Below, piece after piece: positions 1 through 57,832 of a stretch of DNA of 57,832 nt (position 1 is its first letter; every line of letters starts with the position of its first letter). The position numbers and the translations under genes were made by a program. The notes under the pieces were generated by a model that was not told the DNA's origin, did no database searches, and saw nothing but the letters and a program-made list of their open reading frames with translations. The DNA lies in NCBI GenBank assembly GCA_018667855.1, contig JABIRL010000350.1, positions 1-57,832 on the forward strand. The letters run 5' to 3'. This DNA comes from Rhodospirillaceae bacterium (lineage in GTDB: Bacteria > Pseudomonadota > Alphaproteobacteria > GCA-2731375).

Positions 1-720
1 GCCCAACCAATCCAGACACACCCACGGTTTGACCCGTTTGACGCCCTGATCGGCTTGCCAGCCCAAATAAGTTCCCGGGCGAACCCTTGAACCATCCTGA
101 CCGACCGGATCGCTCCCCCCGAAGGCTTTGCGATCCCCGTTCCGCCGCACCTCTCGGCTATGCCCGAAGGCACCGCCCGGAAATACCGCGTCCCGGTTGC
201 CGAAGATCCAGTGGGCCCGAAAGCCAATCCTTCCTTTCGGCGGACCTTGGCTGCCGCGCGCCTCCGAAGAGGGGCTGGCTTCCCTGATCCCGGCTCCGTC
301 GTTTGGCATTCGACGGGTCCGAAGACCCGCCAAACGTCAATCGTCTCGGCCTTTGGCCGCCATACCCGAAGGTATCTTGGCCCCGCGCCCGGTTACCCGA
401 AGGCTTTCACCCGAAGGTTCCCTGTCGCGGTTGCCGGACCCAATGGTTTGCCCGAAGACCCGCCATCCGCTCCGACCAGCCGATATATCCGAAGACATAC
501 CAGCCATTCGACCCTTCACCGAACGATGTTACCCGGAGGCGACACCGAAGGTTCCCGGTCCCGAAATACCATCCGCTTTGGTTGCCCATCGCGGTATCCA
601 GCAGCCTTTCCCGACCGAAGTCGGTTCGAACAGTTGGGTCTTGGTACCCCGCGACGATCCCGGCTTTTGAACTTCCAGCTTTTGAAGGCTTGAACTTCGT
701 CCCTCGTGACCGCTGAGATG
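1..720. repeat. Gene-free CCGAAG-rich degenerate repeat tract
   Basis: No convincing gene is seen here. Three forward frames and several reverse frames are open together, which reflects C-rich composition with few stops rather than coding. The hexamer CCGAAG occurs 12 times on the plus strand between 119 and 620 (starts 119, 164, 200, 264, 319, 366, 397, 411, 452, 489, 545, 615). Its flanks are partly repeated: CCGAAGACCCGCCA at 319 and 452, CCCGAAGGCTTT at 118 and 396, CCGAAGGTTCCC at 411 and 545. On the minus strand each copy reads CTTCGG. The copy at 611-624 sits in a small hairpin (CCGAC, loop CGAA, GTCGG). It could be a decayed minisatellite, a decayed repeat-protein gene or a non-coding repeat; function is unknown. 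Confidence 0.5.
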
Positions 721-779
721 AATGTTGGATCAGGATGATGCGGCAAACAAGATGAAATTAGAAGAATGCGTCGAAAAAC

Positions 780-828
780 TGTGGATAACTGAAATAATAT
801 TACACAATTGCCCCACAAGCTATCCACA
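780..828. promoter_or_regulatory. Two DnaA-box-like sites
   Basis: TGTGGATAA at 780-788 is a perfect DnaA box in inverse orientation (TTATCCACA), and CTATCCACA at 820-828 matches with one mismatch. They face each other across an AT-rich spacer inside a gene-free region. A third near match, TTATCCGCA, lies at 1121-1129 within a palindrome. Two good sites are too few to claim an origin; they may instead be a regulatory DnaA target or chance. Confidence 0.35.
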
Positions 829-914
829 CCCCACGGTTAACCATTCAGGAATCGATTGTCGAATCATAGTCTTACACGGTATGTTATGGAAAATAATTGG
901 GCCAAATATTACTT

Positions 915-1010
915 TGAAATCTGTTGGATTTCATCGGAATCAGGGGAAATTTATGCCAATCCGATCCGGATTTGGGGTCGAATCATGTGTTTGGATGCAT
1001 TCATCCAAAC
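915..1010. repeat. Two short perfect hairpins
   Basis: TGAAATC (915-921) pairs with GATTTCA (927-933) across a 5-base loop, and GTTTGGATG (989-997) pairs with CATCCAAAC (1002-1010) across a 4-base loop. They lie in the AT-richer gene-free stretch together with GAATC (GANTC) sites at 849, 861, 937, 980, 1018 and 1137. No reading frame here looks coding. Confidence 0.5.
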
Positions 1011-1058
1011 CGCAACAGAATCGGATCAAACAGCCGGTGAAAACTACGCTCGTCTCCC

Positions 1059-1099
1059 TAGCGCATGTCGCGTTCAATTGAACGCGAAGCCATGCGCTA
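1059..1099. repeat. Long palindrome with an 18-bp perfect core
   Basis: TAGCGCATG (1059-1067) and CATGCGCTA (1091-1099) are inverted arms around the perfect palindrome CGCGTTCAATTGAACGCG (1069-1086). It is followed 12 bases later by a second, related palindrome. Both lie just beyond the end of the leftward dehydrogenase gene. It could act as a 3' stem or be a mobile palindromic element. Confidence 0.6.
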
Positions 1100-1111
1100 A
1101 AACCTTTAAGA

Positions 1112-1163
1112 TAGAGCAACTTATCCGCAGTCAATTGAATCCAATTGACCGCGGGTTGCTCTA
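1112..1163. repeat. TAGAGCA-type intergenic palindrome overlapping a stop codon
   Basis: TAGAGCAAC (1112-1120) and GTTGCTCTA (1155-1163) form the outer stem; CCGC/GCGG and GTCAATTG/CAATTGAC form inner stems. The last three bases, read on the minus strand, are the TAG stop of the dehydrogenase gene ending at 1161. The same kind of element occurs at 36794-36820 and 36833-36905. Similar TAGAGCA...TGCTCTA palindromes are, from memory, common in alphaproteobacterial intergenic DNA. Confidence 0.65.
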
Positions 1164-2330
1164 GAAAGCGGCCTGCAGAATTTCCATAACCTGCGCCGGC
1201 GAGCGGATCTCCCGGGGGTTGGAGTAGGTCCAGGAATCCAACATGCAGTTTTCCGCCAGCTGCGGTAGTTGCTCCTCCGTGATGTCAACATCGCGCAGGG
1301 TCCGGGGCATGCCCAAACCGGAAATCAGCTTGTCCAGGGCATCACCGGCGGAACCCCGAGGCTGGCCCAGGGCCCCGGCAATATCGGCCTGCCGGTTGGA
1401 GTTGATGGCGGCGTTGTAGTCCATGACATAAGGCAGCATGACGCAGGAGGTATAGCCGTGGGGCACGTTGGCGGTGCCGCCCAGAATATGCCCAATGGCG
1501 TGGCTGGCGCCCAGGCGGGTGCCGGTGACAATACCGGTCATGGAGATCCACGCGCCCATAAGGCATTGCAGGCGGGCTTCCAGGTCGGACGGGTCTTCCT
1601 TGACCCGCGCGAGCCCCTCGCTCAACAGACGCAGGGCCTGCAAGGCGGCGCCGTCGGTATAGGCGTTGGCATCCAGCGAGCAATAGGTTTCCACCGCGTG
1701 ATCCACGGCACGGATGCCGGTGGACAGCCACAGCCATTCCGGCGTGTGAACGGTGACGGCGGGATCGAGGATCACCGATATGGGGATGATGCCGGGATGC
1801 ATATAGCTTTGTTTCAGTTTCTCCACCGTGTTGGTGATGCCGGCGCGGGCATTGAACTCACCGCCTGACAGGGTAGTCGGCACGACGATCTGGCGCACGG
1901 TGGGTGCGTCATATTCGGGGAAATGACGATCGCCGTTTTCATCCACCACGGTGCGATATGGCTCCAGGCCCTCTGCCTCGTTGATGTGATGCTCCAGGCA
2001 GATGGTGACCGCCTTGCCGCCGTCGGTGGCGGAGCCGCCGCCAAAGCTGACCAGCAGATCACAGCCGGCTTCCCGTGCCGCATTGGCGCAACCCACCACG
2101 GCCTCGCGCGGGGAATGGGACGGCATATGATCCCACCGCCCGGCATACCGGGAACCCAAGGCATCGGCCATGGCGTCAACCGCGTTCGTTTCCCGGTTTA
2201 ACGTACCGCTGACCAGCAGAAAAACCCGTTCGGCGCCCAGGCGTTCGGCCTCCCCCGCCACGGCTGCTGCCGCTTCCTGGCCGAATATGACCCTTTCCAT
2301 GCCGGTGAAGACGACTTCTCCGCTTTGCAT
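1161..2330 (-). CDS. Maleylacetate-reductase-like dehydrogenase (Fe-ADH fold)
   Basis: A 389-residue protein of the iron-containing alcohol dehydrogenase superfamily. The NAD-binding GGGSATD motif lies at residues 97-103. The usual first metal ligand, the Asp of the G-x-D-A-x-x-H motif, is replaced by Arg207, while His211, His277, His281 and His291 are kept. As I recall, this arrangement fits the maleylacetate reductase branch (ring-cleavage product reduction) better than classical iron alcohol dehydrogenases. The ATG follows a GGGA ribosome site at about 9 bases. It starts 16 bases after the MlrC-type gene, so the two are probably co-transcribed. The TAG stop is supplied by the flanking palindrome. 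The exact substrate is inferred only. Confidence 0.75.
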   Translation of the reverse strand: MQSGEVVFTGMERVIFGQEAAAAVAGEAERLGAERVFLLVSGTLNRETNAVDAMADALGSRYAGRWDHMPSHSPREAVVGCANAAREAGCDLLVSFGGGSATDGGKAVTICLEHHINEAEGLEPYRTVVDENGDRHFPEYDAPTVRQIVVPTTLSGGEFNARAGITNTVEKLKQSYMHPGIIPISVILDPAVTVHTPEWLWLSTGIRAVDHAVETYCSLDANAYTDGAALQALRLLSEGLARVKEDPSDLEARLQCLMGAWISMTGIVTGTRLGASHAIGHILGGTANVPHGYTSCVMLPYVMDYNAAINSNRQADIAGALGQPRGSAGDALDKLISGLGMPRTLRDVDITEEQLPQLAENCMLDSWTYSNPREIRSPAQVMEILQAAF

Positions 2331-2346
2331 TGTATCTGTTCCCTTT

Positions 2347-3837
2347 TTACGACGGATTGGGGTCGTTGATCTTGTCCAGGGGGAAGATCGGCCGCCGGAC
2401 GTTTTTGAAATCCAGCATGTCGTAATCAGAGGTGCAGACCCCGACGCCGGCGCATTCGATTACCTGTTTCGCCACCTCGCCAAAGCCGGCGCGGTAGTGG
2501 ATGCGGCTTTTCAGCATCAGATAACTTTTTTTCAGGGGATCGATCCCGAGAGAGAGGAAACAATTCAGATCGTTGGGTTCCTGGTGGCGGCTGATCACCA
2601 CGATCTCCACCGCGCCGGTATCCAGCACCACCGTCGGGCCCATGTCCTGCAGGATGCCTGTCTGGGCCGGGCCCAGATTGCGGAACTGCCCGTTGGAGAT
2701 CAATTTGACCACGCCCGTGACCTGACGCGGCTCGCCCTTGCGGTCAATGGACGGCATGTCGATCTTGCCGCCCAAATTGATGGTGACCTGGGCGCCGATG
2801 CCGGCGGCGATCATTTCCTGCACGGCGCCGGGATCGTGGATGGCGAAGGCGGCGACGTCTTCCAGGCCGGCGTCCAGCACCCCGCCCAGCACGGTCATGG
2901 TATCCATGGTCCCACCGGAGGCGGCATTGTCGTAATGATCGAGCACCACCACCGGGCCGTCCGTGGCTGCCTTGGCGCGAGCCAGAGAGTCTTCCAGCGG
3001 TTCGATCTGATAGACGAAGGCCTCCCGTTCGTTCCAGGCGAAATCCAGCAATTCATCGCGATAGCGCTCCGCCAGGTCCGGGTCATTGTCGGTCACCACC
3101 ACGGCCGACAGGCCCGCGTTATGAATGTCCGCATGGGGAAAGCCCACGAACAAGGTCGCGATCAGGGCGCCCTCGGCCTCCATGCGCCGGGTCATCTCCT
3201 GCAAGTCCTTGTTGGGAAAGTTATCCGTACCCTGTCGCATGACGTGGGGCAGCATGGGCCGGTTGCCCCAGGCCAGGGTCGGCTGTCCCTTTCCACTCAG
3301 CATCGCAAACAAGGGCCGTCCCGCCCGCGCCGCTGTTTCGTAATTATCAATATGGGGATAGGTCTGATAGCCGGCGATCACCGTGGCATTGTCGGCAATG
3401 GCTGCATACATGTTAGTATGCATATCCAAAGTGACGGCCATGGGCACGTCCGGGGCGATGCGCCGTATATTGGCCAGCAATGTGCCTTCGCCGTCGTCGG
3501 AACTCTGGGTCACCATGGCGCCATGCAGGTCCAGCAGAATGGCGTCGCAGCCTTGCTCTATAGCCGCCAAAATTCGTGAAGTGATGTATTCGTAGGCATC
3601 ATCATGCACCGGACCCGAGGGCGGCGCATTGGCGGCGATGGGAAAAACCATTTCGGCCCCGGCTTCCTCCGCCAAGTCGATATAAGCACCAACGCCGCTG
3701 TTGGTGCCTTTGTAAGCGTCGTAGACCTCCTGTCCTTCATAGGGCAGGGGTTGCGCCTTGGCGAAGCGTTCAATGGGTGTCGGCACCGGCGAAAAGGTGT
3801 TGGTTTCATGTTTCATCATGGCGATGACCACACGCAT
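2347..3837 (-). CDS. M81 family metallopeptidase (MlrC-like), first copy
   Basis: MlrC family, named after the microcystinase pathway hydrolase of sphingomonads; most homologues have unknown peptide or amide substrates. The N-terminal HETNTF motif (residues 10-15) and the later DLHGAM and DMHTNM motifs supply the expected zinc-binding Asp/His residues. The chosen ATG at 3837 gives 496 residues and a start typical of the family; it is preceded by GGGAGA. A longer reading to 3906 would add 23 unconserved residues. It is upstream of and probably co-transcribed with the maleylacetate-reductase-like gene and divergent from the SDR at 4015. A second, diverged M81 gene lies at 32240-33778. Confidence 0.85.
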   Translation of the reverse strand: MRVVIAMMKHETNTFSPVPTPIERFAKAQPLPYEGQEVYDAYKGTNSGVGAYIDLAEEAGAEMVFPIAANAPPSGPVHDDAYEYITSRILAAIEQGCDAILLDLHGAMVTQSSDDGEGTLLANIRRIAPDVPMAVTLDMHTNMYAAIADNATVIAGYQTYPHIDNYETAARAGRPLFAMLSGKGQPTLAWGNRPMLPHVMRQGTDNFPNKDLQEMTRRMEAEGALIATLFVGFPHADIHNAGLSAVVVTDNDPDLAERYRDELLDFAWNEREAFVYQIEPLEDSLARAKAATDGPVVVLDHYDNAASGGTMDTMTVLGGVLDAGLEDVAAFAIHDPGAVQEMIAAGIGAQVTINLGGKIDMPSIDRKGEPRQVTGVVKLISNGQFRNLGPAQTGILQDMGPTVVLDTGAVEIVVISRHQEPNDLNCFLSLGIDPLKKSYLMLKSRIHYRAGFGEVAKQVIECAGVGVCTSDYDMLDFKNVRRPIFPLDKINDPNPS

Positions 3838-3915
3838 GGCTGTCTCCCGTTCAAATGTTTCTTGGGCCGTAGGCTGGCAGAGGGTTCGGGTGGTGGCAAG
3901 AGCCATATTGGCGCG

Positions 3916-3968
3916 CGAACCGCAGTAGCGGCCAAGGGAATGTAATAAGTTTACGCATATGCGGTTCG
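3916..3968. promoter_or_regulatory. Candidate operator in divergent intergenic region
   Basis: In the 177-base space between the divergent MlrC and SDR genes, CGAACCGC (3916-3923) is repeated in inverse orientation as GCGGTTCG (3961-3968). A perfect palindrome CGCATATGCG (3954-3963) overlaps the right arm. Such paired symmetrical sites between divergent genes often bind a repressor or activator dimer. No regulator gene lies next to it, so the role is inferred. Confidence 0.4.
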
Positions 3969-4014
3969 ATCCACTACTCTGGAACAGATCAATAAATAAA
4001 CAGGAGGAATCATC

Positions 4015-4788
4015 ATGGGCAAATTGGATGGCAAGGTCGCGATCATTACCGGCGGGTCGGGTGGCATCGGCAGCGCGGCGGCGAAATTGTTCGCGGCGGA
4101 AGGCGGCCGGATTATTCTGGTCGATCTGGATGGCGACGCGTTACAAGGCACGGTAGCGGCGATCGGGGCGGAACAGGCGGCCGCCGTTGTTGCCGATGTG
4201 ACCGACGATGAGCAGACACAGGCTTACGTCGTGGCGGCGGTCGAAAAGTTCGGCGGTGTCGATATTGCCCTGCTGAATGCGGGCATAGAGGGCACGATCC
4301 AGCCGATCACGGACTATCCGGTGGAAATGTTCGACAAGGTCATCGCCGTGAATGTCCGCGGCGTCTTCCTGGGACTGAAATACGTCATGCCGGTGATCAG
4401 CAGGCGCGGCGGCGGCAGCATCGTTATCACCTCATCCACCGCCGGAATTCGTGGCACCAACGGCATGTCGGCCTATATCACCTCCAAGCACGCGGTCATT
4501 GGCCTGATGCGGACCGCCGCTCTGGAAGGTGCGGAATCGAACATCCGCGTTAACACGGTTAACCCCGCACCCATCGACACCCGCATGATGGCCTCGATTG
4601 AGGAGCAGCGTGGCCTGCCGACCGGCGACCGCTCAAACCGCCCCATGGCCCAGCGCCTGCCGTTGCAGCGCTATGGCGAGCCGGAGGAAGTGGCGCGGTT
4701 GATGCTGTTTCTCGGCAGCGAGGATGGCTCGTTTTGTACGGGCGGTGTTTATATGGTCGATGGCGGCGTCTCCGCGGGCCCGGTCTGA
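4015..4788 (+). CDS. SDR family NAD(P)-dependent oxidoreductase
   Basis: A 257-residue classical short-chain dehydrogenase. The cofactor loop TGGSGGIG is at residues 12-19, NAG at 88-90, catalytic Ser at 140-141, and Tyr154 with Lys158 form the Y-x3-K pair. An acidic residue after the second strand (VDLDG, 36-40) suggests NAD preference. An AGGAGG ribosome site lies 8 bases before the ATG. It is the first gene of a rightward pair with the methyltransferase 39 bases downstream. Substrate unknown; it probably oxidises a secondary alcohol in the neighbouring catabolic pathway. Confidence 0.88.
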   Translation: MGKLDGKVAIITGGSGGIGSAAAKLFAAEGGRIILVDLDGDALQGTVAAIGAEQAAAVVADVTDDEQTQAYVVAAVEKFGGVDIALLNAGIEGTIQPITDYPVEMFDKVIAVNVRGVFLGLKYVMPVISRRGGGSIVITSSTAGIRGTNGMSAYITSKHAVIGLMRTAALEGAESNIRVNTVNPAPIDTRMMASIEEQRGLPTGDRSNRPMAQRLPLQRYGEPEEVARLMLFLGSEDGSFCTGGVYMVDGGVSAGPV

Positions 4789-4827
4789 GGCGGGACCGCG
4801 GAAGGGATAGGATGGAGTACCTGTAAT

Positions 4828-5838
4828 ATGACCAATGAACGACCAACAACCGTACGCCTGCAAAAGATGTCCTGGGCCTTTACGGAATCGGCGGTGCTTT
4901 TCGCCGCCATTCAGAGCGGTTTTTTCACCGCCGTTTCCACCCATGGTGAAAGTTCCCAGGCTATCGCCGATGCCATGGGTATCACAGACGCAAACGCGCA
5001 ACGGATGATCGTCGCATTGCTGACCATGGATCTCATCGAACCGGATGGCGAGGGTTTTCGGAATGCCCCGGATGTGGAACGGTTCCTGGTCGAAAATACC
5101 CGCAGCTATGCCGGCCGATGGATTTCCTGGTTTCATCATCAATGGGAAAACTGGGGGAAGCTGGGCGACCGGCTGCAAAATAAAGGTCCGGAGCAGACCT
5201 TGGGCTTTTATAACGAAGGCTTCACCGTCGAACATGCACGGCGCTACCATCAGGCAACCTCCAGCGTTGGTTTGGGCGCGGCCCGCAAGTTTCTGGCGGA
5301 GGTGGATCTGAGCGGCCGTCACAAGCTGCTGGATCTGGGCGGCGGTTCCGGCGCCTATTCGATCGAGGCGGCGAAGAAATATCCGGAGCTTCAGGCCGTG
5401 GTTCTGGATCTGGCCGAAGTGGTGGTTATCTCCCGCGAGTTTATCTCCGAACATGGCGTGGAAGATCGGGTCAGCGCGGAAAAATGCGATTTCACCTCCG
5501 ATCCGTTCCCTGACGGGGCCGACGTCATTTTGATGAACTCCAATCTCCCGCAATATTCCGGAGAGGTCATCGCTCAAGTGGTTCAGAAAGCCTATGACGC
5601 GTTGGTGCCGGGCGGCGAGATGCATATCTGCGGCGAGATGATCAACGAGGATTGGCACGGCCCGCTCATTCCGGCCATGTGCGCCATTCATGGTGTGCTG
5701 TTCAATTCCACTGCCCTGCCGCACCGGCCAAGCGAATGTATTGGATATTTCGAGGCGGCCGGTTTTGTCGATGTCTCGGTCAGAGAGTTCATTCCCGACA
5801 TCCTGCAACACATCACCGGTCGCAAACCGAAAATCTAA
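4828..5838 (+). CDS. Class I SAM-dependent O-methyltransferase-like protein
   Basis: A 336-residue protein resembling the plant-type/acetylserotonin O-methyltransferase family: an N-terminal winged-helix dimerisation region (about residues 10-90) and a C-terminal Rossmann domain with the SAM-binding DLGGGSG motif at 169-175 and an acidic VVLDL strand end following. It sits 39 bases behind the SDR and is convergent with the next SDR. A four-codon open frame (ATG at 4812, ending TAA) lies just before the start and may be noise. The methyl acceptor is unknown. The gene could also belong to a related group acting on small ketoacids or polyketides. Confidence 0.78.
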   Translation: MTNERPTTVRLQKMSWAFTESAVLFAAIQSGFFTAVSTHGESSQAIADAMGITDANAQRMIVALLTMDLIEPDGEGFRNAPDVERFLVENTRSYAGRWISWFHHQWENWGKLGDRLQNKGPEQTLGFYNEGFTVEHARRYHQATSSVGLGAARKFLAEVDLSGRHKLLDLGGGSGAYSIEAAKKYPELQAVVLDLAEVVVISREFISEHGVEDRVSAEKCDFTSDPFPDGADVILMNSNLPQYSGEVIAQVVQKAYDALVPGGEMHICGEMINEDWHGPLIPAMCAIHGVLFNSTALPHRPSECIGYFEAAGFVDVSVREFIPDILQHITGRKPKI

Positions 5839-5866
5839 ATATCGGCCAGATATCGAGAATGGTGAG

Positions 5867-6625
5867 CTATTGCGTGGCCCGCCCTCCGGATATATCAATA
5901 ATGCTTCCCGTTGAATGGCGGGCTTCTTCCGAGAGCAGCCACAGCACGGCGCCTGATACATCCCGCACCTCGCCGATCCGGCCGTTCGGCGTACTCGCGA
6001 CAACCGTCTTCAACCATTCTGGACTTAACTCGGCGCCGGCTTTCACCATATCCGTATTGATGACGCCGGGTCTGACCCCGAATACACAGATGCCTTGCGG
6101 CGCTTGCTCCTTGGCAAGGCCGATGGTCAAGGTATCGACGGCTGCCTTGCCGGCGGCGTAATCCACGAAAGACCCCGGAGAATAGGACCTGGATGCGGCC
6201 GAAGAGATGTTGACGATGGCGCCGCCCTGTCCGCCGTGGCGTTTCGCCATTCGTTGCACGGCGGCGCGACAGCAAAGGAATAAACCAAAGACATTGATCT
6301 CCAGCATGCGGTGGGTTGCTTCAATGTCGAGCTCCTCAATGGGACCAATACCCGTTGCGATACCGGCGCTGTTGACGACCCCGGTGATCTGGCCGAGCTC
6401 TTCCGCCGTGCGGCTGAATAATTTCTCGACGTCATCCGGCTTCGAGATATCCGCCCTGACGACGGTGGCCTTCATGCCCTGATCACGGACATCGGAGGCG
6501 ACATTTTGCGCACTGTCTTCGTCCGCCGTGTAGTTGATCCCGACGTGCCAGCCTCGCTCGGACGCTAATCGGGCGACATCCGCGCCGATCCCCCGGCTGC
6601 CGCCGGTAACCAGCAACACACTCAT
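5867..6625 (-). CDS. SDR family oxidoreductase
   Basis: A 252-residue short-chain dehydrogenase. TGGSRGIG at residues 7-14, NSAG at 85-88, Ser141/Ser142, Tyr156 and Lys160 complete the active site. The start ATG overlaps the stop of the upstream LLM oxidoreductase gene in an ATGA (6622-6625), so the two are translationally coupled. This ties it to a flavin-monooxygenase pathway rather than to the convergent methyltransferase, whose end is only 28 bases away. FabG-like sequence, but context does not suggest fatty acid synthesis. Confidence 0.88.
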   Translation of the reverse strand: MSVLLVTGGSRGIGADVARLASERGWHVGINYTADEDSAQNVASDVRDQGMKATVVRADISKPDDVEKLFSRTAEELGQITGVVNSAGIATGIGPIEELDIEATHRMLEINVFGLFLCCRAAVQRMAKRHGGQGGAIVNISSAASRSYSPGSFVDYAAGKAAVDTLTIGLAKEQAPQGICVFGVRPGVINTDMVKAGAELSPEWLKTVVASTPNGRIGEVRDVSGAVLWLLSEEARHSTGSIIDISGGRATQ

Positions 6626-7659
6626 TTGAAACCCCCGAAGGCGGCTGGTATGCGTTGGATATCCTGGATCACGCCGGCGGGCAGACTGCCCCGCAGTTCG
6701 GACGAGGCGCTGTCCGATACGGCATCGGAAATACCGCCGAAACGTTCCTCGATGGCGGCGGCGATCTCGTCATGGCGGCCGACGGCGGCGAATAGCCGGA
6801 CCACATCGTCACTGACTTCCGCCGTCATCTTGTCCCACTGATCGGTCTTGGACATGTGGTTCAGCTTGTGGCCTAGATCATCCAGACCGTGCTGTTCAAA
6901 AACCGGCCAATAGGCGCGCGTGGAGCCGTAGAAGCCGACACGCATGCGCACCCATTCCAGGGCCTTGTCCACGGTTTCATCGTCCGGACCGGTGGCGATA
7001 AAGCCGCCGCCGGAAATCTCGAAACTCTCGCGGGCCCGGCCGACGCTATCCAGGGCGCTTTGAAGACGAGGGATAACGATGTTTTCGAGATATTTGCGGG
7101 TGCAAAAGGCGTGCAGGCGGGCGCCGTCATATTCCTGGCCGGCCACCTTCATCATGGCGGGGCCCACGGCTGCCACGGTAATGGGTGGGGGCGAGCTATC
7201 TATTGGCTCGGGCGTGAAATTTGGGGTCATCAGGGTGAACCGGTAATGCTCGCCCTCGAAATTCAAGGCCTCGCCGGTCTTCCAGTTGTTCCAGATGGCG
7301 CGCAGGGCCTGGGCATATTCCCGCAGGCGCGGTGCCGGCGGGGTCCAGGGGGCCGAAAATCGGCGTTCGTTATGTCCTTTGACCTGACTGCCGATGCCAA
7401 GCACGAAACGGCCGTTCGAAGCCGATTGCAGATCCCAGCCGATATTGGCCACCGTCATGGGGCTGCGGGCAAAAGCGATGGCGATGCCGGTGGATAGCTG
7501 TAGCCGTTCCGTATTAACTGCGGCGACACCCAGGGGCATGAAGGGATCGTGGCGGTTTTCCAGCGTCGTGACGCCGTCATAGCCCTTGGCTTCGATCGCC
7601 CGTACCGCGTCTGGCACCTGACGCAGATCGTGTTGTGGAATGGTCGTCATCACCCGCAT
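6622..7659 (-). CDS. LLM class flavin-dependent oxidoreductase (first of three)
   Basis: A 345-residue luciferase-like TIM-barrel oxidoreductase, probably using F420 or FMN. It shows the family's LSTGIAIAFARSP segment, VLGIGSQVKGHNERR loop and PPITVAA region. It is preceded by a strong AGGAGGAAG site 5 bases before the ATG. It is coupled to the downstream SDR by a 4-base overlap. It lies 27 bases downstream of the Rieske oxygenase gene, so oxygenase, LLM enzyme and SDR probably form one leftward operon. Substrate unknown. Confidence 0.82.
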   Translation of the reverse strand: MRVMTTIPQHDLRQVPDAVRAIEAKGYDGVTTLENRHDPFMPLGVAAVNTERLQLSTGIAIAFARSPMTVANIGWDLQSASNGRFVLGIGSQVKGHNERRFSAPWTPPAPRLREYAQALRAIWNNWKTGEALNFEGEHYRFTLMTPNFTPEPIDSSPPPITVAAVGPAMMKVAGQEYDGARLHAFCTRKYLENIVIPRLQSALDSVGRARESFEISGGGFIATGPDDETVDKALEWVRMRVGFYGSTRAYWPVFEQHGLDDLGHKLNHMSKTDQWDKMTAEVSDDVVRLFAAVGRHDEIAAAIEERFGGISDAVSDSASSELRGSLPAGVIQDIQRIPAAFGGFK

Positions 7660-7686
7660 GGGGCTTCCTCCTGCTCTGAATGTTTC

Positions 7687-8715
7687 TTATGTCGCCGACC
7701 GCTCGGCGGCGATTAAGCGTTCAATGCGTTTGCGGTAAACGTTGGGTCCCCGGTCGAAACTGACCCGAATGGGCGGGCGTTTGGCGGGCCGGTTTTCCTC
7801 TTCCTGAATGGCTTCGAGAATAAGCTTGTCCTCGGCGAAGGCGATGTCGAAAAGATCGTCCATTCTACGGGATACCGCATCGTCGTTGGTGGCGGTGTTC
7901 CGAATATGCATCCAACGGTCGATGGTGTTGGTTTCATCCACGGGTGTTAGGAAATGGATGGCGAAGATGCGCACGCCCTTGTCCCGGTCACATTCCGCCA
8001 ACCGTTCCTCGACGGCGGCACTGCCGAAATCGATCACGGCGGTGGAGGGTAAATGGAGATAGTAGTAATGCCAGCGGTCCACGTTGCCGTTGAAGCCGCC
8101 GAATTCCTGGAAAAATCCCACGGGTGGCGCATCACGGATCCAGCGCCAGGCAACGATGGGATCGGCCTTGGTGTCGGCTTCGACGACCACGTCCTCGCTG
8201 GCGGCGCTGCCCAGGGTGGTGGGGTGGACGAAACTGACATGAGCCGGATCGACCAGATTTTCGGCCACGTTCAGATAGTGCGAGCCAAGATGTAGTTGTC
8301 CGCCCTGGTGGGCATCCCAACCGGGTGCCGTGAATTCCGGCATGTCGAAGATGTTGTCCGCATTCGCCAGCTCCCGCGCCCCCATCCAGACCCAGACAAT
8401 GTCGTGGCGCTCATGGACGGGATAACTTTCCACATAGGCCTGGGGCGGAATCGTGTCCTGGCCGGGCACCCGGACGCATTTGCCGGTGCCATCGAAGGTC
8501 ATGCCGTGATAACCGCATTGGATATCATCACCGACCCGCCGGCCCATGGATAGCGGCAACAGGCGATGGGGGCAGCGGTCTTCCAGCGCCACCACCGTGC
8601 CATGGGAATCACGGTACATGACCAGATGTTCCGCCAATATGGTTACCCGGCGCAGGTCGTCTCCGAATTCCAAGGCCCATCCCGCCACATACCAGGCATT
8701 TTGCACAAATTTCAT
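7687..8715 (-). CDS. Rieske [2Fe-2S] aromatic ring-hydroxylating/demethylating oxygenase
   Basis: A 342-residue oxygenase component of the vanillate O-demethylase type. The Rieske ligands are Cys48, His50, Cys67 and His70 (C-x-H-x16-C-x2-H). The mononuclear iron site is D156-x2-H159-x4-H164. A GGAGG site lies just before the ATG. No reductase (ferredoxin-NAD reductase) gene lies beside it, so electrons must come from an unlinked partner. It heads the leftward operon with the LLM enzyme and SDR. Likely role: hydroxylation or O/N-dealkylation of an aromatic or cyclic substrate. Confidence 0.88.
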   Translation of the reverse strand: MKFVQNAWYVAGWALEFGDDLRRVTILAEHLVMYRDSHGTVVALEDRCPHRLLPLSMGRRVGDDIQCGYHGMTFDGTGKCVRVPGQDTIPPQAYVESYPVHERHDIVWVWMGARELANADNIFDMPEFTAPGWDAHQGGQLHLGSHYLNVAENLVDPAHVSFVHPTTLGSAASEDVVVEADTKADPIVAWRWIRDAPPVGFFQEFGGFNGNVDRWHYYYLHLPSTAVIDFGSAAVEERLAECDRDKGVRIFAIHFLTPVDETNTIDRWMHIRNTATNDDAVSRRMDDLFDIAFAEDKLILEAIQEEENRPAKRPPIRVSFDRGPNVYRKRIERLIAAERSAT

Positions 8716-8867
8716 GAGGCCTCCGCTCCGCTTACCGTTTGCCTAGCGTAAGGTGGCCATATGGGCTGTGGCAAGACGACTTATGACGTGGCGCCAACGG
8801 TACTGGCCCTTCACCATTGCTTCCTTGGCCGCTATGCTGGGCGAAACATAGAAGGAGGAGCGAAGCA

Positions 8868-9791
8868 ATGAGTATTCGCGCCGGAATTGGCTTATCGACC
8901 TATCCGTTCACCAGCACCGACGGCTTCTGGCGTTGGGTACAGATGTGCGAGGAAGGCGACATTGATTCCATATGGCAGACCGATACCCTGGTCTCCAAGG
9001 AACCCATGCTGGAATGCATGACGACCATGGCCGCCATCGCAGGCGCCACGAAAAAGCTGAAGTTCGGCATGAACGTGGCCTCTGTCGCCCTGCGCAATCC
9101 CCTGGTGCTGGCCAAGCAGTGCGCCACCATCGATGTGCTGAGCAACGGCCGTATACTGCCGGCTTTCGGTATTGGCAGTACCTTTTCGGCGGATTGGCGG
9201 ACCACGGGCACACCCACGAAGCGCCGGGGTAAGCGGACCGATGAGGGTCTGGAGATTATCTCGCGGCTGTGGAAGGGCGAGACCGTCACCCTGGATGGCG
9301 AATTCTTCCAATATGACGGTGTGCGGATTTCGCCCCTGCCGGTGCAGAAGGAGTTGCCCCTGTGGATCGGCGGCTCCTCCGACGCGGCGGTCCGGCGCAC
9401 GATAAAATACGGCACCGGTTGGCAGGCCTCGTTCGAGAATCCTGAACAGGCCGGGATCACTGTCGAGAAGATTAAACAGGGTATGACGGATGCCGGCCGG
9501 GAGTTCGAGGATGACCATTTCGGCACAGGCATCAACTTCCGTTTCGGGAAGTGGGATGACGATGTGGTGGTCCGCGCCGCCGAACGGTTTGAGCGGGTCG
9601 GCGGGCGCAATTCCCGGGACAGCTTCGCTGTCGGCGGGGCCGAGGAAGTATTGCAAAAGGTTCAGGCCTTCGCCGATGCCGGTCTGCCGAAACTTATCCT
9701 GCGGCCCTTGGCTTCGGACGACAAGGATACCATTCATCAGACCAAGCTGATGATCAATGAGATTCAGCCCGGCATCGCCGCCATGAACTAG
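8868..9791 (+). CDS. LLM class flavin-dependent oxidoreductase (second)
   Basis: A 307-residue luciferase-like monooxygenase/reductase. The start at 8868 is set by an AGGAGGAG site 6 bases upstream; the open frame runs 17 codons further up but those residues are not family-like. The segment KLKFGMNVASVALRNP, the LPAFGIGS loop and the LPLWIGGSSDAAVRR strand are typical. It is divergent from the Rieske operon (152-base gap) and followed after 45 bases by the Ldh-family gene, probably in one transcript. Substrate unknown. Confidence 0.83.
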   Translation: MSIRAGIGLSTYPFTSTDGFWRWVQMCEEGDIDSIWQTDTLVSKEPMLECMTTMAAIAGATKKLKFGMNVASVALRNPLVLAKQCATIDVLSNGRILPAFGIGSTFSADWRTTGTPTKRRGKRTDEGLEIISRLWKGETVTLDGEFFQYDGVRISPLPVQKELPLWIGGSSDAAVRRTIKYGTGWQASFENPEQAGITVEKIKQGMTDAGREFEDDHFGTGINFRFGKWDDDVVVRAAERFERVGGRNSRDSFAVGGAEEVLQKVQAFADAGLPKLILRPLASDDKDTIHQTKLMINEIQPGIAAMN

Positions 9792-9836
9792 GCGTCGCTG
9801 GACAAGCAAATTAGAGATATTTTTCAGGAGTAATGA

Positions 9837-10946
9837 ATGTCGTTGAGAATCGATGCAGGGCAGCTAGAGGCCCTGATCGCGGAAACTTTTGATCGCGGCG
9901 GCTGTTTGCGGGACGAGGCGGACCGTATCGCCATGCGTCTGTTGGGCGCGAACCTGACCGGCCACGACAGCCACGGCGTGCTGCGCACGTCGCGCTATAT
10001 CGACTGGTTGAAGCGAGGTATTTTTCATGCCGGGCGCAAGGTGCATATCGGCTTCGACAGCGACGCCCTGTGCATCCTGGATGGCCAATACGGCTTTGGT
10101 CAGACCATCGGCGAACAGGCCGTGCGCCTGGGCCTGGACAAGGCCGCGAAAAACGGCGCCGCCGTAGTCGCTCTGAACAATTCCGGCCATCTGGGGCGCA
10201 TTGGCGATTGGGCCGAAATGGCGGCCGCCGAAGGTTATGTTTCGATCCATTTCGTCAACGCCCGCGGCTCGGTCCTGGTCGCACCCTTTGGCGGTACGGA
10301 AGCCCGCATCTCGACCGCGCCGTTCTGCGTCGGCGTGCCCCGTGGCGACGACCCGCCGGTGGTGTTGGATTTCGCCACCTCCGTGGTGGCGGAGGGCAAG
10401 GTTCTGGTCGCCTATAAAGGCGGCAAACCATTGCCCGAGGGTGCGTTGATTGACGAGAACGGAACCCTGTCGACGAACCCTGAAATCCTGTACGGCACCG
10501 CCGGTCCCGACGCACCGCCCAACGAACGCAACGGCTTTGGCGCGATCCGGGCCATGGGTGAACATAAAGGTTCAGGCCTGGCCTTTATTTGTGAATTGCT
10601 CGGTGGGTCATTGACTGGCAACCGGGCCACTGGGATCGAGAACGAGCATTTCGCCAACGGCATGCTGTCGATCTATCTGTCCGTTGAGGTCTTTGATCGC
10701 GGCGGCGGCTTCGCCGATGATATCACCCGTTACATCGACTATGTGAAAAGCGCCACGCCCGCCAATCCGGACGAACCGATCCTGGTACCCGGCGACAAGG
10801 AACGCCAGGTCAAGGCCGAACGCCTGGCCAATGGCGTGCCCCTCCCGCAGGAAGCCTGGGACGACATCAAGGGGGCGGCCAAACGGGTCGGCATGGAAGA
10901 CGACGAAATCGACGAAATCGCGCAGCCGCTTGCACAATCGTCCTAA
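9837..10946 (+). CDS. Ldh family oxidoreductase (malate/L-lactate/ureidoglycolate dehydrogenase type)
   Basis: A 369-residue NAD(P)-dependent 2-hydroxyacid dehydrogenase of the LDH2/MDH2 fold. The conserved GHDSHG (42-47) and NNSGHLGRIGDW segment with catalytic-type His118 are present. A CAGGAG site precedes the ATG. Family members oxidise malate, lactate, ureidoglycolate or sulfolactate. A ureidoglycolate-like role would fit the amide/hydantoin genes nearby, but this is only context. The stop overlaps the end of the convergent TPR gene by 4 bases. Confidence 0.85.
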   Translation: MSLRIDAGQLEALIAETFDRGGCLRDEADRIAMRLLGANLTGHDSHGVLRTSRYIDWLKRGIFHAGRKVHIGFDSDALCILDGQYGFGQTIGEQAVRLGLDKAAKNGAAVVALNNSGHLGRIGDWAEMAAAEGYVSIHFVNARGSVLVAPFGGTEARISTAPFCVGVPRGDDPPVVLDFATSVVAEGKVLVAYKGGKPLPEGALIDENGTLSTNPEILYGTAGPDAPPNERNGFGAIRAMGEHKGSGLAFICELLGGSLTGNRATGIENEHFANGMLSIYLSVEVFDRGGGFADDITRYIDYVKSATPANPDEPILVPGDKERQVKAERLANGVPLPQEAWDDIKGAAKRVGMEDDEIDEIAQPLAQSS

Positions 10947-12595
10947 GCGGCGGCGTTCTGCCGGCAATAACATGAGGCGTTGACGGTGACCTCCGCCCGC
11001 GCCAGGGCCTGATCCAGGGCTTGTTTGATCAACAAAGCCTCGGTGGTTTCACCCCGGCGCGTCAGACATTCGTGCAGGCCGTGCAGGCTCCATAGATTAT
11101 TGGGATGCTGGCAGGCCCGGCTTAGTTTTTGATCCAGGCCCAGATCGGCCCGGTAGACAGCCTCGGCCTCCTCCGCATGGCCCTGTTCCAGCAACAAGGC
11201 GCCCAGGGCATGACGGGTCGGCTGCATCCAGCCCCATGGCTCGTCATAGGGCAGATCGTCATCCAACTGCACCGAGCGGCGCAGGTGGTCATAGGCCACG
11301 TCGTAATTACCCCGGCGGTATTCCAATTCGCCGTTCAGCATTTCCTGGGCGATCTCCAATAGATCGACCACGGTGTTGTTATGGACCCGACGGGTATCAG
11401 GTACATTTGCCTTGGCTGCCAGGAAGGCATCGCGCTCCACCTCGGCCTCGGCCACATTGCCCGTGGCGGAATGGGCCACGGACTTGGCATAGCGCATCAT
11501 GGCCGTGGTGGCGCAATAAAGATCCTGATCATCGGGCAGGGGCTGATCGACAATATCCTGCCATTTTCCGAAACGCACCAGCACGTGCTGCTTCATGGAG
11601 AGATAGCCCTCGATAAAATCCGCCATGGGCGGAGATTCGACGCGGAGGAGGTCTTCCGGCGTGGTGTCGATCAACTCCTGCGCGGCCTTGATTGCAGGCG
11701 TGTACTGGCCTAGGAACATGGCGCCGTAGATGGCGAAATGATGGTCGTGGGCCCGGTACAGGGAATAGACGTTCATGGCGCCGGCCTGGGCCAGAAACTT
11801 CCGGTCCGCCGCGATGGCCTTTTGGTTATAGACCACCACATCGCGATATTGACCGCACAGCACATCGATATGGGTCGGCATATGGATAAGATGCCCCGCA
11901 TCGGGCACCAGATCGCGTAGGCAATCGCCGGCGCGAAGAGCTTTTTGCGGGAACGGCGACATCTCCATCAGGTGGATATAAAGATGCAGGACGCCGGGAT
12001 GCTCCCAGGCGGCGGGGATATTGTCGAAGGTCCGCTCCAGGACCTCCTGCGCCTCCGCCGTGCCGGCGCCCTTGGCGACGCCGCCCGTTTTCAGATCCCA
12101 CATTTTCCACGGTGTGCGGACCATGATGCCTTCGCAAAATATGGCGCAGACTTCCAGGTCATCGGGAAAGGATTGATAGACGCCGCGCATGGCATCGGCG
12201 AAATCGTCGTTCCAGCCCGATTGATCATCGATCGGGTCGCGCTGGGGATAGCGGGCAGTAAGGGCGCCGATCATGGCCTGTTCCACATCTGTTGTCGCAG
12301 CCGCATGGGACAATGCCAACTGGGCGGCGTCATAGCCGGCGCCCAGGGCCATGGCCTTGCCCTTCGGATCCATCAAGTGCCAGGGCAGATTGTAGTTGGG
12401 GCCGGAGGCGTAGGCGATGCCCCAGTGGGCCATGGCGCATTCGCCGTCCTGCGCCAAGGCCTTTTCAAAACAGGCAATAGCTTCGGCATGATTGTAGCCG
12501 TACAGCCAGTTGAGGCCCCGGTCGAACCACAATTGTGCGTCGGCGGATTCAGTCGTAACGGTGCGTTTGAACACACCAAGATCGTAGTAACTCAT
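10943..12595 (-). CDS. Tetratricopeptide repeat protein (TTC38-like)
   Basis: A 550-residue all-helical TPR protein resembling the TTC38 family. The N-terminal block with YGYNHAEAIACFEKAL, then CAMAHWGIAYASGPNYN, is characteristic; a HMPTHIDVLCGQY segment lies mid-protein. No signal peptide or membrane helix is seen, so it is probably cytoplasmic. The function of the family is unknown; bacterial members often lie beside catabolic gene clusters, as here next to the hydantoinase genes transcribed in the same direction 39 bases upstream. GGAGA precedes the ATG. Confidence 0.82.
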   Translation of the reverse strand: MSYYDLGVFKRTVTTESADAQLWFDRGLNWLYGYNHAEAIACFEKALAQDGECAMAHWGIAYASGPNYNLPWHLMDPKGKAMALGAGYDAAQLALSHAAATTDVEQAMIGALTARYPQRDPIDDQSGWNDDFADAMRGVYQSFPDDLEVCAIFCEGIMVRTPWKMWDLKTGGVAKGAGTAEAQEVLERTFDNIPAAWEHPGVLHLYIHLMEMSPFPQKALRAGDCLRDLVPDAGHLIHMPTHIDVLCGQYRDVVVYNQKAIAADRKFLAQAGAMNVYSLYRAHDHHFAIYGAMFLGQYTPAIKAAQELIDTTPEDLLRVESPPMADFIEGYLSMKQHVLVRFGKWQDIVDQPLPDDQDLYCATTAMMRYAKSVAHSATGNVAEAEVERDAFLAAKANVPDTRRVHNNTVVDLLEIAQEMLNGELEYRRGNYDVAYDHLRRSVQLDDDLPYDEPWGWMQPTRHALGALLLEQGHAEEAEAVYRADLGLDQKLSRACQHPNNLWSLHGLHECLTRRGETTEALLIKQALDQALARAEVTVNASCYCRQNAAA

Positions 12596-12634
12596 GTGGT
12601 CTCCAATAATACTGAGGACTTCGAACCCAGCAGG

Positions 12635-14404
12635 CTAGCCTCGACGCTGCGCCGTGGCGGCGTCATCCACGGCCAGATCATCGGTTATGACAACGCCATA
12701 GTCGTTGGCCGCCGTATCGATGGAGATCAGGCCGTCCGTGACATCGGCCAGGACCTGTTCCGGGTCGCGCAACAGGGGATCGCCATAGCCTCCCCCCGCC
12801 GGCCCGACGCAGACAAACCGGTCGCCCGCCTGCACGGGTGTATAAGGTAGCTTCGAGGGCAGTTCGCCGCCCTTGCCGTCGGTACGGTCCAGGCGCAGAC
12901 CGGCGGAGCCGCCGTCATTGCCGCCCCGGAAGCCCCATGGCGGAAACTTGTGGCCTTCGCCCTCTATCGAGGCGCCGCCATCGTCGAGATAGACAAATTC
13001 ACGCACCGAGCCGAGACCGCCGCGCCATTGCCCGGCGCCGCAGACATCCTCCCGCAGCTCATAGCGGTCCACCCGCAGGGGTAGGTGGCTTTCGATGTCT
13101 TCGATGGGATTGTTGCGGGTGTTGGCATACAGGGTATCCACCGCGTCCATGCCATCCTTGCCGTCACGGCCGCCGTAACTGCCTTCGAATATCTCCATAT
13201 GCACCCAATGTTCCGAATTCTGCAGGCCGGTGAAGGCGATCACCCGCAGATTGCCGATCCCGGCGGAAACCTGGCTGGGGGCGACGCCCGCCAGGGCCTT
13301 CATCACCGTGTCCGCCAATTGGTTGCCGGGACAAAAACGGGCGATTGTGGGGGCGGGAAAGATGGGATTGGCCAGACAGCCTTCCGGCGCGACAATTTTG
13401 ATGGGACGGACCAAGCCGTCGTTGACCGGAATATGGCCATGCACGTCCGTGTCCAGTAGCACCGAACGCACGGTCAGCCAGATGGCGATATCGACGGTGC
13501 CGTGCAGGGGCATATTAATGGGCTTGTCCGGGATCTGCGGCGCGGTACCGGTCAGATCCACGACCATTTCGTCGCCTTCCACGGTGATGGCGACGGCCAG
13601 GGGCAGTTCCCTGTTGGCGGGATTGGGATCATCCAGATAGCCGTCGATATAGGTGGTCGCCGCATAAGTGCCGTCGGGCAGGGCGGCGATGGCCTGGCGC
13701 ATCAGGCGTTCGGAATGATCCATGACGTTTTCGCAGGCGGCCTGGAAAACTGTCTTGCCATAGCGGTCGATCAATTCCACCAGCCGTTCGCTGCCGATGC
13801 GGGCGGCGGCGATCTGCGCCTCCATATCGCCCACCACCAGATCCGAGACGCGGATATTGTCGCGCAGGATATGCCAGACCGGTATCACCTTTTCGCCCTC
13901 TGAATAGACATGGATGGCCTTGAACTGCAGGCCTTCCGCATAGGCGTCAATGGCATCGACAATGCCGCAACTGCCCGGTGTCAGGGCGCCGATATCGAGA
14001 TGGTGCGCCGTGGTGGCGGAGAAGGCGATCAGTTCATCCCTGTAGAACACGGGCACGATAAAACCCACATCCGGGCCATGGGACGCACCCGAATAGGCAT
14101 CGTTGTGCATGATCACATCGCCGGGTTTCAGGGTTTCGCCGCGCTGGGCCAGGATTTTCTGCATGCCGCGCACGTATCCCGGAATTGGGCCTGACTGCAG
14201 CGGCGTGGATTGGGCTGACTCGGCCAAGCCCCGTCCTTGTGTGTCCACCAGACCGGCGCCGAAATCTTCTGATTCCCGGATGATCGAGGAATAGGACATG
14301 CGCATGAGCTTGTAGCCCATTTCGATGGCGATATTCTCCAACGCGCCCTGGATGACGGAGGCCGTGACGTGATCAACGGCCGGGGCGTTTTTCTGGATGT
14401 TCAT
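12635..14404 (-). CDS. hyuB: Hydantoinase B/oxoprolinase family protein (HyuB)
   Basis: The 589-residue B subunit of an ATP-dependent hydantoinase/5-oxoprolinase-type amidohydrolase. The N-terminal PAVDHVTASVIQGALENI region, the GDVIMHNDAYSGASH stretch and the C-terminal GFRGGNDGG segment are family hallmarks. It starts 2 bases after the stop of the A subunit, with AGGAGC before the ATG. The A/B pair hydrolyses cyclic amides such as hydantoins, N-methylhydantoin or 5-oxoproline with ATP. With the carbamoylase upstream, a hydantoin-type route is more likely than oxoproline. Confidence 0.9.
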   Translation of the reverse strand: MNIQKNAPAVDHVTASVIQGALENIAIEMGYKLMRMSYSSIIRESEDFGAGLVDTQGRGLAESAQSTPLQSGPIPGYVRGMQKILAQRGETLKPGDVIMHNDAYSGASHGPDVGFIVPVFYRDELIAFSATTAHHLDIGALTPGSCGIVDAIDAYAEGLQFKAIHVYSEGEKVIPVWHILRDNIRVSDLVVGDMEAQIAAARIGSERLVELIDRYGKTVFQAACENVMDHSERLMRQAIAALPDGTYAATTYIDGYLDDPNPANRELPLAVAITVEGDEMVVDLTGTAPQIPDKPINMPLHGTVDIAIWLTVRSVLLDTDVHGHIPVNDGLVRPIKIVAPEGCLANPIFPAPTIARFCPGNQLADTVMKALAGVAPSQVSAGIGNLRVIAFTGLQNSEHWVHMEIFEGSYGGRDGKDGMDAVDTLYANTRNNPIEDIESHLPLRVDRYELREDVCGAGQWRGGLGSVREFVYLDDGGASIEGEGHKFPPWGFRGGNDGGSAGLRLDRTDGKGGELPSKLPYTPVQAGDRFVCVGPAGGGYGDPLLRDPEQVLADVTDGLISIDTAANDYGVVITDDLAVDDAATAQRRG

Positions 14405-14406
14405 AT

Positions 14407-16479
14407 CTAAGCTCCTGTCTCGATCAACAGATTACCGCCCGCCTGGGCCGTGGCCCTGGCGCCGGGGGGAATGACGGTCGTGGTATCTTTTTGCAAAATG
14501 ATCGCCGGACCTTCGAGCGGCTGGTCGATGGGCAGCTTGTCGCGTTGGTACAAGGGCGTGGCCATGGCCTGCAAATCGCCATCCTGGCGGAAATGGCATT
14601 GTGCTTCGTCCAATAAAGCGTCTTTCAGGTTGCCGCCCTGGGATTGGGTCGGCAGCTCAATCTTCGGCATCTGGCCGACGCCGGTGACACGGATATTGAC
14701 GATCTCTATGGGATTATCCTCGAACACGTGGCCGTACTCCGTGGTGTGGATCGCCTCGAACGCCTTGAAGATATCAGCCAGACATGCCGCATCCACCGGG
14801 CCGTCGGCGACCGGGACCCGCAGCTCATAGCCCTGGCCCACATAACGCAGATCGCCGCTGCGTTGATACGCGACGGCGCCTTCATCCAGGCCGTCTGTTT
14901 TGAATTGTGCCGCCAATCCATCGCGCATGGTGTCGAAATCCCGGCTCAGCCGTTCACCATCCACGTTGCCGCTGACCTGGAACTCCGTACGGATGGCGTC
15001 GTATTTCAAATCCGTGGTCAATAGCCCGGCCGCTGAGGTAATGCCGGGGTAGGGGGGGATGATAACCTCCGGTATGCCCAGATCCCGCGCCACATCGACG
15101 CCGTGCAAGGGACCGGCGCCGCCGAAGGCGACGAGTGAGAATTCCCGGGGGTCATGGCCTTTCTGTACCGTGCGGGAGCGGATGGCGTTAGCCATGTTGG
15201 CATTGATGATGGTCAGCACCCCGTCGGCGGCGGCCTCCACCGTCATGCCCATTTGTTCGGCGAATTCAGCCATGATTTTTTGCGCCGCGGCCGCATCCAG
15301 TGTCATCTCGCCGCCCAGGAAGTTGCCCGGCTGCAAGCGGCCCAGAACCACATTGGCGTCAGTCACGGTCGGTAGTGCGCCGCCCCTGCCATAGGCCGCC
15401 GGGCCCGGCTCTGCGCCGGCCGATTGCGGGCCCACGCGAAACGCCTGGCCCGCATCTAGATGGGCGATGGAACCGCCGCCCGCGCCGATGGTGTGAATAT
15501 CGATCATGGGTGCCATGACCGGATAACCGCCGATCCAGGTGTCCCGCGCCGTCGCTTCGGCGAATTGGCCATCCACCACCAGGCCGATATCAGCGGAAGT
15601 GCCGCCCACATCAAACGTGATCAGGCGATTGCGGTCCGATCGCTCGCCACTCATGGCGCCGCCCAGGACGCCGGCCGCCGGTCCCGACAGCAAGGTCAAC
15701 ACGGGCCGGTCCGAGACCATGGCGCCCGTCGCGACACCGCCATTGGAGCCCATGACGTGTAAATCCGCCTTGAAACCGTTTTCGCTTAACGCGCCTTCCA
15801 GATCTTTTACATAGGTCCGCACCCTGGGACCGATAAAGGCGTTCATGGCGGCGGTGGTGAAACGTTCGAACTCGCGAAACTGCGGCGAGACGGCGGATGA
15901 GGTGGTGACGAAGCATTCGGGATATTCCTCCCGGATAATTTCCGCCGCGCGGTCTTCGTGGGCCGGGTTGATATAGGAAAACAGAAAACAGACCGCGATG
16001 GCTTCCACACCCGCCTCGCGCAGTTCTCGGGCCGCGGTCCGCACCGCGTCTTCATCCAGCGGCGTCAGGATGGCGCCGTCGGGCGGGGCCAGGCGTTCGG
16101 CCACAACCTTGCGATGGCGACGCTGTACCAGGGGACGGTCTTGCCAGGGGATGTCCTGCATGATGGAATAATGCTGTGGCCGCTGGTGGCGGCCGATATG
16201 CAGGATATCGCGGTAGCCTTCCGTGGTGACCATGCCCGTGGTCGCGCCCTTGTATTCCAGCACCGCGTTGGTGGCGATGGTGGTGCCGTGCAGGACATGG
16301 TCCACATCGCCGCGATCCACATCAAAGCGTGCGCAGATTTCCAACATGCCCTGGATCACGCCCCGGCTGGGATCGTCCGGGGTGGTGGGAACCTTGTGAA
16401 TAGCAACGGTCTGGCTGTCCGTATCGCCATACATTAGGTCCGTGAAGGTCCCGCCTACATCGACGCCGATCAGCTTCAT
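14407..16479 (-). CDS. hyuA: Hydantoinase A/oxoprolinase family protein (HyuA)
   Basis: The 690-residue ATP-binding subunit. The N-terminal phosphate-binding DVGGTFTD (residues 7-14) and a second [11 protein letters not shown] motif show the actin-like ATPase fold. [27 protein letters not shown] and FGGAGPLHG are typical. The length fits the bacterial HyuA type; fused oxoprolinases are about 1,200 residues. It follows the carbon-nitrogen hydrolase by 15 bases and precedes HyuB by 2, so all three form an operon for stepwise opening of a cyclic ureide or imide. Confidence 0.92.
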
Positions 16480-16494
16480 ATTTGGTCTTGTCCT

Positions 16495-17433
16495 TTACTC
16501 GGGCGGCAGTTTGACGCCGGCGGTTTCGGTAATCAGCCCATATTGATCGGGCTGGCGGTGTTCGGCGAAGTTGAACACCGTGTTCTTATAATGATTGCAG
16601 GCATCCAGATCACAATCGGCGACCACCAATTCATCATCCAGGGTGCGGCCCTGAGCAACGATCTCTCCGGTCGGGGCGATGATCAATGTGCCGCCCATCA
16701 TATCGCAGCCTTCCTCGCGGCCCGCCTTGGCCACGCCGATGACCCAGGTGGCGTTCTGATAGGCGCCCGATTGCATGGACAGATTATTATGCAGACTGGC
16801 CAGATGGGTTGGCTCAAAGCCCCAGGGCGGCTCGGTTGCCGGGGTGTTATAGCCCAGCATGATCATCTCCACGCCCTGCAGGCCCATCATGCGGTAGGTT
16901 TCGGGCCAGCGCCGGTCATTGCAGATACACATGCCCATGATCCCGCCCATGGCCCGCCAGACCGGAAAGCCCAGGTCACCCACATCGAAATAGGCTTTCT
17001 CCAGATGCTGCCATTTGCGCTCCGGCTTATGATCGGCATGGCCGGGCAGATGGACCTTGCGGTACTTGCCGACAATCTCGCCTGATTTGTCCACGAGAAT
17101 ACAGGCATTGTAGCGCTTGCCTTCCGCCAGCTCGGCGAAACCAAGGCAGAAGCCGATGCCGTATTCGGCTGCCCTGTCGAACAGGGGCTGGGTTTCATTG
17201 CCGGGCATGGCACTTTCGAAAAACCGGTCGATTTGTTCCTGATCTTCGAAATACCAGCGTGGGAAAAACGTCGTCAAAGCCAGTTCGGGAAACACCACCA
17301 GGTCGCAGCCCCGTTCGTGGGCCCGATCCAGAAGCGTCAACAGGCGGTCCACGACCTCCCCCCGGCTCTCGTTCAGACCGATGGGACCCAACTGTGCGGC
17401 CCCCACGGTGACCATGCGATTTGATTTTGCCAT
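16495..17433 (-). CDS. Nitrilase-superfamily hydrolase, N-carbamoyl-D-amino-acid hydrolase-like
   Basis: A 312-residue carbon-nitrogen hydrolase with the Glu-Lys-Cys triad at E50 (VVFPELAL), K126 (KYRKVHLPG) and C171 (CICNDRRWPET). The last motif and the GLQGVE segment closely resemble D-N-carbamoylases, which convert N-carbamoyl-D-amino acids to the D-amino acid, CO2 and ammonia. As first gene of the operon with hyuA and hyuB, it would finish hydantoin breakdown. An internal ATG at codon 7 is a possible alternative start. A beta-ureidopropionase-like role is the main alternative. Confidence 0.87.
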   Translation of the reverse strand: MAKSNRMVTVGAAQLGPIGLNESRGEVVDRLLTLLDRAHERGCDLVVFPELALTTFFPRWYFEDQEQIDRFFESAMPGNETQPLFDRAAEYGIGFCLGFAELAEGKRYNACILVDKSGEIVGKYRKVHLPGHADHKPERKWQHLEKAYFDVGDLGFPVWRAMGGIMGMCICNDRRWPETYRMMGLQGVEMIMLGYNTPATEPPWGFEPTHLASLHNNLSMQSGAYQNATWVIGVAKAGREEGCDMMGGTLIIAPTGEIVAQGRTLDDELVVADCDLDACNHYKNTVFNFAEHRQPDQYGLITETAGVKLPPE

Positions 17434-17510
17434 TTGCCCTATTCTGCACTCAAGCTGGCGGGAATGGAAACAGACGTTATGATAATCAAAAGCAGAATTA
17501 TGAGGCTCTT

Positions 17511-18380
17511 ATGGACTTCGGAATTTCCTTTCCACAAACCCAAATCGGCAATGACCCGGTGGTCATCCGCAATTTCGTTGAAACGGCCGAGGAGCTGGGC
17601 TTTGAACGCCTGACCCTGGTGGATCATATCCTGGGCGCGCGGGAGGCCAAGGATGCGCCCTGGGCGGTACATTACACCATCGAATATGGCTTTCACGAAC
17701 CCATGACCCTGTTCGCCTGGATCGCCGGCTTTACCAAGACGATCCGGCTGGTCACCGCCAATGTTGTGTTGCCCCAGCGGCAGACGGAATTGGTGGCCAA
17801 GCAGGCGGCCGAGATCGATATCCTGACCGGCGGGCGCCTGGACCTGGGCATCGGCGTCGGCTGGAGCAAATCGGAGTTCGAGGCCCTGGGCATGAACTTT
17901 GCCGACCGCGGTGATCGGATCGAGGAACAGGTGGAACTGATGCGCCGGTTGTGGACGGATGAATTGGTGGAATTCGACGGAAAATGGCACCAGATCTCGG
18001 ACATGGGCATGAACCCCCGGCCCATTCAGCGGCCCATTCCCGTCTGGTTCGGGGCCATGGCGGCGGTGGCCGTGCGCCGTGCCGCCCGGATTGGCGATGG
18101 CTGGCTGATGAGCCCCCGCGCCGAACCCGATGACGAAATGAAACGCCTGGTGGAAACCTACCTCGAAACGGGCCAGGCGGCGGGACGCGATGCTGCCAGC
18201 CTGGGCATCGACGCCACGGTATACGCCGAAGACCGGGGGCCGAATGAATGGCTGTCGGAGGCCCAGGCCTGGCGTGACATCGGCGCGACATCCGTCACCT
18301 TCCGGACCTCGGAATCCGGCTTCACTCACATCGATCAGCATCTGGATGCCATGCGCAAGCTGGCGGATGCGGTCGGATAG
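17511..18380 (+). CDS. LLM class F420-dependent oxidoreductase (third)
   Basis: A 289-residue luciferase-like oxidoreductase. The start at 17511 (MDFGISFPQTQIG) is chosen by family fit; an upstream extension of 30 codons overlaps the start of the divergent carbamoylase and looks non-coding. The TANVVLPQRQTELVAKQAAEID run, written here in part, and LGIGVGWSKSEFEALG are typical of the F420-dependent group. It is the first gene of a rightward set with the MaoC gene (11 bases downstream) and the CoA-transferase. Confidence 0.83.
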   Translation: MDFGISFPQTQIGNDPVVIRNFVETAEELGFERLTLVDHILGAREAKDAPWAVHYTIEYGFHEPMTLFAWIAGFTKTIRLVTANVVLPQRQTELVAKQAAEIDILTGGRLDLGIGVGWSKSEFEALGMNFADRGDRIEEQVELMRRLWTDELVEFDGKWHQISDMGMNPRPIQRPIPVWFGAMAAVAVRRAARIGDGWLMSPRAEPDDEMKRLVETYLETGQAAGRDAASLGIDATVYAEDRGPNEWLSEAQAWRDIGATSVTFRTSESGFTHIDQHLDAMRKLADAVG

Positions 18381-18391
18381 GAGATCACCAT

Positions 18392-18844
18392 ATGTCAGAC
18401 CTGCCCATTTCAGACCTGCCCGTGGCCATTGGCGACAAAGCCACCTTTACCAAAACCGTGGGCGAAAGCGACATTTACGGCTTCGCCGGCATCACCGGCG
18501 ATTTCGCCGCTCCCCATGTGAACGAAGCCTTCATGAAAAATTCCCAATACGGCACCAGGGTCGCCCATGGCGCCCTGCTGGTCGGCTTTATGTCCACCGC
18601 CTCGGCCCTGTTGGCGACGCGGATCATCGACCAACGCGATGATCTGACGCCCATGTCCATCGGCTATGACCGGGTGCGCTTTACCGAGGCCGTGAAGATC
18701 GGCGATACCATCACGGTGAACTACGAAATCAAGGATCTGGAGCCGGAAAGAGGACGCACCCGCGCGGCCCTGACCGCGACCAATCAGAACGGCGAGACCG
18801 TTGGCGTGGCGGAACACATCATGAAATGGCTGGTTAATCCATAA
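18392..18844 (+). CDS. MaoC family dehydratase (R-specific enoyl-CoA hydratase-like)
   Basis: A 150-residue single hotdog-fold protein. The hydratase motif is visible as DIYGFAGITGDFAAPHVNE, with the Asp/His pair of R-hydratases, followed by VAHGALLVGFMST. The length fits stand-alone PhaJ-type enzymes. AGGAG lies before the ATG. Placed between an LLM oxidoreductase and a CaiB-type CoA-transferase, it probably hydrates a CoA-bound unsaturated intermediate. Confidence 0.88.
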   Translation: MSDLPISDLPVAIGDKATFTKTVGESDIYGFAGITGDFAAPHVNEAFMKNSQYGTRVAHGALLVGFMSTASALLATRIIDQRDDLTPMSIGYDRVRFTEAVKIGDTITVNYEIKDLEPERGRTRAALTATNQNGETVGVAEHIMKWLVNP

Positions 18845-18949
18845 CCTACGATGGAAGGCCGGGCGTCGAAGGATTGGCGTATGGTGGTGGACTGTGCCAG
18901 TCTCGGGTTTGAAAAAAATCTGTAATGCCAGCCAAGAGGAATCGCACCA

Positions 18950-20182
18950 ATGTCCGATAACGTAACCGACTTCACCTTCCTGCAAGGTGTCAAGGTCATC
19001 GATTTTACACAGTTTGAAGCCGGACCTTCCTGCACGGAATCCTTGGCTTGGCTCGGTGCGGACGTGGTGAAAATCGAAAATCCGCTAAGGGGCGATCCCG
19101 GCCGCCGCCTGCAGCCCAATAAACCGGATACCGATCCGTATTATTTCCACATGTTCAACGCCAACAAGAAGTCGATCACGGTCAACCTGAAGTCGACCGA
19201 GGGCCTGGCTCTGGTCAAGGACATGATCCGCGAGGCGGACGTGATGATGGAAAATTTCGCCCCCGGCGCGATCGAGCGGCTGGGTCTGTCCTACGACGAG
19301 GTGAAGGCGATCAATCCGGGCATCATCTATGCCCAGGTAAAGGGTTTCGGCGAAGGCAGTCCGTACGAGAAGAATCTATCGTTCGACATGATCGCGCAGG
19401 CCTGTGGCGGCACTTTCAGCGTCACCGGTGATATGGATGGTCCGCCGACCCGGCCCGGTGTCACCATCGGTGATACGGGCACCGGCATGCTGATGGCGAT
19501 CACAATCCTGGGCGCCCTGTACAAGCGGCGGGAGACCGGCGAGGGCCACCGCCTGCAGGTCGCGATGCAGGACGCCATGCTGCATTATATGCGTGTCAAT
19601 TTCGCGACCCAGGGCCGAACGGGCAAGGCGGCACAGCGGGGCGGTAGCAAGGTGCCGGGCGTTAGCAACGCGCCCATGGGGCTCTTCCCCTGCGCACCGG
19701 GCGGGCCGAATGACTACGTCTATATCATGACCAGCCGCGCCAACCCGGAACATTGGGACCGGTTATTGAAGGTAATCGGACGGGAAGACCTGATTGGCGA
19801 TGAGCGGTATCTGACACCCGCCGATCGCGTGGAAAATATGCCGGAGGTGGATGAAATAATTGCCACCTGGACGCAGTCCCAAACCAAACATGATGCCATG
19901 CGTCTGATTGGCGAGGCCGGCATCCCCGCGGGCGCCGTGCTGGATACGGACGAGTTGAACGGCGACGTCACGTTCGAGGAACGCGGCGTCATGCAGACCA
20001 TGGTTCACCCCATCCATCGCCCCTTCAAGATGCCGGGCTGGCCGGTCCGGGTGGACGGCAAGGCCACGCGCCTAAAGGCATCACCGGTGCTTGGCGAGCA
20101 TACGGATCAGGTGATCAGCGACTGGCTGGGCTTGAACGATGCCGCGATTACCGCATTGAAAACGGACGGAGCGCTGGGCTAG
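18950..20182 (+). CDS. CaiB/BaiF family CoA-transferase (first)
   Basis: A 410-residue class III CoA-transferase. The N-terminal KVIDFTQFEAGPSCTE, ENFAPGAIERLG, and the TIGDTGTGM loop with catalytic Asp175 are present. It moves CoA between an acyl donor and a carboxylic acid. An AAGAGGA ribosome site precedes the ATG. It lies 105 bases downstream of the MaoC gene on the same strand; with the LLM gene this could form a small CoA-dependent catabolic unit. A second, broken CaiB gene is at 50211-51416. Confidence 0.88.
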   Translation: MSDNVTDFTFLQGVKVIDFTQFEAGPSCTESLAWLGADVVKIENPLRGDPGRRLQPNKPDTDPYYFHMFNANKKSITVNLKSTEGLALVKDMIREADVMMENFAPGAIERLGLSYDEVKAINPGIIYAQVKGFGEGSPYEKNLSFDMIAQACGGTFSVTGDMDGPPTRPGVTIGDTGTGMLMAITILGALYKRRETGEGHRLQVAMQDAMLHYMRVNFATQGRTGKAAQRGGSKVPGVSNAPMGLFPCAPGGPNDYVYIMTSRANPEHWDRLLKVIGREDLIGDERYLTPADRVENMPEVDEIIATWTQSQTKHDAMRLIGEAGIPAGAVLDTDELNGDVTFEERGVMQTMVHPIHRPFKMPGWPVRVDGKATRLKASPVLGEHTDQVISDWLGLNDAAITALKTDGALG

Positions 20183-20213
20183 CTGTGAGTTCTCTCGAGG
20201 TTGTATCTTAAGA

Positions 20214-21401
20214 ATGGCAACTGACCATGTTCAGGACGGATCCAATTTCATCCAATTGAGACGGACGCGTTCCCGGCGATTTGCCATTCGGGCCTTTCAG
20301 ATAATCTTTCTGCTTCACTTTTACCTGGGCTGGCGACTTTTGCCGGATCTGCCAATTGACCGGGGATTGCAATTCCTGGGCGGCTCGGGTTTGGTCCTGT
20401 CGTCCCTATTGATCCCGTTTGGGACCCTGTCGCGGGTCTTTTTCGGCAATCAAAAAGTTATCGACCGCCTCACCTGGGCGGGCGCCTTGACCATGGGATG
20501 GGCGTCCTCGTTACTGGTTTTCACGATCGTTCGGGACGTTGCCATGCTCGTCCTTGATTTATGGATCTGGAGACAGGAAAGCGCGGTTGTCGTTTTGGGA
20601 CTTTCCATCGTCGTCACGATCGTTGGGTTTTACAATGCCCGGCGCGTGGCAAGAGTGGTTCGCGTCACAATTCCCCTGGATCAGCTGCCAGCCTCGCTCG
20701 AAGGATTTACCATCGCCCAGATTTCGGACCTCCATGTGGGCTCCACAATCAGGCGCGATTTTGTGCAAGCTGTCGTCGAACGGGCGAACAGCCTCGACCC
20801 GGACGCCATCGCCTTGACCGGCGACATTGTCGACGGCTCCGTCGCTCAACTTGCCGAAGAAGTGGCACCGCTTGCCAATTTGCGAGCCCGGCACGGCGTT
20901 TTTTTGGTTACGGGAAATCACGAATATTATCATGGTGCCGACGATTGGATCGCCGCCTTTCGTCGTCTGGGCCTGCATCCATTGCTGAATGCACATGTCG
21001 TGCTCCATCACGACGGGGCGGATCTGGTCTTTGCCGGTATCAATGACTACAGCGCCAAGAATTCAACCCACCATCATGTCAGTGATCCTTACGCGGCGTT
21101 AGACGAAAGTCCCGAAGGCGCGCCGAAGATATTGCTGGCGCACCAGCCGCGTTCCGCCCCGGAAGTGGAGGCCGCGGGGTTCGATCTGCAGCTGTCCGGG
21201 CACACCCATGGCGGCCAGTTTTGGCCATGGAATTATTTCGTGCGTCTGCAGCAACCTTACATCGCCGGTCTCCACCGGCTGGGTCGCATGTGGGTCTATA
21301 CGAGCAGGGGAACCGGATACTGGGGTCCGCCAAAGCGATTTGGCGCCCCCTCGGAGATCACACTCGTCACGCTATCCCAGGCCCCCATGAAAGGCGGCTA
21401 G
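20214..21401 (+). CDS. Membrane-anchored metallophosphoesterase (YkuE-like)
   Basis: A 395-residue protein. The first 150 residues contain about four hydrophobic segments, so the enzyme is membrane-bound. The C-terminal calcineurin-like domain has QISDLHVG, TGDIVDG, GNHEYYHG, AHQP and GHTHGGQFWP, which supply the complete dimetal site. Similar proteins are annotated as YkuE-type phosphoesterases possibly acting on lipid or nucleotide substrates. Its end overlaps that of the convergent ThuA-like gene by 4 bases. A soluble relative lies at 26625-27590. Confidence 0.82.
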   Translation: MATDHVQDGSNFIQLRRTRSRRFAIRAFQIIFLLHFYLGWRLLPDLPIDRGLQFLGGSGLVLSSLLIPFGTLSRVFFGNQKVIDRLTWAGALTMGWASSLLVFTIVRDVAMLVLDLWIWRQESAVVVLGLSIVVTIVGFYNARRVARVVRVTIPLDQLPASLEGFTIAQISDLHVGSTIRRDFVQAVVERANSLDPDAIALTGDIVDGSVAQLAEEVAPLANLRARHGVFLVTGNHEYYHGADDWIAAFRRLGLHPLLNAHVVLHHDGADLVFAGINDYSAKNSTHHHVSDPYAALDESPEGAPKILLAHQPRSAPEVEAAGFDLQLSGHTHGGQFWPWNYFVRLQQPYIAGLHRLGRMWVYTSRGTGYWGPPKRFGAPSEITLVTLSQAPMKGG

Positions 21402-22222
21402 GGTCTGCCGGTGCCCCAGGCGATGGCGTTTTGCACCAACAGTGCGAAAGCGTCCGTTTCCCAGACGCCGTGAAATTCAGCTGGCATGATGCCATCCGGT
21501 TGGAGGCTGGCGTCCACCGCCGATTGGCCATTGGTGCGGCCCGTGTGGCAGTGACCTAAGCCCACGTAGACGACTTCTCCCCGCCCAACATCGCGGGCAT
21601 AACCAAGCACGCGGGTTTTGCCGTCCGCTCGCAGCGAAGTATCTTCGTCATAGAAAAACCCGAAGCCAGGCGGCGATGGGTCTTTTGCCAACTCGGTCGT
21701 CAATAGAATCCGACTCGCGTCCGGATCCTGAAGTTCAATGAGGTAGAGTTCGTCTTGGGCGCTGAACATTTCGGGCAGGCCCTGGGTGACCGCATGATCC
21801 CCGGTCACGGATACCTGAAATTCGCTCAACGGCGGATGATTGAGAAAGAAGCATCCCAGGGTCCGGTGATGCTCCGCCTTGATCATTTTTTTGACCGGTC
21901 GGCCTTCATGTTCGGTCTTGACGGCCTTGCCCCCAGACGTCCCATGCAGGGCGAACCAGCGGCCGCCCTGCTCCAGCCAGGTCTGAAGCGCTTCATTGCC
22001 GGCGCCTTCGGGATAGGGACCGGCGACATAGGTCAGCAGAAAGTCGGTTCCAGGCAGCCAGCGTTCGATGTCCTGAAAATCATTGGCAACGGTGACCGTC
22101 AATTGATCTTCGAATTGCAGCTTCTGCAGCAGTTGCAGACGGGCATAATCCATATCGTGCCCCGCGGCGGAGCCGGGCGGGAATCCTCCCGCAATGAGAT
22201 GCGCGCATTGGTTCGTTGTCAC
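21398..22222 (-). CDS. ThuA-like domain protein
   Basis: A 274-residue protein resembling ThuA (trehalose utilisation) domains, a class I glutamine amidotransferase-like fold. Visible signatures are FLLTYVAGPYPEG, WLEQGGRWFALHGTSGG and, near the C-terminus, VYVGLGHCHTGR. The start is GTG at 22222, fixed by a GGAGG site 7 bases upstream. ThuA proteins take part in keto-sugar metabolism, but most members are uncharacterised. No sugar transport genes are nearby. Confidence 0.7.
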   Translation of the reverse strand: MTTNQCAHLIAGGFPPGSAAGHDMDYARLQLLQKLQFEDQLTVTVANDFQDIERWLPGTDFLLTYVAGPYPEGAGNEALQTWLEQGGRWFALHGTSGGKAVKTEHEGRPVKKMIKAEHHRTLGCFFLNHPPLSEFQVSVTGDHAVTQGLPEMFSAQDELYLIELQDPDASRILLTTELAKDPSPPGFGFFYDEDTSLRADGKTRVLGYARDVGRGEVVYVGLGHCHTGRTNGQSAVDASLQPDGIMPAEFHGVWETDAFALLVQNAIAWGTGRP

Positions 22223-22376
22223 GGCGGGTCCTCCGATATGCTGGGTCGGGCGTCAAGATTTTCCGACCCGACGTTTCAGGCATGGTGGAAGGGGTCGCCG
22301 GCCTTGTCTAGTTGATTGTTTTGCAGCCGCGTTAGCGGGTTCTTATATGGCGGAATGAGATCGGCGCGGCTGGGGC

Positions 22377-22700
22377 TTAGACCTCGGTCGCGAAACCGGC
22401 TTCCTTCCAGGCGAATAGTCCGCCGTCCAGTTGAAAAGCCTGAGTGTGGCCGGCCGCGAAGAGCTGCTCCGCCGCCTCGGCCGAACGATGACCTATGAAG
22501 CAGGTCAGGACCGTTTTCTTGCCGGGTTCCCCCGGCAAATGCTCGGGATCAAACCCGGACAAGGGAAAGGGCAGGGTGCCGGGGATCCGCTCCTCGGCAT
22601 ACTCCGCTGCTTCGCGCACATCAACGACGACCGCTTCCTCGCGTTCAATCCACTCGCGGACGGTGCGGGCATCAATCTCTATCAATTTTCCTTTGTTCAT
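22377..22700 (-). CDS. Rhodanese-like domain protein
   Basis: A 107-residue single-domain sulfurtransferase. VVVDVREAAEYAEERIPG is the rhodanese entry motif, and the active-site loop reads CFIGHRSAEA with the catalytic Cys. The start ATG at 22700 (MNKGKLIEID) is preferred; the open frame extends 24 codons upstream into a very AT-rich stretch with hydrophobic, unlikely residues. Ribosome site weak. It follows the transsulfuration genes on the same strand after 151 bases, so a link to sulfur metabolism is possible. Confidence 0.85.
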   Translation of the reverse strand: MNKGKLIEIDARTVREWIEREEAVVVDVREAAEYAEERIPGTLPFPLSGFDPEHLPGEPGKKTVLTCFIGHRSAEAAEQLFAAGHTQAFQLDGGLFAWKEAGFATEV

Positions 22701-22851
22701 AATGGATATATACAATTGCATTGAGGATATTTCAATAAACAACATTAAAAAATTTAGAAAAAATATATACACACTAAAAAAATGTGAATTTAGTCCAAAT
22801 TTGGCAGATACCAGACCTGTTTGGCTGAACGGCCGTAACCGAATGTGCCGA
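22701..22851. other. AT-rich intergenic island
   Basis: This 151-base stretch is much richer in A and T than its surroundings, especially 22700-22800 with A-tracts. It contains the direct repeat ATATATACA at 22706 and 22763. It is the likely promoter region of the leftward rhodanese gene and separates it from the M15-like gene. No gene or RNA is recognised. Confidence 0.4.
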
Positions 22852-23487
22852 TTAACTTATATTGACCACGCCATGCCGTAGTTTTGGGAAGTCCTCGTAC
22901 CAATCCCCATGATCGCCGGCATAATTACCCATGCCCGGCTTGGTCAGGCAGCCGCGTGGGGCGATGTAGCTGTAGATGGCGCGGTCTGGGGTTTCAGACC
23001 AGCCGATATTGAAGGCACAAAGCTTGGGGAAGAAATGCAGGCGGCTGTAGGGCAGGTGGTCATGAATCCACCAGGCCAGGGAACGCCAATCAGCACCATT
23101 CGCATATCGATCCGCGAACCAAGGCAGGGCAACACAGGCCATGGCGCCCATATGGTCCTGGCTGTCCAGATGATCCCAGACATGGCGGCCCTTGGCCCGC
23201 TCCGAGTTGGCGCAGTTCAGGCCGTTTTCGTTGCCGAAGGCGTTGACGGCGGCATTGCGGTAGGACGAACGTATGGCCAGGTGCCCAAACGTGGCCTTTA
23301 GCGGCTCCAGCAATTCCGTGCATAATTTCGTACCGGCGGCGATGGCCAGGTCCGGGTTGTCGGGAATGTTGGGAATACCGTAGAACACCGATATCTCGCT
23401 GTAGAGAAAATCCCGCATGAAGAACGACGGCGACAGGCGCACGCGACCCAGCTCCTCCAGCCCCTTCATGCTGCCTGGTTTGCGCAT
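22852..23487 (-). CDS. Peptidase M15-like protein of unknown function
   Basis: A 211-residue protein. The opening SPSFFMRDFLYSE and the later RSSYRN and HVWDHLDSQDH segments resemble a proteobacterial family that I recall being labelled peptidase M15 (D-Ala-D-Ala carboxypeptidase fold), but the full zinc site is not clear. The start ATG at 23487 lies 2 bases after the stop of the transsulfuration gene, so it is probably translated from the same message. No signal peptide is evident, which argues against cell wall work. Function should be treated as unknown. Confidence 0.6.
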   Translation of the reverse strand: MRKPGSMKGLEELGRVRLSPSFFMRDFLYSEISVFYGIPNIPDNPDLAIAAGTKLCTELLEPLKATFGHLAIRSSYRNAAVNAFGNENGLNCANSERAKGRHVWDHLDSQDHMGAMACVALPWFADRYANGADWRSLAWWIHDHLPYSRLHFFPKLCAFNIGWSETPDRAIYSYIAPRGCLTKPGMGNYAGDHGDWYEDFPKLRHGVVNIS

Positions 23488-23489
23488 GG

Positions 23490-24647
23490 CTATTTCAACG
23501 CGTATTTCAAATCGGCGATCAGGTCTTCGCAATCCTCGATACCGCACGACAGACGCACGAGGCCGTCGCTGATGCCCAGTTCGGCGCGAACTTCGGGCGG
23601 GATGGAGGCGTGGGTCATGATGGCGGGATGTTCGATCAGGCTTTCCACGCCGCCCAGACTCTCGGCCAGTGCGAAAAGCTCGGTGCGCTCTAGGAAGCGG
23701 CGGCTTTTCTCCAATCCGCCTTTCAATATCGCGGTGACCATACCGCCGAAATATTCCATCTGCCGCACCGCCAGTTGGTGTTGCGGATGGCTGGGCAGGC
23801 CGGGATAAAAGACCGTTTCCACGTCTTCGTGGTCTTCCAGGAACCGCGCGATGGCCAGGGCGTTTTCGCTGTGGCGCTGGATACGGATCGGCAGGGTTTT
23901 CAGGCCACGCATGGCCAGAAAGGCATCGAACGGCCCGGCGATGGAGCCGACCGCGTTGTGCAGATAGGCCAGACGCTGGCGCAAATCATCATCATCGCGC
24001 ACCGCGACGATGCCGCCGACCATGTCGGAATGGCCGTTCAGGTACTTGGTGGCGGAATGCACGACAATATCAAAACCGAAATCCAGCGGCCGTTGCGAAA
24101 TGGGCGAGGCAAAGGTGTTATCGGCCACGGTCAGAATGCCTCTGGGCGCCGCCACCCGGGCGATGGCGGCGAAGTCCACCAGGCGCAGCATGGGATTGGT
24201 CGGGCTTTCAATCCATATCATCTTTGTTTCCGGGCGAATGGCGGCCTCCAGCGCCGCTTGGTCCGATAGATCCACATAGCTGAATTTAAGCCCGGCGGAA
24301 CGCCGGCGCACATCCTGGAACAAACGGTAAGTGCCGCCATACAAATCATCCATGGCAATGACGTGGTCACCGCTGTCCAGCAGCTCCAGTATGGTGCCGC
24401 TGGCCGCCAGACCGGAGGCAAAAGCGTAGCCCTGGGCGCCGTTTTCCAGATCCGCGACGCAGGCTTCATAGGCCATGCGGGTGGGGTTCTGGCTGCGGGA
24501 GTATTCATAGCCCTTGTGCACACCGGGGCTGTCCTGCACGAAGGTGGAGGTGGCATAGATCGGTACCATGATGGCGCCGGTGGTGGGGTCGGGTTGTTGG
24601 CCGGCATGAATGGCGCGGGTCGCGATGCCGTGGCGGTTGCGTGACAT
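23490..24647 (-). CDS. Cystathionine gamma-lyase/gamma-synthase family PLP enzyme
   Basis: A 385-residue Cys/Met metabolism PLP-dependent enzyme. The PLP lysine is K201 in the HSATKYLNGHSD motif; YEYSRSQNPTR (48-57) and the ASGLAA phosphate-binding loop are present. GGAGC precedes the ATG. It follows the cystathionine beta-synthase gene by 18 bases. Together they form reverse transsulfuration: homocysteine plus serine to cystathionine, then to cysteine. The sequence alone does not separate lyase from synthase, but the neighbour favours lyase. Confidence 0.85.
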   Translation of the reverse strand: MSRNRHGIATRAIHAGQQPDPTTGAIMVPIYATSTFVQDSPGVHKGYEYSRSQNPTRMAYEACVADLENGAQGYAFASGLAASGTILELLDSGDHVIAMDDLYGGTYRLFQDVRRRSAGLKFSYVDLSDQAALEAAIRPETKMIWIESPTNPMLRLVDFAAIARVAAPRGILTVADNTFASPISQRPLDFGFDIVVHSATKYLNGHSDMVGGIVAVRDDDDLRQRLAYLHNAVGSIAGPFDAFLAMRGLKTLPIRIQRHSENALAIARFLEDHEDVETVFYPGLPSHPQHQLAVRQMEYFGGMVTAILKGGLEKSRRFLERTELFALAESLGGVESLIEHPAIMTHASIPPEVRAELGISDGLVRLSCGIEDCEDLIADLKYALK

Positions 24648-24665
24648 GAAAGTAAGCTCCTAAGT

Positions 24666-26042
24666 CTAACCGGCGAGGGTCGCGTTGCGCCGCAAATGGT
24701 TTAACAGATCGACCTTGGTGATCAGACCCAGGAAATGGCCATCCTCGGCGATAATGACAACCCTGTCGGCCCGCAGAATGGGCAGCAGCTTCTCCATCGG
24801 CTCATGGGGTGCCAGGATTTCCAGGCGGTCGGTCATGAAGCCGGATACGGGATCATTAAAACGTTCCGGGTTCTGATAGAGCGCCAACAGTAAATCGCTT
24901 TCATCGATTATACCGAGGATACGGTCGTCATCCAGCACCGGCAGCTGGCTGACATCGGCCATGCGCATGCGGCCATAAGCGCTCATCAAAGTATCATCGG
25001 GACCGGCGGCGACCACGGCGCGGTCATCAAAGGGGCGAGTGATCAAATCTCGCAAATCACCGTGCTGGGGCCGCTGAATGAAGCCCTGATCCGTCATCCA
25101 AAAATCGTTGTACATTTTTGACAGGTACTTGTTTCCGGAATCCGGCATCAGACTGACCACGGTCTTGGCCGCTGTTTGCTCGCGGCAAAAACGCAGGGCG
25201 GCGGCCAGCAGAGTGCCGGAGGAAGAACCGGCCAAAATGCCTTCCCTGGACAGCAGCTCGCGCGCCGTTGCCAGGCTTTCCTGATCGGGAATGGTATAGG
25301 CGCGGGCGATCAGATCGATATCGCAGTTCGGCGGCACGAAATCCTCGCCGATGCCTTCGACCAGCCAGGATCCCAGTTCACCCGGCTCGCCGTCATTAAC
25401 CAATCCGGCCAGGATGGAGCCTTCAGGGTCCGCCAGGATCATTTCCACCGACGGCTTCACGGATTTGAAATAGCGCGCCAGTCCAGTGATTGTACCGCCA
25501 GAGCCGACGCCGCAGACCATGGCATCAATTTGTCCCTCGGTCTGGGCCCAGATTTCAGGGCCCGTGCTCTCTTCATGGGCTTGCGGATTGGCCGGGTTGG
25601 AGAACTGGTTGACCCAGAAACTATTTTCGATCTCCCCCGACAGCCGCTCGGCCACGTCCTGATAGTAGTCGGGGTGGCCCTTGGTGACATCCGAACGGGT
25701 CATCATCACCTGGGCGCCCAAGGCGTTGAGGTGAAAGATTTTTTCCTGGCTCATCTTGTCCGGTACAATAACCAGCATCTTGTAACCTTTTTGCGCCGCC
25801 ACCAGGGCCAGGCCCAGGCCCGTATTGCCCGCCGTCGCCTCAATGATCGTGCCCCCCGGCGCAATGTCGCTATTGCTCTCCGCTGCTTCGATCATGGACA
25901 GGCCGATGCGGTCCTTGATGGAGCCGCCGGGGTTCTGGCTCTCCAATTTCAACAATAGGCGGCAGGGCCCCGTATCAAAATTGGTTAGCTCCAACATCGG
26001 CGTATCGCCGATCATCTCGATGACTGATTTGTAGATGGCCAT
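24666..26042 (-). CDS. Cystathionine beta-synthase
   Basis: A 458-residue enzyme. The N-terminal fold-type II PLP domain holds K43 in NPGGSIKDR, the TAGNTGLGLA substrate loop (70-79) and a GVGSGGTITG phosphate loop. The C-terminal part (about 330-455) contains two CBS domains, absent from plain cysteine synthases; this supports beta-synthase over O-acetylserine sulfhydrylase. AAGGAA lies 7 bases before the ATG. It is 21 bases downstream of queF and upstream of the gamma-lyase gene. Confidence 0.87.
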   Translation of the reverse strand: MAIYKSVIEMIGDTPMLELTNFDTGPCRLLLKLESQNPGGSIKDRIGLSMIEAAESNSDIAPGGTIIEATAGNTGLGLALVAAQKGYKMLVIVPDKMSQEKIFHLNALGAQVMMTRSDVTKGHPDYYQDVAERLSGEIENSFWVNQFSNPANPQAHEESTGPEIWAQTEGQIDAMVCGVGSGGTITGLARYFKSVKPSVEMILADPEGSILAGLVNDGEPGELGSWLVEGIGEDFVPPNCDIDLIARAYTIPDQESLATARELLSREGILAGSSSGTLLAAALRFCREQTAAKTVVSLMPDSGNKYLSKMYNDFWMTDQGFIQRPQHGDLRDLITRPFDDRAVVAAGPDDTLMSAYGRMRMADVSQLPVLDDDRILGIIDESDLLLALYQNPERFNDPVSGFMTDRLEILAPHEPMEKLLPILRADRVVIIAEDGHFLGLITKVDLLNHLRRNATLAG

Positions 26043-26063
26043 CGCCGGTTCCTTCCCTTGCTC

Positions 26064-26528
26064 TCAGCCCCGGCCCCGGTATGGCGCCACGCCCTGATCA
26101 GGTATCCAGATACCGCTGGGGGCTTCGCCGGTGGCGTAAAAAACGTCGATGGGAATACCGCCGCGGGGGTACCAATAGCCGCCGATGCGCAGCCATTTCG
26201 GCGCCAGCAATTCCACCAACCGTTTGCCGATGGCGACGGTACAACCTTCGTGAAAAGCGGCGTGGTTGCGATGGGCAGCCAAATACAGTTTCAAGGACTT
26301 ACTCTCGACGATCCATTCGCCGGGCAGATAATCGATCACCAGATGGGCGAAATCCGGCTGTCCGGTCACGGGACAGACGGAGGTGAATTCCGGACAGGTG
26401 AAGCGGATCAGATAATCATCACCCGGGTGCGGATTGGCCACTCGCTCCAATACCGCCTCGTCCGGGCTTTGGGGCGTCTCGACCGCGCGGCCAAGTTGGC
26501 TCAATTCATTGGTTTCCATGTCTGTCAT
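26064..26528 (-). CDS. queF: NADPH-dependent 7-cyano-7-deazaguanine reductase QueF
   Basis: The short (unimodular) QueF, 154 residues from the chosen start. It reduces preQ0 to preQ1 in queuosine synthesis. Catalytic Cys52 lies in [13 protein letters not shown] with Asp59, and the family motif ESKSLKLY follows. The open frame begins at 26546, but AAGGAG inside those first codons sits 9 bases before the ATG at 26528, so 26528 is preferred. No other queuosine genes are in the window; it heads the transsulfuration operon, which looks incidental. Confidence 0.93.
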
Positions 26529-26624
26529 GCCCCAAAACTCCTTCATTGCCGCGCCATAGTATGGCAGGTGGCGCGACCCGGTGTCTTTAATTTAGGGTCG
26601 GGTGACAGCGACACAATGGCTGAT

Positions 26625-27590
26625 TTATTTGGCGCGTCGCAGGGTAATCAGCGCTATTTCCGGCGGGCAATGGAAACGAATTGGGATGCTGCTGACGCCG
26701 GCGCCGTTGGAGGTGTAGCCAATCATATCGTCCTGCCGCCACAAACCGTGGCTAAAGGCGCGGCAGCGGAACAGATGGCTGACGACGGGATGCCCGCCCG
26801 GCAGGCAGATCTGACCACCATGGGTATGACCGCAAAGATAAAGGTCGATGCCGGCCTCCGCCGCCAGATCGGCCACTTCCGCCGAATGTACGGCGGCGAT
26901 GCGGCACCCTTGATGGGACGCTTGCAGTGCGGCAAGCGCCGCGTCGGTATAGAAAGTATGCACATCGTCAAGGCCGGTTAAATGCAAGGCGCCGCCCGGC
27001 CGGGTCATGGTCACCGTGCGGTTGAGCAGAACCGTCAGGCCCATGTCTTCCAGGATCGGTACTGCGGCCGCGGGATCATGATTGCCAAGCAAGGCATAGG
27101 CGCCGTCCCGGATGTCGATGGCCTTGATCACGGGTTGCAGCAGCGCCAAACCGGCTTCGGGCGGTGCCTTGTGGCTGTCGCGATAGTCCCCGGTCAGCAG
27201 CAACAGATCGGTGGACACACCCGTTAGCAATGTAGCCATTCTGCCTGACAATTCAGGCAGTAGATCCAGGTGCGAATCGCTGATTTGCACGATGCGATAG
27301 CCGTCAAAACAGGCGGGCAGTCTTGCCAGTTCGACCATTACCTCACGCAGTGAAATATTCAGGGCGTTTGCCCTGCCCGGACTATACAGACCGAGTAGCT
27401 TCAACAGCGGCGGCAGACGTCGGAGTGCCGGGTCGATCTCTCTCCACCAACGGCGGCGGATCGGGCCATCCGGTGTTGTCTTGTAGGGAATTTGCTCCAG
27501 GGCAAGCCGTTTATCGTACCATTGCTTGAACTGGGATTGCGCGATGGCCCTGTGCCTGGGCATGCTCATCGACTTCGCGGCGTCTTCCAT
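26625..27590 (-). CDS. Metallophosphoesterase (soluble, YkuE-like)
   Basis: A 321-residue calcineurin-like phosphoesterase. QISDSHLDLL, TGDYRDSH, LGNHDPAA, HSAEVADLA and GHTHGGQICLPGG give all five metal-binding motifs. Unlike the relative at 20214-21401 it lacks an N-terminal membrane region. The start is uncertain: ATG at 27590 and a downstream ATG (MSMPRH) are both possible and neither has a clear ribosome site. Substrate unknown; UDP-sugar-lipid or cyclic nucleotide phosphodiesterases are the nearest classes. Confidence 0.83.
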   Translation of the reverse strand: MEDAAKSMSMPRHRAIAQSQFKQWYDKRLALEQIPYKTTPDGPIRRRWWREIDPALRRLPPLLKLLGLYSPGRANALNISLREVMVELARLPACFDGYRIVQISDSHLDLLPELSGRMATLLTGVSTDLLLLTGDYRDSHKAPPEAGLALLQPVIKAIDIRDGAYALLGNHDPAAAVPILEDMGLTVLLNRTVTMTRPGGALHLTGLDDVHTFYTDAALAALQASHQGCRIAAVHSAEVADLAAEAGIDLYLCGHTHGGQICLPGGHPVVSHLFRCRAFSHGLWRQDDMIGYTSNGAGVSSIPIRFHCPPEIALITLRRAK

Positions 27591-27627
27591 CACGGACCAT
27601 CGGTTTCGAGGCCGCTTTGATCGACCT

Positions 27628-28908
27628 CTAGTTCGGCAGTTTTGCCTCGGTGATTATGGCACCTTGCAGGCGGGCGCCGTCAATGGATGCGTTTGACAGA
27701 TCGGCACCGCGCAAATTGGCGCCGTTGAAATTACTGTTCGACAAATTGGCTCCACGCAGGATGGTTGCGGTCAAATTACTGCGGCTCAAATTGGCCTCGG
27801 ACAGGTTGGCTGGCCAGGCCCGGCCGGTGGAGTTGCCGTCGCGGTCCTTAATATCAGCGGCGGAAATATCCGCTTCCTGCAGACTGGCATCGGTCAGATC
27901 GGCGCCGGAGAGATTGATGCCGGTCATCTCCGCCTTGTCCAACTTGCCCTTATAGATGTTGGTGCCGGACAGATCCGCCATGTTCAGGGCCGAACCCATG
28001 AAGCGGGCCCCGGTCAGCGATGCCCCAATCATCGAGGCGCCGGATAGATTGATACCGGAAAAATCCACGTTGTCCAATTCGGCCCCGTCCAGAACCGCGC
28101 GCTTGCCCTTGGCGCCGAAACTGGCCATCCATTTTTCGTGGTCGCGGATGGTATCGCGCAGGTCGTCGGGCAGACTATCGACGGAAATAACGATTTCAGC
28201 GCCGGTCAAATCGGCGCCGGACAGATCAACCCCTTCCATGGAGGTGTTGGACAGCTTCACGCCGCGCATATTAGTGTCCTTGACGATAACGCCGGTCAGT
28301 TTGGCGGAGCCAAGGTTGGCGCCTTCCAGGCTGGCACCGCTCAAATCAGCGCCGCTCAGATCGGCGCCGTCCAGCATGGCGCCGCTCAGATCAGCATCCG
28401 TCAAAACCGCATTCGTCAGGATGGCGCCAGATAGGTCTGTTTGCGCCAGAACAGAACTGGCCAGGCGAGCACCGGACAAGTTGGCGCCTTTCAGTGAACC
28501 TCGCTCCATTTCCAGGTTGCTGGTTTCCGCGTTGACGACCATGGTGCCGCCTTCCTGGGCCGCGGTCATCAGCGTGCCGTCGCGCAAATCCGCGCCGAAC
28601 AAATTAGCATCCGTCAGATCGGCGCCACCCAGTTGGGTGCCGCGCAGGTCACAGTTGGATAGATCGGCGCCGCTTAGGTTTGAATTTCGCAAATCGGCGG
28701 CAAATAGGTCCGCTTTATGGAAATTCACGCCGGTCAGTTTAGATTCGGACAATTGCGCACCGGTCAGTTTGGCCTGGGTCAGATCCGCCCCACCGAAATC
28801 CATGCCTTCCAGTTCCTGCAACGAGAAGTCGGCTCTTGCCCCGCCTGGCTGATCTTTCAGCCAGCGGCTGTGCCGCGCCAGAGTGAGTTGAATTTCCTGT
28901 GTAATCAT
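27628..28908 (-). CDS. Two-domain pentapeptide repeat protein
   Basis: A 426-residue protein made almost entirely of A(D/N)LxG-type pentapeptide repeats, which fold as right-handed quadrilateral beta-helices. Two similar caps start two helices: H13-x2-W16 followed by GGARADFS, and H257-x2-W260 followed by GKRAVLDGAEL. This suggests internal duplication. A short insert near 355-370 (KDRDGNSTGRAWP) interrupts the second helix. The ATG at 28908 is chosen by family fit; a start at 28965 adds 19 unlike residues. No signal peptide. Role unknown; DNA-mimic gyrase protection is known for some but not indicated here. Confidence 0.85.
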   Translation of the reverse strand: MITQEIQLTLARHSRWLKDQPGGARADFSLQELEGMDFGGADLTQAKLTGAQLSESKLTGVNFHKADLFAADLRNSNLSGADLSNCDLRGTQLGGADLTDANLFGADLRDGTLMTAAQEGGTMVVNAETSNLEMERGSLKGANLSGARLASSVLAQTDLSGAILTNAVLTDADLSGAMLDGADLSGADLSGASLEGANLGSAKLTGVIVKDTNMRGVKLSNTSMEGVDLSGADLTGAEIVISVDSLPDDLRDTIRDHEKWMASFGAKGKRAVLDGAELDNVDFSGINLSGASMIGASLTGARFMGSALNMADLSGTNIYKGKLDKAEMTGINLSGADLTDASLQEADISAADIKDRDGNSTGRAWPANLSEANLSRSNLTATILRGANLSNSNFNGANLRGADLSNASIDGARLQGAIITEAKLPN

Positions 28909-29002
28909 GTGCAATCCGAACAAAATTGGCGCCCTCACGCCATAATGGCCAGTTGAGGTAAACATTACCTTAAGACAGCGCCCGGAAGAGAGCCCGGATC
29001 AA

Positions 29003-30049
29003 CTAATGTTTGTTGGATTTCCAACCCATGGCGCGGAAAAATATCGGCGCCAGGGTAACAATCAGCAAGATCCTGACCAAGTGCATGGTGGCGACAAAGG
29101 CGGTATCCACATCCAGCGCCAGGGCGATCAGGCTCATTTCCGCCAGACCGCCGGGGGACAGCGCCAGCAACAGGGCATACATGGGCAGGCCGAGGAGGGG
29201 CGCAACCACATAGGCGAAGGCAACCGCCATGGCCAGCATGCTTAGGGCAGAAATTACGCCCAAGATTATCGGTTTGGCCGTTTTGCGTAGATCCAGGCCG
29301 ACGAATCGCGCGCCGATGGCTGATCCGATTACCACCTGTGCCACGGCGATCAGTTCGGCTGGCGGGCGACCGTCCACGAAGCCGGCCAGATAGGCGGCGG
29401 CGGAGACCACCATGGGGATAAAAACCTGACTGCCCGGCATGGGCAGTTTTTGGCCAAGAATGTAGCCCACCACGGCGCAGGCGGCCAAAATGGCCAATTC
29501 GCTGCCTTCCGCCGCGGGCCGCCCAGCCAGCACACGGGCAGTGTTGGGAATATCCAGATCCGCCATGCCCGCCAGGAACAGCGGCAGAAGGAATACAACA
29601 ACAAAGATCCGCGTGGCATGGATCAAGGCAATGGTGCGCGGATCGCCGCCCGATTGTTCGCCGACTATTGTCATTTCGCCCAAACCACCGGGGGTGCCGG
29701 AGAAATAGGCGGTCGCCCGGTCCATGCCGCCGATCCGCATCAGGAAAAACACCGCGACCCCTGTCATCATCGTGACAAAGATGGCGACGGTGACGGCGCC
29801 GGCACTCCAATATTGCAGTTGCTGCAATATTTGCGGCGTAAAAGCACTGCCCAACAACGTCCCCAGAACCGCCGTCATGGAAAGGCGCAAGGGCATATGC
29901 AACGCCACCGGCGCCCCGGCAAGGGCCGCGATGGTGGTGATCGTCATGCTGCCCAGCATCCAGGCCAGGGGCAGGTTGAAATAATAGAATACCGCGCCGC
30001 CAACGGCGCCCAGCGCGATGGAGAACCCTAACCGAAAGACCTGCCCCAT
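29003..30049 (-). CDS. AbrB family membrane protein (putative transporter)
   Basis: A 348-residue integral membrane protein with about ten hydrophobic segments in two similar halves, typical of the AbrB/YdjB-like family. These proteins are often named ammonia monooxygenase or AbrB regulator but look like transporters. LPLAWMLGSM and GGLGEMT, repeated in altered form as GGLAEMS late in the protein, are family motifs. It is the last gene of the leftward nadK-M81-PLP-deacylase operon (15 bases after the deacylase) and may export or import the operon's substrate. Confidence 0.82.
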   Translation of the reverse strand: MGQVFRLGFSIALGAVGGAVFYYFNLPLAWMLGSMTITTIAALAGAPVALHMPLRLSMTAVLGTLLGSAFTPQILQQLQYWSAGAVTVAIFVTMMTGVAVFFLMRIGGMDRATAYFSGTPGGLGEMTIVGEQSGGDPRTIALIHATRIFVVVFLLPLFLAGMADLDIPNTARVLAGRPAAEGSELAILAACAVVGYILGQKLPMPGSQVFIPMVVSAAAYLAGFVDGRPPAELIAVAQVVIGSAIGARFVGLDLRKTAKPIILGVISALSMLAMAVAFAYVVAPLLGLPMYALLLALSPGGLAEMSLIALALDVDTAFVATMHLVRILLIVTLAPIFFRAMGWKSNKH

Positions 30050-30064
30050 GCGCCGTCGCGCCGC

Positions 30065-31009
30065 CTAATCGATGAAGCGGCCCAGTCGAACCGCCGTCTG
30101 GCCCGAACGCGGACGGTGCGTGGGCATAATCAGAACGCAATCGTCGTGGGGTGTCACGACCGGTTGGGGTCCGTCGTGGCCGATCACCGTGCCGGCTTGG
30201 GCGATTACCTCCAGGCCAGTGTAATCTTCCGCGAAACCGAAGGAATCCGTTTGTATGGTGACAGGGCCGACCACTTCGATCATGCGCTGGGAGGATGGCG
30301 TGGCGACCAAATATGGTGAGGCGATGTCTTTTTCAACCAAGCCGAGCGCATCGAGAAAATGAAAGGCTGCCTCGATTGCGACCTGACCTGTTGCCGCGGC
30401 CCAATGTTGCCCGCATTCAATTAAAAGGGCGGTTTGTTCCGCATCGACTGGCACAAAACGACCGTAATCGCGCATGCGTGGCCCGGCGGCGTGGCCGGGA
30501 TCGGCGACCACGTGCTCGGGGACGCCCATGGCAAAGGCCAGGCGCCGGCCCTTGGGCGCGGTGCCGCATAGCATCAACGGCGGGCAGGGTAGGTGCATGG
30601 AGTGCAGATCAAGCAGATAATCCGCCTCCGCCACCACCCGCCGGATTTCCCGGGCCCGTGTTAACTCAACCGATTGCCGGGGGCCATCAAGGATTTCGTC
30701 GGACCACAGTCGGTTGAAATCTTCATCCACGAAGCGGGAGGCACCGGGGTTATCGGCATCAAAAGACTGATAGGCGGCGACATTGGCAAAGCTCAGGGTC
30801 AAGCTGCCGCGTTGGGGCCTGATATCGTTTTCAAACAGCACCGCCAAGGCGTGGGCGCCGCAGACTTCATTGCCGTGGGTCAGCGCATTGATCAGGACAT
30901 TGGGGCCTGGCTGGCCGCTGTTGAAACGGTGGATATAGTCAATGCCCGTATTGCCGTTGCGATAGGCTTCAATATCTATGGGTAATAGTTCCAGCGCGGG
31001 ATCGCTCAT
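30065..31009 (-). CDS. Succinylglutamate desuccinylase/aspartoacylase family zinc deacylase
   Basis: A 314-residue M14-like zinc carboxypeptidase-fold enzyme. Zinc ligands are H45 and E48 (THGNE) with H136 (DLHSM); DEDFNRLW (95-102) and the IECG segment with the likely catalytic Glu are present. Such enzymes release N-acyl groups from amino acids (N-acetylaspartate, N-succinylglutamate). Its ATG overlaps the stop of the PLP enzyme gene in ATGA, so the two are translationally coupled. No arginine-succinyltransferase genes are nearby, so the classical AST pathway is unlikely. Confidence 0.83.
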   Translation of the reverse strand: MSDPALELLPIDIEAYRNGNTGIDYIHRFNSGQPGPNVLINALTHGNEVCGAHALAVLFENDIRPQRGSLTLSFANVAAYQSFDADNPGASRFVDEDFNRLWSDEILDGPRQSVELTRAREIRRVVAEADYLLDLHSMHLPCPPLMLCGTAPKGRRLAFAMGVPEHVVADPGHAAGPRMRDYGRFVPVDAEQTALLIECGQHWAAATGQVAIEAAFHFLDALGLVEKDIASPYLVATPSSQRMIEVVGPVTIQTDSFGFAEDYTGLEVIAQAGTVIGHDGPQPVVTPHDDCVLIMPTHRPRSGQTAVRLGRFID

Positions 31010-32235
31010 GCCATGGCTCCGTAATCAATGGGAGCATGGCGGTCCAGGGGAATACCGGCGCCGGGCATGGGATATTTCAGGCCTGTCGCGCAATTGAACA
31101 AAATAGAACGATCATTCTTGCTAATCCGGCCGTCCCGCACGGCCATTTTCCAGGCCGCGTACGTCGCCGCACCTTCCGGGCAAAGCAACATTCCGCCTTC
31201 CTTGGCCATTTCATCCCGCGCCGCGAAAATGGTTTCGTCATCAATGGCGATCGCAAAACCGCCCGATTGGCGCACCGCCCGCAATATCAGGAAATCGCCC
31301 ACTGCCGCGGGCACCCGAATACCGGCGGCCTGGGTGTGGGCGTCGGGCCACAAATCGGCATGTTCCACGCCGTCCTCGAAAGCCTTCACGATGGGCGCGC
31401 AACCAGCGGCTTGCACCGCGATCATCTTGGGCCGTTCCGAGCCAATCCAGCCAATCGCTTCCAATTCATCAAAGGCCTTCCACATGCCGATCAACCCGGT
31501 CCCGCCACCGGTTGGGTAAAAAATCGCATCGGGCAGTTGCCAGCCGCATTGTTCGGCCAATTCCAGGCCCATGGTTTTCTTACCCTCGATCCGATAGGGC
31601 TCTTTCAGGGTCGAAAGATCGAACCACCCCATGGCCTCCTTGCCCTCGCCAACAATTTTGCCGCAGTCATTGATCAGGCCGTTGACGCAATAGACTTTGG
31701 CGCCCTGCAGGGCGATTTCCCGGACGTTGGTTTCCGGCGTGTCGTCGGGGCAAAAAACAAAGGCCTCGATCCCCGCCTGGCGGCAATAGGCGGCCATGGC
31801 CGCGCCGGCGTTGCCGTTGGTGGGCATGGCCATGCGCTTGATGCCCAGTTCCTTGGCCATGGATACGGCGAGGCATAGGCCCCTGGCCTTGAACGAACCG
31901 GTGGGGAGCCGCCCTTCATCCTTGATCCACAGATCACCGTCCACCCCGGGCGCGGGCAGCATAGGGGTCATGCATTCACCCAGGCTGAGAATGTTTTCAG
32001 TGTTTCGGACTGGCAGAAATTCCCGATAGCGCCACATATCCGGCGGCCGGGCGGCCAGGGTTTCCTTGCTCAGGCTTCTACCCAGGCTCGGCAAGTCATA
32101 GCGTACCAGGAACGGGCGCCCCACCGAAGACAGGCCGTGCAGCTGATCGCTGGGTACCTGTTCGCCGCTCAGGCCGCATTCAAGGTGGCTGACGAAAGTC
32201 GGCCGTTGTTCCGTGATATTTTGCCAGCATTGCAT
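31006..32235 (-). CDS. Threonine synthase-like PLP-dependent enzyme
   Basis: A 409-residue fold-type II PLP enzyme. The PLP lysine is K116 in PTGSFKARG; TNGNAGAA is the substrate loop and PTGGGTGLIG the phosphate-binding loop. A zinc-ribbon-like Cys pair near the N-terminus is incomplete. The ATG at 32235 follows GGAG by 9-12 bases and lies just after the M81 stop; in-frame ATGs further up overlap that gene. It may be a threonine synthase, a diaminopropionate or threonine ammonia-lyase-like enzyme. The operon context with peptidase and deacylase favours an amino acid catabolic role. Confidence 0.75.
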   Translation of the reverse strand: MQCWQNITEQRPTFVSHLECGLSGEQVPSDQLHGLSSVGRPFLVRYDLPSLGRSLSKETLAARPPDMWRYREFLPVRNTENILSLGECMTPMLPAPGVDGDLWIKDEGRLPTGSFKARGLCLAVSMAKELGIKRMAMPTNGNAGAAMAAYCRQAGIEAFVFCPDDTPETNVREIALQGAKVYCVNGLINDCGKIVGEGKEAMGWFDLSTLKEPYRIEGKKTMGLELAEQCGWQLPDAIFYPTGGGTGLIGMWKAFDELEAIGWIGSERPKMIAVQAAGCAPIVKAFEDGVEHADLWPDAHTQAAGIRVPAAVGDFLILRAVRQSGGFAIAIDDETIFAARDEMAKEGGMLLCPEGAATYAAWKMAVRDGRISKNDRSILFNCATGLKYPMPGAGIPLDRHAPIDYGAMA

Positions 32236-32239
32236 GGCA

Positions 32240-33778
32240 TCAGACTCCATTCTCTGTACCGTCGCCCCCGCTGTCGTTCCCGCCATCTTCCTCGCCGTCG
32301 TCCCCACCGTCATACATGGTTATGGGATAGACGCCCGGCGGAACATTGCGGTATGGCAGGCCGATCAGGTCGGCGGGGCCCCAATCGGGGGTTTCGACGA
32401 TCAGAATGGCGCCGGCGATTGGCTCGTAGGCGGCCCGGAAGTGGGTCTTTGACCGCAGCGCAATGATATCGAATTCTTCGATATCAAGGCCACATTGCGT
32501 GAATGGATCCGTATCCACCGCCGAGACGGAATGTGTGGTCACGATTACGGCGATCCGGCCATTGTCAATCACCGCGCTGAGGCCCAGATCAACCTCTTCG
32601 CCCGTGCGGTAGGGCCCGGTGATGCGATAGCGCAACGGCCCGGTAAATTTCACGAATCCTGAAAACAGTAGCGGCGGACCCGCCATCTCGGATGATTTTC
32701 CGCCCAGGGTGGTCATCAATTGGGCGCCCAACCCGGCGGAGTCAGCGGCCTTTGCCGCGATGGGATCGTGCAAATAAGGTATGGCGACCCGGCCCACGTC
32801 CCGGGCCAGCATGGCCTCCAACAGGTGGGTGGAATCGTTGCCCCGATCCGCATGCTCCAACAGCACCACCGGCCGGCAACCGTCCGTCAGCAGCTCCGCC
32901 GCCTTGTCCAGGGCGGCATAGGGTTCATACAAAGGGGCGGCTTGGTAAAGCTCTTCCCGCGCCTCGACCAGCCGGGAGGAAAGGCGCTCGGCGGTGCGGA
33001 TCGCCAGGGCCTCATCGCCATCCGCGATGGCCACCACGGTGGCGCCGATCTCGGGCACGTCGGCATAGGCAAATCCCGTGAACAGCGTGACATCCAGAAT
33101 GCCGGGCTGGTCCGCCGCCGCCCGCACATCATCCATGATCTCCTTCAAAGGCGAGACGGCGGTCGCCGTGAAAATTGACGGCAGCACCAGGCCGGGCCGG
33201 GCCAGGGCATGGACCGGCTTGATATTCCCCGCCAGACGCCCCAGCAGCAGTTTTGCGGTGCGTTCGCCGGTTTCGGCCATGTCCGTATGGGGGCTGTGGC
33301 GAAAACCGCACAAAATATCGGCCAATGCGGCTTTTTCCGCACCGACGTTGCCATGCAGGTCCATGGCCACGGCAATGGGATAATCGTCGCCGAGGGCTTT
33401 GCGAAGGCGCGCCAGCAAGGCGTGTTCGGGATCCAATTCGCCGCGGCTGACCATGGCGCCATGCAGATGCAGCAATAGGCCGTCGGTCTCATCCCGCCAC
33501 AACGTCGCGCGGGAAACCAATTCGTCCGTCAGGGCCTTGAAAGCTTCTCTTGATACGGGGCCCGATGGTGCACATTCGGCGCAGAGCAGGCCTTCGACGG
33601 CGACGCCGTTGTCTTCACAAACTTTGAGAAATCCGCCAAAAACAGTGTTTGAACCAGCGAACGCCGGGGCAATACCATCGCTTCGCACGGCGCGGCGTTC
33701 GAAATCCGCAAGGGTGGTTTCCTCGGGCAGAAAACTGACGGTCTCGTGCACAAGGCCGCCGATTGCCAGACGTGTCAT
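32240..33778 (-). CDS. M81 family metallopeptidase (MlrC-like), second copy
   Basis: A 512-residue MlrC homologue, clearly diverged from the copy at 2347-3837. The N-terminal motif is HETVSF instead of HETNTF; LLLHLHGAM and VAMDLHGN supply the later metal ligands. The C-terminus ends in an acidic and Gly/Asp-rich tail (DGGDDGEEDGG), not seen in the first copy. GGAGC precedes the ATG. It lies 31 bases after NAD kinase and overlaps the start region of the PLP enzyme gene. Probably hydrolyses a small peptide or amide. Confidence 0.85.
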   Translation of the reverse strand: MTRLAIGGLVHETVSFLPEETTLADFERRAVRSDGIAPAFAGSNTVFGGFLKVCEDNGVAVEGLLCAECAPSGPVSREAFKALTDELVSRATLWRDETDGLLLHLHGAMVSRGELDPEHALLARLRKALGDDYPIAVAMDLHGNVGAEKAALADILCGFRHSPHTDMAETGERTAKLLLGRLAGNIKPVHALARPGLVLPSIFTATAVSPLKEIMDDVRAAADQPGILDVTLFTGFAYADVPEIGATVVAIADGDEALAIRTAERLSSRLVEAREELYQAAPLYEPYAALDKAAELLTDGCRPVVLLEHADRGNDSTHLLEAMLARDVGRVAIPYLHDPIAAKAADSAGLGAQLMTTLGGKSSEMAGPPLLFSGFVKFTGPLRYRITGPYRTGEEVDLGLSAVIDNGRIAVIVTTHSVSAVDTDPFTQCGLDIEEFDIIALRSKTHFRAAYEPIAGAILIVETPDWGPADLIGLPYRNVPPGVYPITMYDGGDDGEEDGGNDSGGDGTENGV

Positions 33779-33809
33779 GATTGCTCCATAGGCATGCTTG
33801 CGTCCGGCC

Positions 33810-34577
33810 TCAAGGAATGAATTGTTCGTTCAGAATGCGTTCTTCCAGATTGTGTTCCGGATCGAACAAAAGGCGCAGCTCGGCTTCGCGGTCCTCTACC
33901 ACGTCGACTTGCACGATGGCACGGAATTCCTGGTTGTCGGCCACCACGGAAACGGGGCGTTTGTCCGCTTCAAGGACTTCGAAATGGACGCGGGCACTGC
34001 CCGGCAACAATGCCCCGCGCCAGCGACGGGGGCGAAAGGCTGAAATTGGGGTCAGGGCCAGAATATCCGCATCCAGGGGAATGATGGAGCCGTGGGCGGA
34101 CAGATTGTAGGCCGTGCTGCCGGCTGGCGTCGCGACCAGCACGCCATCGCAGATCAATTCGTCCAGGCGAACATTGCCGTCTATGGATATTCTGATCTTG
34201 GCGGCCTGGCGGGTTTCCCGGAAGACGGACACTTCATTGATGGCCATGGCCTTGTGTTCGCGGCCCATGGCATCGCGCGCCGTCATGGCCAGGGGATGCA
34301 GTACCGCCAGTTCCGCCGCCGCGATGCGGGCCGGCAAGTCATCCAGCTCGAAACTGTTCATCAGGAAGCCGACGGTGCCCTGGTTCATGCCGTAAATGGG
34401 TACGGACAGTTGTTGTGTTTCATGCAGGACGCTTAGCATGTAGCCATCGCCACCCAAGGCGACAATGACATCCGCTTCCGATGGATCGGCATCGCCGTAC
34501 CGCTCGCGCAATTGCGACAGAGCTGAACCGGCCTGCGGCGTTTCACTCGCCATGAATGTTATCTTGTTGCCGGCCAT
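33810..34577 (-). CDS. nadK: NAD kinase
   Basis: A 255-residue short-type NAD kinase that makes NADP from NAD. GGDG (42-45) carries the catalytic Asp44; [11 protein letters not shown] and the AINEVS motif follow, then [11 protein letters not shown]. The open frame begins with GTG at 34592, but ATG at 34577 with GGTGAG upstream gives the normal family start. It is the first gene of the leftward operon that continues into the M81 peptidase, and divergent from the secreted orphan at 34721. Confidence 0.92.
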
Positions 34578-34720
34578 TGGCCTACTCACCACCAGTCATA
34601 TCAATCGCTGCTACCCCAATTTGTGCGAATTCCATCAAACATCCCGGAAGACTTTGATTGGCCAAAAGAGAGTCGGGACCACATAATGCCAGATAACAGC
34701 AAATCCAAGGGTAAGAAATT

Positions 34721-35203
34721 ATGCCGCGCTTCGTTTTATTGATGGTTTTCACGTTATCGCTGCTTCCCGCTGGCCTGGCCGCGGCCGCGGGTGGGGAACG
34801 GCATACCGGTTATTACTACCCCGCGATCACTAGCGAGGAAGTGTTCCGTGCCCGGGCGCCGGTCACGGATACCGCCGGCCGGGAAATGCGTGTCGGCTTT
34901 ATTGTCGCCCAGACCAAACAGCAGCAAAAACGCGCCTATCCGCCCCGCTACGCGATTTTCGCCAAGGGGGATGAGGCCGAAAAGATGATCATCGTGGGTT
35001 TGGATGGACACAGTTTCGCCACCCTGTATCGGGCCCGTGGCGTGTTGGCGCAGTTAACCGCATCGGCGCGGGCCAGTGCCTTGTTCCGAAATCTGGCGGT
35101 GGAAGATATCTTCACCTTTTTTGACCTGGCCAGAATGCTTGGTTTCGAGCGGATTACCGTCAGTGATGGCAAGACCTATTCTCACCGTATCGAACTGCGC
35201 TAG
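34721..35203 (+). CDS. Secreted protein of unknown function
   Basis: A 160-residue protein with a clear signal peptide (hydrophobic LLMVFTLSLLPAGLAAA, cleavage near residue 22-24). The mature part begins with HTGYYYP, and contains an AIFAKGDEAEKMIIVGLDG segment and a C-terminal FERITVSDGKTY. I recall similar Rhodospirillales proteins carrying a doubtful molybdopterin-guanine dinucleotide label, but no such domain is visible. AAGGGT precedes the ATG. It stands alone between divergent nadK and a convergent Sel1/ankyrin gene. Confidence 0.65.
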   Translation: MPRFVLLMVFTLSLLPAGLAAAAGGERHTGYYYPAITSEEVFRARAPVTDTAGREMRVGFIVAQTKQQQKRAYPPRYAIFAKGDEAEKMIIVGLDGHSFATLYRARGVLAQLTASARASALFRNLAVEDIFTFFDLARMLGFERITVSDGKTYSHRIELR

Positions 35204-35232
35204 ACGAATTTAAGTTTCGAACGACGCGCCCG

Positions 35233-36684
35233 CTATCGGGCGCCGGCCGCGCGCAGGCGGGCAACGATGGCCGCCTCGTTTTGCTCCTCAGCCCGTTGCA
35301 AGGCCGTTATACCGAGATCATCAGCGGCATTGATATCCGCCTGGCGACCTATCAGCGCCGTGACGATATCTTCGTGGCCATTCCAGGCGGCGCGTATTAG
35401 AGGGGTCAAGCCGGCTTCATCCCGTACATCGACCATTGCCGCCTCCCGCAGCAAGACCTGGGCGATTTCCGGATAACCGTTGATGGCGGCCCAGGACAAG
35501 GCCGTGCGACCAAGATAATCAGCGGCATTTATGTCGACGCCGGCCGCCAGCAGGGTTTGCAACACCCGCCTATGGCCGCGCCAGGCCGATACGATCATGG
35601 CGGTGCGGCCCGCTTCGTTGATCGCATTGGCATCGACGCCGGACTGCAAGGCTTCATGCACGGTCTTCAGATCACCTTGCGCCGCCGCGATCATCAGGGC
35701 CCGCTCCAACTCCAGCCGCCGGGCCGGATCCTTGGCTGGCATCCGGGCTCGCAGAATTTCGGCTCGTTCCCGGGACAGTTCAAGTTGCTCATTGTTCAAA
35801 TGCACGCCCAGCATGACTGTCGCCTGGGCGCCGCCCTTGCTGTTGAGGCTTGCGGCGACATAATACAGGGCCTGGGCTTCGACCCTGTCCTTGGGTGTGC
35901 CCAGGCCGGTCAGATGCATTTCAGCCAGCCGTAATATGGACGCTACGTTGCCTTTTCGAGCGGCTTTTTGCAGGTACTCCACCGCGCGTTTATTATCACG
36001 TGCGATGCCGCGGCCCTCGGCCAGAGCCAGACCCAGATTATATTGCGCCATCACATAACCGCGCTCCGCCGCCCATTCATAGCGGGCTGCGGCTTTGGCC
36101 GTGGCCTCCTGAAAACGGGTGTCACGCACCACGGCCTGGCCCTGATCTTCACGGACAATACGGGGGTTATGATCCCTCACGGCACGGATCGCCGCGGACG
36201 CAGCCGGTCCAACGGGCCGGTCCAGATAGGGTACAAGTTTGTGAACGGGTTGTTCTGTGTTCGGGCGCTGGGCAGGCGGCTTAGCCTTGGCACGGCGCGC
36301 GGCGGGGGAAATTCCTGATTTGGCTTTGGGTTGTCGCACTGATGGTTCGACCATCGCAGGCGGCACCGGTTCCACGGGTGCATCAGGCTTTGATCCGGAT
36401 TGATCGACGGGTGCCGTGCGGTTGACTTCCGTTTGTAAATTCGCGGTTTCTACCGGCCTGCTTTCGGCGGCTTTCATAGCCACTGTCGGCATTTGCGGCT
36501 TAGGTATTTCAGTAATCAAGGTAACTTCAATGGGTTCCGGAAACTCCAATGCAACCCGATCATACCAAACATCATAAAGCAAAAACGTGTGTACGATGAT
36601 GCTGCCTAGAATAGGGACGACCCACCGCATGGAGGATGCCGGTCGGCCTAAGGGACCGTGATGCGCAGCCGATGTCATTGTCAT
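35233..36684 (-). CDS. Sel1-like and ankyrin repeat protein with TonB-like N-terminus
   Basis: A 483-residue protein. A single N-terminal membrane segment (about 24-42, VVPILGSIIVHTFLLYDVW) is followed by PIEVTLITEIPKP and a Pro/Lys-rich linker (to about 150), as in TonB/TolA-type inner-membrane anchors. Residues about 190-300 carry Sel1-like repeats (YNLGLALAEGRG, LRLAEMHLTGLG) and about 330-480 carry four or five ankyrin repeats. It probably spans the periplasm or presents repeats there. It is a tandem paralogue of the gene at 36903-38378, sharing the Sel1-ankyrin core. Confidence 0.8.
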   Translation of the reverse strand: MTMTSAAHHGPLGRPASSMRWVVPILGSIIVHTFLLYDVWYDRVALEFPEPIEVTLITEIPKPQMPTVAMKAAESRPVETANLQTEVNRTAPVDQSGSKPDAPVEPVPPAMVEPSVRQPKAKSGISPAARRAKAKPPAQRPNTEQPVHKLVPYLDRPVGPAASAAIRAVRDHNPRIVREDQGQAVVRDTRFQEATAKAAARYEWAAERGYVMAQYNLGLALAEGRGIARDNKRAVEYLQKAARKGNVASILRLAEMHLTGLGTPKDRVEAQALYYVAASLNSKGGAQATVMLGVHLNNEQLELSRERAEILRARMPAKDPARRLELERALMIAAAQGDLKTVHEALQSGVDANAINEAGRTAMIVSAWRGHRRVLQTLLAAGVDINAADYLGRTALSWAAINGYPEIAQVLLREAAMVDVRDEAGLTPLIRAAWNGHEDIVTALIGRQADINAADDLGITALQRAEEQNEAAIVARLRAAGAR

Positions 36685-36793
36685 CGAATCCGGTGAATTT
36701 CAGCGTTCGGAAAATTGCAGAGCGAGGTCAGGGATCATCGATCTCTTATTCATAATTAGGACCTCAACGCGGCAATTCAAGCGGCGTGGCACT

Positions 36794-36820
36794 AGAGCAT
36801 TTCCGGATTGGAAATGCTCT
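36794..36820. terminator. Perfect 11-bp hairpin of the TAGAGCA family
   Basis: AGAGCATTTCC (36794-36804), loop GGATT, GGAAATGCTCT (36810-36820), then GATTTTT on the plus strand. The shape is that of an intrinsic terminator, but both flanking genes run leftward, so on the transcribed strand the T-run precedes the stem. It is better read as a copy of the intergenic palindrome family that also occurs at 1112-1163 and 36833-36905. Confidence 0.5.
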
Positions 36821-36832
36821 GATTTTTAAGAA

Positions 36833-36905
36833 TAGAGCAATTTTTCCAATCACTTAGAATCGCCCCAGTTGGTTGGGCGATTCACATTAGATCGGAATTG
36901 CTCTA
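36833..36905. repeat. TAGAGCA-type palindrome overlapping a stop codon
   Basis: TAGAGCAATT (36833-36842) and AATTGCTCTA (36896-36905) form the outer stem; an inner stem pairs GAATCGCCC with a partly matching GGGCGATTC across a short loop. The right end supplies the TAG stop codon (36903-36905) of the second Sel1/ankyrin gene, exactly as the copy at 1112-1163 does for its neighbour. Confidence 0.65.
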
Positions 36906-38378
36906 ACTGCGTCGTCTGCGAATTCGCACAATCAGCATAATCACGACAACCACGACGAGGATGATTAAAATGAACGGCCAGGCCCTAAGCAGCAGCGCGT
37001 AGATCACCGACACTATATCGGAGTCCTGGGCTACTCTGCGCTTTCGGATAACCCGCGGCGGCAGCGTTTCCAGGACCGTGCCGAATTCCTGCTCCAGAAA
37101 TTCCTTGCTTGCGGTGCCGGTCTCTATCTTGCCCGTCGGGTCAACCTGCAGCATTTGATTGATTTTGTTCAGTATCACTTCCTTGCCGTCTCGCTTCCGG
37201 TTCAGCAGGGCCATGGCGCCAACCTTGCCATCGTCATCAGCCAGCAGAACAACGGTTTCCCGGGCGGTTATTTTCGGGCCGGCACGGAGCACCGCGGCAA
37301 TTTGGATTTCGCTGGCACTCTCGGCCCGTTCCAGGGCTGTCATGCCATTTTCATCGGCCGCATAGACATCGGCACCGGCGTTCACCAGGGATTGGACGAT
37401 TTCTTCATGGCCATTCCAGGCGGCGCGTATCAAGGGGGTCAGACCCTTGTTGTCGCGCACATCCACCAATGCGGATTCCGCCAACAGTACATCGACAATT
37501 TCCGGATATCCGTTGATGGAGGCCCAGGTCAGCGCCGTCCGGCCCTCCTTGTCGACGGCGTCGATATCAACGCCCGCGTCCAGCAAAGAGCGTACGATTT
37601 CAATCTGCCCCCGCCAAACCGCGGTGATGATGGAGGTTCGGCCTAGTTTGTTGATGGCGTTGGCATCGACGCCCAGCTTCAGCAGAGTATCAACTTTTTC
37701 CAAATCACCCTCGGCCGCCGCCGTGAGCAGTTCGGTTTCCTGTACCCGCTGCAGGACCAAATCGATCTTCGGCATGGCGTCTCTTAATATGCGTGCCCGC
37801 TTACGCACCTGTTCCAGTTCCAAATTGCTCATGTGCGGCACCAGCAGGCTTTGCGCCCGTGCCGCCGCCAGGTTCTGCATGCTGGCGGCGACAAAATAAT
37901 AGGCTTGCGCCTCGACCCGGCTCCTAGGCGTGCCCAGTCCGACCAGATGGAACTCCGCCAATCGCAGCATGGCGGGGATGTTGCCCTTGCTCGCGGCCAG
38001 GCGAAAGCTTTCAAGGGCCCGAACCAGGTCACGCGGGACGCCGCGTCCATCCGCCAGAGAGCGTGCCAGATTATAATGGGCCATGACGAACCCATCGTCG
38101 GCCGCCCGTTGATAACGTGCAACAGCCTGCGCCGTAGCGCGGGAATAACGGTCGTCGTATACTACTTCTTGCCCAAGGTCTTCTTGCACCATGCGGGGTT
38201 CGTGTTTCCGGACGGCACGCATCACCGCGGCGACCGCGGGTGATACGGCGCGATCCAGATATGGCACGCTCGTATGAACCGCCGGGCGCGGCTGGGCAAA
38301 CGCTTCCATGGCCGTCGCGGAAACGTTAAATAACCAGACAAAAAGAAAAATAATCGGGGCAAAACGCAGCGCGGTCAT
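36903..38378 (-). CDS. Sel1-like and ankyrin repeat protein with C-terminal membrane anchor
   Basis: A 491-residue protein from the chosen ATG at 38378 (MTALRFAPII); an ORF start at 38408 adds ten unlike residues. A signal peptide covers about residues 1-27. The core matches the neighbouring paralogue: VPYLDRAV, Sel1-like repeats (YNLARSLADGRG, LRLAEFHLVGLG) and about four ankyrin repeats. A C-terminal helix (WPFILIILVVVVVIMLIV) followed by RIRRRRS makes a type I membrane protein with the repeats outside the cytoplasm. The stop TAG comes from the flanking palindrome. Partner unknown. Confidence 0.8.
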   Translation of the reverse strand: MTALRFAPIIFLFVWLFNVSATAMEAFAQPRPAVHTSVPYLDRAVSPAVAAVMRAVRKHEPRMVQEDLGQEVVYDDRYSRATAQAVARYQRAADDGFVMAHYNLARSLADGRGVPRDLVRALESFRLAASKGNIPAMLRLAEFHLVGLGTPRSRVEAQAYYFVAASMQNLAAARAQSLLVPHMSNLELEQVRKRARILRDAMPKIDLVLQRVQETELLTAAAEGDLEKVDTLLKLGVDANAINKLGRTSIITAVWRGQIEIVRSLLDAGVDIDAVDKEGRTALTWASINGYPEIVDVLLAESALVDVRDNKGLTPLIRAAWNGHEEIVQSLVNAGADVYAADENGMTALERAESASEIQIAAVLRAGPKITARETVVLLADDDGKVGAMALLNRKRDGKEVILNKINQMLQVDPTGKIETGTASKEFLEQEFGTVLETLPPRVIRKRRVAQDSDIVSVIYALLLRAWPFILIILVVVVVIMLIVRIRRRRS

Positions 38379-38432
38379 GGCATCATGACGTCCCGTGTCA
38401 TGCCACATGGTGTCCCGATTGCGGATTTGCGC

Positions 38433-39434
38433 TCAGCCGCCGGTCACGCTCATATGACGGGCAACAGCAGGGTCCGCGCGGTCCCGATCGATAACAAAAT
38501 CATGACCTTTCGGCTTGTGCGCGATGGCGCCATGGATGGCCCGCCGCAACACCTCGTCATCCGCGGTGGCCCGCAATGGTGCGCGTAGATCAACCGCGTC
38601 ATCCTGGCCCAGGCACATGAACAGCGTGCCCGTGCACGTCAGGCGGACACGGTTGCAGGCTTCGCAGAAGTTATGGCTCAACGGTGTGATGAAGCCCAAT
38701 TTCCGCCCGGTCTCGGCCACCGTCACGTAACTGGCCGGTCCACCGGTATGATGATCACTGGCCTGCAAGGTCCAGGATTGTTCCAGATTCCGCCGCACTT
38801 CCGCGAGAGACAGGTGCTGATCGGCACGGTTTCGGCCCACATCACCCATGGGCATGGCTTCGATCAGGGTCATGTCCAGTTCCCGTTCACCGCACCAGGC
38901 GACCATTCGATCCAATTCATCTTCATTGAAGTCGCGCAGGGCGACGGCATTTATCTTGACCGCCAGTCCGGCTTCCTGTGCGGCATCAATACCGGCCATC
39001 ACGCGATCGAATTTGCCCCATCGGGTAATGGCGAGGAACTTGTCCGGGTTCAGGGTATCCAGGGAAACATTGATCCGCCGCACACCACAGGCGTAAAGAT
39101 CGGCGGCATGGCGTGATAGTTGAGAGCCGTTCGTGGTGACGGTTAATTCGTCCAGCGCGCCGCTATCCAGATGCCGGCCCAGTTGTTGGAACAGCCACAT
39201 GACATTCCGCCGTACCAGGGGCTCGCCCCCGGTTACGCGAAGCTTGCGGACGCCGAGATCGATAAAGTTGCGGCACAGTCGTTCCATTTCCTCGAGGCTC
39301 AATACCTCGGCCTTGGGCAGGAAACTCATATCCTCGGACATGCAATACGCGCAGCGGAAATCACACCGGTCCGTGACCGACACGCGTAAATAATCGACTG
39401 TGCGTCCAAAGGGATCAATCATATGATCAATCAT
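38433..39434 (-). CDS. moaA: GTP 3',8-cyclase MoaA
   Basis: A 333-residue radical SAM enzyme for the first step of molybdenum cofactor synthesis. The radical SAM cluster is C24-x3-C28-x2-C31; the second cluster is C257, C260 and C274; the C-terminus ends in the essential Gly-Gly. The ATG at 39434 follows GGAGG by about 11 bases; the longer frame to 39473 is unlikely. No other moa/moe genes are adjacent. The product could supply the molybdopterin enzyme encoded at 54834, which needs this cofactor. Confidence 0.95.
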
Positions 39435-39559
39435 TCGCGGTCTCGCCTCCAAAAGGACCGTTCCACAATTCAATGATTATAGCGAATTTCGCATCGCCCC
39501 GCCGAAAAATGTCAGCGCCATTTTGCCGCAGCGTGGTCGCTGGGTCGATTGAGGGTGGA

Positions 39560-40708
39560 TCAGTACTTTACCGCCCGGACGGCGGCCAGATAGCGTTTAT
39601 CCCGTTGCCATTTGCGCAGGACCAGAAAAGCTGACTCTCGAGTGATGGATTCGTAGAATTGGGTCAACTTCACCACTTCGTCCTTGCTGAGGCGAATTTC
39701 GCTGTTACGCGCTTTGCGGGTCAGCTGATAGATCTGTAAATAGACCGTGCGTTCAATGCCGATCGCGCGGCACGCGATGCCAAGGGCTTCGCCGCCCGGT
39801 TCGTAGATGATGCGCCGGGCGAGAACCGGTCTGATCCCCACCATTTTGGCGAAGGCCATTTCGAAAATTGAAACTTGCCCCTGATGCAGGGATTTCAGAG
39901 CGAATTCCGCCGATAGTCCGCCGCCGTCGAACAGACGGTCGACCAGACGTTCGGCGGCGTCGCCCGTCGCCTCTTCGTCTTTCTTCTCTTCAAGTACTTC
40001 CGTTACGGTGGCCGACATCTGGTCATCCAGATCGTCAATATCCACATCGAAATTGTCGACGATGTAATTTCGCACCGCGGCGGATACCCAATAATGCATT
40101 CGTTCCGCCAACTCCGTCGGCAGATCAGGGCGGCGGACCAGCGGTTTTTGATAGCTGTCGATACGTTTCGACTCTTCGGCAAGATAGTCCAGAACATTGG
40201 CCGAAATTCGCGCATCCTGATTGTTCAGCAACGTCACGATGACGTCTTCGGTCCCGGCCTCGACCAGGGCCGCCGAAACTTCCTCGCTGATATCCTTGCG
40301 GATCGCGATAGCCAGTTGATGCTGCATGGTGCGGTGGCGAACCACTTCCACAAGATCGCCGTCCCGCAGGATCGGGCTGGAGGCGAGAATTTTATAGGCA
40401 ACCTGTACTTCGTCATTTGCCAGCATGAGAATTAGATCGTGGGGCGCATCACCGCTTTCGCTCAAGCGGTTGGCCAGGTTCGCGCGCACCGACATTTCGA
40501 CATCGTGGCTCAACCGTTCCAGGATTTCGAGCATCGTTTCCCGCTCGCCGGCCTGTAGTTCGCCGGCCCGGCGCTCGAACAGATCACCAATGGCGTTGTA
40601 GAGCGATTCCCGCCCTTCCTTGGATTTTTCCTGGGCGAGTTTGAATAATTCACGCACTTCGGAATCCCTTACGGGCGGGTGAATTGCGTCTACCAACATG
40701 CCTTTCAT
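39560..40708 (-). CDS. DUF2336 domain-containing protein
   Basis: A 382-residue helical protein with HEAT-like repeats, as in DUF2336 proteins that are widespread in alphaproteobacteria. ERETMLEILERLSHDVEMSVR and the following LANRLSES and ASSPILRDGDLVEVV segments are typical. No signal peptide or membrane helix. Role unknown; some members are tied to cell-cycle or envelope regulation. A second ATG at codon 4 is possible. Confidence 0.8.
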   Translation of the reverse strand: MKGMLVDAIHPPVRDSEVRELFKLAQEKSKEGRESLYNAIGDLFERRAGELQAGERETMLEILERLSHDVEMSVRANLANRLSESGDAPHDLILMLANDEVQVAYKILASSPILRDGDLVEVVRHRTMQHQLAIAIRKDISEEVSAALVEAGTEDVIVTLLNNQDARISANVLDYLAEESKRIDSYQKPLVRRPDLPTELAERMHYWVSAAVRNYIVDNFDVDIDDLDDQMSATVTEVLEEKKDEEATGDAAERLVDRLFDGGGLSAEFALKSLHQGQVSIFEMAFAKMVGIRPVLARRIIYEPGGEALGIACRAIGIERTVYLQIYQLTRKARNSEIRLSKDEVVKLTQFYESITRESAFLVLRKWQRDKRYLAAVRAVKY

Positions 40709-40953
40709 AACGAATACTCTCTCGGACGGGATGCCATTTTGAGGGGCACGACCCCGAATTTGAATATAAATTTCGCGTATTTAAGCTTACCCATCGATGT
40801 CTTAACGAATTGTAAAATCGACCAATGTTTTGGCCGCTATCAGGGTGGTTGCGACGGAAACCTTGGCTTCCATCGATGGTGGGGCGGGGCAGCTACACCT
40901 GTCGGTGGAAAACGGCTATTCTTGCATCACGAGGATGTGGAAGTTTGCGACCT

Positions 40954-41307
40954 ATGTCAGACAAGACGCCGTCAGAAGAGTTTGAATTGAAAATCCGCGA
41001 AGCGGCCGAAGCCATGATTGCGCGCCATGGCCCCGAGGTGGAGAATGAAACAACCGAAAAAATGATCGAGGTGCTGGACACCGGCTCCATTGAAGACGTG
41101 CTCTACTGGTTGAAGGTTCGCCAACGCGTGCGCCAGACGATTGGTCGGGACCGTTATATCCGTCGCCTGCCGGACAAGATCATCTGGGCCATTGAACAGG
41201 CGATTGAACAGGGGCGCAGCCAACTGGCCCGCCTGTTGGGTGGAATTTATAGCGAGTCCAAGGCAGAGGACGACAAAATTCGCCGCGAACGGCGCGGCGG
41301 GCCATAG
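40954..41307 (+). CDS. Small conserved-looking protein of unknown function
   Basis: A 117-residue, highly charged, probably helical and cytoplasmic protein (MSDKTPSEEFELKIREAAEA start; basic C-terminus). The ATG at 40954 is chosen because the upstream 43 codons look non-coding. The ribosome site is weak. No domain is recognised. It is divergent from the DUF2336 gene (245-base gap, no other feature seen) and lies just upstream of the FNR-type box and small RNA candidate. Confidence 0.6.
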   Translation: MSDKTPSEEFELKIREAAEAMIARHGPEVENETTEKMIEVLDTGSIEDVLYWLKVRQRVRQTIGRDRYIRRLPDKIIWAIEQAIEQGRSQLARLLGGIYSESKAEDDKIRRERRGGP

Positions 41308-41359
41308 GCCGGTCGTTAAAATTGGCTGTTTTCTAAGGATTCTAAATTTCGTTCGAAAA

Positions 41360-41401
41360 TTGACTTAGATCAATGCGCGCCCATAGATGTTTTCCTATTA
41401 T
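41360..41401 (+). promoter_or_regulatory. Candidate class II FNR/FixK-type promoter
   Basis: TTGACTTAGATCAA at 41360-41373 matches the FNR/FixK/CRP-superfamily palindrome TTGAT-N4-ATCAA with one mismatch. TATTAT at 41396-41401 fits a -10 element and predicts a start at about 41408. The centre of the box (41366.5) is then at -41.5, the exact position of class II FNR-activated promoters. No -35 hexamer is needed in that arrangement. It points rightward into a non-coding stretch that ends in an intrinsic terminator. Confidence 0.6.
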
Positions 41402-41432
41402 AGAGAAAATCAGTTGCCGAGAGTTGGCCCCT

Positions 41433-41501
41433 ATGCCGGATCGAGCGTCGGTGGGGCCTGACAAGAGCAACGAGGTGGCTGTCCTAGGACGACTGCCATA
41501 A
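41433..41501 (+). CDS. Possible 22-residue small protein or leader peptide
   Basis: ATG at 41433 to TAA at 41499-41501, starting MPDRASVG and ending LGRLP, lies inside the candidate FNR-controlled transcript. GAGAG stands 9-13 bases before the ATG, a modest ribosome site. It ends 8 bases before the first hairpin. It is hydrophilic without a membrane segment. Too short to judge by composition; could be chance. Confidence 0.25.
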   Translation: MPDRASVGPDKSNEVAVLGRLP

Positions 41502-41573
41502 AGTCCCCTGGCGCTGCAATCCCCTGCTAGCGCCGAGGGCCGCGGCCCCCCATCCGCGGCCCTCAACAATAGG

Positions 41574-41613
41574 AATGGCCGTGTCAATTGCGACACGGCC
41601 ATTTCTTTGTTTT
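41574..41613 (+). terminator. Intrinsic terminator
   Basis: A perfect 12-bp stem AATGGCCGTGTC (41574-41585) and GACACGGCCATT (41592-41603), loop AATTGC, is followed by TCTTTGTTTT (41604-41613). It would end rightward transcription from the FNR-type promoter before the alcohol dehydrogenase gene. The preceding 11-bp stem at 41535-41564 may reinforce it. Confidence 0.75.
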
Positions 41614-41663
41614 GGCTCTTCTTTATCGTTCTTATTTTCTTGGCTGTCATGCTCTAGCAGGCC

Positions 41664-41823
41664 GCTGAAAAAGTCACTCCCGCGAAAGCGGGAGTCCATG
41701 CCTGAATGCCTAATATTTCATAAGTTGTTGAAATATAAACGACTTTAGACTCAGTGTGGATTCCCGCTTTCGCGGGAATGACAACAAAAATCGAAATAGA
41801 CAGCCTTGAAATCGTTTTTCAGC
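41664..41823. mobile_element. MITE-like palindromic element
   Basis: Terminal inverted repeats GCTGAAAAA (41664-41672) and TTTTTCAGC (41815-41823) enclose 160 bases without a gene. Inside, ACTCCCGCGAAAGCGGGAGT (41676-41695) and its near-identical inverted partner ATTCCCGCTTTCGCGGGAAT (41760-41779) each form a hairpin. The motif GTCATTCCCGCGAAAGCGGGAATCCA, here split between copies, is a common proteobacterial interspersed repeat as I recall. It carries no transposase, so would be mobilised in trans if active. Confidence 0.6.
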
Positions 41824-41892
41824 TACCGCTCTCGGTTCTATTTGTGCGAGATGCTATAAGTGTCCGGGAGGCGTGTCGTTGAGGGAGCAATC

Positions 41893-43026
41893 ATGGCAAC
41901 CATCACATATCTGACAAAGATCCAGTTCGATTTCGGCGCCGTGCAGTTGTTGGCCGACGAAATGGCGGAATTGGGTATCTCGCGCCCATTATTTGTAACC
42001 GACAAGGGAGTGCGCGCCGCCGGTCTGCTGGATCAGGTCATGGAGCATTTGGCGGATAATAGTGCGGCGGAGATTTTCGACGGTACGCCTGAAAATCCGA
42101 CCGAGGCGGCCATGACCCTGGCGCTGGAACAATATCGCGGAGCGGGCTGTGATGGTGTCATCGGGGTGGGGGGCGGATCATCGATGGACCTGGCCAAGGC
42201 GGTCGCCCTGATGGCGACCCATCCGGGCGAACTGTCCGAATACATGATGATACTGGGAGGTGCGCCGAAGATCACCGCCGCGATCGCACCGGTCATCGCC
42301 ATCCCCACGACGGCCGGAACCGGCAGCGAAGTGGGCCGGGGCGCCATTATGATCCTGAATGACGGCCGCAAGTTGGGCTTTGGCAGCCCCCATGTCATCC
42401 CCAAGGTTGCCCTGTGCGATCCGGACCTGACATTTTCCATGCCCATGATGCTGACGGCCGGCACGGGCATGGACGCCTTCGCCCATTGTTTCGAAACCTT
42501 TTGCGCCCCCGCCATTAATCCCCCCGCCGATGCCATCGCCACCGATGGCCTGGGCCGGGCTCTCCGCTTCGTCGAACAGGCGGTCGCCGATGGCAGCAAC
42601 CAGGAGGCGCGCTGGCAGATGATGATGGCCTCGATGGAAGGCGCCATGGCCTTTCAAAAGGGCCTTGGCGCGGTACACGGTATGTCGCACCCGCTGGGCT
42701 CCATTCAGGACCCGATCCTCCACCACGGCACCCTGAATGCGGTCTGTCTACCGGCGGTCATCCGTTACAATGAGGAATTCGTCGGCGATAAATTTTCCTG
42801 GGTGAAACAGATCTGGGGTCTGCCGCCCAAGGCTGACCTGGCAGATGAAGTCGCGGCCCTGAACGCCCGCCTCGGCCTGCCGGCCAACTTGCGAGAAATG
42901 GGCGTGACGGAGGCGATGATCGAACCTTTGATCCCCCATGCGGTGGCCGATCACACCACGGCCAGCAACCCCCGGCCCCTGTCCGCCGAAGACTATCGCG
43001 CCCTGTTCCTGGAAGCATTGGGTTAA
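41893..43026 (+). CDS. Iron-containing alcohol dehydrogenase
   Basis: A 377-residue group III alcohol dehydrogenase. The NAD-binding GGGSSMD lies at 93-99. The full metal set is present: D194 and H198 (GMDAFAHCFE), H262 or H266 (HGMSHPLG) and H277/H278 (HHGTLN), unlike the relative at 1161-2330. GAGGGAG lies before the ATG at 41893; the longer frame from 41860 is less likely. It precedes the Sir2 gene by 5 bases, so the pair is co-transcribed. Substrate is a primary or secondary alcohol or semialdehyde; lactaldehyde or butanol-type enzymes are closest in kind. Confidence 0.88.
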   Translation: MATITYLTKIQFDFGAVQLLADEMAELGISRPLFVTDKGVRAAGLLDQVMEHLADNSAAEIFDGTPENPTEAAMTLALEQYRGAGCDGVIGVGGGSSMDLAKAVALMATHPGELSEYMMILGGAPKITAAIAPVIAIPTTAGTGSEVGRGAIMILNDGRKLGFGSPHVIPKVALCDPDLTFSMPMMLTAGTGMDAFAHCFETFCAPAINPPADAIATDGLGRALRFVEQAVADGSNQEARWQMMMASMEGAMAFQKGLGAVHGMSHPLGSIQDPILHHGTLNAVCLPAVIRYNEEFVGDKFSWVKQIWGLPPKADLADEVAALNARLGLPANLREMGVTEAMIEPLIPHAVADHTTASNPRPLSAEDYRALFLEALG

Positions 43027-43031
43027 AAGAT

Positions 43032-43796
43032 ATGGAATTCGCAAATCAAGATGACGTCAAGCGCCTGCACGAATTGATCGAGGGGGCGGAATGCGTGGTG
43101 ATCTTCACCGGTGCCGGTATCAGCACGGAATCCGGTATTCCCGACTTCCGCAGCCCGGGCGGTTTGTGGACCAAGTACAAACCCATCGATTTCGGCGATT
43201 TCATGGCATCAGCCGAAATGCGCCGAGAATCCTGGCGCCGCAAATTCGCCATGGACCGCACCATGAATACGGCGGAGCCGAACCGCGGTCATCGCGCCGT
43301 CGCCCGTTTGGTGGAGCGCAACAAAGTTTCCGCCGTCATCACCCAAAACGTCGATGGACTGCACCAGGCCTCCGGCATACCCGACAGCCGGGTGATCGAA
43401 TTGCATGGCAATGCCACGTACGCCAAATGCCTGGGCTGCGGCTTACGCCATGAACTGGACCCCATAAAGGAAGCGTTCCTGGCGGACGAGACCATGCCCA
43501 TCTGCACCGATTGTGGCAGCGAATTCATGAAGACCGCGACCATTTCATTCGGCCAGTCCATGCCGGAGGACCAGATGGCGCGGGCCCAGCGGGAAACCCT
43601 GGCCTGCGATCTGTTCATCGCCATCGGCTCTTCCCTGGTGGTCTATCCGGCGGCCGGCTTTCCCATCATGGCGAAACAGAACGGCTCCTCCATGGTGATC
43701 CTGAACCGTGAACCCACCGATCTGGACAGCCATGCGGATTTGGTCATCAACGGTGAAATCGGCCCCACCTTGGGCGACGCGGTGGCGGTCAATTAG
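43032..43796 (+). CDS. Sir2 family NAD-dependent protein deacylase
   Basis: A 254-residue sirtuin. GAGIS (27-31), IPDFRSPGGLW, TQNVDGLH (104-111), catalytic His125 (ELHGN) and zinc ligands C133, C136, C158 and C161 are all present. It removes acyl groups from protein lysines using NAD. The gene has no clear ribosome site of its own and lies 5 bases behind the alcohol dehydrogenase gene, which suggests coupling. Its end overlaps the convergent PAS gene by 4 bases. Confidence 0.92.
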   Translation: MEFANQDDVKRLHELIEGAECVVIFTGAGISTESGIPDFRSPGGLWTKYKPIDFGDFMASAEMRRESWRRKFAMDRTMNTAEPNRGHRAVARLVERNKVSAVITQNVDGLHQASGIPDSRVIELHGNATYAKCLGCGLRHELDPIKEAFLADETMPICTDCGSEFMKTATISFGQSMPEDQMARAQRETLACDLFIAIGSSLVVYPAAGFPIMAKQNGSSMVILNREPTDLDSHADLVINGEIGPTLGDAVAVN

Positions 43797-44290
43797 GCCG
43801 AATTATGTAGTTCCGTCGGGTCTTTGTAATCGTAGACCAGGCCGGCCAATTCCATCTCGTCGTCGTCATGGCGCAGGGGAATAACGATCATCTGAATTGC
43901 CCCGCTCAAGACTGGCGAGCCTTGAACACCAAGATGCACGGGCCGTCGTTCCTTGCGCAAGGCGGCAAAAGATTCCGCCGCCAGGGTACGCCCGGCATCG
44001 GTCAGGACTTCGCCAAGCGGCAGCGCAGTCAATTCCCTGCCATAAACTTCATCTATTTTTTTTCCGACCGAAGCGTAGGTAAAGGCGCAGGCATCGCCCC
44101 CCCGCCGCCCTTCGGCGATGGCGGTGTAGGGTGATATGTCGTCATAGAGGCGCGCGGATTGAATTTGCTCAAGGCTCGGCAGTTCGTCTTGATTATTGAC
44201 CGTTTCCCACAGCCACAGGGCATAAGCGATCCGCAGCCGTCGGGATAAGTGGACGGGATTGATATTTGTTGAATACCAGTTGGTGATCAT
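43793..44290 (-). CDS. PAS domain protein (PAS_5 type)
   Basis: A 165-residue single-domain protein. LSRRLRIAYALWLWETV, the YDDISPYTAI region and the VIPLRHDDDEMELAGLVYDY strand resemble the PAS_5 family found in many alphaproteobacterial proteins of unknown role. No output domain is attached. The start is uncertain: ATG at 44290 has AAGG about 10 bases before it; ATG at 44320 is the alternative. Possibly a small sensor or a degenerate signalling protein. Confidence 0.7.
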   Translation of the reverse strand: MITNWYSTNINPVHLSRRLRIAYALWLWETVNNQDELPSLEQIQSARLYDDISPYTAIAEGRRGGDACAFTYASVGKKIDEVYGRELTALPLGEVLTDAGRTLAAESFAALRKERRPVHLGVQGSPVLSGAIQMIVIPLRHDDDEMELAGLVYDYKDPTELHNSA

Positions 44291-44459
44291 GTTGCCTTGG
44301 ACCTTGTCGTGATTTTCCATAATATAATACGAAATCTCGTAGCGAATGGGAAATGGTGAACTTCGAATTGCCGCGGATCCCGGAAAACCCTGGCAATTTG
44401 GACTTCGGCGCGCAATCATATGGCTCAACGCCAAGGGGCAAACGTATTAGGGGATTGAG

Positions 44460-46154
44460 ATGGCTTACGATCTAGTAATTAAAAATGGGACAATCATCGA
44501 TGGCACCGGCGCCGAAGCTTATCGCGGCGATGTGGCAATTGAGGGCGATCAGATCGTTGCCGTGGGCGAGGTTGACGGCATTGCCAAGGAGACCGTTGAT
44601 GCGGACGGCCATATTGTAACACCGGGTTTCGTCGATATTCACACCCATCTCGATGCCCAGATTACCTGGGATCCCATCGCCTCGTCATCGTGCTGGCACG
44701 GCGTGACTTCGGCCGTCATGGGCAATTGCGGCGTGACCTTTGCACCCTGCAAAAAGGAAGACCGGGAATACCTGACCCGGTTAATGGAATCGGTCGAGGA
44801 CGTGCCCGCCAAAAGCATCAATTCCGGTATGAAGTGGGATTGGGAATCTTACGGCGAATATCTGCAAGCCCTGGACGGATTGCCCAAGGGCATCAATGTG
44901 GGCGGCCTGGTCGGCCATTGCGCCCTGCGCCTGTTTGCCATGGGCGAAGAAGCCCTGGAGAACAAGCCGGCTTCCGAAGACCAGATTAAGGCCATGCATG
45001 ATGCCGTGGACGAGGCCATGACGGGCGGCGCGCTGGGGTTCTCAACCTCACGCACGCCGCTTCATCTGACGCCCGATGGCGACGCGGTCCCCGGAACCTA
45101 TGCCAGGCACGACGAGTTGAAGGGCATTTGTGCGGCGCTGGGCAGCCATGGCCGGGGCGTGGTCGAATTGGCGACCGGTATCTCCCACGGCGATGAAGAG
45201 GAGGTGCGTCGCAATCTGGAATCGGAATTGGGTTGGATGACCGACGTCAGCCTGGATACCGGCCGTCAGGTTACCTTCGGTCTGGCGCAAAACCGTTCCG
45301 TACCAGAAGCCTATGGCTGGATTCTGGAAAAGGTGGCGGAAAGCGTGAAAAAAGGCGCCCGGATCAATCCTCAATCCACCACCCGGGGCATCGGTGTTCT
45401 GTTCGGCTTCCAGAACCGCACGCCCTATGATCGGGCCCCGTCCTGGCGGGCCCTGCGCGGCATGGCCATGGAAGAAAAATTGGCTAAGCTTCGCAACTCC
45501 GAATACCTTACTTCAATGATTGAACAGGCTGTTGCCAACCCACCGCCCATGGATATGGACGATCTGTTCCTGATGTCCCACAGCGCGCCGCGCTATGACC
45601 TGGATCCGACACAGAGCCTGGGCGCCTTGGCCGCGGCGCGGGGCATCAGTGCGCCGGCTGCCTTCATCGATCTTTCGGTTGAGGAAAATGGTCTGGCCCT
45701 GTTCAATTTCCCCTTCCTCAATCCGGAGATGGAAGCGGTTGAAAAGATGTTGCATGACCCCAACGTGGTTTTGGGCTTGGGCGATTCAGGGGCCCATTGC
45801 GGACAGATCATGGATGCCAGCCTACCCACTTATTTTCTCACCTATTGGGTCAAGGAACGGGGCGAATTCAGCCTGGAACACGGCATCCATAAACTGACCG
45901 GCGAAGCGGCGTCGCTGTACGATATGAAAGGCCGTGGCGTTCTGGCGCCCGGCGCCTTCGCCGATATTAACGTTATCGATTTTGATGGTCTGAAATTACG
46001 CGGCCCGGAATTTGTCCACGATTTTCCCGCCGGTGCCGGCCGCTATATTCAGAAGTCGGAAGGCTACAGCCACATGTTCGTTAACGGCCAGCTTTTCATG
46101 CGCGACGGCGAACATGCCGGCGCCTTGAACGGCCGGGTCCTGCGCAGCAATTAG
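44460..46154 (+). CDS. N-acyl-D-amino-acid deacylase (amidohydrolase family)
   Basis: A 564-residue urease-type amidohydrolase. The metal motif is H61-T-H63-L-D65; the N- and C-terminal beta-sandwich (DLVIKNGTIIDGTG, and MFVNGQLFMRDGEHAG at the end) encloses the barrel, and GDSGAHCG supplies the later catalytic Asp. D-aminoacylases and dihydropyrimidinase-like enzymes share this layout. It would hydrolyse N-acyl-D-amino acids. With the D-carbamoylase-like gene it points to use of D-amino acid derivatives. Divergent from the PAS gene. Confidence 0.87.
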   Translation: MAYDLVIKNGTIIDGTGAEAYRGDVAIEGDQIVAVGEVDGIAKETVDADGHIVTPGFVDIHTHLDAQITWDPIASSSCWHGVTSAVMGNCGVTFAPCKKEDREYLTRLMESVEDVPAKSINSGMKWDWESYGEYLQALDGLPKGINVGGLVGHCALRLFAMGEEALENKPASEDQIKAMHDAVDEAMTGGALGFSTSRTPLHLTPDGDAVPGTYARHDELKGICAALGSHGRGVVELATGISHGDEEEVRRNLESELGWMTDVSLDTGRQVTFGLAQNRSVPEAYGWILEKVAESVKKGARINPQSTTRGIGVLFGFQNRTPYDRAPSWRALRGMAMEEKLAKLRNSEYLTSMIEQAVANPPPMDMDDLFLMSHSAPRYDLDPTQSLGALAAARGISAPAAFIDLSVEENGLALFNFPFLNPEMEAVEKMLHDPNVVLGLGDSGAHCGQIMDASLPTYFLTYWVKERGEFSLEHGIHKLTGEAASLYDMKGRGVLAPGAFADINVIDFDGLKLRGPEFVHDFPAGAGRYIQKSEGYSHMFVNGQLFMRDGEHAGALNGRVLRSN

Positions 46155-46169
46155 CGTCCGCCGTTAAAG

Positions 46170-47801
46170 TCAAACCCGGCGGGCGATTTTGTAGCCGACG
46201 GATTCCCGGTCCCAGGTCCGGTTGGTTACGCCAGCTTGGCGCAGGGGTTCCTTCTGGATTTTGCCGGTGGCAGTTTTGGCGACCTCCTCGACCGCCTCGA
46301 TATACCGGGGTACGGCGAAACGGGGGATGTTTTCGGCGCAATAATCCAGCAGAGCGACGTTGTCGATATCCTTGCCGCCATCGGTGACGATGTAGGCCTT
46401 GACCTCGTCTTCGCCGCCCGCGCCCTCGACCCGGATGCCGACCACGGCACTTTCGTTGACCTCCGGGTAATCGTTTATGACCTGCTCGATCTCGAAGCTG
46501 GAGATATTTTCGCCCCGGCGGCGAATGCGGTCCTTGATGCGGTCGGCATAGTACAGCCGGCCCTGTTCGTCGAAATAACCGGCATCGGAGGTATGGAACC
46601 AAAGATTGCGCCAGGCCTCGACGGTTTTCTCCGGCATGCGGAAATAGCCTTGGTTGAAAACGAACGGCGCCTTGGGCCGAACCACGATCTCGCCAATCTC
46701 GCCCTGGGGCATGGATGCGTCCGTGGCGGCATCGACCACGCGGACTTCAAACATGTCGTCAATGACATGGCCGGCCATGCCGGGGTTCAGGGGATCGTCG
46801 TCGTGGGTATAGCAAGGCAGATTGATCTCGGTCATGCCATAGCCCTGGACGAACTTGAAGCCGAAGCGTTTTTCCATGCCCTCGCCCCATTCCGCAGCCA
46901 GAGGAACGGCCAGAACCCGGCGCAACTTGTTATCCAAATCGTGCTCCGTTTCCGGCGTGCGAAATATGAACTCCGGCATGACGCCCAAGGCATTGGTTAC
47001 CGTGGCGCCGAAGGTGCGCACATCGTCAAGCCATGTATTGGGCGAGAAGCGTTCGACGCAATAGGCCTGCGATCCGGTGATCATGGTCGAAATACCCTGC
47101 ATCAAAAGGCCCATGGCGTGGAACAGCGGCATGCAGATGTATTGCCGGTCGTCTTCGGTCATACGCAGGTTCAGGACGATGCCGTTGCCGAACTGATAGC
47201 AATGAGCGTGCGGCATCAACACACCCTTGGACGGCCCCGTGGTACCGGAGGTATACATGATGCAGGCGATGTCATGAGGCTGGGCGTCGACCAACACATC
47301 ATCGCCGGCGCCGTCCAAGGCCATGAAAGCCTCATACGCCATTGCCGGGGCGCCGGCCAGGACCTCCGGCCGTTGTTCAGGTACGTCGCCGGCCACATAG
47401 ATCGTCGCGGCCAGATTGTCGCTGCCGCCTTTCACCACATCGAAGGCATCCCGCAGGCCGTGGTCGAGGAATATTGCCTTTGGTTCGGCATTGCGCATCT
47501 GGTGCTGCAAAAAGGCGCCCTTCAGTTCCGTATTGATAGGTACGAACAGGGCGCCGATCTTCATGATACCGATCATCGCCAGCATGAATTCGATGCGGTT
47601 TTTCAACATGACCATGACCCGGTCACCTGGCCCGACGCCAAGGCCAGCCAGTTTGCGTGCCAGATCATCGCTGTCCCGGTCGAGCGAGGCGTAGGTCAAC
47701 GCGGTACCGTGTTCAAACGACATGAATTCCTTCTCGCCCAGCGCCGCCGCCTGCCGCCGTACCAGCCCAACCAACGACCATTCCGATGTATCCACTGTCA
47801 T
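46170..47801 (-). CDS. AMP-dependent acyl-CoA ligase (carnitine/crotonobetaine-type)
   Basis: A 543-residue ANL-family ligase. The phosphate loop MYTSGTTGPSKGVLMPH, the YGMTE segment (QGYGMTEINLP) and the C-terminal DRIKDRIRRRGENISS hinge with a later GKIQKEPLRQ catalytic Lys are present. It activates a carboxylic acid with ATP and CoA. ATG at 47801 is preferred (GGGGAG upstream); the frame extends 11 codons further. Convergent with the D-aminoacylase gene (15 bases apart). A fatty acid or CaiC-like substrate is possible. Confidence 0.86.
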   Translation of the reverse strand: MTVDTSEWSLVGLVRRQAAALGEKEFMSFEHGTALTYASLDRDSDDLARKLAGLGVGPGDRVMVMLKNRIEFMLAMIGIMKIGALFVPINTELKGAFLQHQMRNAEPKAIFLDHGLRDAFDVVKGGSDNLAATIYVAGDVPEQRPEVLAGAPAMAYEAFMALDGAGDDVLVDAQPHDIACIMYTSGTTGPSKGVLMPHAHCYQFGNGIVLNLRMTEDDRQYICMPLFHAMGLLMQGISTMITGSQAYCVERFSPNTWLDDVRTFGATVTNALGVMPEFIFRTPETEHDLDNKLRRVLAVPLAAEWGEGMEKRFGFKFVQGYGMTEINLPCYTHDDDPLNPGMAGHVIDDMFEVRVVDAATDASMPQGEIGEIVVRPKAPFVFNQGYFRMPEKTVEAWRNLWFHTSDAGYFDEQGRLYYADRIKDRIRRRGENISSFEIEQVINDYPEVNESAVVGIRVEGAGGEDEVKAYIVTDGGKDIDNVALLDYCAENIPRFAVPRYIEAVEEVAKTATGKIQKEPLRQAGVTNRTWDRESVGYKIARRV

Positions 47802-47913
47802 GCCGTGCCATCTCCCCGCTCTTGTTGCGGACATAATGCGGCTTCATGATCGGTCTGCCAAGGCTGTTGCCGGGCTGTTGCCTGAATGGGGCAACTGTGG
47901 CTAGCTATGGCGC

Positions 47914-48534
47914 ATGAGCATTGAACTCTATCTCGCGTTTTGCCTGGCCACCGCCATTCTCATCCTGATGCCCGGCCCCATTGTCACCCTGGTCATCGCG
48001 CAGTCCCTGCGTCACGGCACAGGGACCGGTTTGGCGACCGTGGCTGGTTCGAGCGTCGGAAATGCCATTCTTGTCGCCGCGGGCGCCTTGGGGCTATCCA
48101 CGGCGTTTGTGTTTCTGGCGGACCTGTTTGATGTGATCCGCTGGCTGGGGGCGGGGTATTTAATCTGGTTGGGCGTACGGGAATGGCGTTCCAAAGGCGC
48201 GGATCTGGATGCCGCGACAGCCGGCGCGCCGCGGGACAAATCAGCCGTGTTCTGGCAGGGCATCATCGTCGCCATCACCAATCCCAAGACGATTTTGTTT
48301 TACGCTGCATTTTTTCCGCAGTTTATTGATACGGCCGCGCCCCTGGCGCTGCAGCTGATACTTATGAGTGTCAGCTTTGTCGTTATCGCGGCGACCTTCG
48401 ATACGGGATATGCCTTGCTGGCCGGCCGTCTGCGTGGCGTCCTGTCGGGCGCGCGCCGGGCCAGACTGCGCAGCCGCATCACGGGTTGTCTGCTGATCGG
48501 CACGGGTATCGGGTTGGCGCTGGCGCGGCGCTGA
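47914..48534 (+). CDS. LysE family translocator
   Basis: A 206-residue inner-membrane exporter with about six hydrophobic helices. ILMPGPIVTLVIAQSLRHG is the family signature, followed by GYLIWLGVREWRSKGAD and NPKTILFYAAFFPQF. Such proteins export amino acids or homoserine lactones. It is 22 bases upstream of the GMC oxidoreductase and may expel an amino-acid product of the neighbouring enzymes. Ribosome site weak. Confidence 0.87.
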   Translation: MSIELYLAFCLATAILILMPGPIVTLVIAQSLRHGTGTGLATVAGSSVGNAILVAAGALGLSTAFVFLADLFDVIRWLGAGYLIWLGVREWRSKGADLDAATAGAPRDKSAVFWQGIIVAITNPKTILFYAAFFPQFIDTAAPLALQLILMSVSFVVIAATFDTGYALLAGRLRGVLSGARRARLRSRITGCLLIGTGIGLALARR

Positions 48535-48556
48535 GAGTTGGGTTGAAGGAGTGGTC

Positions 48557-50167
48557 ATGAACTACGATTATATCGTCATCGGTTCGGGTTCCGGCGGGGC
48601 GGCGGTGGCCGCGCGTCTGTCGGAAGATGGCAAGACGACCGTCTGTTTGTTGGAGGCGGGAGGCAAGGACCGCCATCCCTTCATCCATATTCCGGTGTTG
48701 TTTCCCCATCTGCTGACCAACCCCAACACCACATGGCTGCGCCAATCGGAACCGGTGCCGGGTTTGAACGGACGGCCGATGTATTTTCCCTCCGGCAAGG
48801 TTCTGGGCGGTTCCTCCTCCATTAACGGCATGTTGTATATTCGCGGACAGGCCCAGGACTATGATGATTGGCGCGATGCGGGCAACGACGGCTGGGGCTG
48901 GGATGATGTGCTGCCGCTGTACAAGAAAATGGAAGATTATCAGCACGGTGAGACCGATGCCCATGGTGCGGGCGGGCCCATCGCGGTCTCCGATACCCTG
49001 CCGTCCAACGAATCCTCTTACAAGTTTCTGGAAGCGGCGGTGGCAACCGGTATCCCCCGAATATCCGATTTGAACACCGGCGATCAGCACGGTATCTCAA
49101 CCGTACAAGGCACCATTCGCAAGGGGCGGCGGGATTCCACCGCCCGGGGCTATCTGCGGTTCGCCAAAAACCGCGCCAATATGACCATCCGCACCGGCGC
49201 CAATGTAACCCGCATTCTGCTGGACGGCACGCGGGCCAGCGCTGTTGAATATGTTGATAATTCGGGCGCAACGGTCACCGTTCAGGCCGGGCGGGAGATC
49301 ATCCTGTCCGCCTCCGCCGTCGGCTCGCCTCAGGTGCTGTTGCAGTCGGGAATTGGTGATGGCGCCGAGTTAAAGGATGTGGGCGTTGAACCGACCCACC
49401 ATCTGCCGGGCGTGGGCAAGAACTTGCACGATCATCTGTTTATCCATCTGCAGCCGCGCCTGAAGGCGGCTTATCCCACATTGAACCAGATGCTCAGCAG
49501 CAAACCGCGCATGGGTTTCGAACTACTGCGATACGGGGTCTCCCGCACCGGCGCGTTCGGGCTGACCAGTACGGAAATCTGCGGCTTTCTGGATTCCACC
49601 ACCCAGGACGGCCGGCCGGATATTCAGATCAACTATCGTCCGTTCAGTTTCGATTATTCCCCCCAGGGCGCATTTGTATTTCATCCCTTCCCCGGCGGTA
49701 CCGCTTCGATTTGCTACACCCGACCGAAAAGCCGGGGCGCGGTCAGCCTGGTGCGGGACAACGGCGCGACCCGCCTGGCGATCCAGCCCAACTATCTGGA
49801 CCGGGACGAAGACGTCCAGGGCATGCTGCTGGGTTACAAGAGACTACGGAACATCATCCATACGCCGCCCTTCGCCGACTATCTGGAAGGCGAACACGGC
49901 CCCGGTGCCCAAGCCCAGAGTGATGACGAGATCATCGAGCATATCCGCAACAACGCCTCCACGATCTACCATCCGGTCGGAACCTGCAAGATGGGCCACG
50001 ACGAGATGAGCGTGGTAGACGACCGCTTGCGGGTGCGCGGCCTTTCGGGTCTGCGCATCGCCGATGCCTCGATCATGCCGGGCATTATTTCCGGCAACAC
50101 CAACGCGCCGTCGATCATGGTCGGCGAAAAATGCGCCGAGATGATCCTCTCCGAGCGCAACCGTTAG
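48557..50167 (+). CDS. GMC family FAD-dependent oxidoreductase (choline dehydrogenase-like)
   Basis: A 536-residue flavoenzyme. The FAD-binding GSGSGG lies at 9-14; GGSSSINGMLYIRG and the C-terminal STIYHPVGTCKMG with the catalytic His, then GNTNAPSIMVGEK, complete the fold. GAAGGAG lies 7 bases before the ATG. GMC enzymes oxidise primary alcohols such as choline, polyethylene glycol or terpene alcohols; the true substrate cannot be told. It is followed after 43 bases by a broken CoA-transferase. Confidence 0.88.
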   Translation: MNYDYIVIGSGSGGAAVAARLSEDGKTTVCLLEAGGKDRHPFIHIPVLFPHLLTNPNTTWLRQSEPVPGLNGRPMYFPSGKVLGGSSSINGMLYIRGQAQDYDDWRDAGNDGWGWDDVLPLYKKMEDYQHGETDAHGAGGPIAVSDTLPSNESSYKFLEAAVATGIPRISDLNTGDQHGISTVQGTIRKGRRDSTARGYLRFAKNRANMTIRTGANVTRILLDGTRASAVEYVDNSGATVTVQAGREIILSASAVGSPQVLLQSGIGDGAELKDVGVEPTHHLPGVGKNLHDHLFIHLQPRLKAAYPTLNQMLSSKPRMGFELLRYGVSRTGAFGLTSTEICGFLDSTTQDGRPDIQINYRPFSFDYSPQGAFVFHPFPGGTASICYTRPKSRGAVSLVRDNGATRLAIQPNYLDRDEDVQGMLLGYKRLRNIIHTPPFADYLEGEHGPGAQAQSDDEIIEHIRNNASTIYHPVGTCKMGHDEMSVVDDRLRVRGLSGLRIADASIMPGIISGNTNAPSIMVGEKCAEMILSERNR

Positions 50168-50210
50168 GCGGAGCGAACTCCTGACTTCTTTGTAAAGGCA
50201 CGATTTTCCC

Positions 50211-51416
50211 ATGACCCAGGCGTTTTCCAACATCCGGATTCTTGATTTCACCCAAGTCTTGGCCGGGCCCTTCGCCGCCCAGTAATTGGCCCTGTTGGGC
50301 GCCGAGGTAATCAAGATTGAACAGCCCGGCGAAGGCGACCAGTTGCGTAAACTGATCTGCAGCGATGAAATGCGGGCGCGCGGCCTGTCGCCAAGCTATC
50401 TGATGTGCAACATCAACAAACGCGGCATCACGCTCGATTTGAAGGCAGAAGCGGCCAAGGAAATCATCACCCGGCTGATCAAGGAATGCGATGTGGTGCT
50501 GGAGAATTTCAAGGCCGGGCAGATGGACCGCCTTGGTTTTGGCTATGAATTCGCGAAATCCATTCGGCCCGACATCATCTATTGTTCCATTTCCGGCTAT
50601 GGCCAAACGGGACCCAAGGCCGGCGTGGCCGCCTATGACGGCGCCATCCAGGCCGCATCAGGCATGATGAACGTCAACGGCCATCCCGAGACCGGGCCCA
50701 CGCGGGCGGCGTTTTTCCCCGTCGATATGTCCACCGGGCTGACGGCGGCGCTGGCCATTTCGGGCGCCCTGTACCGGCGCCGGGAGACCGGCGAAGGTCA
50801 GCGCCTGGATGTGGCCATGCTGGACAGCGCCCTGACCCTGCAAGCCTCCCGCGTGGTCAGCCACACGGTCGAGGGCGAGGAAGCGGAACTAACCGGTAAT
50901 GAGCCCGTGGTCCGGATGCCATCGGTGAATGTCTTCGCCACGGCCGATGGTTTTATCCAGACCGCCGCCGTGCAGGAGGCTCAGATCAAGGCTCTGTTTG
51001 ACACCATTGGCCACGGCGAATTGATGGCGGACCCCCGATATTTCTATCGCAATGGCCTGATCGAACATAGTGTCTATCTACACGGCGTCATCGCGGCGGC
51101 CCTGACCACGGACAGCGCCGTCAATTGGGTGGCGAAATTGGAGGCCGCCAAGGTGCCCGTGGCCAAGATCAACCGCTACTCGGACGTGGTTGCCGACGAA
51201 CAGATGGCGCATCGGAATATATTCGTCGATGTGGACGGCCCGCCCAGCCTGGGCGGCAGCCAAAAACTCATTACCGCCGCCTACATGGCCAACCAAGACG
51301 GCCCCGCCGTCCGCCACCCCGCCCCCGACCTGGGCCAGCATACGGACGAGGTCCTGGGGGAATTAGGCTTTACCGAGGCCGAGATCGCCGGCTTTCATGA
51401 CAGGGGCGCGGTTTAG
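50211..51416 (+). pseudogene. CaiB/BaiF CoA-transferase with an in-frame stop codon
   Basis: The expected start ATG at 50211 gives a normal family N-terminus (IRILDFTQVLAGPFAAQ), then codon 25 is TAA (50283-50285), after which the frame continues unbroken for about 375 residues to 51416. The catalytic Asp segment FFPVDMSTG and the RETGEGQRLDVAMLD run are intact. A single base change from CAA would explain the stop. Re-initiation at TTG 50286 would lose the CoA-binding N-terminus. It may be a recent nonsense mutation, a sequencing error or, less likely, read-through. Confidence 0.7.
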
Positions 51417-52522
51417 CTTGGAGCGTCCTTGTCGCCGTAGTCCTTGATCACGTCCGGGTCGGGATCGAGGCCGAGGCCGGGGCCGGTGGGGACGGTGATG
51501 TTGCCGTCCTGGGCGATGATGGCCTCGCCATACAGGCTGGCTTCCAGGGTTTTGTAGTAGAAGCTCTCGGCCAGGCATTCATCGGGCATGGTTGCCAGGA
51601 TGTGCAGGGTCGCGAGCAGGCCGGGGCCGAAATAAGGCGCGTGGGGCATGACGGTGACGCCGTTGAGGTCCCCCATGGCGATGATCTTGCGGAATTCGGT
51701 AATGCCGCCGACCTTGGTCACGCTGGGCTGGTAGTAGGTGACCGCCTCGGCCTTCATCATCTGCTGAAATTCCATGGCCGTGCAGGCGTTTTCACCTGCT
51801 GCCAGGGGGATATCGACCTCTATGCCCAGACGGTTCAAGCTCTCGAAATCTTCCGGCGGGAAGATCGGTTCTTCCAGCCAGTGCAGATCGTATTGCTTAA
51901 ATGACATTGCCGCCTCCCGCGCCTGCCAGGGCGTCCAGGGGCAGTTGGTGTCGACCATCAGGGGCACGCCGTCGCCCATGGCCATGCGGGCCGCGCGTAC
52001 CTCTGCCTCGCCCGTTTCGTGCAGCTTGATGGATTTGAAGCCTTCGCTCAGGGCCCGCTGGCAATGTTCGGCCACGCCATCGGGGTCGCTGTAGTTGAAC
52101 AAAGAGGCATAGGCGGGGATTTCACCTCGCCGTGCCCCGCCCAACAAGGTGGAGACAGGTACGCCGGCGGCCTTGCCGGCAAGGTCCCACAGCGCAATAT
52201 CGATGCCGGAAATGGCGAACATGGTAATGCCGTAGCGGCCCAACAGATGGTTGCCCTGTTGCAGAAAATAGGACAATTGCCCAATGGCGGAGGCATCCTT
52301 GCCGATCAACGACGGCGCCAACATGTGATCCACCACCGCTTTCGTCGCCCGCGCCGCGCCGCCGTAGGCGAAGGCATCGCCCCAACCAACTAGTCCCCCC
52401 TCGGACTCGATACGGATCAGCACATAGTCCAGGGTGCTCCAATCCATTTTGCCGATGTTGCCGTCACCACCCGTGGTGTAGGGCAGCCGAACAACGTAAG
52501 TCTCGACCTTGGCGATTTTCAT
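51413..52522 (-). CDS. Mandelate racemase/muconate lactonizing enzyme family protein (first)
   Basis: A 369-residue enolase-superfamily enzyme. Acid ligands are D191, E217/E218 and E244; the second-strand base site reads K166-L-H168 rather than the usual K-x-K, and a PHAP His lies on the late strand. Such enzymes dehydrate or epimerise sugar acids. GGAGTG lies 6 bases before the ATG. It starts 17 bases after the second MR/MLE gene and ends overlapping the convergent CoA-transferase pseudogene by 4 bases. Sugar-acid dehydratase is likely; substrate unknown. Confidence 0.83.
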   Translation of the reverse strand: MKIAKVETYVVRLPYTTGGDGNIGKMDWSTLDYVLIRIESEGGLVGWGDAFAYGGAARATKAVVDHMLAPSLIGKDASAIGQLSYFLQQGNHLLGRYGITMFAISGIDIALWDLAGKAAGVPVSTLLGGARRGEIPAYASLFNYSDPDGVAEHCQRALSEGFKSIKLHETGEAEVRAARMAMGDGVPLMVDTNCPWTPWQAREAAMSFKQYDLHWLEEPIFPPEDFESLNRLGIEVDIPLAAGENACTAMEFQQMMKAEAVTYYQPSVTKVGGITEFRKIIAMGDLNGVTVMPHAPYFGPGLLATLHILATMPDECLAESFYYKTLEASLYGEAIIAQDGNITVPTGPGLGLDPDPDVIKDYGDKDAPS

Positions 52523-52539
52523 ATCTTCACTCCGCTTAT

Positions 52540-53628
52540 TCAGGCGTTGACGCGTATCCCGGCAACGGCGTCCGGGTTAAAGGTGAAGCCCAAGCCGGGC
52601 CGATCGGGGATCAGCATATCGCCGTCCACCAGTTCCATGCTCTCGTTATACAGCACGGCGAACCAGGGCATCATCTCTGAATAGTTGATGTTGCTCAACG
52701 CGCCGCATAGCTGCAGGCTTTGTTCGGAATAGACATGGGGCGAGACGGGGATGTCGAAGGCATCCGCCATATGCGCCACCTTGACGAATTCCGAGATGCC
52801 GCCGACCCGCTCCAGATCCGGCATCAGCACATCCGCCGAACCGCGCTCCAGCATATCGCGGAAGCCGTAGCGGGCGTATTCCGTCTCGCCGCTGGCGATG
52901 GGGGTGTCGATCTCGGCTGCCACGCGGGCCGAACCCGGCAGATCATAGGCCTGCACCGGTTCCTCGAACCAAACCAAATTAAAGGGTTCCAACTGACGGC
53001 CCAGGCGGATGGCGTGATTGACGGTGAAGCCCTGGTTGGCATCCGCCATCAGGTCGATATCCGGGCCGATGGCTTCGCGCACCGCCGCCACGCGCTCGAT
53101 ATCTTCCGCCACATGGGGTTTGCCCAGGCGCATCTTCATGGCGCGGTAGCCCTGGGCGATGAAACCCTTGGCCTCGGCCTGTAATTCATCAATGGACATG
53201 GAGACCCATAATCCGCTGGAATTATAGGCCTTGATCCGGTCCCGGGTTTGTCCCAGCAGGCGGCAGACGGATAGATCATGGGCCTTGCCCACCAGATCCC
53301 ACAGGGCCATGTCGATGGCGCCGATGGCGAACAGGGTAATGCCCTTGTGGCCGAAGAAATTGATATCACCCCACATCTCGGCCCACAGGCCCGCATGTTC
53401 GTGGGGGTCGCGGCCCACCACCTTGACGGCCATGCTTTGGATCATGGCTTCCAGCGTGGCCAGGCGGCGGGTGCCCATGGACCAGACCAGGCCTTCGCCG
53501 ATCAGGCCGTCATCGGTTTCGATATACAACAGCACGCAGCCGATGGACTCCAAGCGGTGAATGGCGGTGCGGATTGGTTTCTCCAGCCGGATTTCCACCT
53601 GCTCTGTACGCAGCTTGGTTATTTTCAT
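52540..53628 (-). CDS. Mandelate racemase/muconate lactonizing enzyme family protein (second)
   Basis: A 362-residue enolase-superfamily enzyme, distinct from its neighbour. K165-M-R167 stands at the K-x-K position, metal ligands are D196, E222/E223 and E248, and a SPHVYSE His follows near 298. Its ATG overlaps the TGA of the frameshifted rhomboid gene (ATGA), and a GGGAGG site lies within that gene's end. The two MR/MLE genes are probably an operon acting on sugar acids or cycloisomerase substrates. Confidence 0.84.
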   Translation of the reverse strand: MKITKLRTEQVEIRLEKPIRTAIHRLESIGCVLLYIETDDGLIGEGLVWSMGTRRLATLEAMIQSMAVKVVGRDPHEHAGLWAEMWGDINFFGHKGITLFAIGAIDMALWDLVGKAHDLSVCRLLGQTRDRIKAYNSSGLWVSMSIDELQAEAKGFIAQGYRAMKMRLGKPHVAEDIERVAAVREAIGPDIDLMADANQGFTVNHAIRLGRQLEPFNLVWFEEPVQAYDLPGSARVAAEIDTPIASGETEYARYGFRDMLERGSADVLMPDLERVGGISEFVKVAHMADAFDIPVSPHVYSEQSLQLCGALSNINYSEMMPWFAVLYNESMELVDGDMLIPDRPGLGFTFNPDAVAGIRVNA

Positions 53629-54339
53629 GTGTTGCCTCCCCTAAATTGTCGGCCCACTCGGTCAAACAATGGCAGCAGAATAAAGCCGGCCAGGAAACCA
53701 CCGATGTGGGCCTCCCAGGCGATGGCACGGACCTCGCCCATACTGGCAATCCGGTGTAACCGATCAACAGGTTGACCCCTATGTATACCGCGATGGCTGC
53801 ATAGGCGCGGCGCATGGTCAGGCGCAACACGGCGCCGAACAATCCGGATATGGCGCCCGAGGCGCCGACCATGATGGTCTGTTCCATGGTTACATAGAAC
53901 AAGGCGACGCTGGCCCCGGCCGCCAGCAGGGCGCAAATAATGTAAAGGGCGAGGAATCTGCCCATGCCCAGGCGTCGCTCCACCGCGGTACCAAACGCCA
54001 GCAGAAAGGCCATATTGATAACCAGATGCAACAAATCGCCATGCAGGAAGGCGTAGGTGAGGGGCGAGGCCAGCAGCGCAATTGCGTAATCGGATTGCCC
54101 GCCCATCAAGACGCCCAGGAACCAGGGCGGAGAAAAGCTCCCACGGTGCCCGCGATCATCGACCATTGATCGGGCAACAACAGCCGCAGCGCGTGTATGC
54201 CCACATTCAGGGCGATCAGGGCCAGCACCGTGGGCGTGGTGTTGAAAGCGGGTTGGGAGGTTTGGGACAAGTGGTTCTCGTAATTAAGGCGGCGGGAAAC
54301 GGATTTGGCAGCATAAGGGCTGGTGAAGGGTGGCGCCAT
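53625..54339 (-). pseudogene. Rhomboid-family intramembrane serine protease with two frameshifts
   Basis: Three frames must be joined to read one rhomboid. The N-terminal frame (from ATG 54339) includes helix TVLALIALNVGIHAL; a one-base loss in a run of four A's (plus strand 54133-54136) moves to the second frame with LHGDLLHLVINMAFLLAFG and the catalytic GASGAISG; a second one-base loss near 53750 moves to the third frame with AWEAHIGGFLAGF, which carries the catalytic His. Each break is repaired by one added base. It is either a decayed gene or carries assembly errors. Its stop overlaps the next gene's start. Confidence 0.75.
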
Positions 54340-54382
54340 CGGGTTATTTTGCAGGGGTATCACAAACAGTGGAGGCGAGACC

Positions 54383-54796
54383 ATGAGCGAGATCGATTAT
54401 CAAGCCATCCTGCCCGAGGGCTGGCAACGGGCCCGGGGCTTTTCCTACGGCGTGGTTGCCACTGGCAGCCGTATATTGCGTATCGCCGGGCAGATCGGCG
54501 GGGCGGAAGGCGGCCAGCCGGTGGATCCCGGTCTGGATTTCGGTGGGCAATGGGAACGCGCCATGGGCAATCTGGTCGCGATCGTCCGGGCCGCAGGTGG
54601 GGAGCCGGAACATATCGTGATGCTGCGGGCCTATGTCACGGACACGGAAGCCTTCAACGCCGCCGGCGCCGCCGTGGGTGCTGCCTGGGGTGAACATCTG
54701 GGCCGGCATTTTCCGGCCATGACATTGGTTGAGGTCAGCCGCCTGCTGGACCCCAACGCCATGGTCGAAATCGAAGGCGAGGCGGTATTGCCTTAA
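54383..54796 (+). CDS. RidA family protein
   Basis: A 137-residue YjgF/YER057c/UK114-family protein. LRIAGQIGGAEG and the MVEIEGEAV C-terminal segment fit the family; the conserved Arg-like position that binds carboxylates in RidA reads as VMLRAYVTD. Family members deaminate reactive enamine/imine intermediates. GGAGGCGAGA lies before the ATG at 54383. It is divergent from the rhomboid and 37 bases upstream of the molybdopterin enzyme, so possibly in its operon. Confidence 0.83.
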   Translation: MSEIDYQAILPEGWQRARGFSYGVVATGSRILRIAGQIGGAEGGQPVDPGLDFGGQWERAMGNLVAIVRAAGGEPEHIVMLRAYVTDTEAFNAAGAAVGAAWGEHLGRHFPAMTLVEVSRLLDPNAMVEIEGEAVLP

Positions 54797-54833
54797 GTCG
54801 CGTCAATTTGGATTTGCTTTGCGGGGTATGGTG

Positions 54834-57554
54834 ATGGGGACGTCGAAAAAGTTTGCGCAGTATTGTTATCAATGCGTGGCGGGGCCGGACTTTCTGACCG
54901 TCAAGGTCGAGGATGGCGTGGCGACGGAGGTGGAGCCCAACTTCGCCCTGAAGGACATTCATCCCGGCGCCGGGCGGGCCTGCGTCAAGGCCTATGGTCT
55001 GGTGCAAAAGACCTATAATCCGAACCGTCTGCTAACGCCCATGAAGCGGACCAACCCCAAGAAAGGCCGCGGCGAAGATCCCGGTTTCGTGCCCATATCC
55101 TGGGACGAAGCGTTTGATCTGGTGGCCGATAAACTGAAGGAAATCAAGGCCAAGGGTTTGCGCGACGAACATGGCTATGCCCGCGTCGCGGCATCCTTCG
55201 GCGGCGGCGGCACACCGACTTATTATATGGGCACGTTCCCGGCCTTTCTGGCGGCCTGGGGGGTGGTGGATTTCAGCTTTGGTTCCGGCCAAGGCGTAAA
55301 ATGCACCCATTCCGAACATCTGTATGGCGAACTTTGGCATCGCGGCTTCACGGTCGCCGCCGATACCCCGACTTCGAACTATATCCTGTCCTTTGGCGGC
55401 AACCCCGAAGCCTCCCACGGCGTCATGGGGGTCTCCCGCCATGCTGATGCCCGCGAACGCGGCGCCAAACGGGTACAGATAGAGCCGCATCTGTCCATTA
55501 CCGGGGCCTGTTCCGCCGAATGGGTGCCGATCCGGCCCAAGACCGATCCCGCTTTCATGTATGGCCTGATGCACGTCATGCTGCACGAGATGCCCCGGGA
55601 ACGGCTGGACATCCAATTCCTGCGGGATCACACCGGCTCTCCCTATCTGGTCGCGCCGAACGGCTATTTCCTGCGCGATCAAGTGAGCCAAAAACCACTG
55701 TTGTGGGATACCAAACTGGATAAGGCGGTACCATTTGATACCCCCGACATCGTGCCCGCGCTGGAGGGCAGCTTTACCGCCTCGGGCATCGAGGTGGGGG
55801 CTGACGAAGAGGAATGGCGGCACGAAGAGATCGTGGTCGAAACCGCCTTCAGCCTTCTGGTCAAACAGATGGCGGAATATACCCCTGAATGGGCCGAGGA
55901 AATCTGCCAGGTGCCAGACGGCTGCATTCGTCGGATCGCCGATGAGTTCGTCAGCCACGCTCAGGTCGGCGCCACCACCATCATTGATGGGGAGGAGCTG
56001 CCCCTGCGCCCCGTGGCCGTAATTCTGGGCAAGACCGTCAACAACGGCTGGGGCGGCTATGAATGCTGCTGGGGCCGCACCTTGCTGGCCTGTCTGGTCG
56101 GTGCTCTGGAAGTGCCGGGCGGCACCCTGGGCACCACGGTGCGCCTGAACCGCCCCGCCACCACGCGCCAGGCATCCGTCGCGCCGGGTCCCGACGGCTT
56201 CATGAAATATCCCATGAACCCCACGGACAAGGACAATTGGCGCGAACAGCCCACGGCCCGTAACGCCCATGATACCCTGGTGCCGCTTTCGGCCTCTTCA
56301 CCGTGGAGCCAGGCCCTGGGCCCCACCCATCTGGCCTGGATGTGGCGCAAGGAAAGCCCGGAAAATTGGGGCGAGGTGTCGGCGCCGGACCTTTGGTTCG
56401 TCTACCGCACCAATCCGGCGATTTCTTTCTGGGATACCAAATCGATCACCGAGCGGATCTCGGAGTTCCCGTTCGTCGTCTCCTTCGCCTACATCCGGGA
56501 TGAGACCAATCATATGGCGGATGTGCTGCTGCCCGAATGCACGGACTTTGAAAGCACCCAGCTGATCCGGGTCGGCGGCACGAAATTTTCGGAAAGTTAT
56601 TGGGATCACGAGGGCGTGGCCTTGCGCCAACCCGCCATCGAGCCGCTGGGAGAGACCAAGGATTTCACCGATATCGCGACTGAAATCGCCAAACGTTCGG
56701 GGGTATTGGACAAATACAACAATGCCATCAACCGCGGCGCCGGCGGCGTGCCGCTGCGCGGCGGCAACTATGATTTTACCCTGGACCTGGAACAGCCCCA
56801 CGAGGCGGAGGATATTTGGGATGCCATGTGCAAGGCGGCCTCGGCCGAATTGACCGATGGTAAGGAGACGGACGGGCTGGCCTGGTACAAGGAACACGGC
56901 ATGCGGACGCGACCCATTTCGCGGCTGATCTGGTATCTGTTCCCCGAGCTTAAGAAACAGGGCCTACGGTTCGAGATGCCCTATCAGGAACAGCTGCTCC
57001 GCGTCGGCAAACAGCTGGGCAACCGACTGCATGAAAAAGGCATCGAATGGTGGAACGAACAACTGAAGGAATACGAGGCCCTGCCGCCATGGAAGGATAT
57101 TCCCGGCATCTGGGAACAGGCCACGGTAAATTCGGGCGGCAAGCTTGAAGACTATCCCTTCTGGCTTTTGACCTCGCGCAGCATGCAATTGGCCTGGGGT
57201 TCCAACAGCTCGATCCAGATGATCGACGAAGTGGCGAAAAATATCCGCGGTCACCGGGCCATGGTGATGAATGCCAACCGGGCCCGGGAAATGGGCATCG
57301 AAGAGGGCGACCTGGTGGAGATCAAATCGACCCTGCGCGCCACCAAGGGCCGGGTGGTTTTGAAACAAGGTATCCGACCCGACACTATTTTGATTCAGGG
57401 CCAGTTCGACCATTGGGTAACGCCTTATTCCAAGGATAATCCCGCCCCCAGCATGAACACTGTGGTGCCCATGTCCCTGGCCTTGACCGATTCTACCGGC
57501 TCCTCGGCCGATATCGTTCGGGTCGCCGTCACGAAACTTGAGGGCCCTGCATGA
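54834..57554 (+). CDS. Molybdopterin-dependent oxidoreductase (DMSO reductase family)
   Basis: A 906-residue catalytic subunit. The N-terminal cluster motif has C11, C14 and C50 (GRACVKAYG), but the third Cys of C-x2-C-x3-C is replaced by Pro18. The Mo-bis-MGD fold shows PISWDEAFDLVADKL, NYILSFGGNPEASHG and a C-terminal FPELKKQG...LASRSMQLAW-type domain. No Tat signal, so it is probably cytoplasmic. The ATG at 54834 follows GCGGGG by 7 bases. Its stop overlaps the start of a ferredoxin-like subunit (ATGA). Substrate unknown. Confidence 0.87.
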   Translation: MGTSKKFAQYCYQCVAGPDFLTVKVEDGVATEVEPNFALKDIHPGAGRACVKAYGLVQKTYNPNRLLTPMKRTNPKKGRGEDPGFVPISWDEAFDLVADKLKEIKAKGLRDEHGYARVAASFGGGGTPTYYMGTFPAFLAAWGVVDFSFGSGQGVKCTHSEHLYGELWHRGFTVAADTPTSNYILSFGGNPEASHGVMGVSRHADARERGAKRVQIEPHLSITGACSAEWVPIRPKTDPAFMYGLMHVMLHEMPRERLDIQFLRDHTGSPYLVAPNGYFLRDQVSQKPLLWDTKLDKAVPFDTPDIVPALEGSFTASGIEVGADEEEWRHEEIVVETAFSLLVKQMAEYTPEWAEEICQVPDGCIRRIADEFVSHAQVGATTIIDGEELPLRPVAVILGKTVNNGWGGYECCWGRTLLACLVGALEVPGGTLGTTVRLNRPATTRQASVAPGPDGFMKYPMNPTDKDNWREQPTARNAHDTLVPLSASSPWSQALGPTHLAWMWRKESPENWGEVSAPDLWFVYRTNPAISFWDTKSITERISEFPFVVSFAYIRDETNHMADVLLPECTDFESTQLIRVGGTKFSESYWDHEGVALRQPAIEPLGETKDFTDIATEIAKRSGVLDKYNNAINRGAGGVPLRGGNYDFTLDLEQPHEAEDIWDAMCKAASAELTDGKETDGLAWYKEHGMRTRPISRLIWYLFPELKKQGLRFEMPYQEQLLRVGKQLGNRLHEKGIEWWNEQLKEYEALPPWKDIPGIWEQATVNSGGKLEDYPFWLLTSRSMQLAWGSNSSIQMIDEVAKNIRGHRAMVMNANRAREMGIEEGDLVEIKSTLRATKGRVVLKQGIRPDTILIQGQFDHWVTPYSKDNPAPSMNTVVPMSLALTDSTGSSADIVRVAVTKLEGPA

Positions 57555-57832
57555 CCCGCTATGTGATGGTCGCGGATCTGCGCCGCTGCGTCGGCTGCCA
57601 GACCTGCACCGCGGCCTGCAAGCATGCCAACGCCACGCCGCCCGGCGTACAGTGGCGTCAGGTGCTGGATATGGAAACGGGAAGCTATCCCCAGGTCCAG
57701 CGTACCTTCGTGCCCGTTGGCTGCATGCATTGCGCCGATCCACCGTGCGAGCATGTTTGCCCGTCCACGGCGACTAAGATTCGGCCCGACGGTATTGTCG
57801 AGATCGACTATGATTTGTGTATCGGTTGCGGC
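57551..57832 (+). CDS. 4Fe-4S ferredoxin-type electron transfer subunit (partial)
   Basis: The frame runs off the window without a stop. The visible 94 residues begin MTRYVMVADLRRCVGCQTC and contain C-x2-C-x2-C-x3-C at the start, then CMHCADPPCEHVCP and the beginning of a third group (CIGCG). This is the DmsB/NrfC/PsrB type with four clusters. Its ATG overlaps the stop of the molybdopterin enzyme gene, so the two are coupled and it is the small subunit that passes electrons. A membrane anchor gene may follow. Confidence 0.9.
   Translation, partial: MTRYVMVADLRRCVGCQTCTAACKHANATPPGVQWRQVLDMETGSYPQVQRTFVPVGCMHCADPPCEHVCPSTATKIRPDGIVEIDYDLCIGCG

Follow-up and report, generated by a model that had tools for sequence, protein, structure and literature searches.

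An FNR-box-associated candidate small RNA with conserved C-rich sites in an order of Alphaproteobacteria

Introduction

Small RNAs (sRNAs) that depend on FNR are known, to our knowledge, from few lineages. The available part of a review on the subject is consistent with this picture (PMC8139620). According to the same part, FnrS of Escherichia coli is an sRNA transcribed under FNR on oxygen loss, which represses mRNAs that are dispensable anaerobically, and PcrZ of Rhodobacter sphaeroides is an alphaproteobacterial sRNA dependent on FnrL at low oxygen, with a control by FnrL that may be indirect (PMC8139620). A further system, IsrR of Staphylococcus aureus, carries three C-rich regions predicted to be single-stranded, two of them in loops and one abutting a stem. 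Its first hairpins are conserved with little covariation, its terminator is poorly conserved, and it acts on the Shine-Dalgarno regions of mRNAs for iron-containing enzymes (PMC9410917).

In this work, a window of 57,832 nucleotides was analysed, which is contig C258 of a 5.3-Mb genome in 371 contigs and for which an earlier note had proposed an oxygen-responsive sRNA. The locus is probably a stand-alone, trans-acting, FNR-activated sRNA with C-rich anti-Shine-Dalgarno sites, as judged from the sequence and its relatives. FnrS and PcrZ are regarded as its physiological analogues. The RNA predicted here differs from FnrS in being ~206 nt long, with several hairpins and C-rich sites, and in having no Rfam match at threshold. 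It is set apart from PcrZ, by description, by a conserved FNR box at class II spacing. The likeness to IsrR lies in the layout of three C-rich regions and is not homology; IsrR belongs to Staphylococci and is iron-repressed through Fur.

The RNA is not described in the available text of PMC8139620, PMC9410917, PMC5596092 and PMC4842269, and a search by text, rather than by sequence, of the mostly open literature on FNR- or FixK-linked and C-rich sRNAs found no description of it. It looks like a new family of FNR-controlled trans-acting sRNA, which is an already known type.

Locus and promoter

The FNR-type box, TATTAT and the terminator-ended region all lie between a 116-aa ORF and an iron-containing alcohol dehydrogenase gene (Table 1). 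The 116-aa ORF is kept upstream of the sRNA in the window and in 7 of 11 relatives' loci. Just past the terminator, at 41676-41780, there is an element resembling a small mobile repeat, with two inverted CCCGCGAAAGCGGGA copies at 41679-41693 (+) and 41762-41776 (-) and no further copies in the window within 2 mismatches.

Table 1. Positions of the features described in the window.
Feature	Position	Strand	Basis or remark
ORF, 116 aa	40957-41307		upstream of sRNA; no Pfam or NCBIfam match
FNR-type box TTGACTTAGATCAA, palindrome	41360-41373	+	exact match; centre 41366.5, at -41.5 from the predicted start
-10 element TATTAT	41396-41401	+	first base 29.5 nt from box centre
Predicted sRNA, ~206 nt	41408-41613	+	5' end predicted from the -10 element and class II distance; 3' end from the terminator
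5' structured domain, closing stem with inner hairpin	about 41413-41471	+	MFE fold
Hairpin C	about 41474-41497	+	predicted fold; two-sided changes in 3 of 8 scored pairs
Conserved core, 110 nt	41503-41612	+	basis of covariance model R1
C-rich site 1, UCCCCU	41504-41509	+	unpaired in fold; single-stranded, abuts hairpin D
Hairpin D	41510-41534	+	fold; in 11-sequence core alignment 8 of 9 pairs invariant, 1 two-sided change
C-rich site 2, UCCCCU in loop D	41520-41525	+	last U paired
Hairpin E	41535-41564	+	fold; two-sided change in 2 of 11 pairs
C-rich site 3, CCCCCCAU in loop E	41546-41553	+	CCCCCC at 41546-41551
Intrinsic terminator and T-rich tail	41571-41613	+	stem 41571-41606, 15 pairs
Iron-containing alcohol dehydrogenase	41893-43026	+	same strand as sRNA; best model is 4-hydroxybutyrate dehydrogenase

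The near-consensus FNR palindrome of the earlier note is present as TTGACTTAGATCAA. Its centre lies at the class II distance of -41.5 from a start that is itself predicted, at 41408, from the -10 element and this same geometry. The box alone is unremarkable: by chance, 0.77 exact copies of the half-site pattern would be expected in the window, which has 3, and 3 of 100 shuffles also reach 3. Relatives are more informative on this point. Of the 12 family loci, 11 carry an exact TTGA-N6-TCAA box that begins 126-154 nt 5' of the core. In 10 of these boxed loci, the -10 element lies 29.5 nt from the centre of the box, which is the spacing of class II FNR sites. A box present by chance would not be expected to keep this distance; the class II geometry claimed at the outset is kept. 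When the 11 loci were aligned on the box, the mean top-base count was 9.9 of 11 inside it versus 5.0 of 11 in the 28 positions before it, the search pattern having preset 8 of the 14 bases of the box. Moreover, TG follows directly 3' of the box in all 11 boxed loci, without selection by the search, and the T, A and final T of the -10 element, at the 29.5-nt distance, are each kept in 10 of them.

The eleventh boxed locus, that of G011, has no -10 element at 29.5 nt; the automated scan gave TCTAAT at 28.5, and by reading its -10 would instead be TAATCT at 30.5. In G008 the sRNA is present and the FNR box was not found upstream. By reading, the upstream TTGCAG-17-TATATT would be an FNR-independent promoter, and this genome may possibly represent a natural loss of oxygen control. 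It can also be observed that G008 shows no match to the 116-aa ORF adjoining the sRNA and that its CoxM-like ribosome-binding site is without a complementary site.

The genes around the RNA bear on whether it acts in cis as the 5' leader of the alcohol dehydrogenase gene, in the manner of an attenuator or riboswitch, in which case the terminator would be the off switch. The dehydrogenase lies on the same strand from 41893 and is the next gene downstream in the window and in 6 of the 11 relatives' loci compared over up to 8 kb each (L046, L047, L059, L061, L064 and L070), and the high degree of structure of the RNA would fit a leader too. However, a Sir2 gene is directly downstream in G008 (L055) and G009 (L063), the next ORF in G011 is convergent (L012:968-1474 on the + strand versus the sRNA at 1505-1703 on the - strand; AsnC/Lrp-like by reading), and no riboswitch was found at the Rfam threshold. 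In G014 the contig ends downstream of the sRNA, and in G006 neither the dehydrogenase nor Sir2 appears before the contig end. Since the downstream genes vary and one of them is convergent, the leader is an unlikely explanation, and a stand-alone RNA is preferred.

Predicted structure and C-rich sites

The stretch 41406-41613 folds at -106.5 kcal/mol versus -73.7 +/- 4.7 kcal/mol for shuffled sequences (z -7.0), none of the 200 shuffles being as stable. The three consecutive hairpins described before are present at the 3' side, and the fold adds to them the 5' domain and hairpin C. The closing stem and inner pairing of the 5' domain are seen by eye in the single-sequence folds of 10 of the 11 boxed members, G014 being the one that differs. 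Concerning the terminator, its 15-pair stem and T-rich tail are present, the T-run being interrupted. In G004 (L011) and G003 (L013) the terminator hairpin is longer, with ATCCCCCAT or ATCCTCTAT in its loop, which may be an additional C-rich site.

The repeated C-rich motifs reported from the window, TCCCCT twice and CCCCCC once, were recovered as sites 1 to 3. The two UCCCCU sites, located in the tail and in a loop, are invariant across the 11-sequence core alignment. Regarding their surroundings, the tail GUCCCCUGG and loop D AAUCCCCUGC are invariant or nearly so, and loop E CCCCCCAU is nearly so, with one C of site 3 changed or missing in G003 and G008 and two changed in G014. Conserved C-rich sites predicted to be single-stranded, as in C-rich sRNAs, are thus present.

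Covariation was scored for 49 pairs in a 10-sequence full-length alignment, with G008 and the truncated G014 left out. As much as 95.5% of the cells are paired, and 10 pairs show two-sided change, in 20 two-sided cells. None of 500 shuffles matched these 10 pairs and 20 cells and slid controls gave at most 4 pairs, in a comparison where the structure, derived from the same alignment, is favoured in the slid control and where kinship can beat shuffles without structure. The further pair types do not exceed the shuffles (215 of 500 reach the observed value). Pairs with two-sided change are found in the 5' inner hairpin (2 of the 4 pairs scored there, the 5' closing stem being outside the scored set), in hairpin C, in hairpin E and in the terminator (3 of 16 pairs in the full-length alignment). 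For hairpin D, the full-length alignment shows no pair changed on both sides, and the 11-sequence core alignment shows one. Base-pair covariation in relatives, which had been proposed as a check on the RNA, was therefore found.

A short protein was also considered. The window holds an ORF of 22 aa in sense and one of 102 aa in antisense (41342-41650), the latter with a match in G001 that runs over 83 aa without a stop, which would suit a coding region. Nevertheless, the sense ORFs listed for the 10 other transcripts do not include the 22-aa one, and no sense ORF is common to the 11 transcripts examined, as the listed ORFs do not correspond. The antisense matches contain stops in G002, G003, G010 and G011 and are split over two frames in G008 and G009, so that the frame is interrupted or split in 6 of 11 relatives, and there are single-base indels in the core. 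The ORF reading was rejected, and that this region encodes a protein is extremely improbable. The statement that it has no obvious long gene has to be corrected for the 102-aa antisense ORF and holds in the sense that this ORF is not kept in relatives.

Some sRNAs sequester RNA-binding proteins. The near invariance of stem D, beyond the needs of folding alone, would be in line with such a role in place of pairing with mRNAs, but anti-Shine-Dalgarno pairing accounts more simply for the repeated C-rich motifs, and no binding-protein motif was identified by an inspection that was not systematic. Sequestration is hence considered improbable, and pairing with mRNAs through the C-rich sites is retained as the preferred function.

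Comparison with Rfam families

Rfam holds FnrS, and E. coli is a gammaproteobacterium. The Rfam search of the window, also suggested earlier, gave no family at its gathering score. The best match by both bits and E-value was ar7 (RF02342), an alphaproteobacterial sRNA of three hairpins whose loops are C-rich, with 29.6 bits and an E-value of 5.7e-4 over 601 bases; the other 13 loose-threshold matches have E-values from 0.15 to 5. The RNA could be a distant member of this family. Both share hairpins with C-rich loops ending in a terminator, the match reaches 31.7 bits in G001, and the C-rich hairpins come in the same order with the terminator last. On the other hand, 29.6-31.7 bits stand against a gathering score of 60, and at E <= 0.5 a single one of the 12 family loci matched ar7. 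Under strict filters, the ar7 model gave none over the cut-off in 289 class genomes, with two matches below the cut-off elsewhere, and no match in G000, G006, G009 and G013. Membership in ar7 was rejected on the gathering threshold, and a distant kinship is rather unlikely.

The best ar7 match of the class scan lies in G225 (L242, about 1501-1623), at 39.2 bits and below the cut-off. It has three hairpins and C-rich stretches and is directly 3' of an ORF whose end reads small heat-shock-protein-like.

Distribution among genomes

The strongly conserved part of the RNA is its 3' half from 41503. A nucleotide search of 61 genomes (its own and 60 relatives) gave strong matches in 12, all of one family, and 2 short weak ones elsewhere. 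With the covariance model R1, built from 11 sequences, the core was found at 67-134 bits in 12 of the 15 family genomes examined, which are the whole order as sampled; 11 of the 12 matched genomes contributed to the model. Together with the box in 11 of the 12 loci, this bears out the conservation of box and hairpins that was to be looked for with covariance models.

The family genomes without an sRNA match are G005, of the same genus, and G012 and G013, of other genera. The absence in G005 may be an assembly gap, because the Sir2 neighbour is missing too. The single R1 match of G012 has 30.4 bits, which is the background level. In G012 and G013, the Sir2 regions have neither such an RNA (best 11.6 bits) nor an exact box.

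R1 was also run on 386 genomes of the class at E <= 0.01, with strict filters and at most 10 candidates scored per genome. Matches were obtained in 11 genomes, 4 of the family at 125-133 bits and 7 others with best scores of 26-32 bits. In 8 of the 9 places in those 7 outside genomes (L030 being left out) the 200 nt upstream hold no FNR box, even with 1 mismatch allowed. These 8 places resemble ordinary terminators and were rejected as homologues.

Furthermore, an exact-pattern scan of genome contigs gave 27 stretches, 11 of them from family genomes, under a strict pattern that diverged relatives would escape. The other 16 stretches include one R1 match at E <= 0.1, with 19.5 bits. The exact-pattern scan of viral contigs gave 0 stretches, and plasmids gave no match. 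The family contigs found carry names such as Rhodospirillaceae or Alphaproteobacteria bacterium and come from MAGs.

FNR regulator

According to the earlier note, the lack of any FNR/FixK homologue in the genome would speak against the proposal, and one with an iron-sulphur cysteine motif is indeed encoded. It is a 266-aa CRP/FNR protein with CQNCVVRTRAFC and an ETVSR helix, whose best NCBIfam model is FnrL, at 171.5 bits and below the equivalog cut-off of 300. The CX2CX7C motif and ETVSR occur together in 13 of the 15 family genomes (G000 and the top relatives in 12 further ones). All 12 sRNA-bearing genomes have an FNR protein with both motifs, and the thirteenth is G005, where the protein is present and the sRNA was not detected. 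The match in G013 has ETVSR without the CX2CX7C motif, and G012 gives two partial matches, one with the Cys motif only and the other with ETVSR only. The box, its spacing, the -10 element, the core, the structure and the FNR protein are conserved.

Candidate targets

The CoxM-like region was compared in 14 of the 15 family genomes; G007 was excluded on account of its best match, which had 52% identity and an E-value of 7e-11. GGGGGG (G6) precedes the CoxL-like start in 12 of the 14, that is, in all but G012 and G013, which are both without the sRNA and are also distant relatives. AUGGGGGG, a perfect 8-mer complement of loop E, stands at this start in 9 of the 14. By reading, these G's double as the final Gly codons of the CoxS-like gene, but they persist where neighbouring bases change (G000, G005 and G009). 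At the CoxM-like start, CCAGGGGA, a perfect complement of the tail, was found in 7 of the 14 genomes. Against this target, both the G6 and the CoxM site are present in G005, where no sRNA was found, and G008 has the sRNA without the CoxM site.

To judge how common such sites are, 704 gene starts of G010 can be considered, which are simple start calls, some of them surely wrong, and do not include the CoxM gene itself. They contain GGGGGG in 6 cases, ATGGGGGG in 1 and CCAGGGGA in 1. By energy, the CoxL start of G010 (-17.0) is outside the top 45 of 704. For its CoxM start (-16.2), 60 of the 704 starts do at least as well when all sites are considered, and 8 of 704 do for the tail alone. Such energy ranks are unremarkable. 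The 8-mer matches to the sites over the 704 starts number 10, versus 5.3 for shuffled sites, a modest excess that 35 of 500 shuffles reach. The opposite strand of the same regions has 0 matches, which is expected because the sites resemble anti-Shine-Dalgarno sequences.

Among the matches listed, 20 candidate places were picked by eye. Most of their ATGs start no long ORF, and the CoxM-like start (L158 and L159) is the only one of the 20 seen in two genomes. A GST-like gene of G010 (by reading) with an 11-nt match to loop D was discarded, the spacer match being absent among those listed for 7 other genomes.

The CoxL/CoxM-like proteins match xanthine-oxidase-family domains, and the large subunit scores 657 against the CO dehydrogenase model, below its cut-off of 991. 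This CoxL/CoxM-like molybdenum-hydroxylase operon is the best lead for a target of the sRNA, and a tentative one. It is conceivable, if doubtful, that an order-specific and directly FNR-activated sRNA family silences the operon at two sites at once, coxL being bound by loop E (CCCCCCAU) at its G6 Shine-Dalgarno region and coxM by the 5' tail (UCCCCUGG) at its own.

Proposed function and meaning

We infer transcription of the RNA, its response to oxygen, its pairing with mRNAs and their repression from the conserved features, and these would be connected as follows. When oxygen falls, the FnrL-like protein, with its cysteines for a [4Fe-4S] cluster, would bind the box at -41.5 and, as a class II activator, would drive transcription of the ~206-nt RNA up to its own terminator. 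The RNA has three C-rich sites, one in a single-stranded tail and two in loops, which could then pair with G-rich Shine-Dalgarno regions, and this pairing would block the translation of mRNAs that are unwanted without oxygen.

Several of the source assemblies have isolate names (SI072, SI074, Arabian10, BS150m and casp150) that we take to suggest Saanich Inlet, the Arabian Sea, the Black Sea and the Caspian Sea, which by this reading of names would be low-oxygen seas. The conserved box, start and sites yield predictions for low-oxygen metatranscriptomes. If the proposal on the CoxL/CoxM-like operon is true, oxygen loss would shut an aerobic energy or carbon pathway at the level of translation. 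A conserved sRNA with an intact class II promoter would extend direct riboregulation by FNR to uncultured Alphaproteobacteria.
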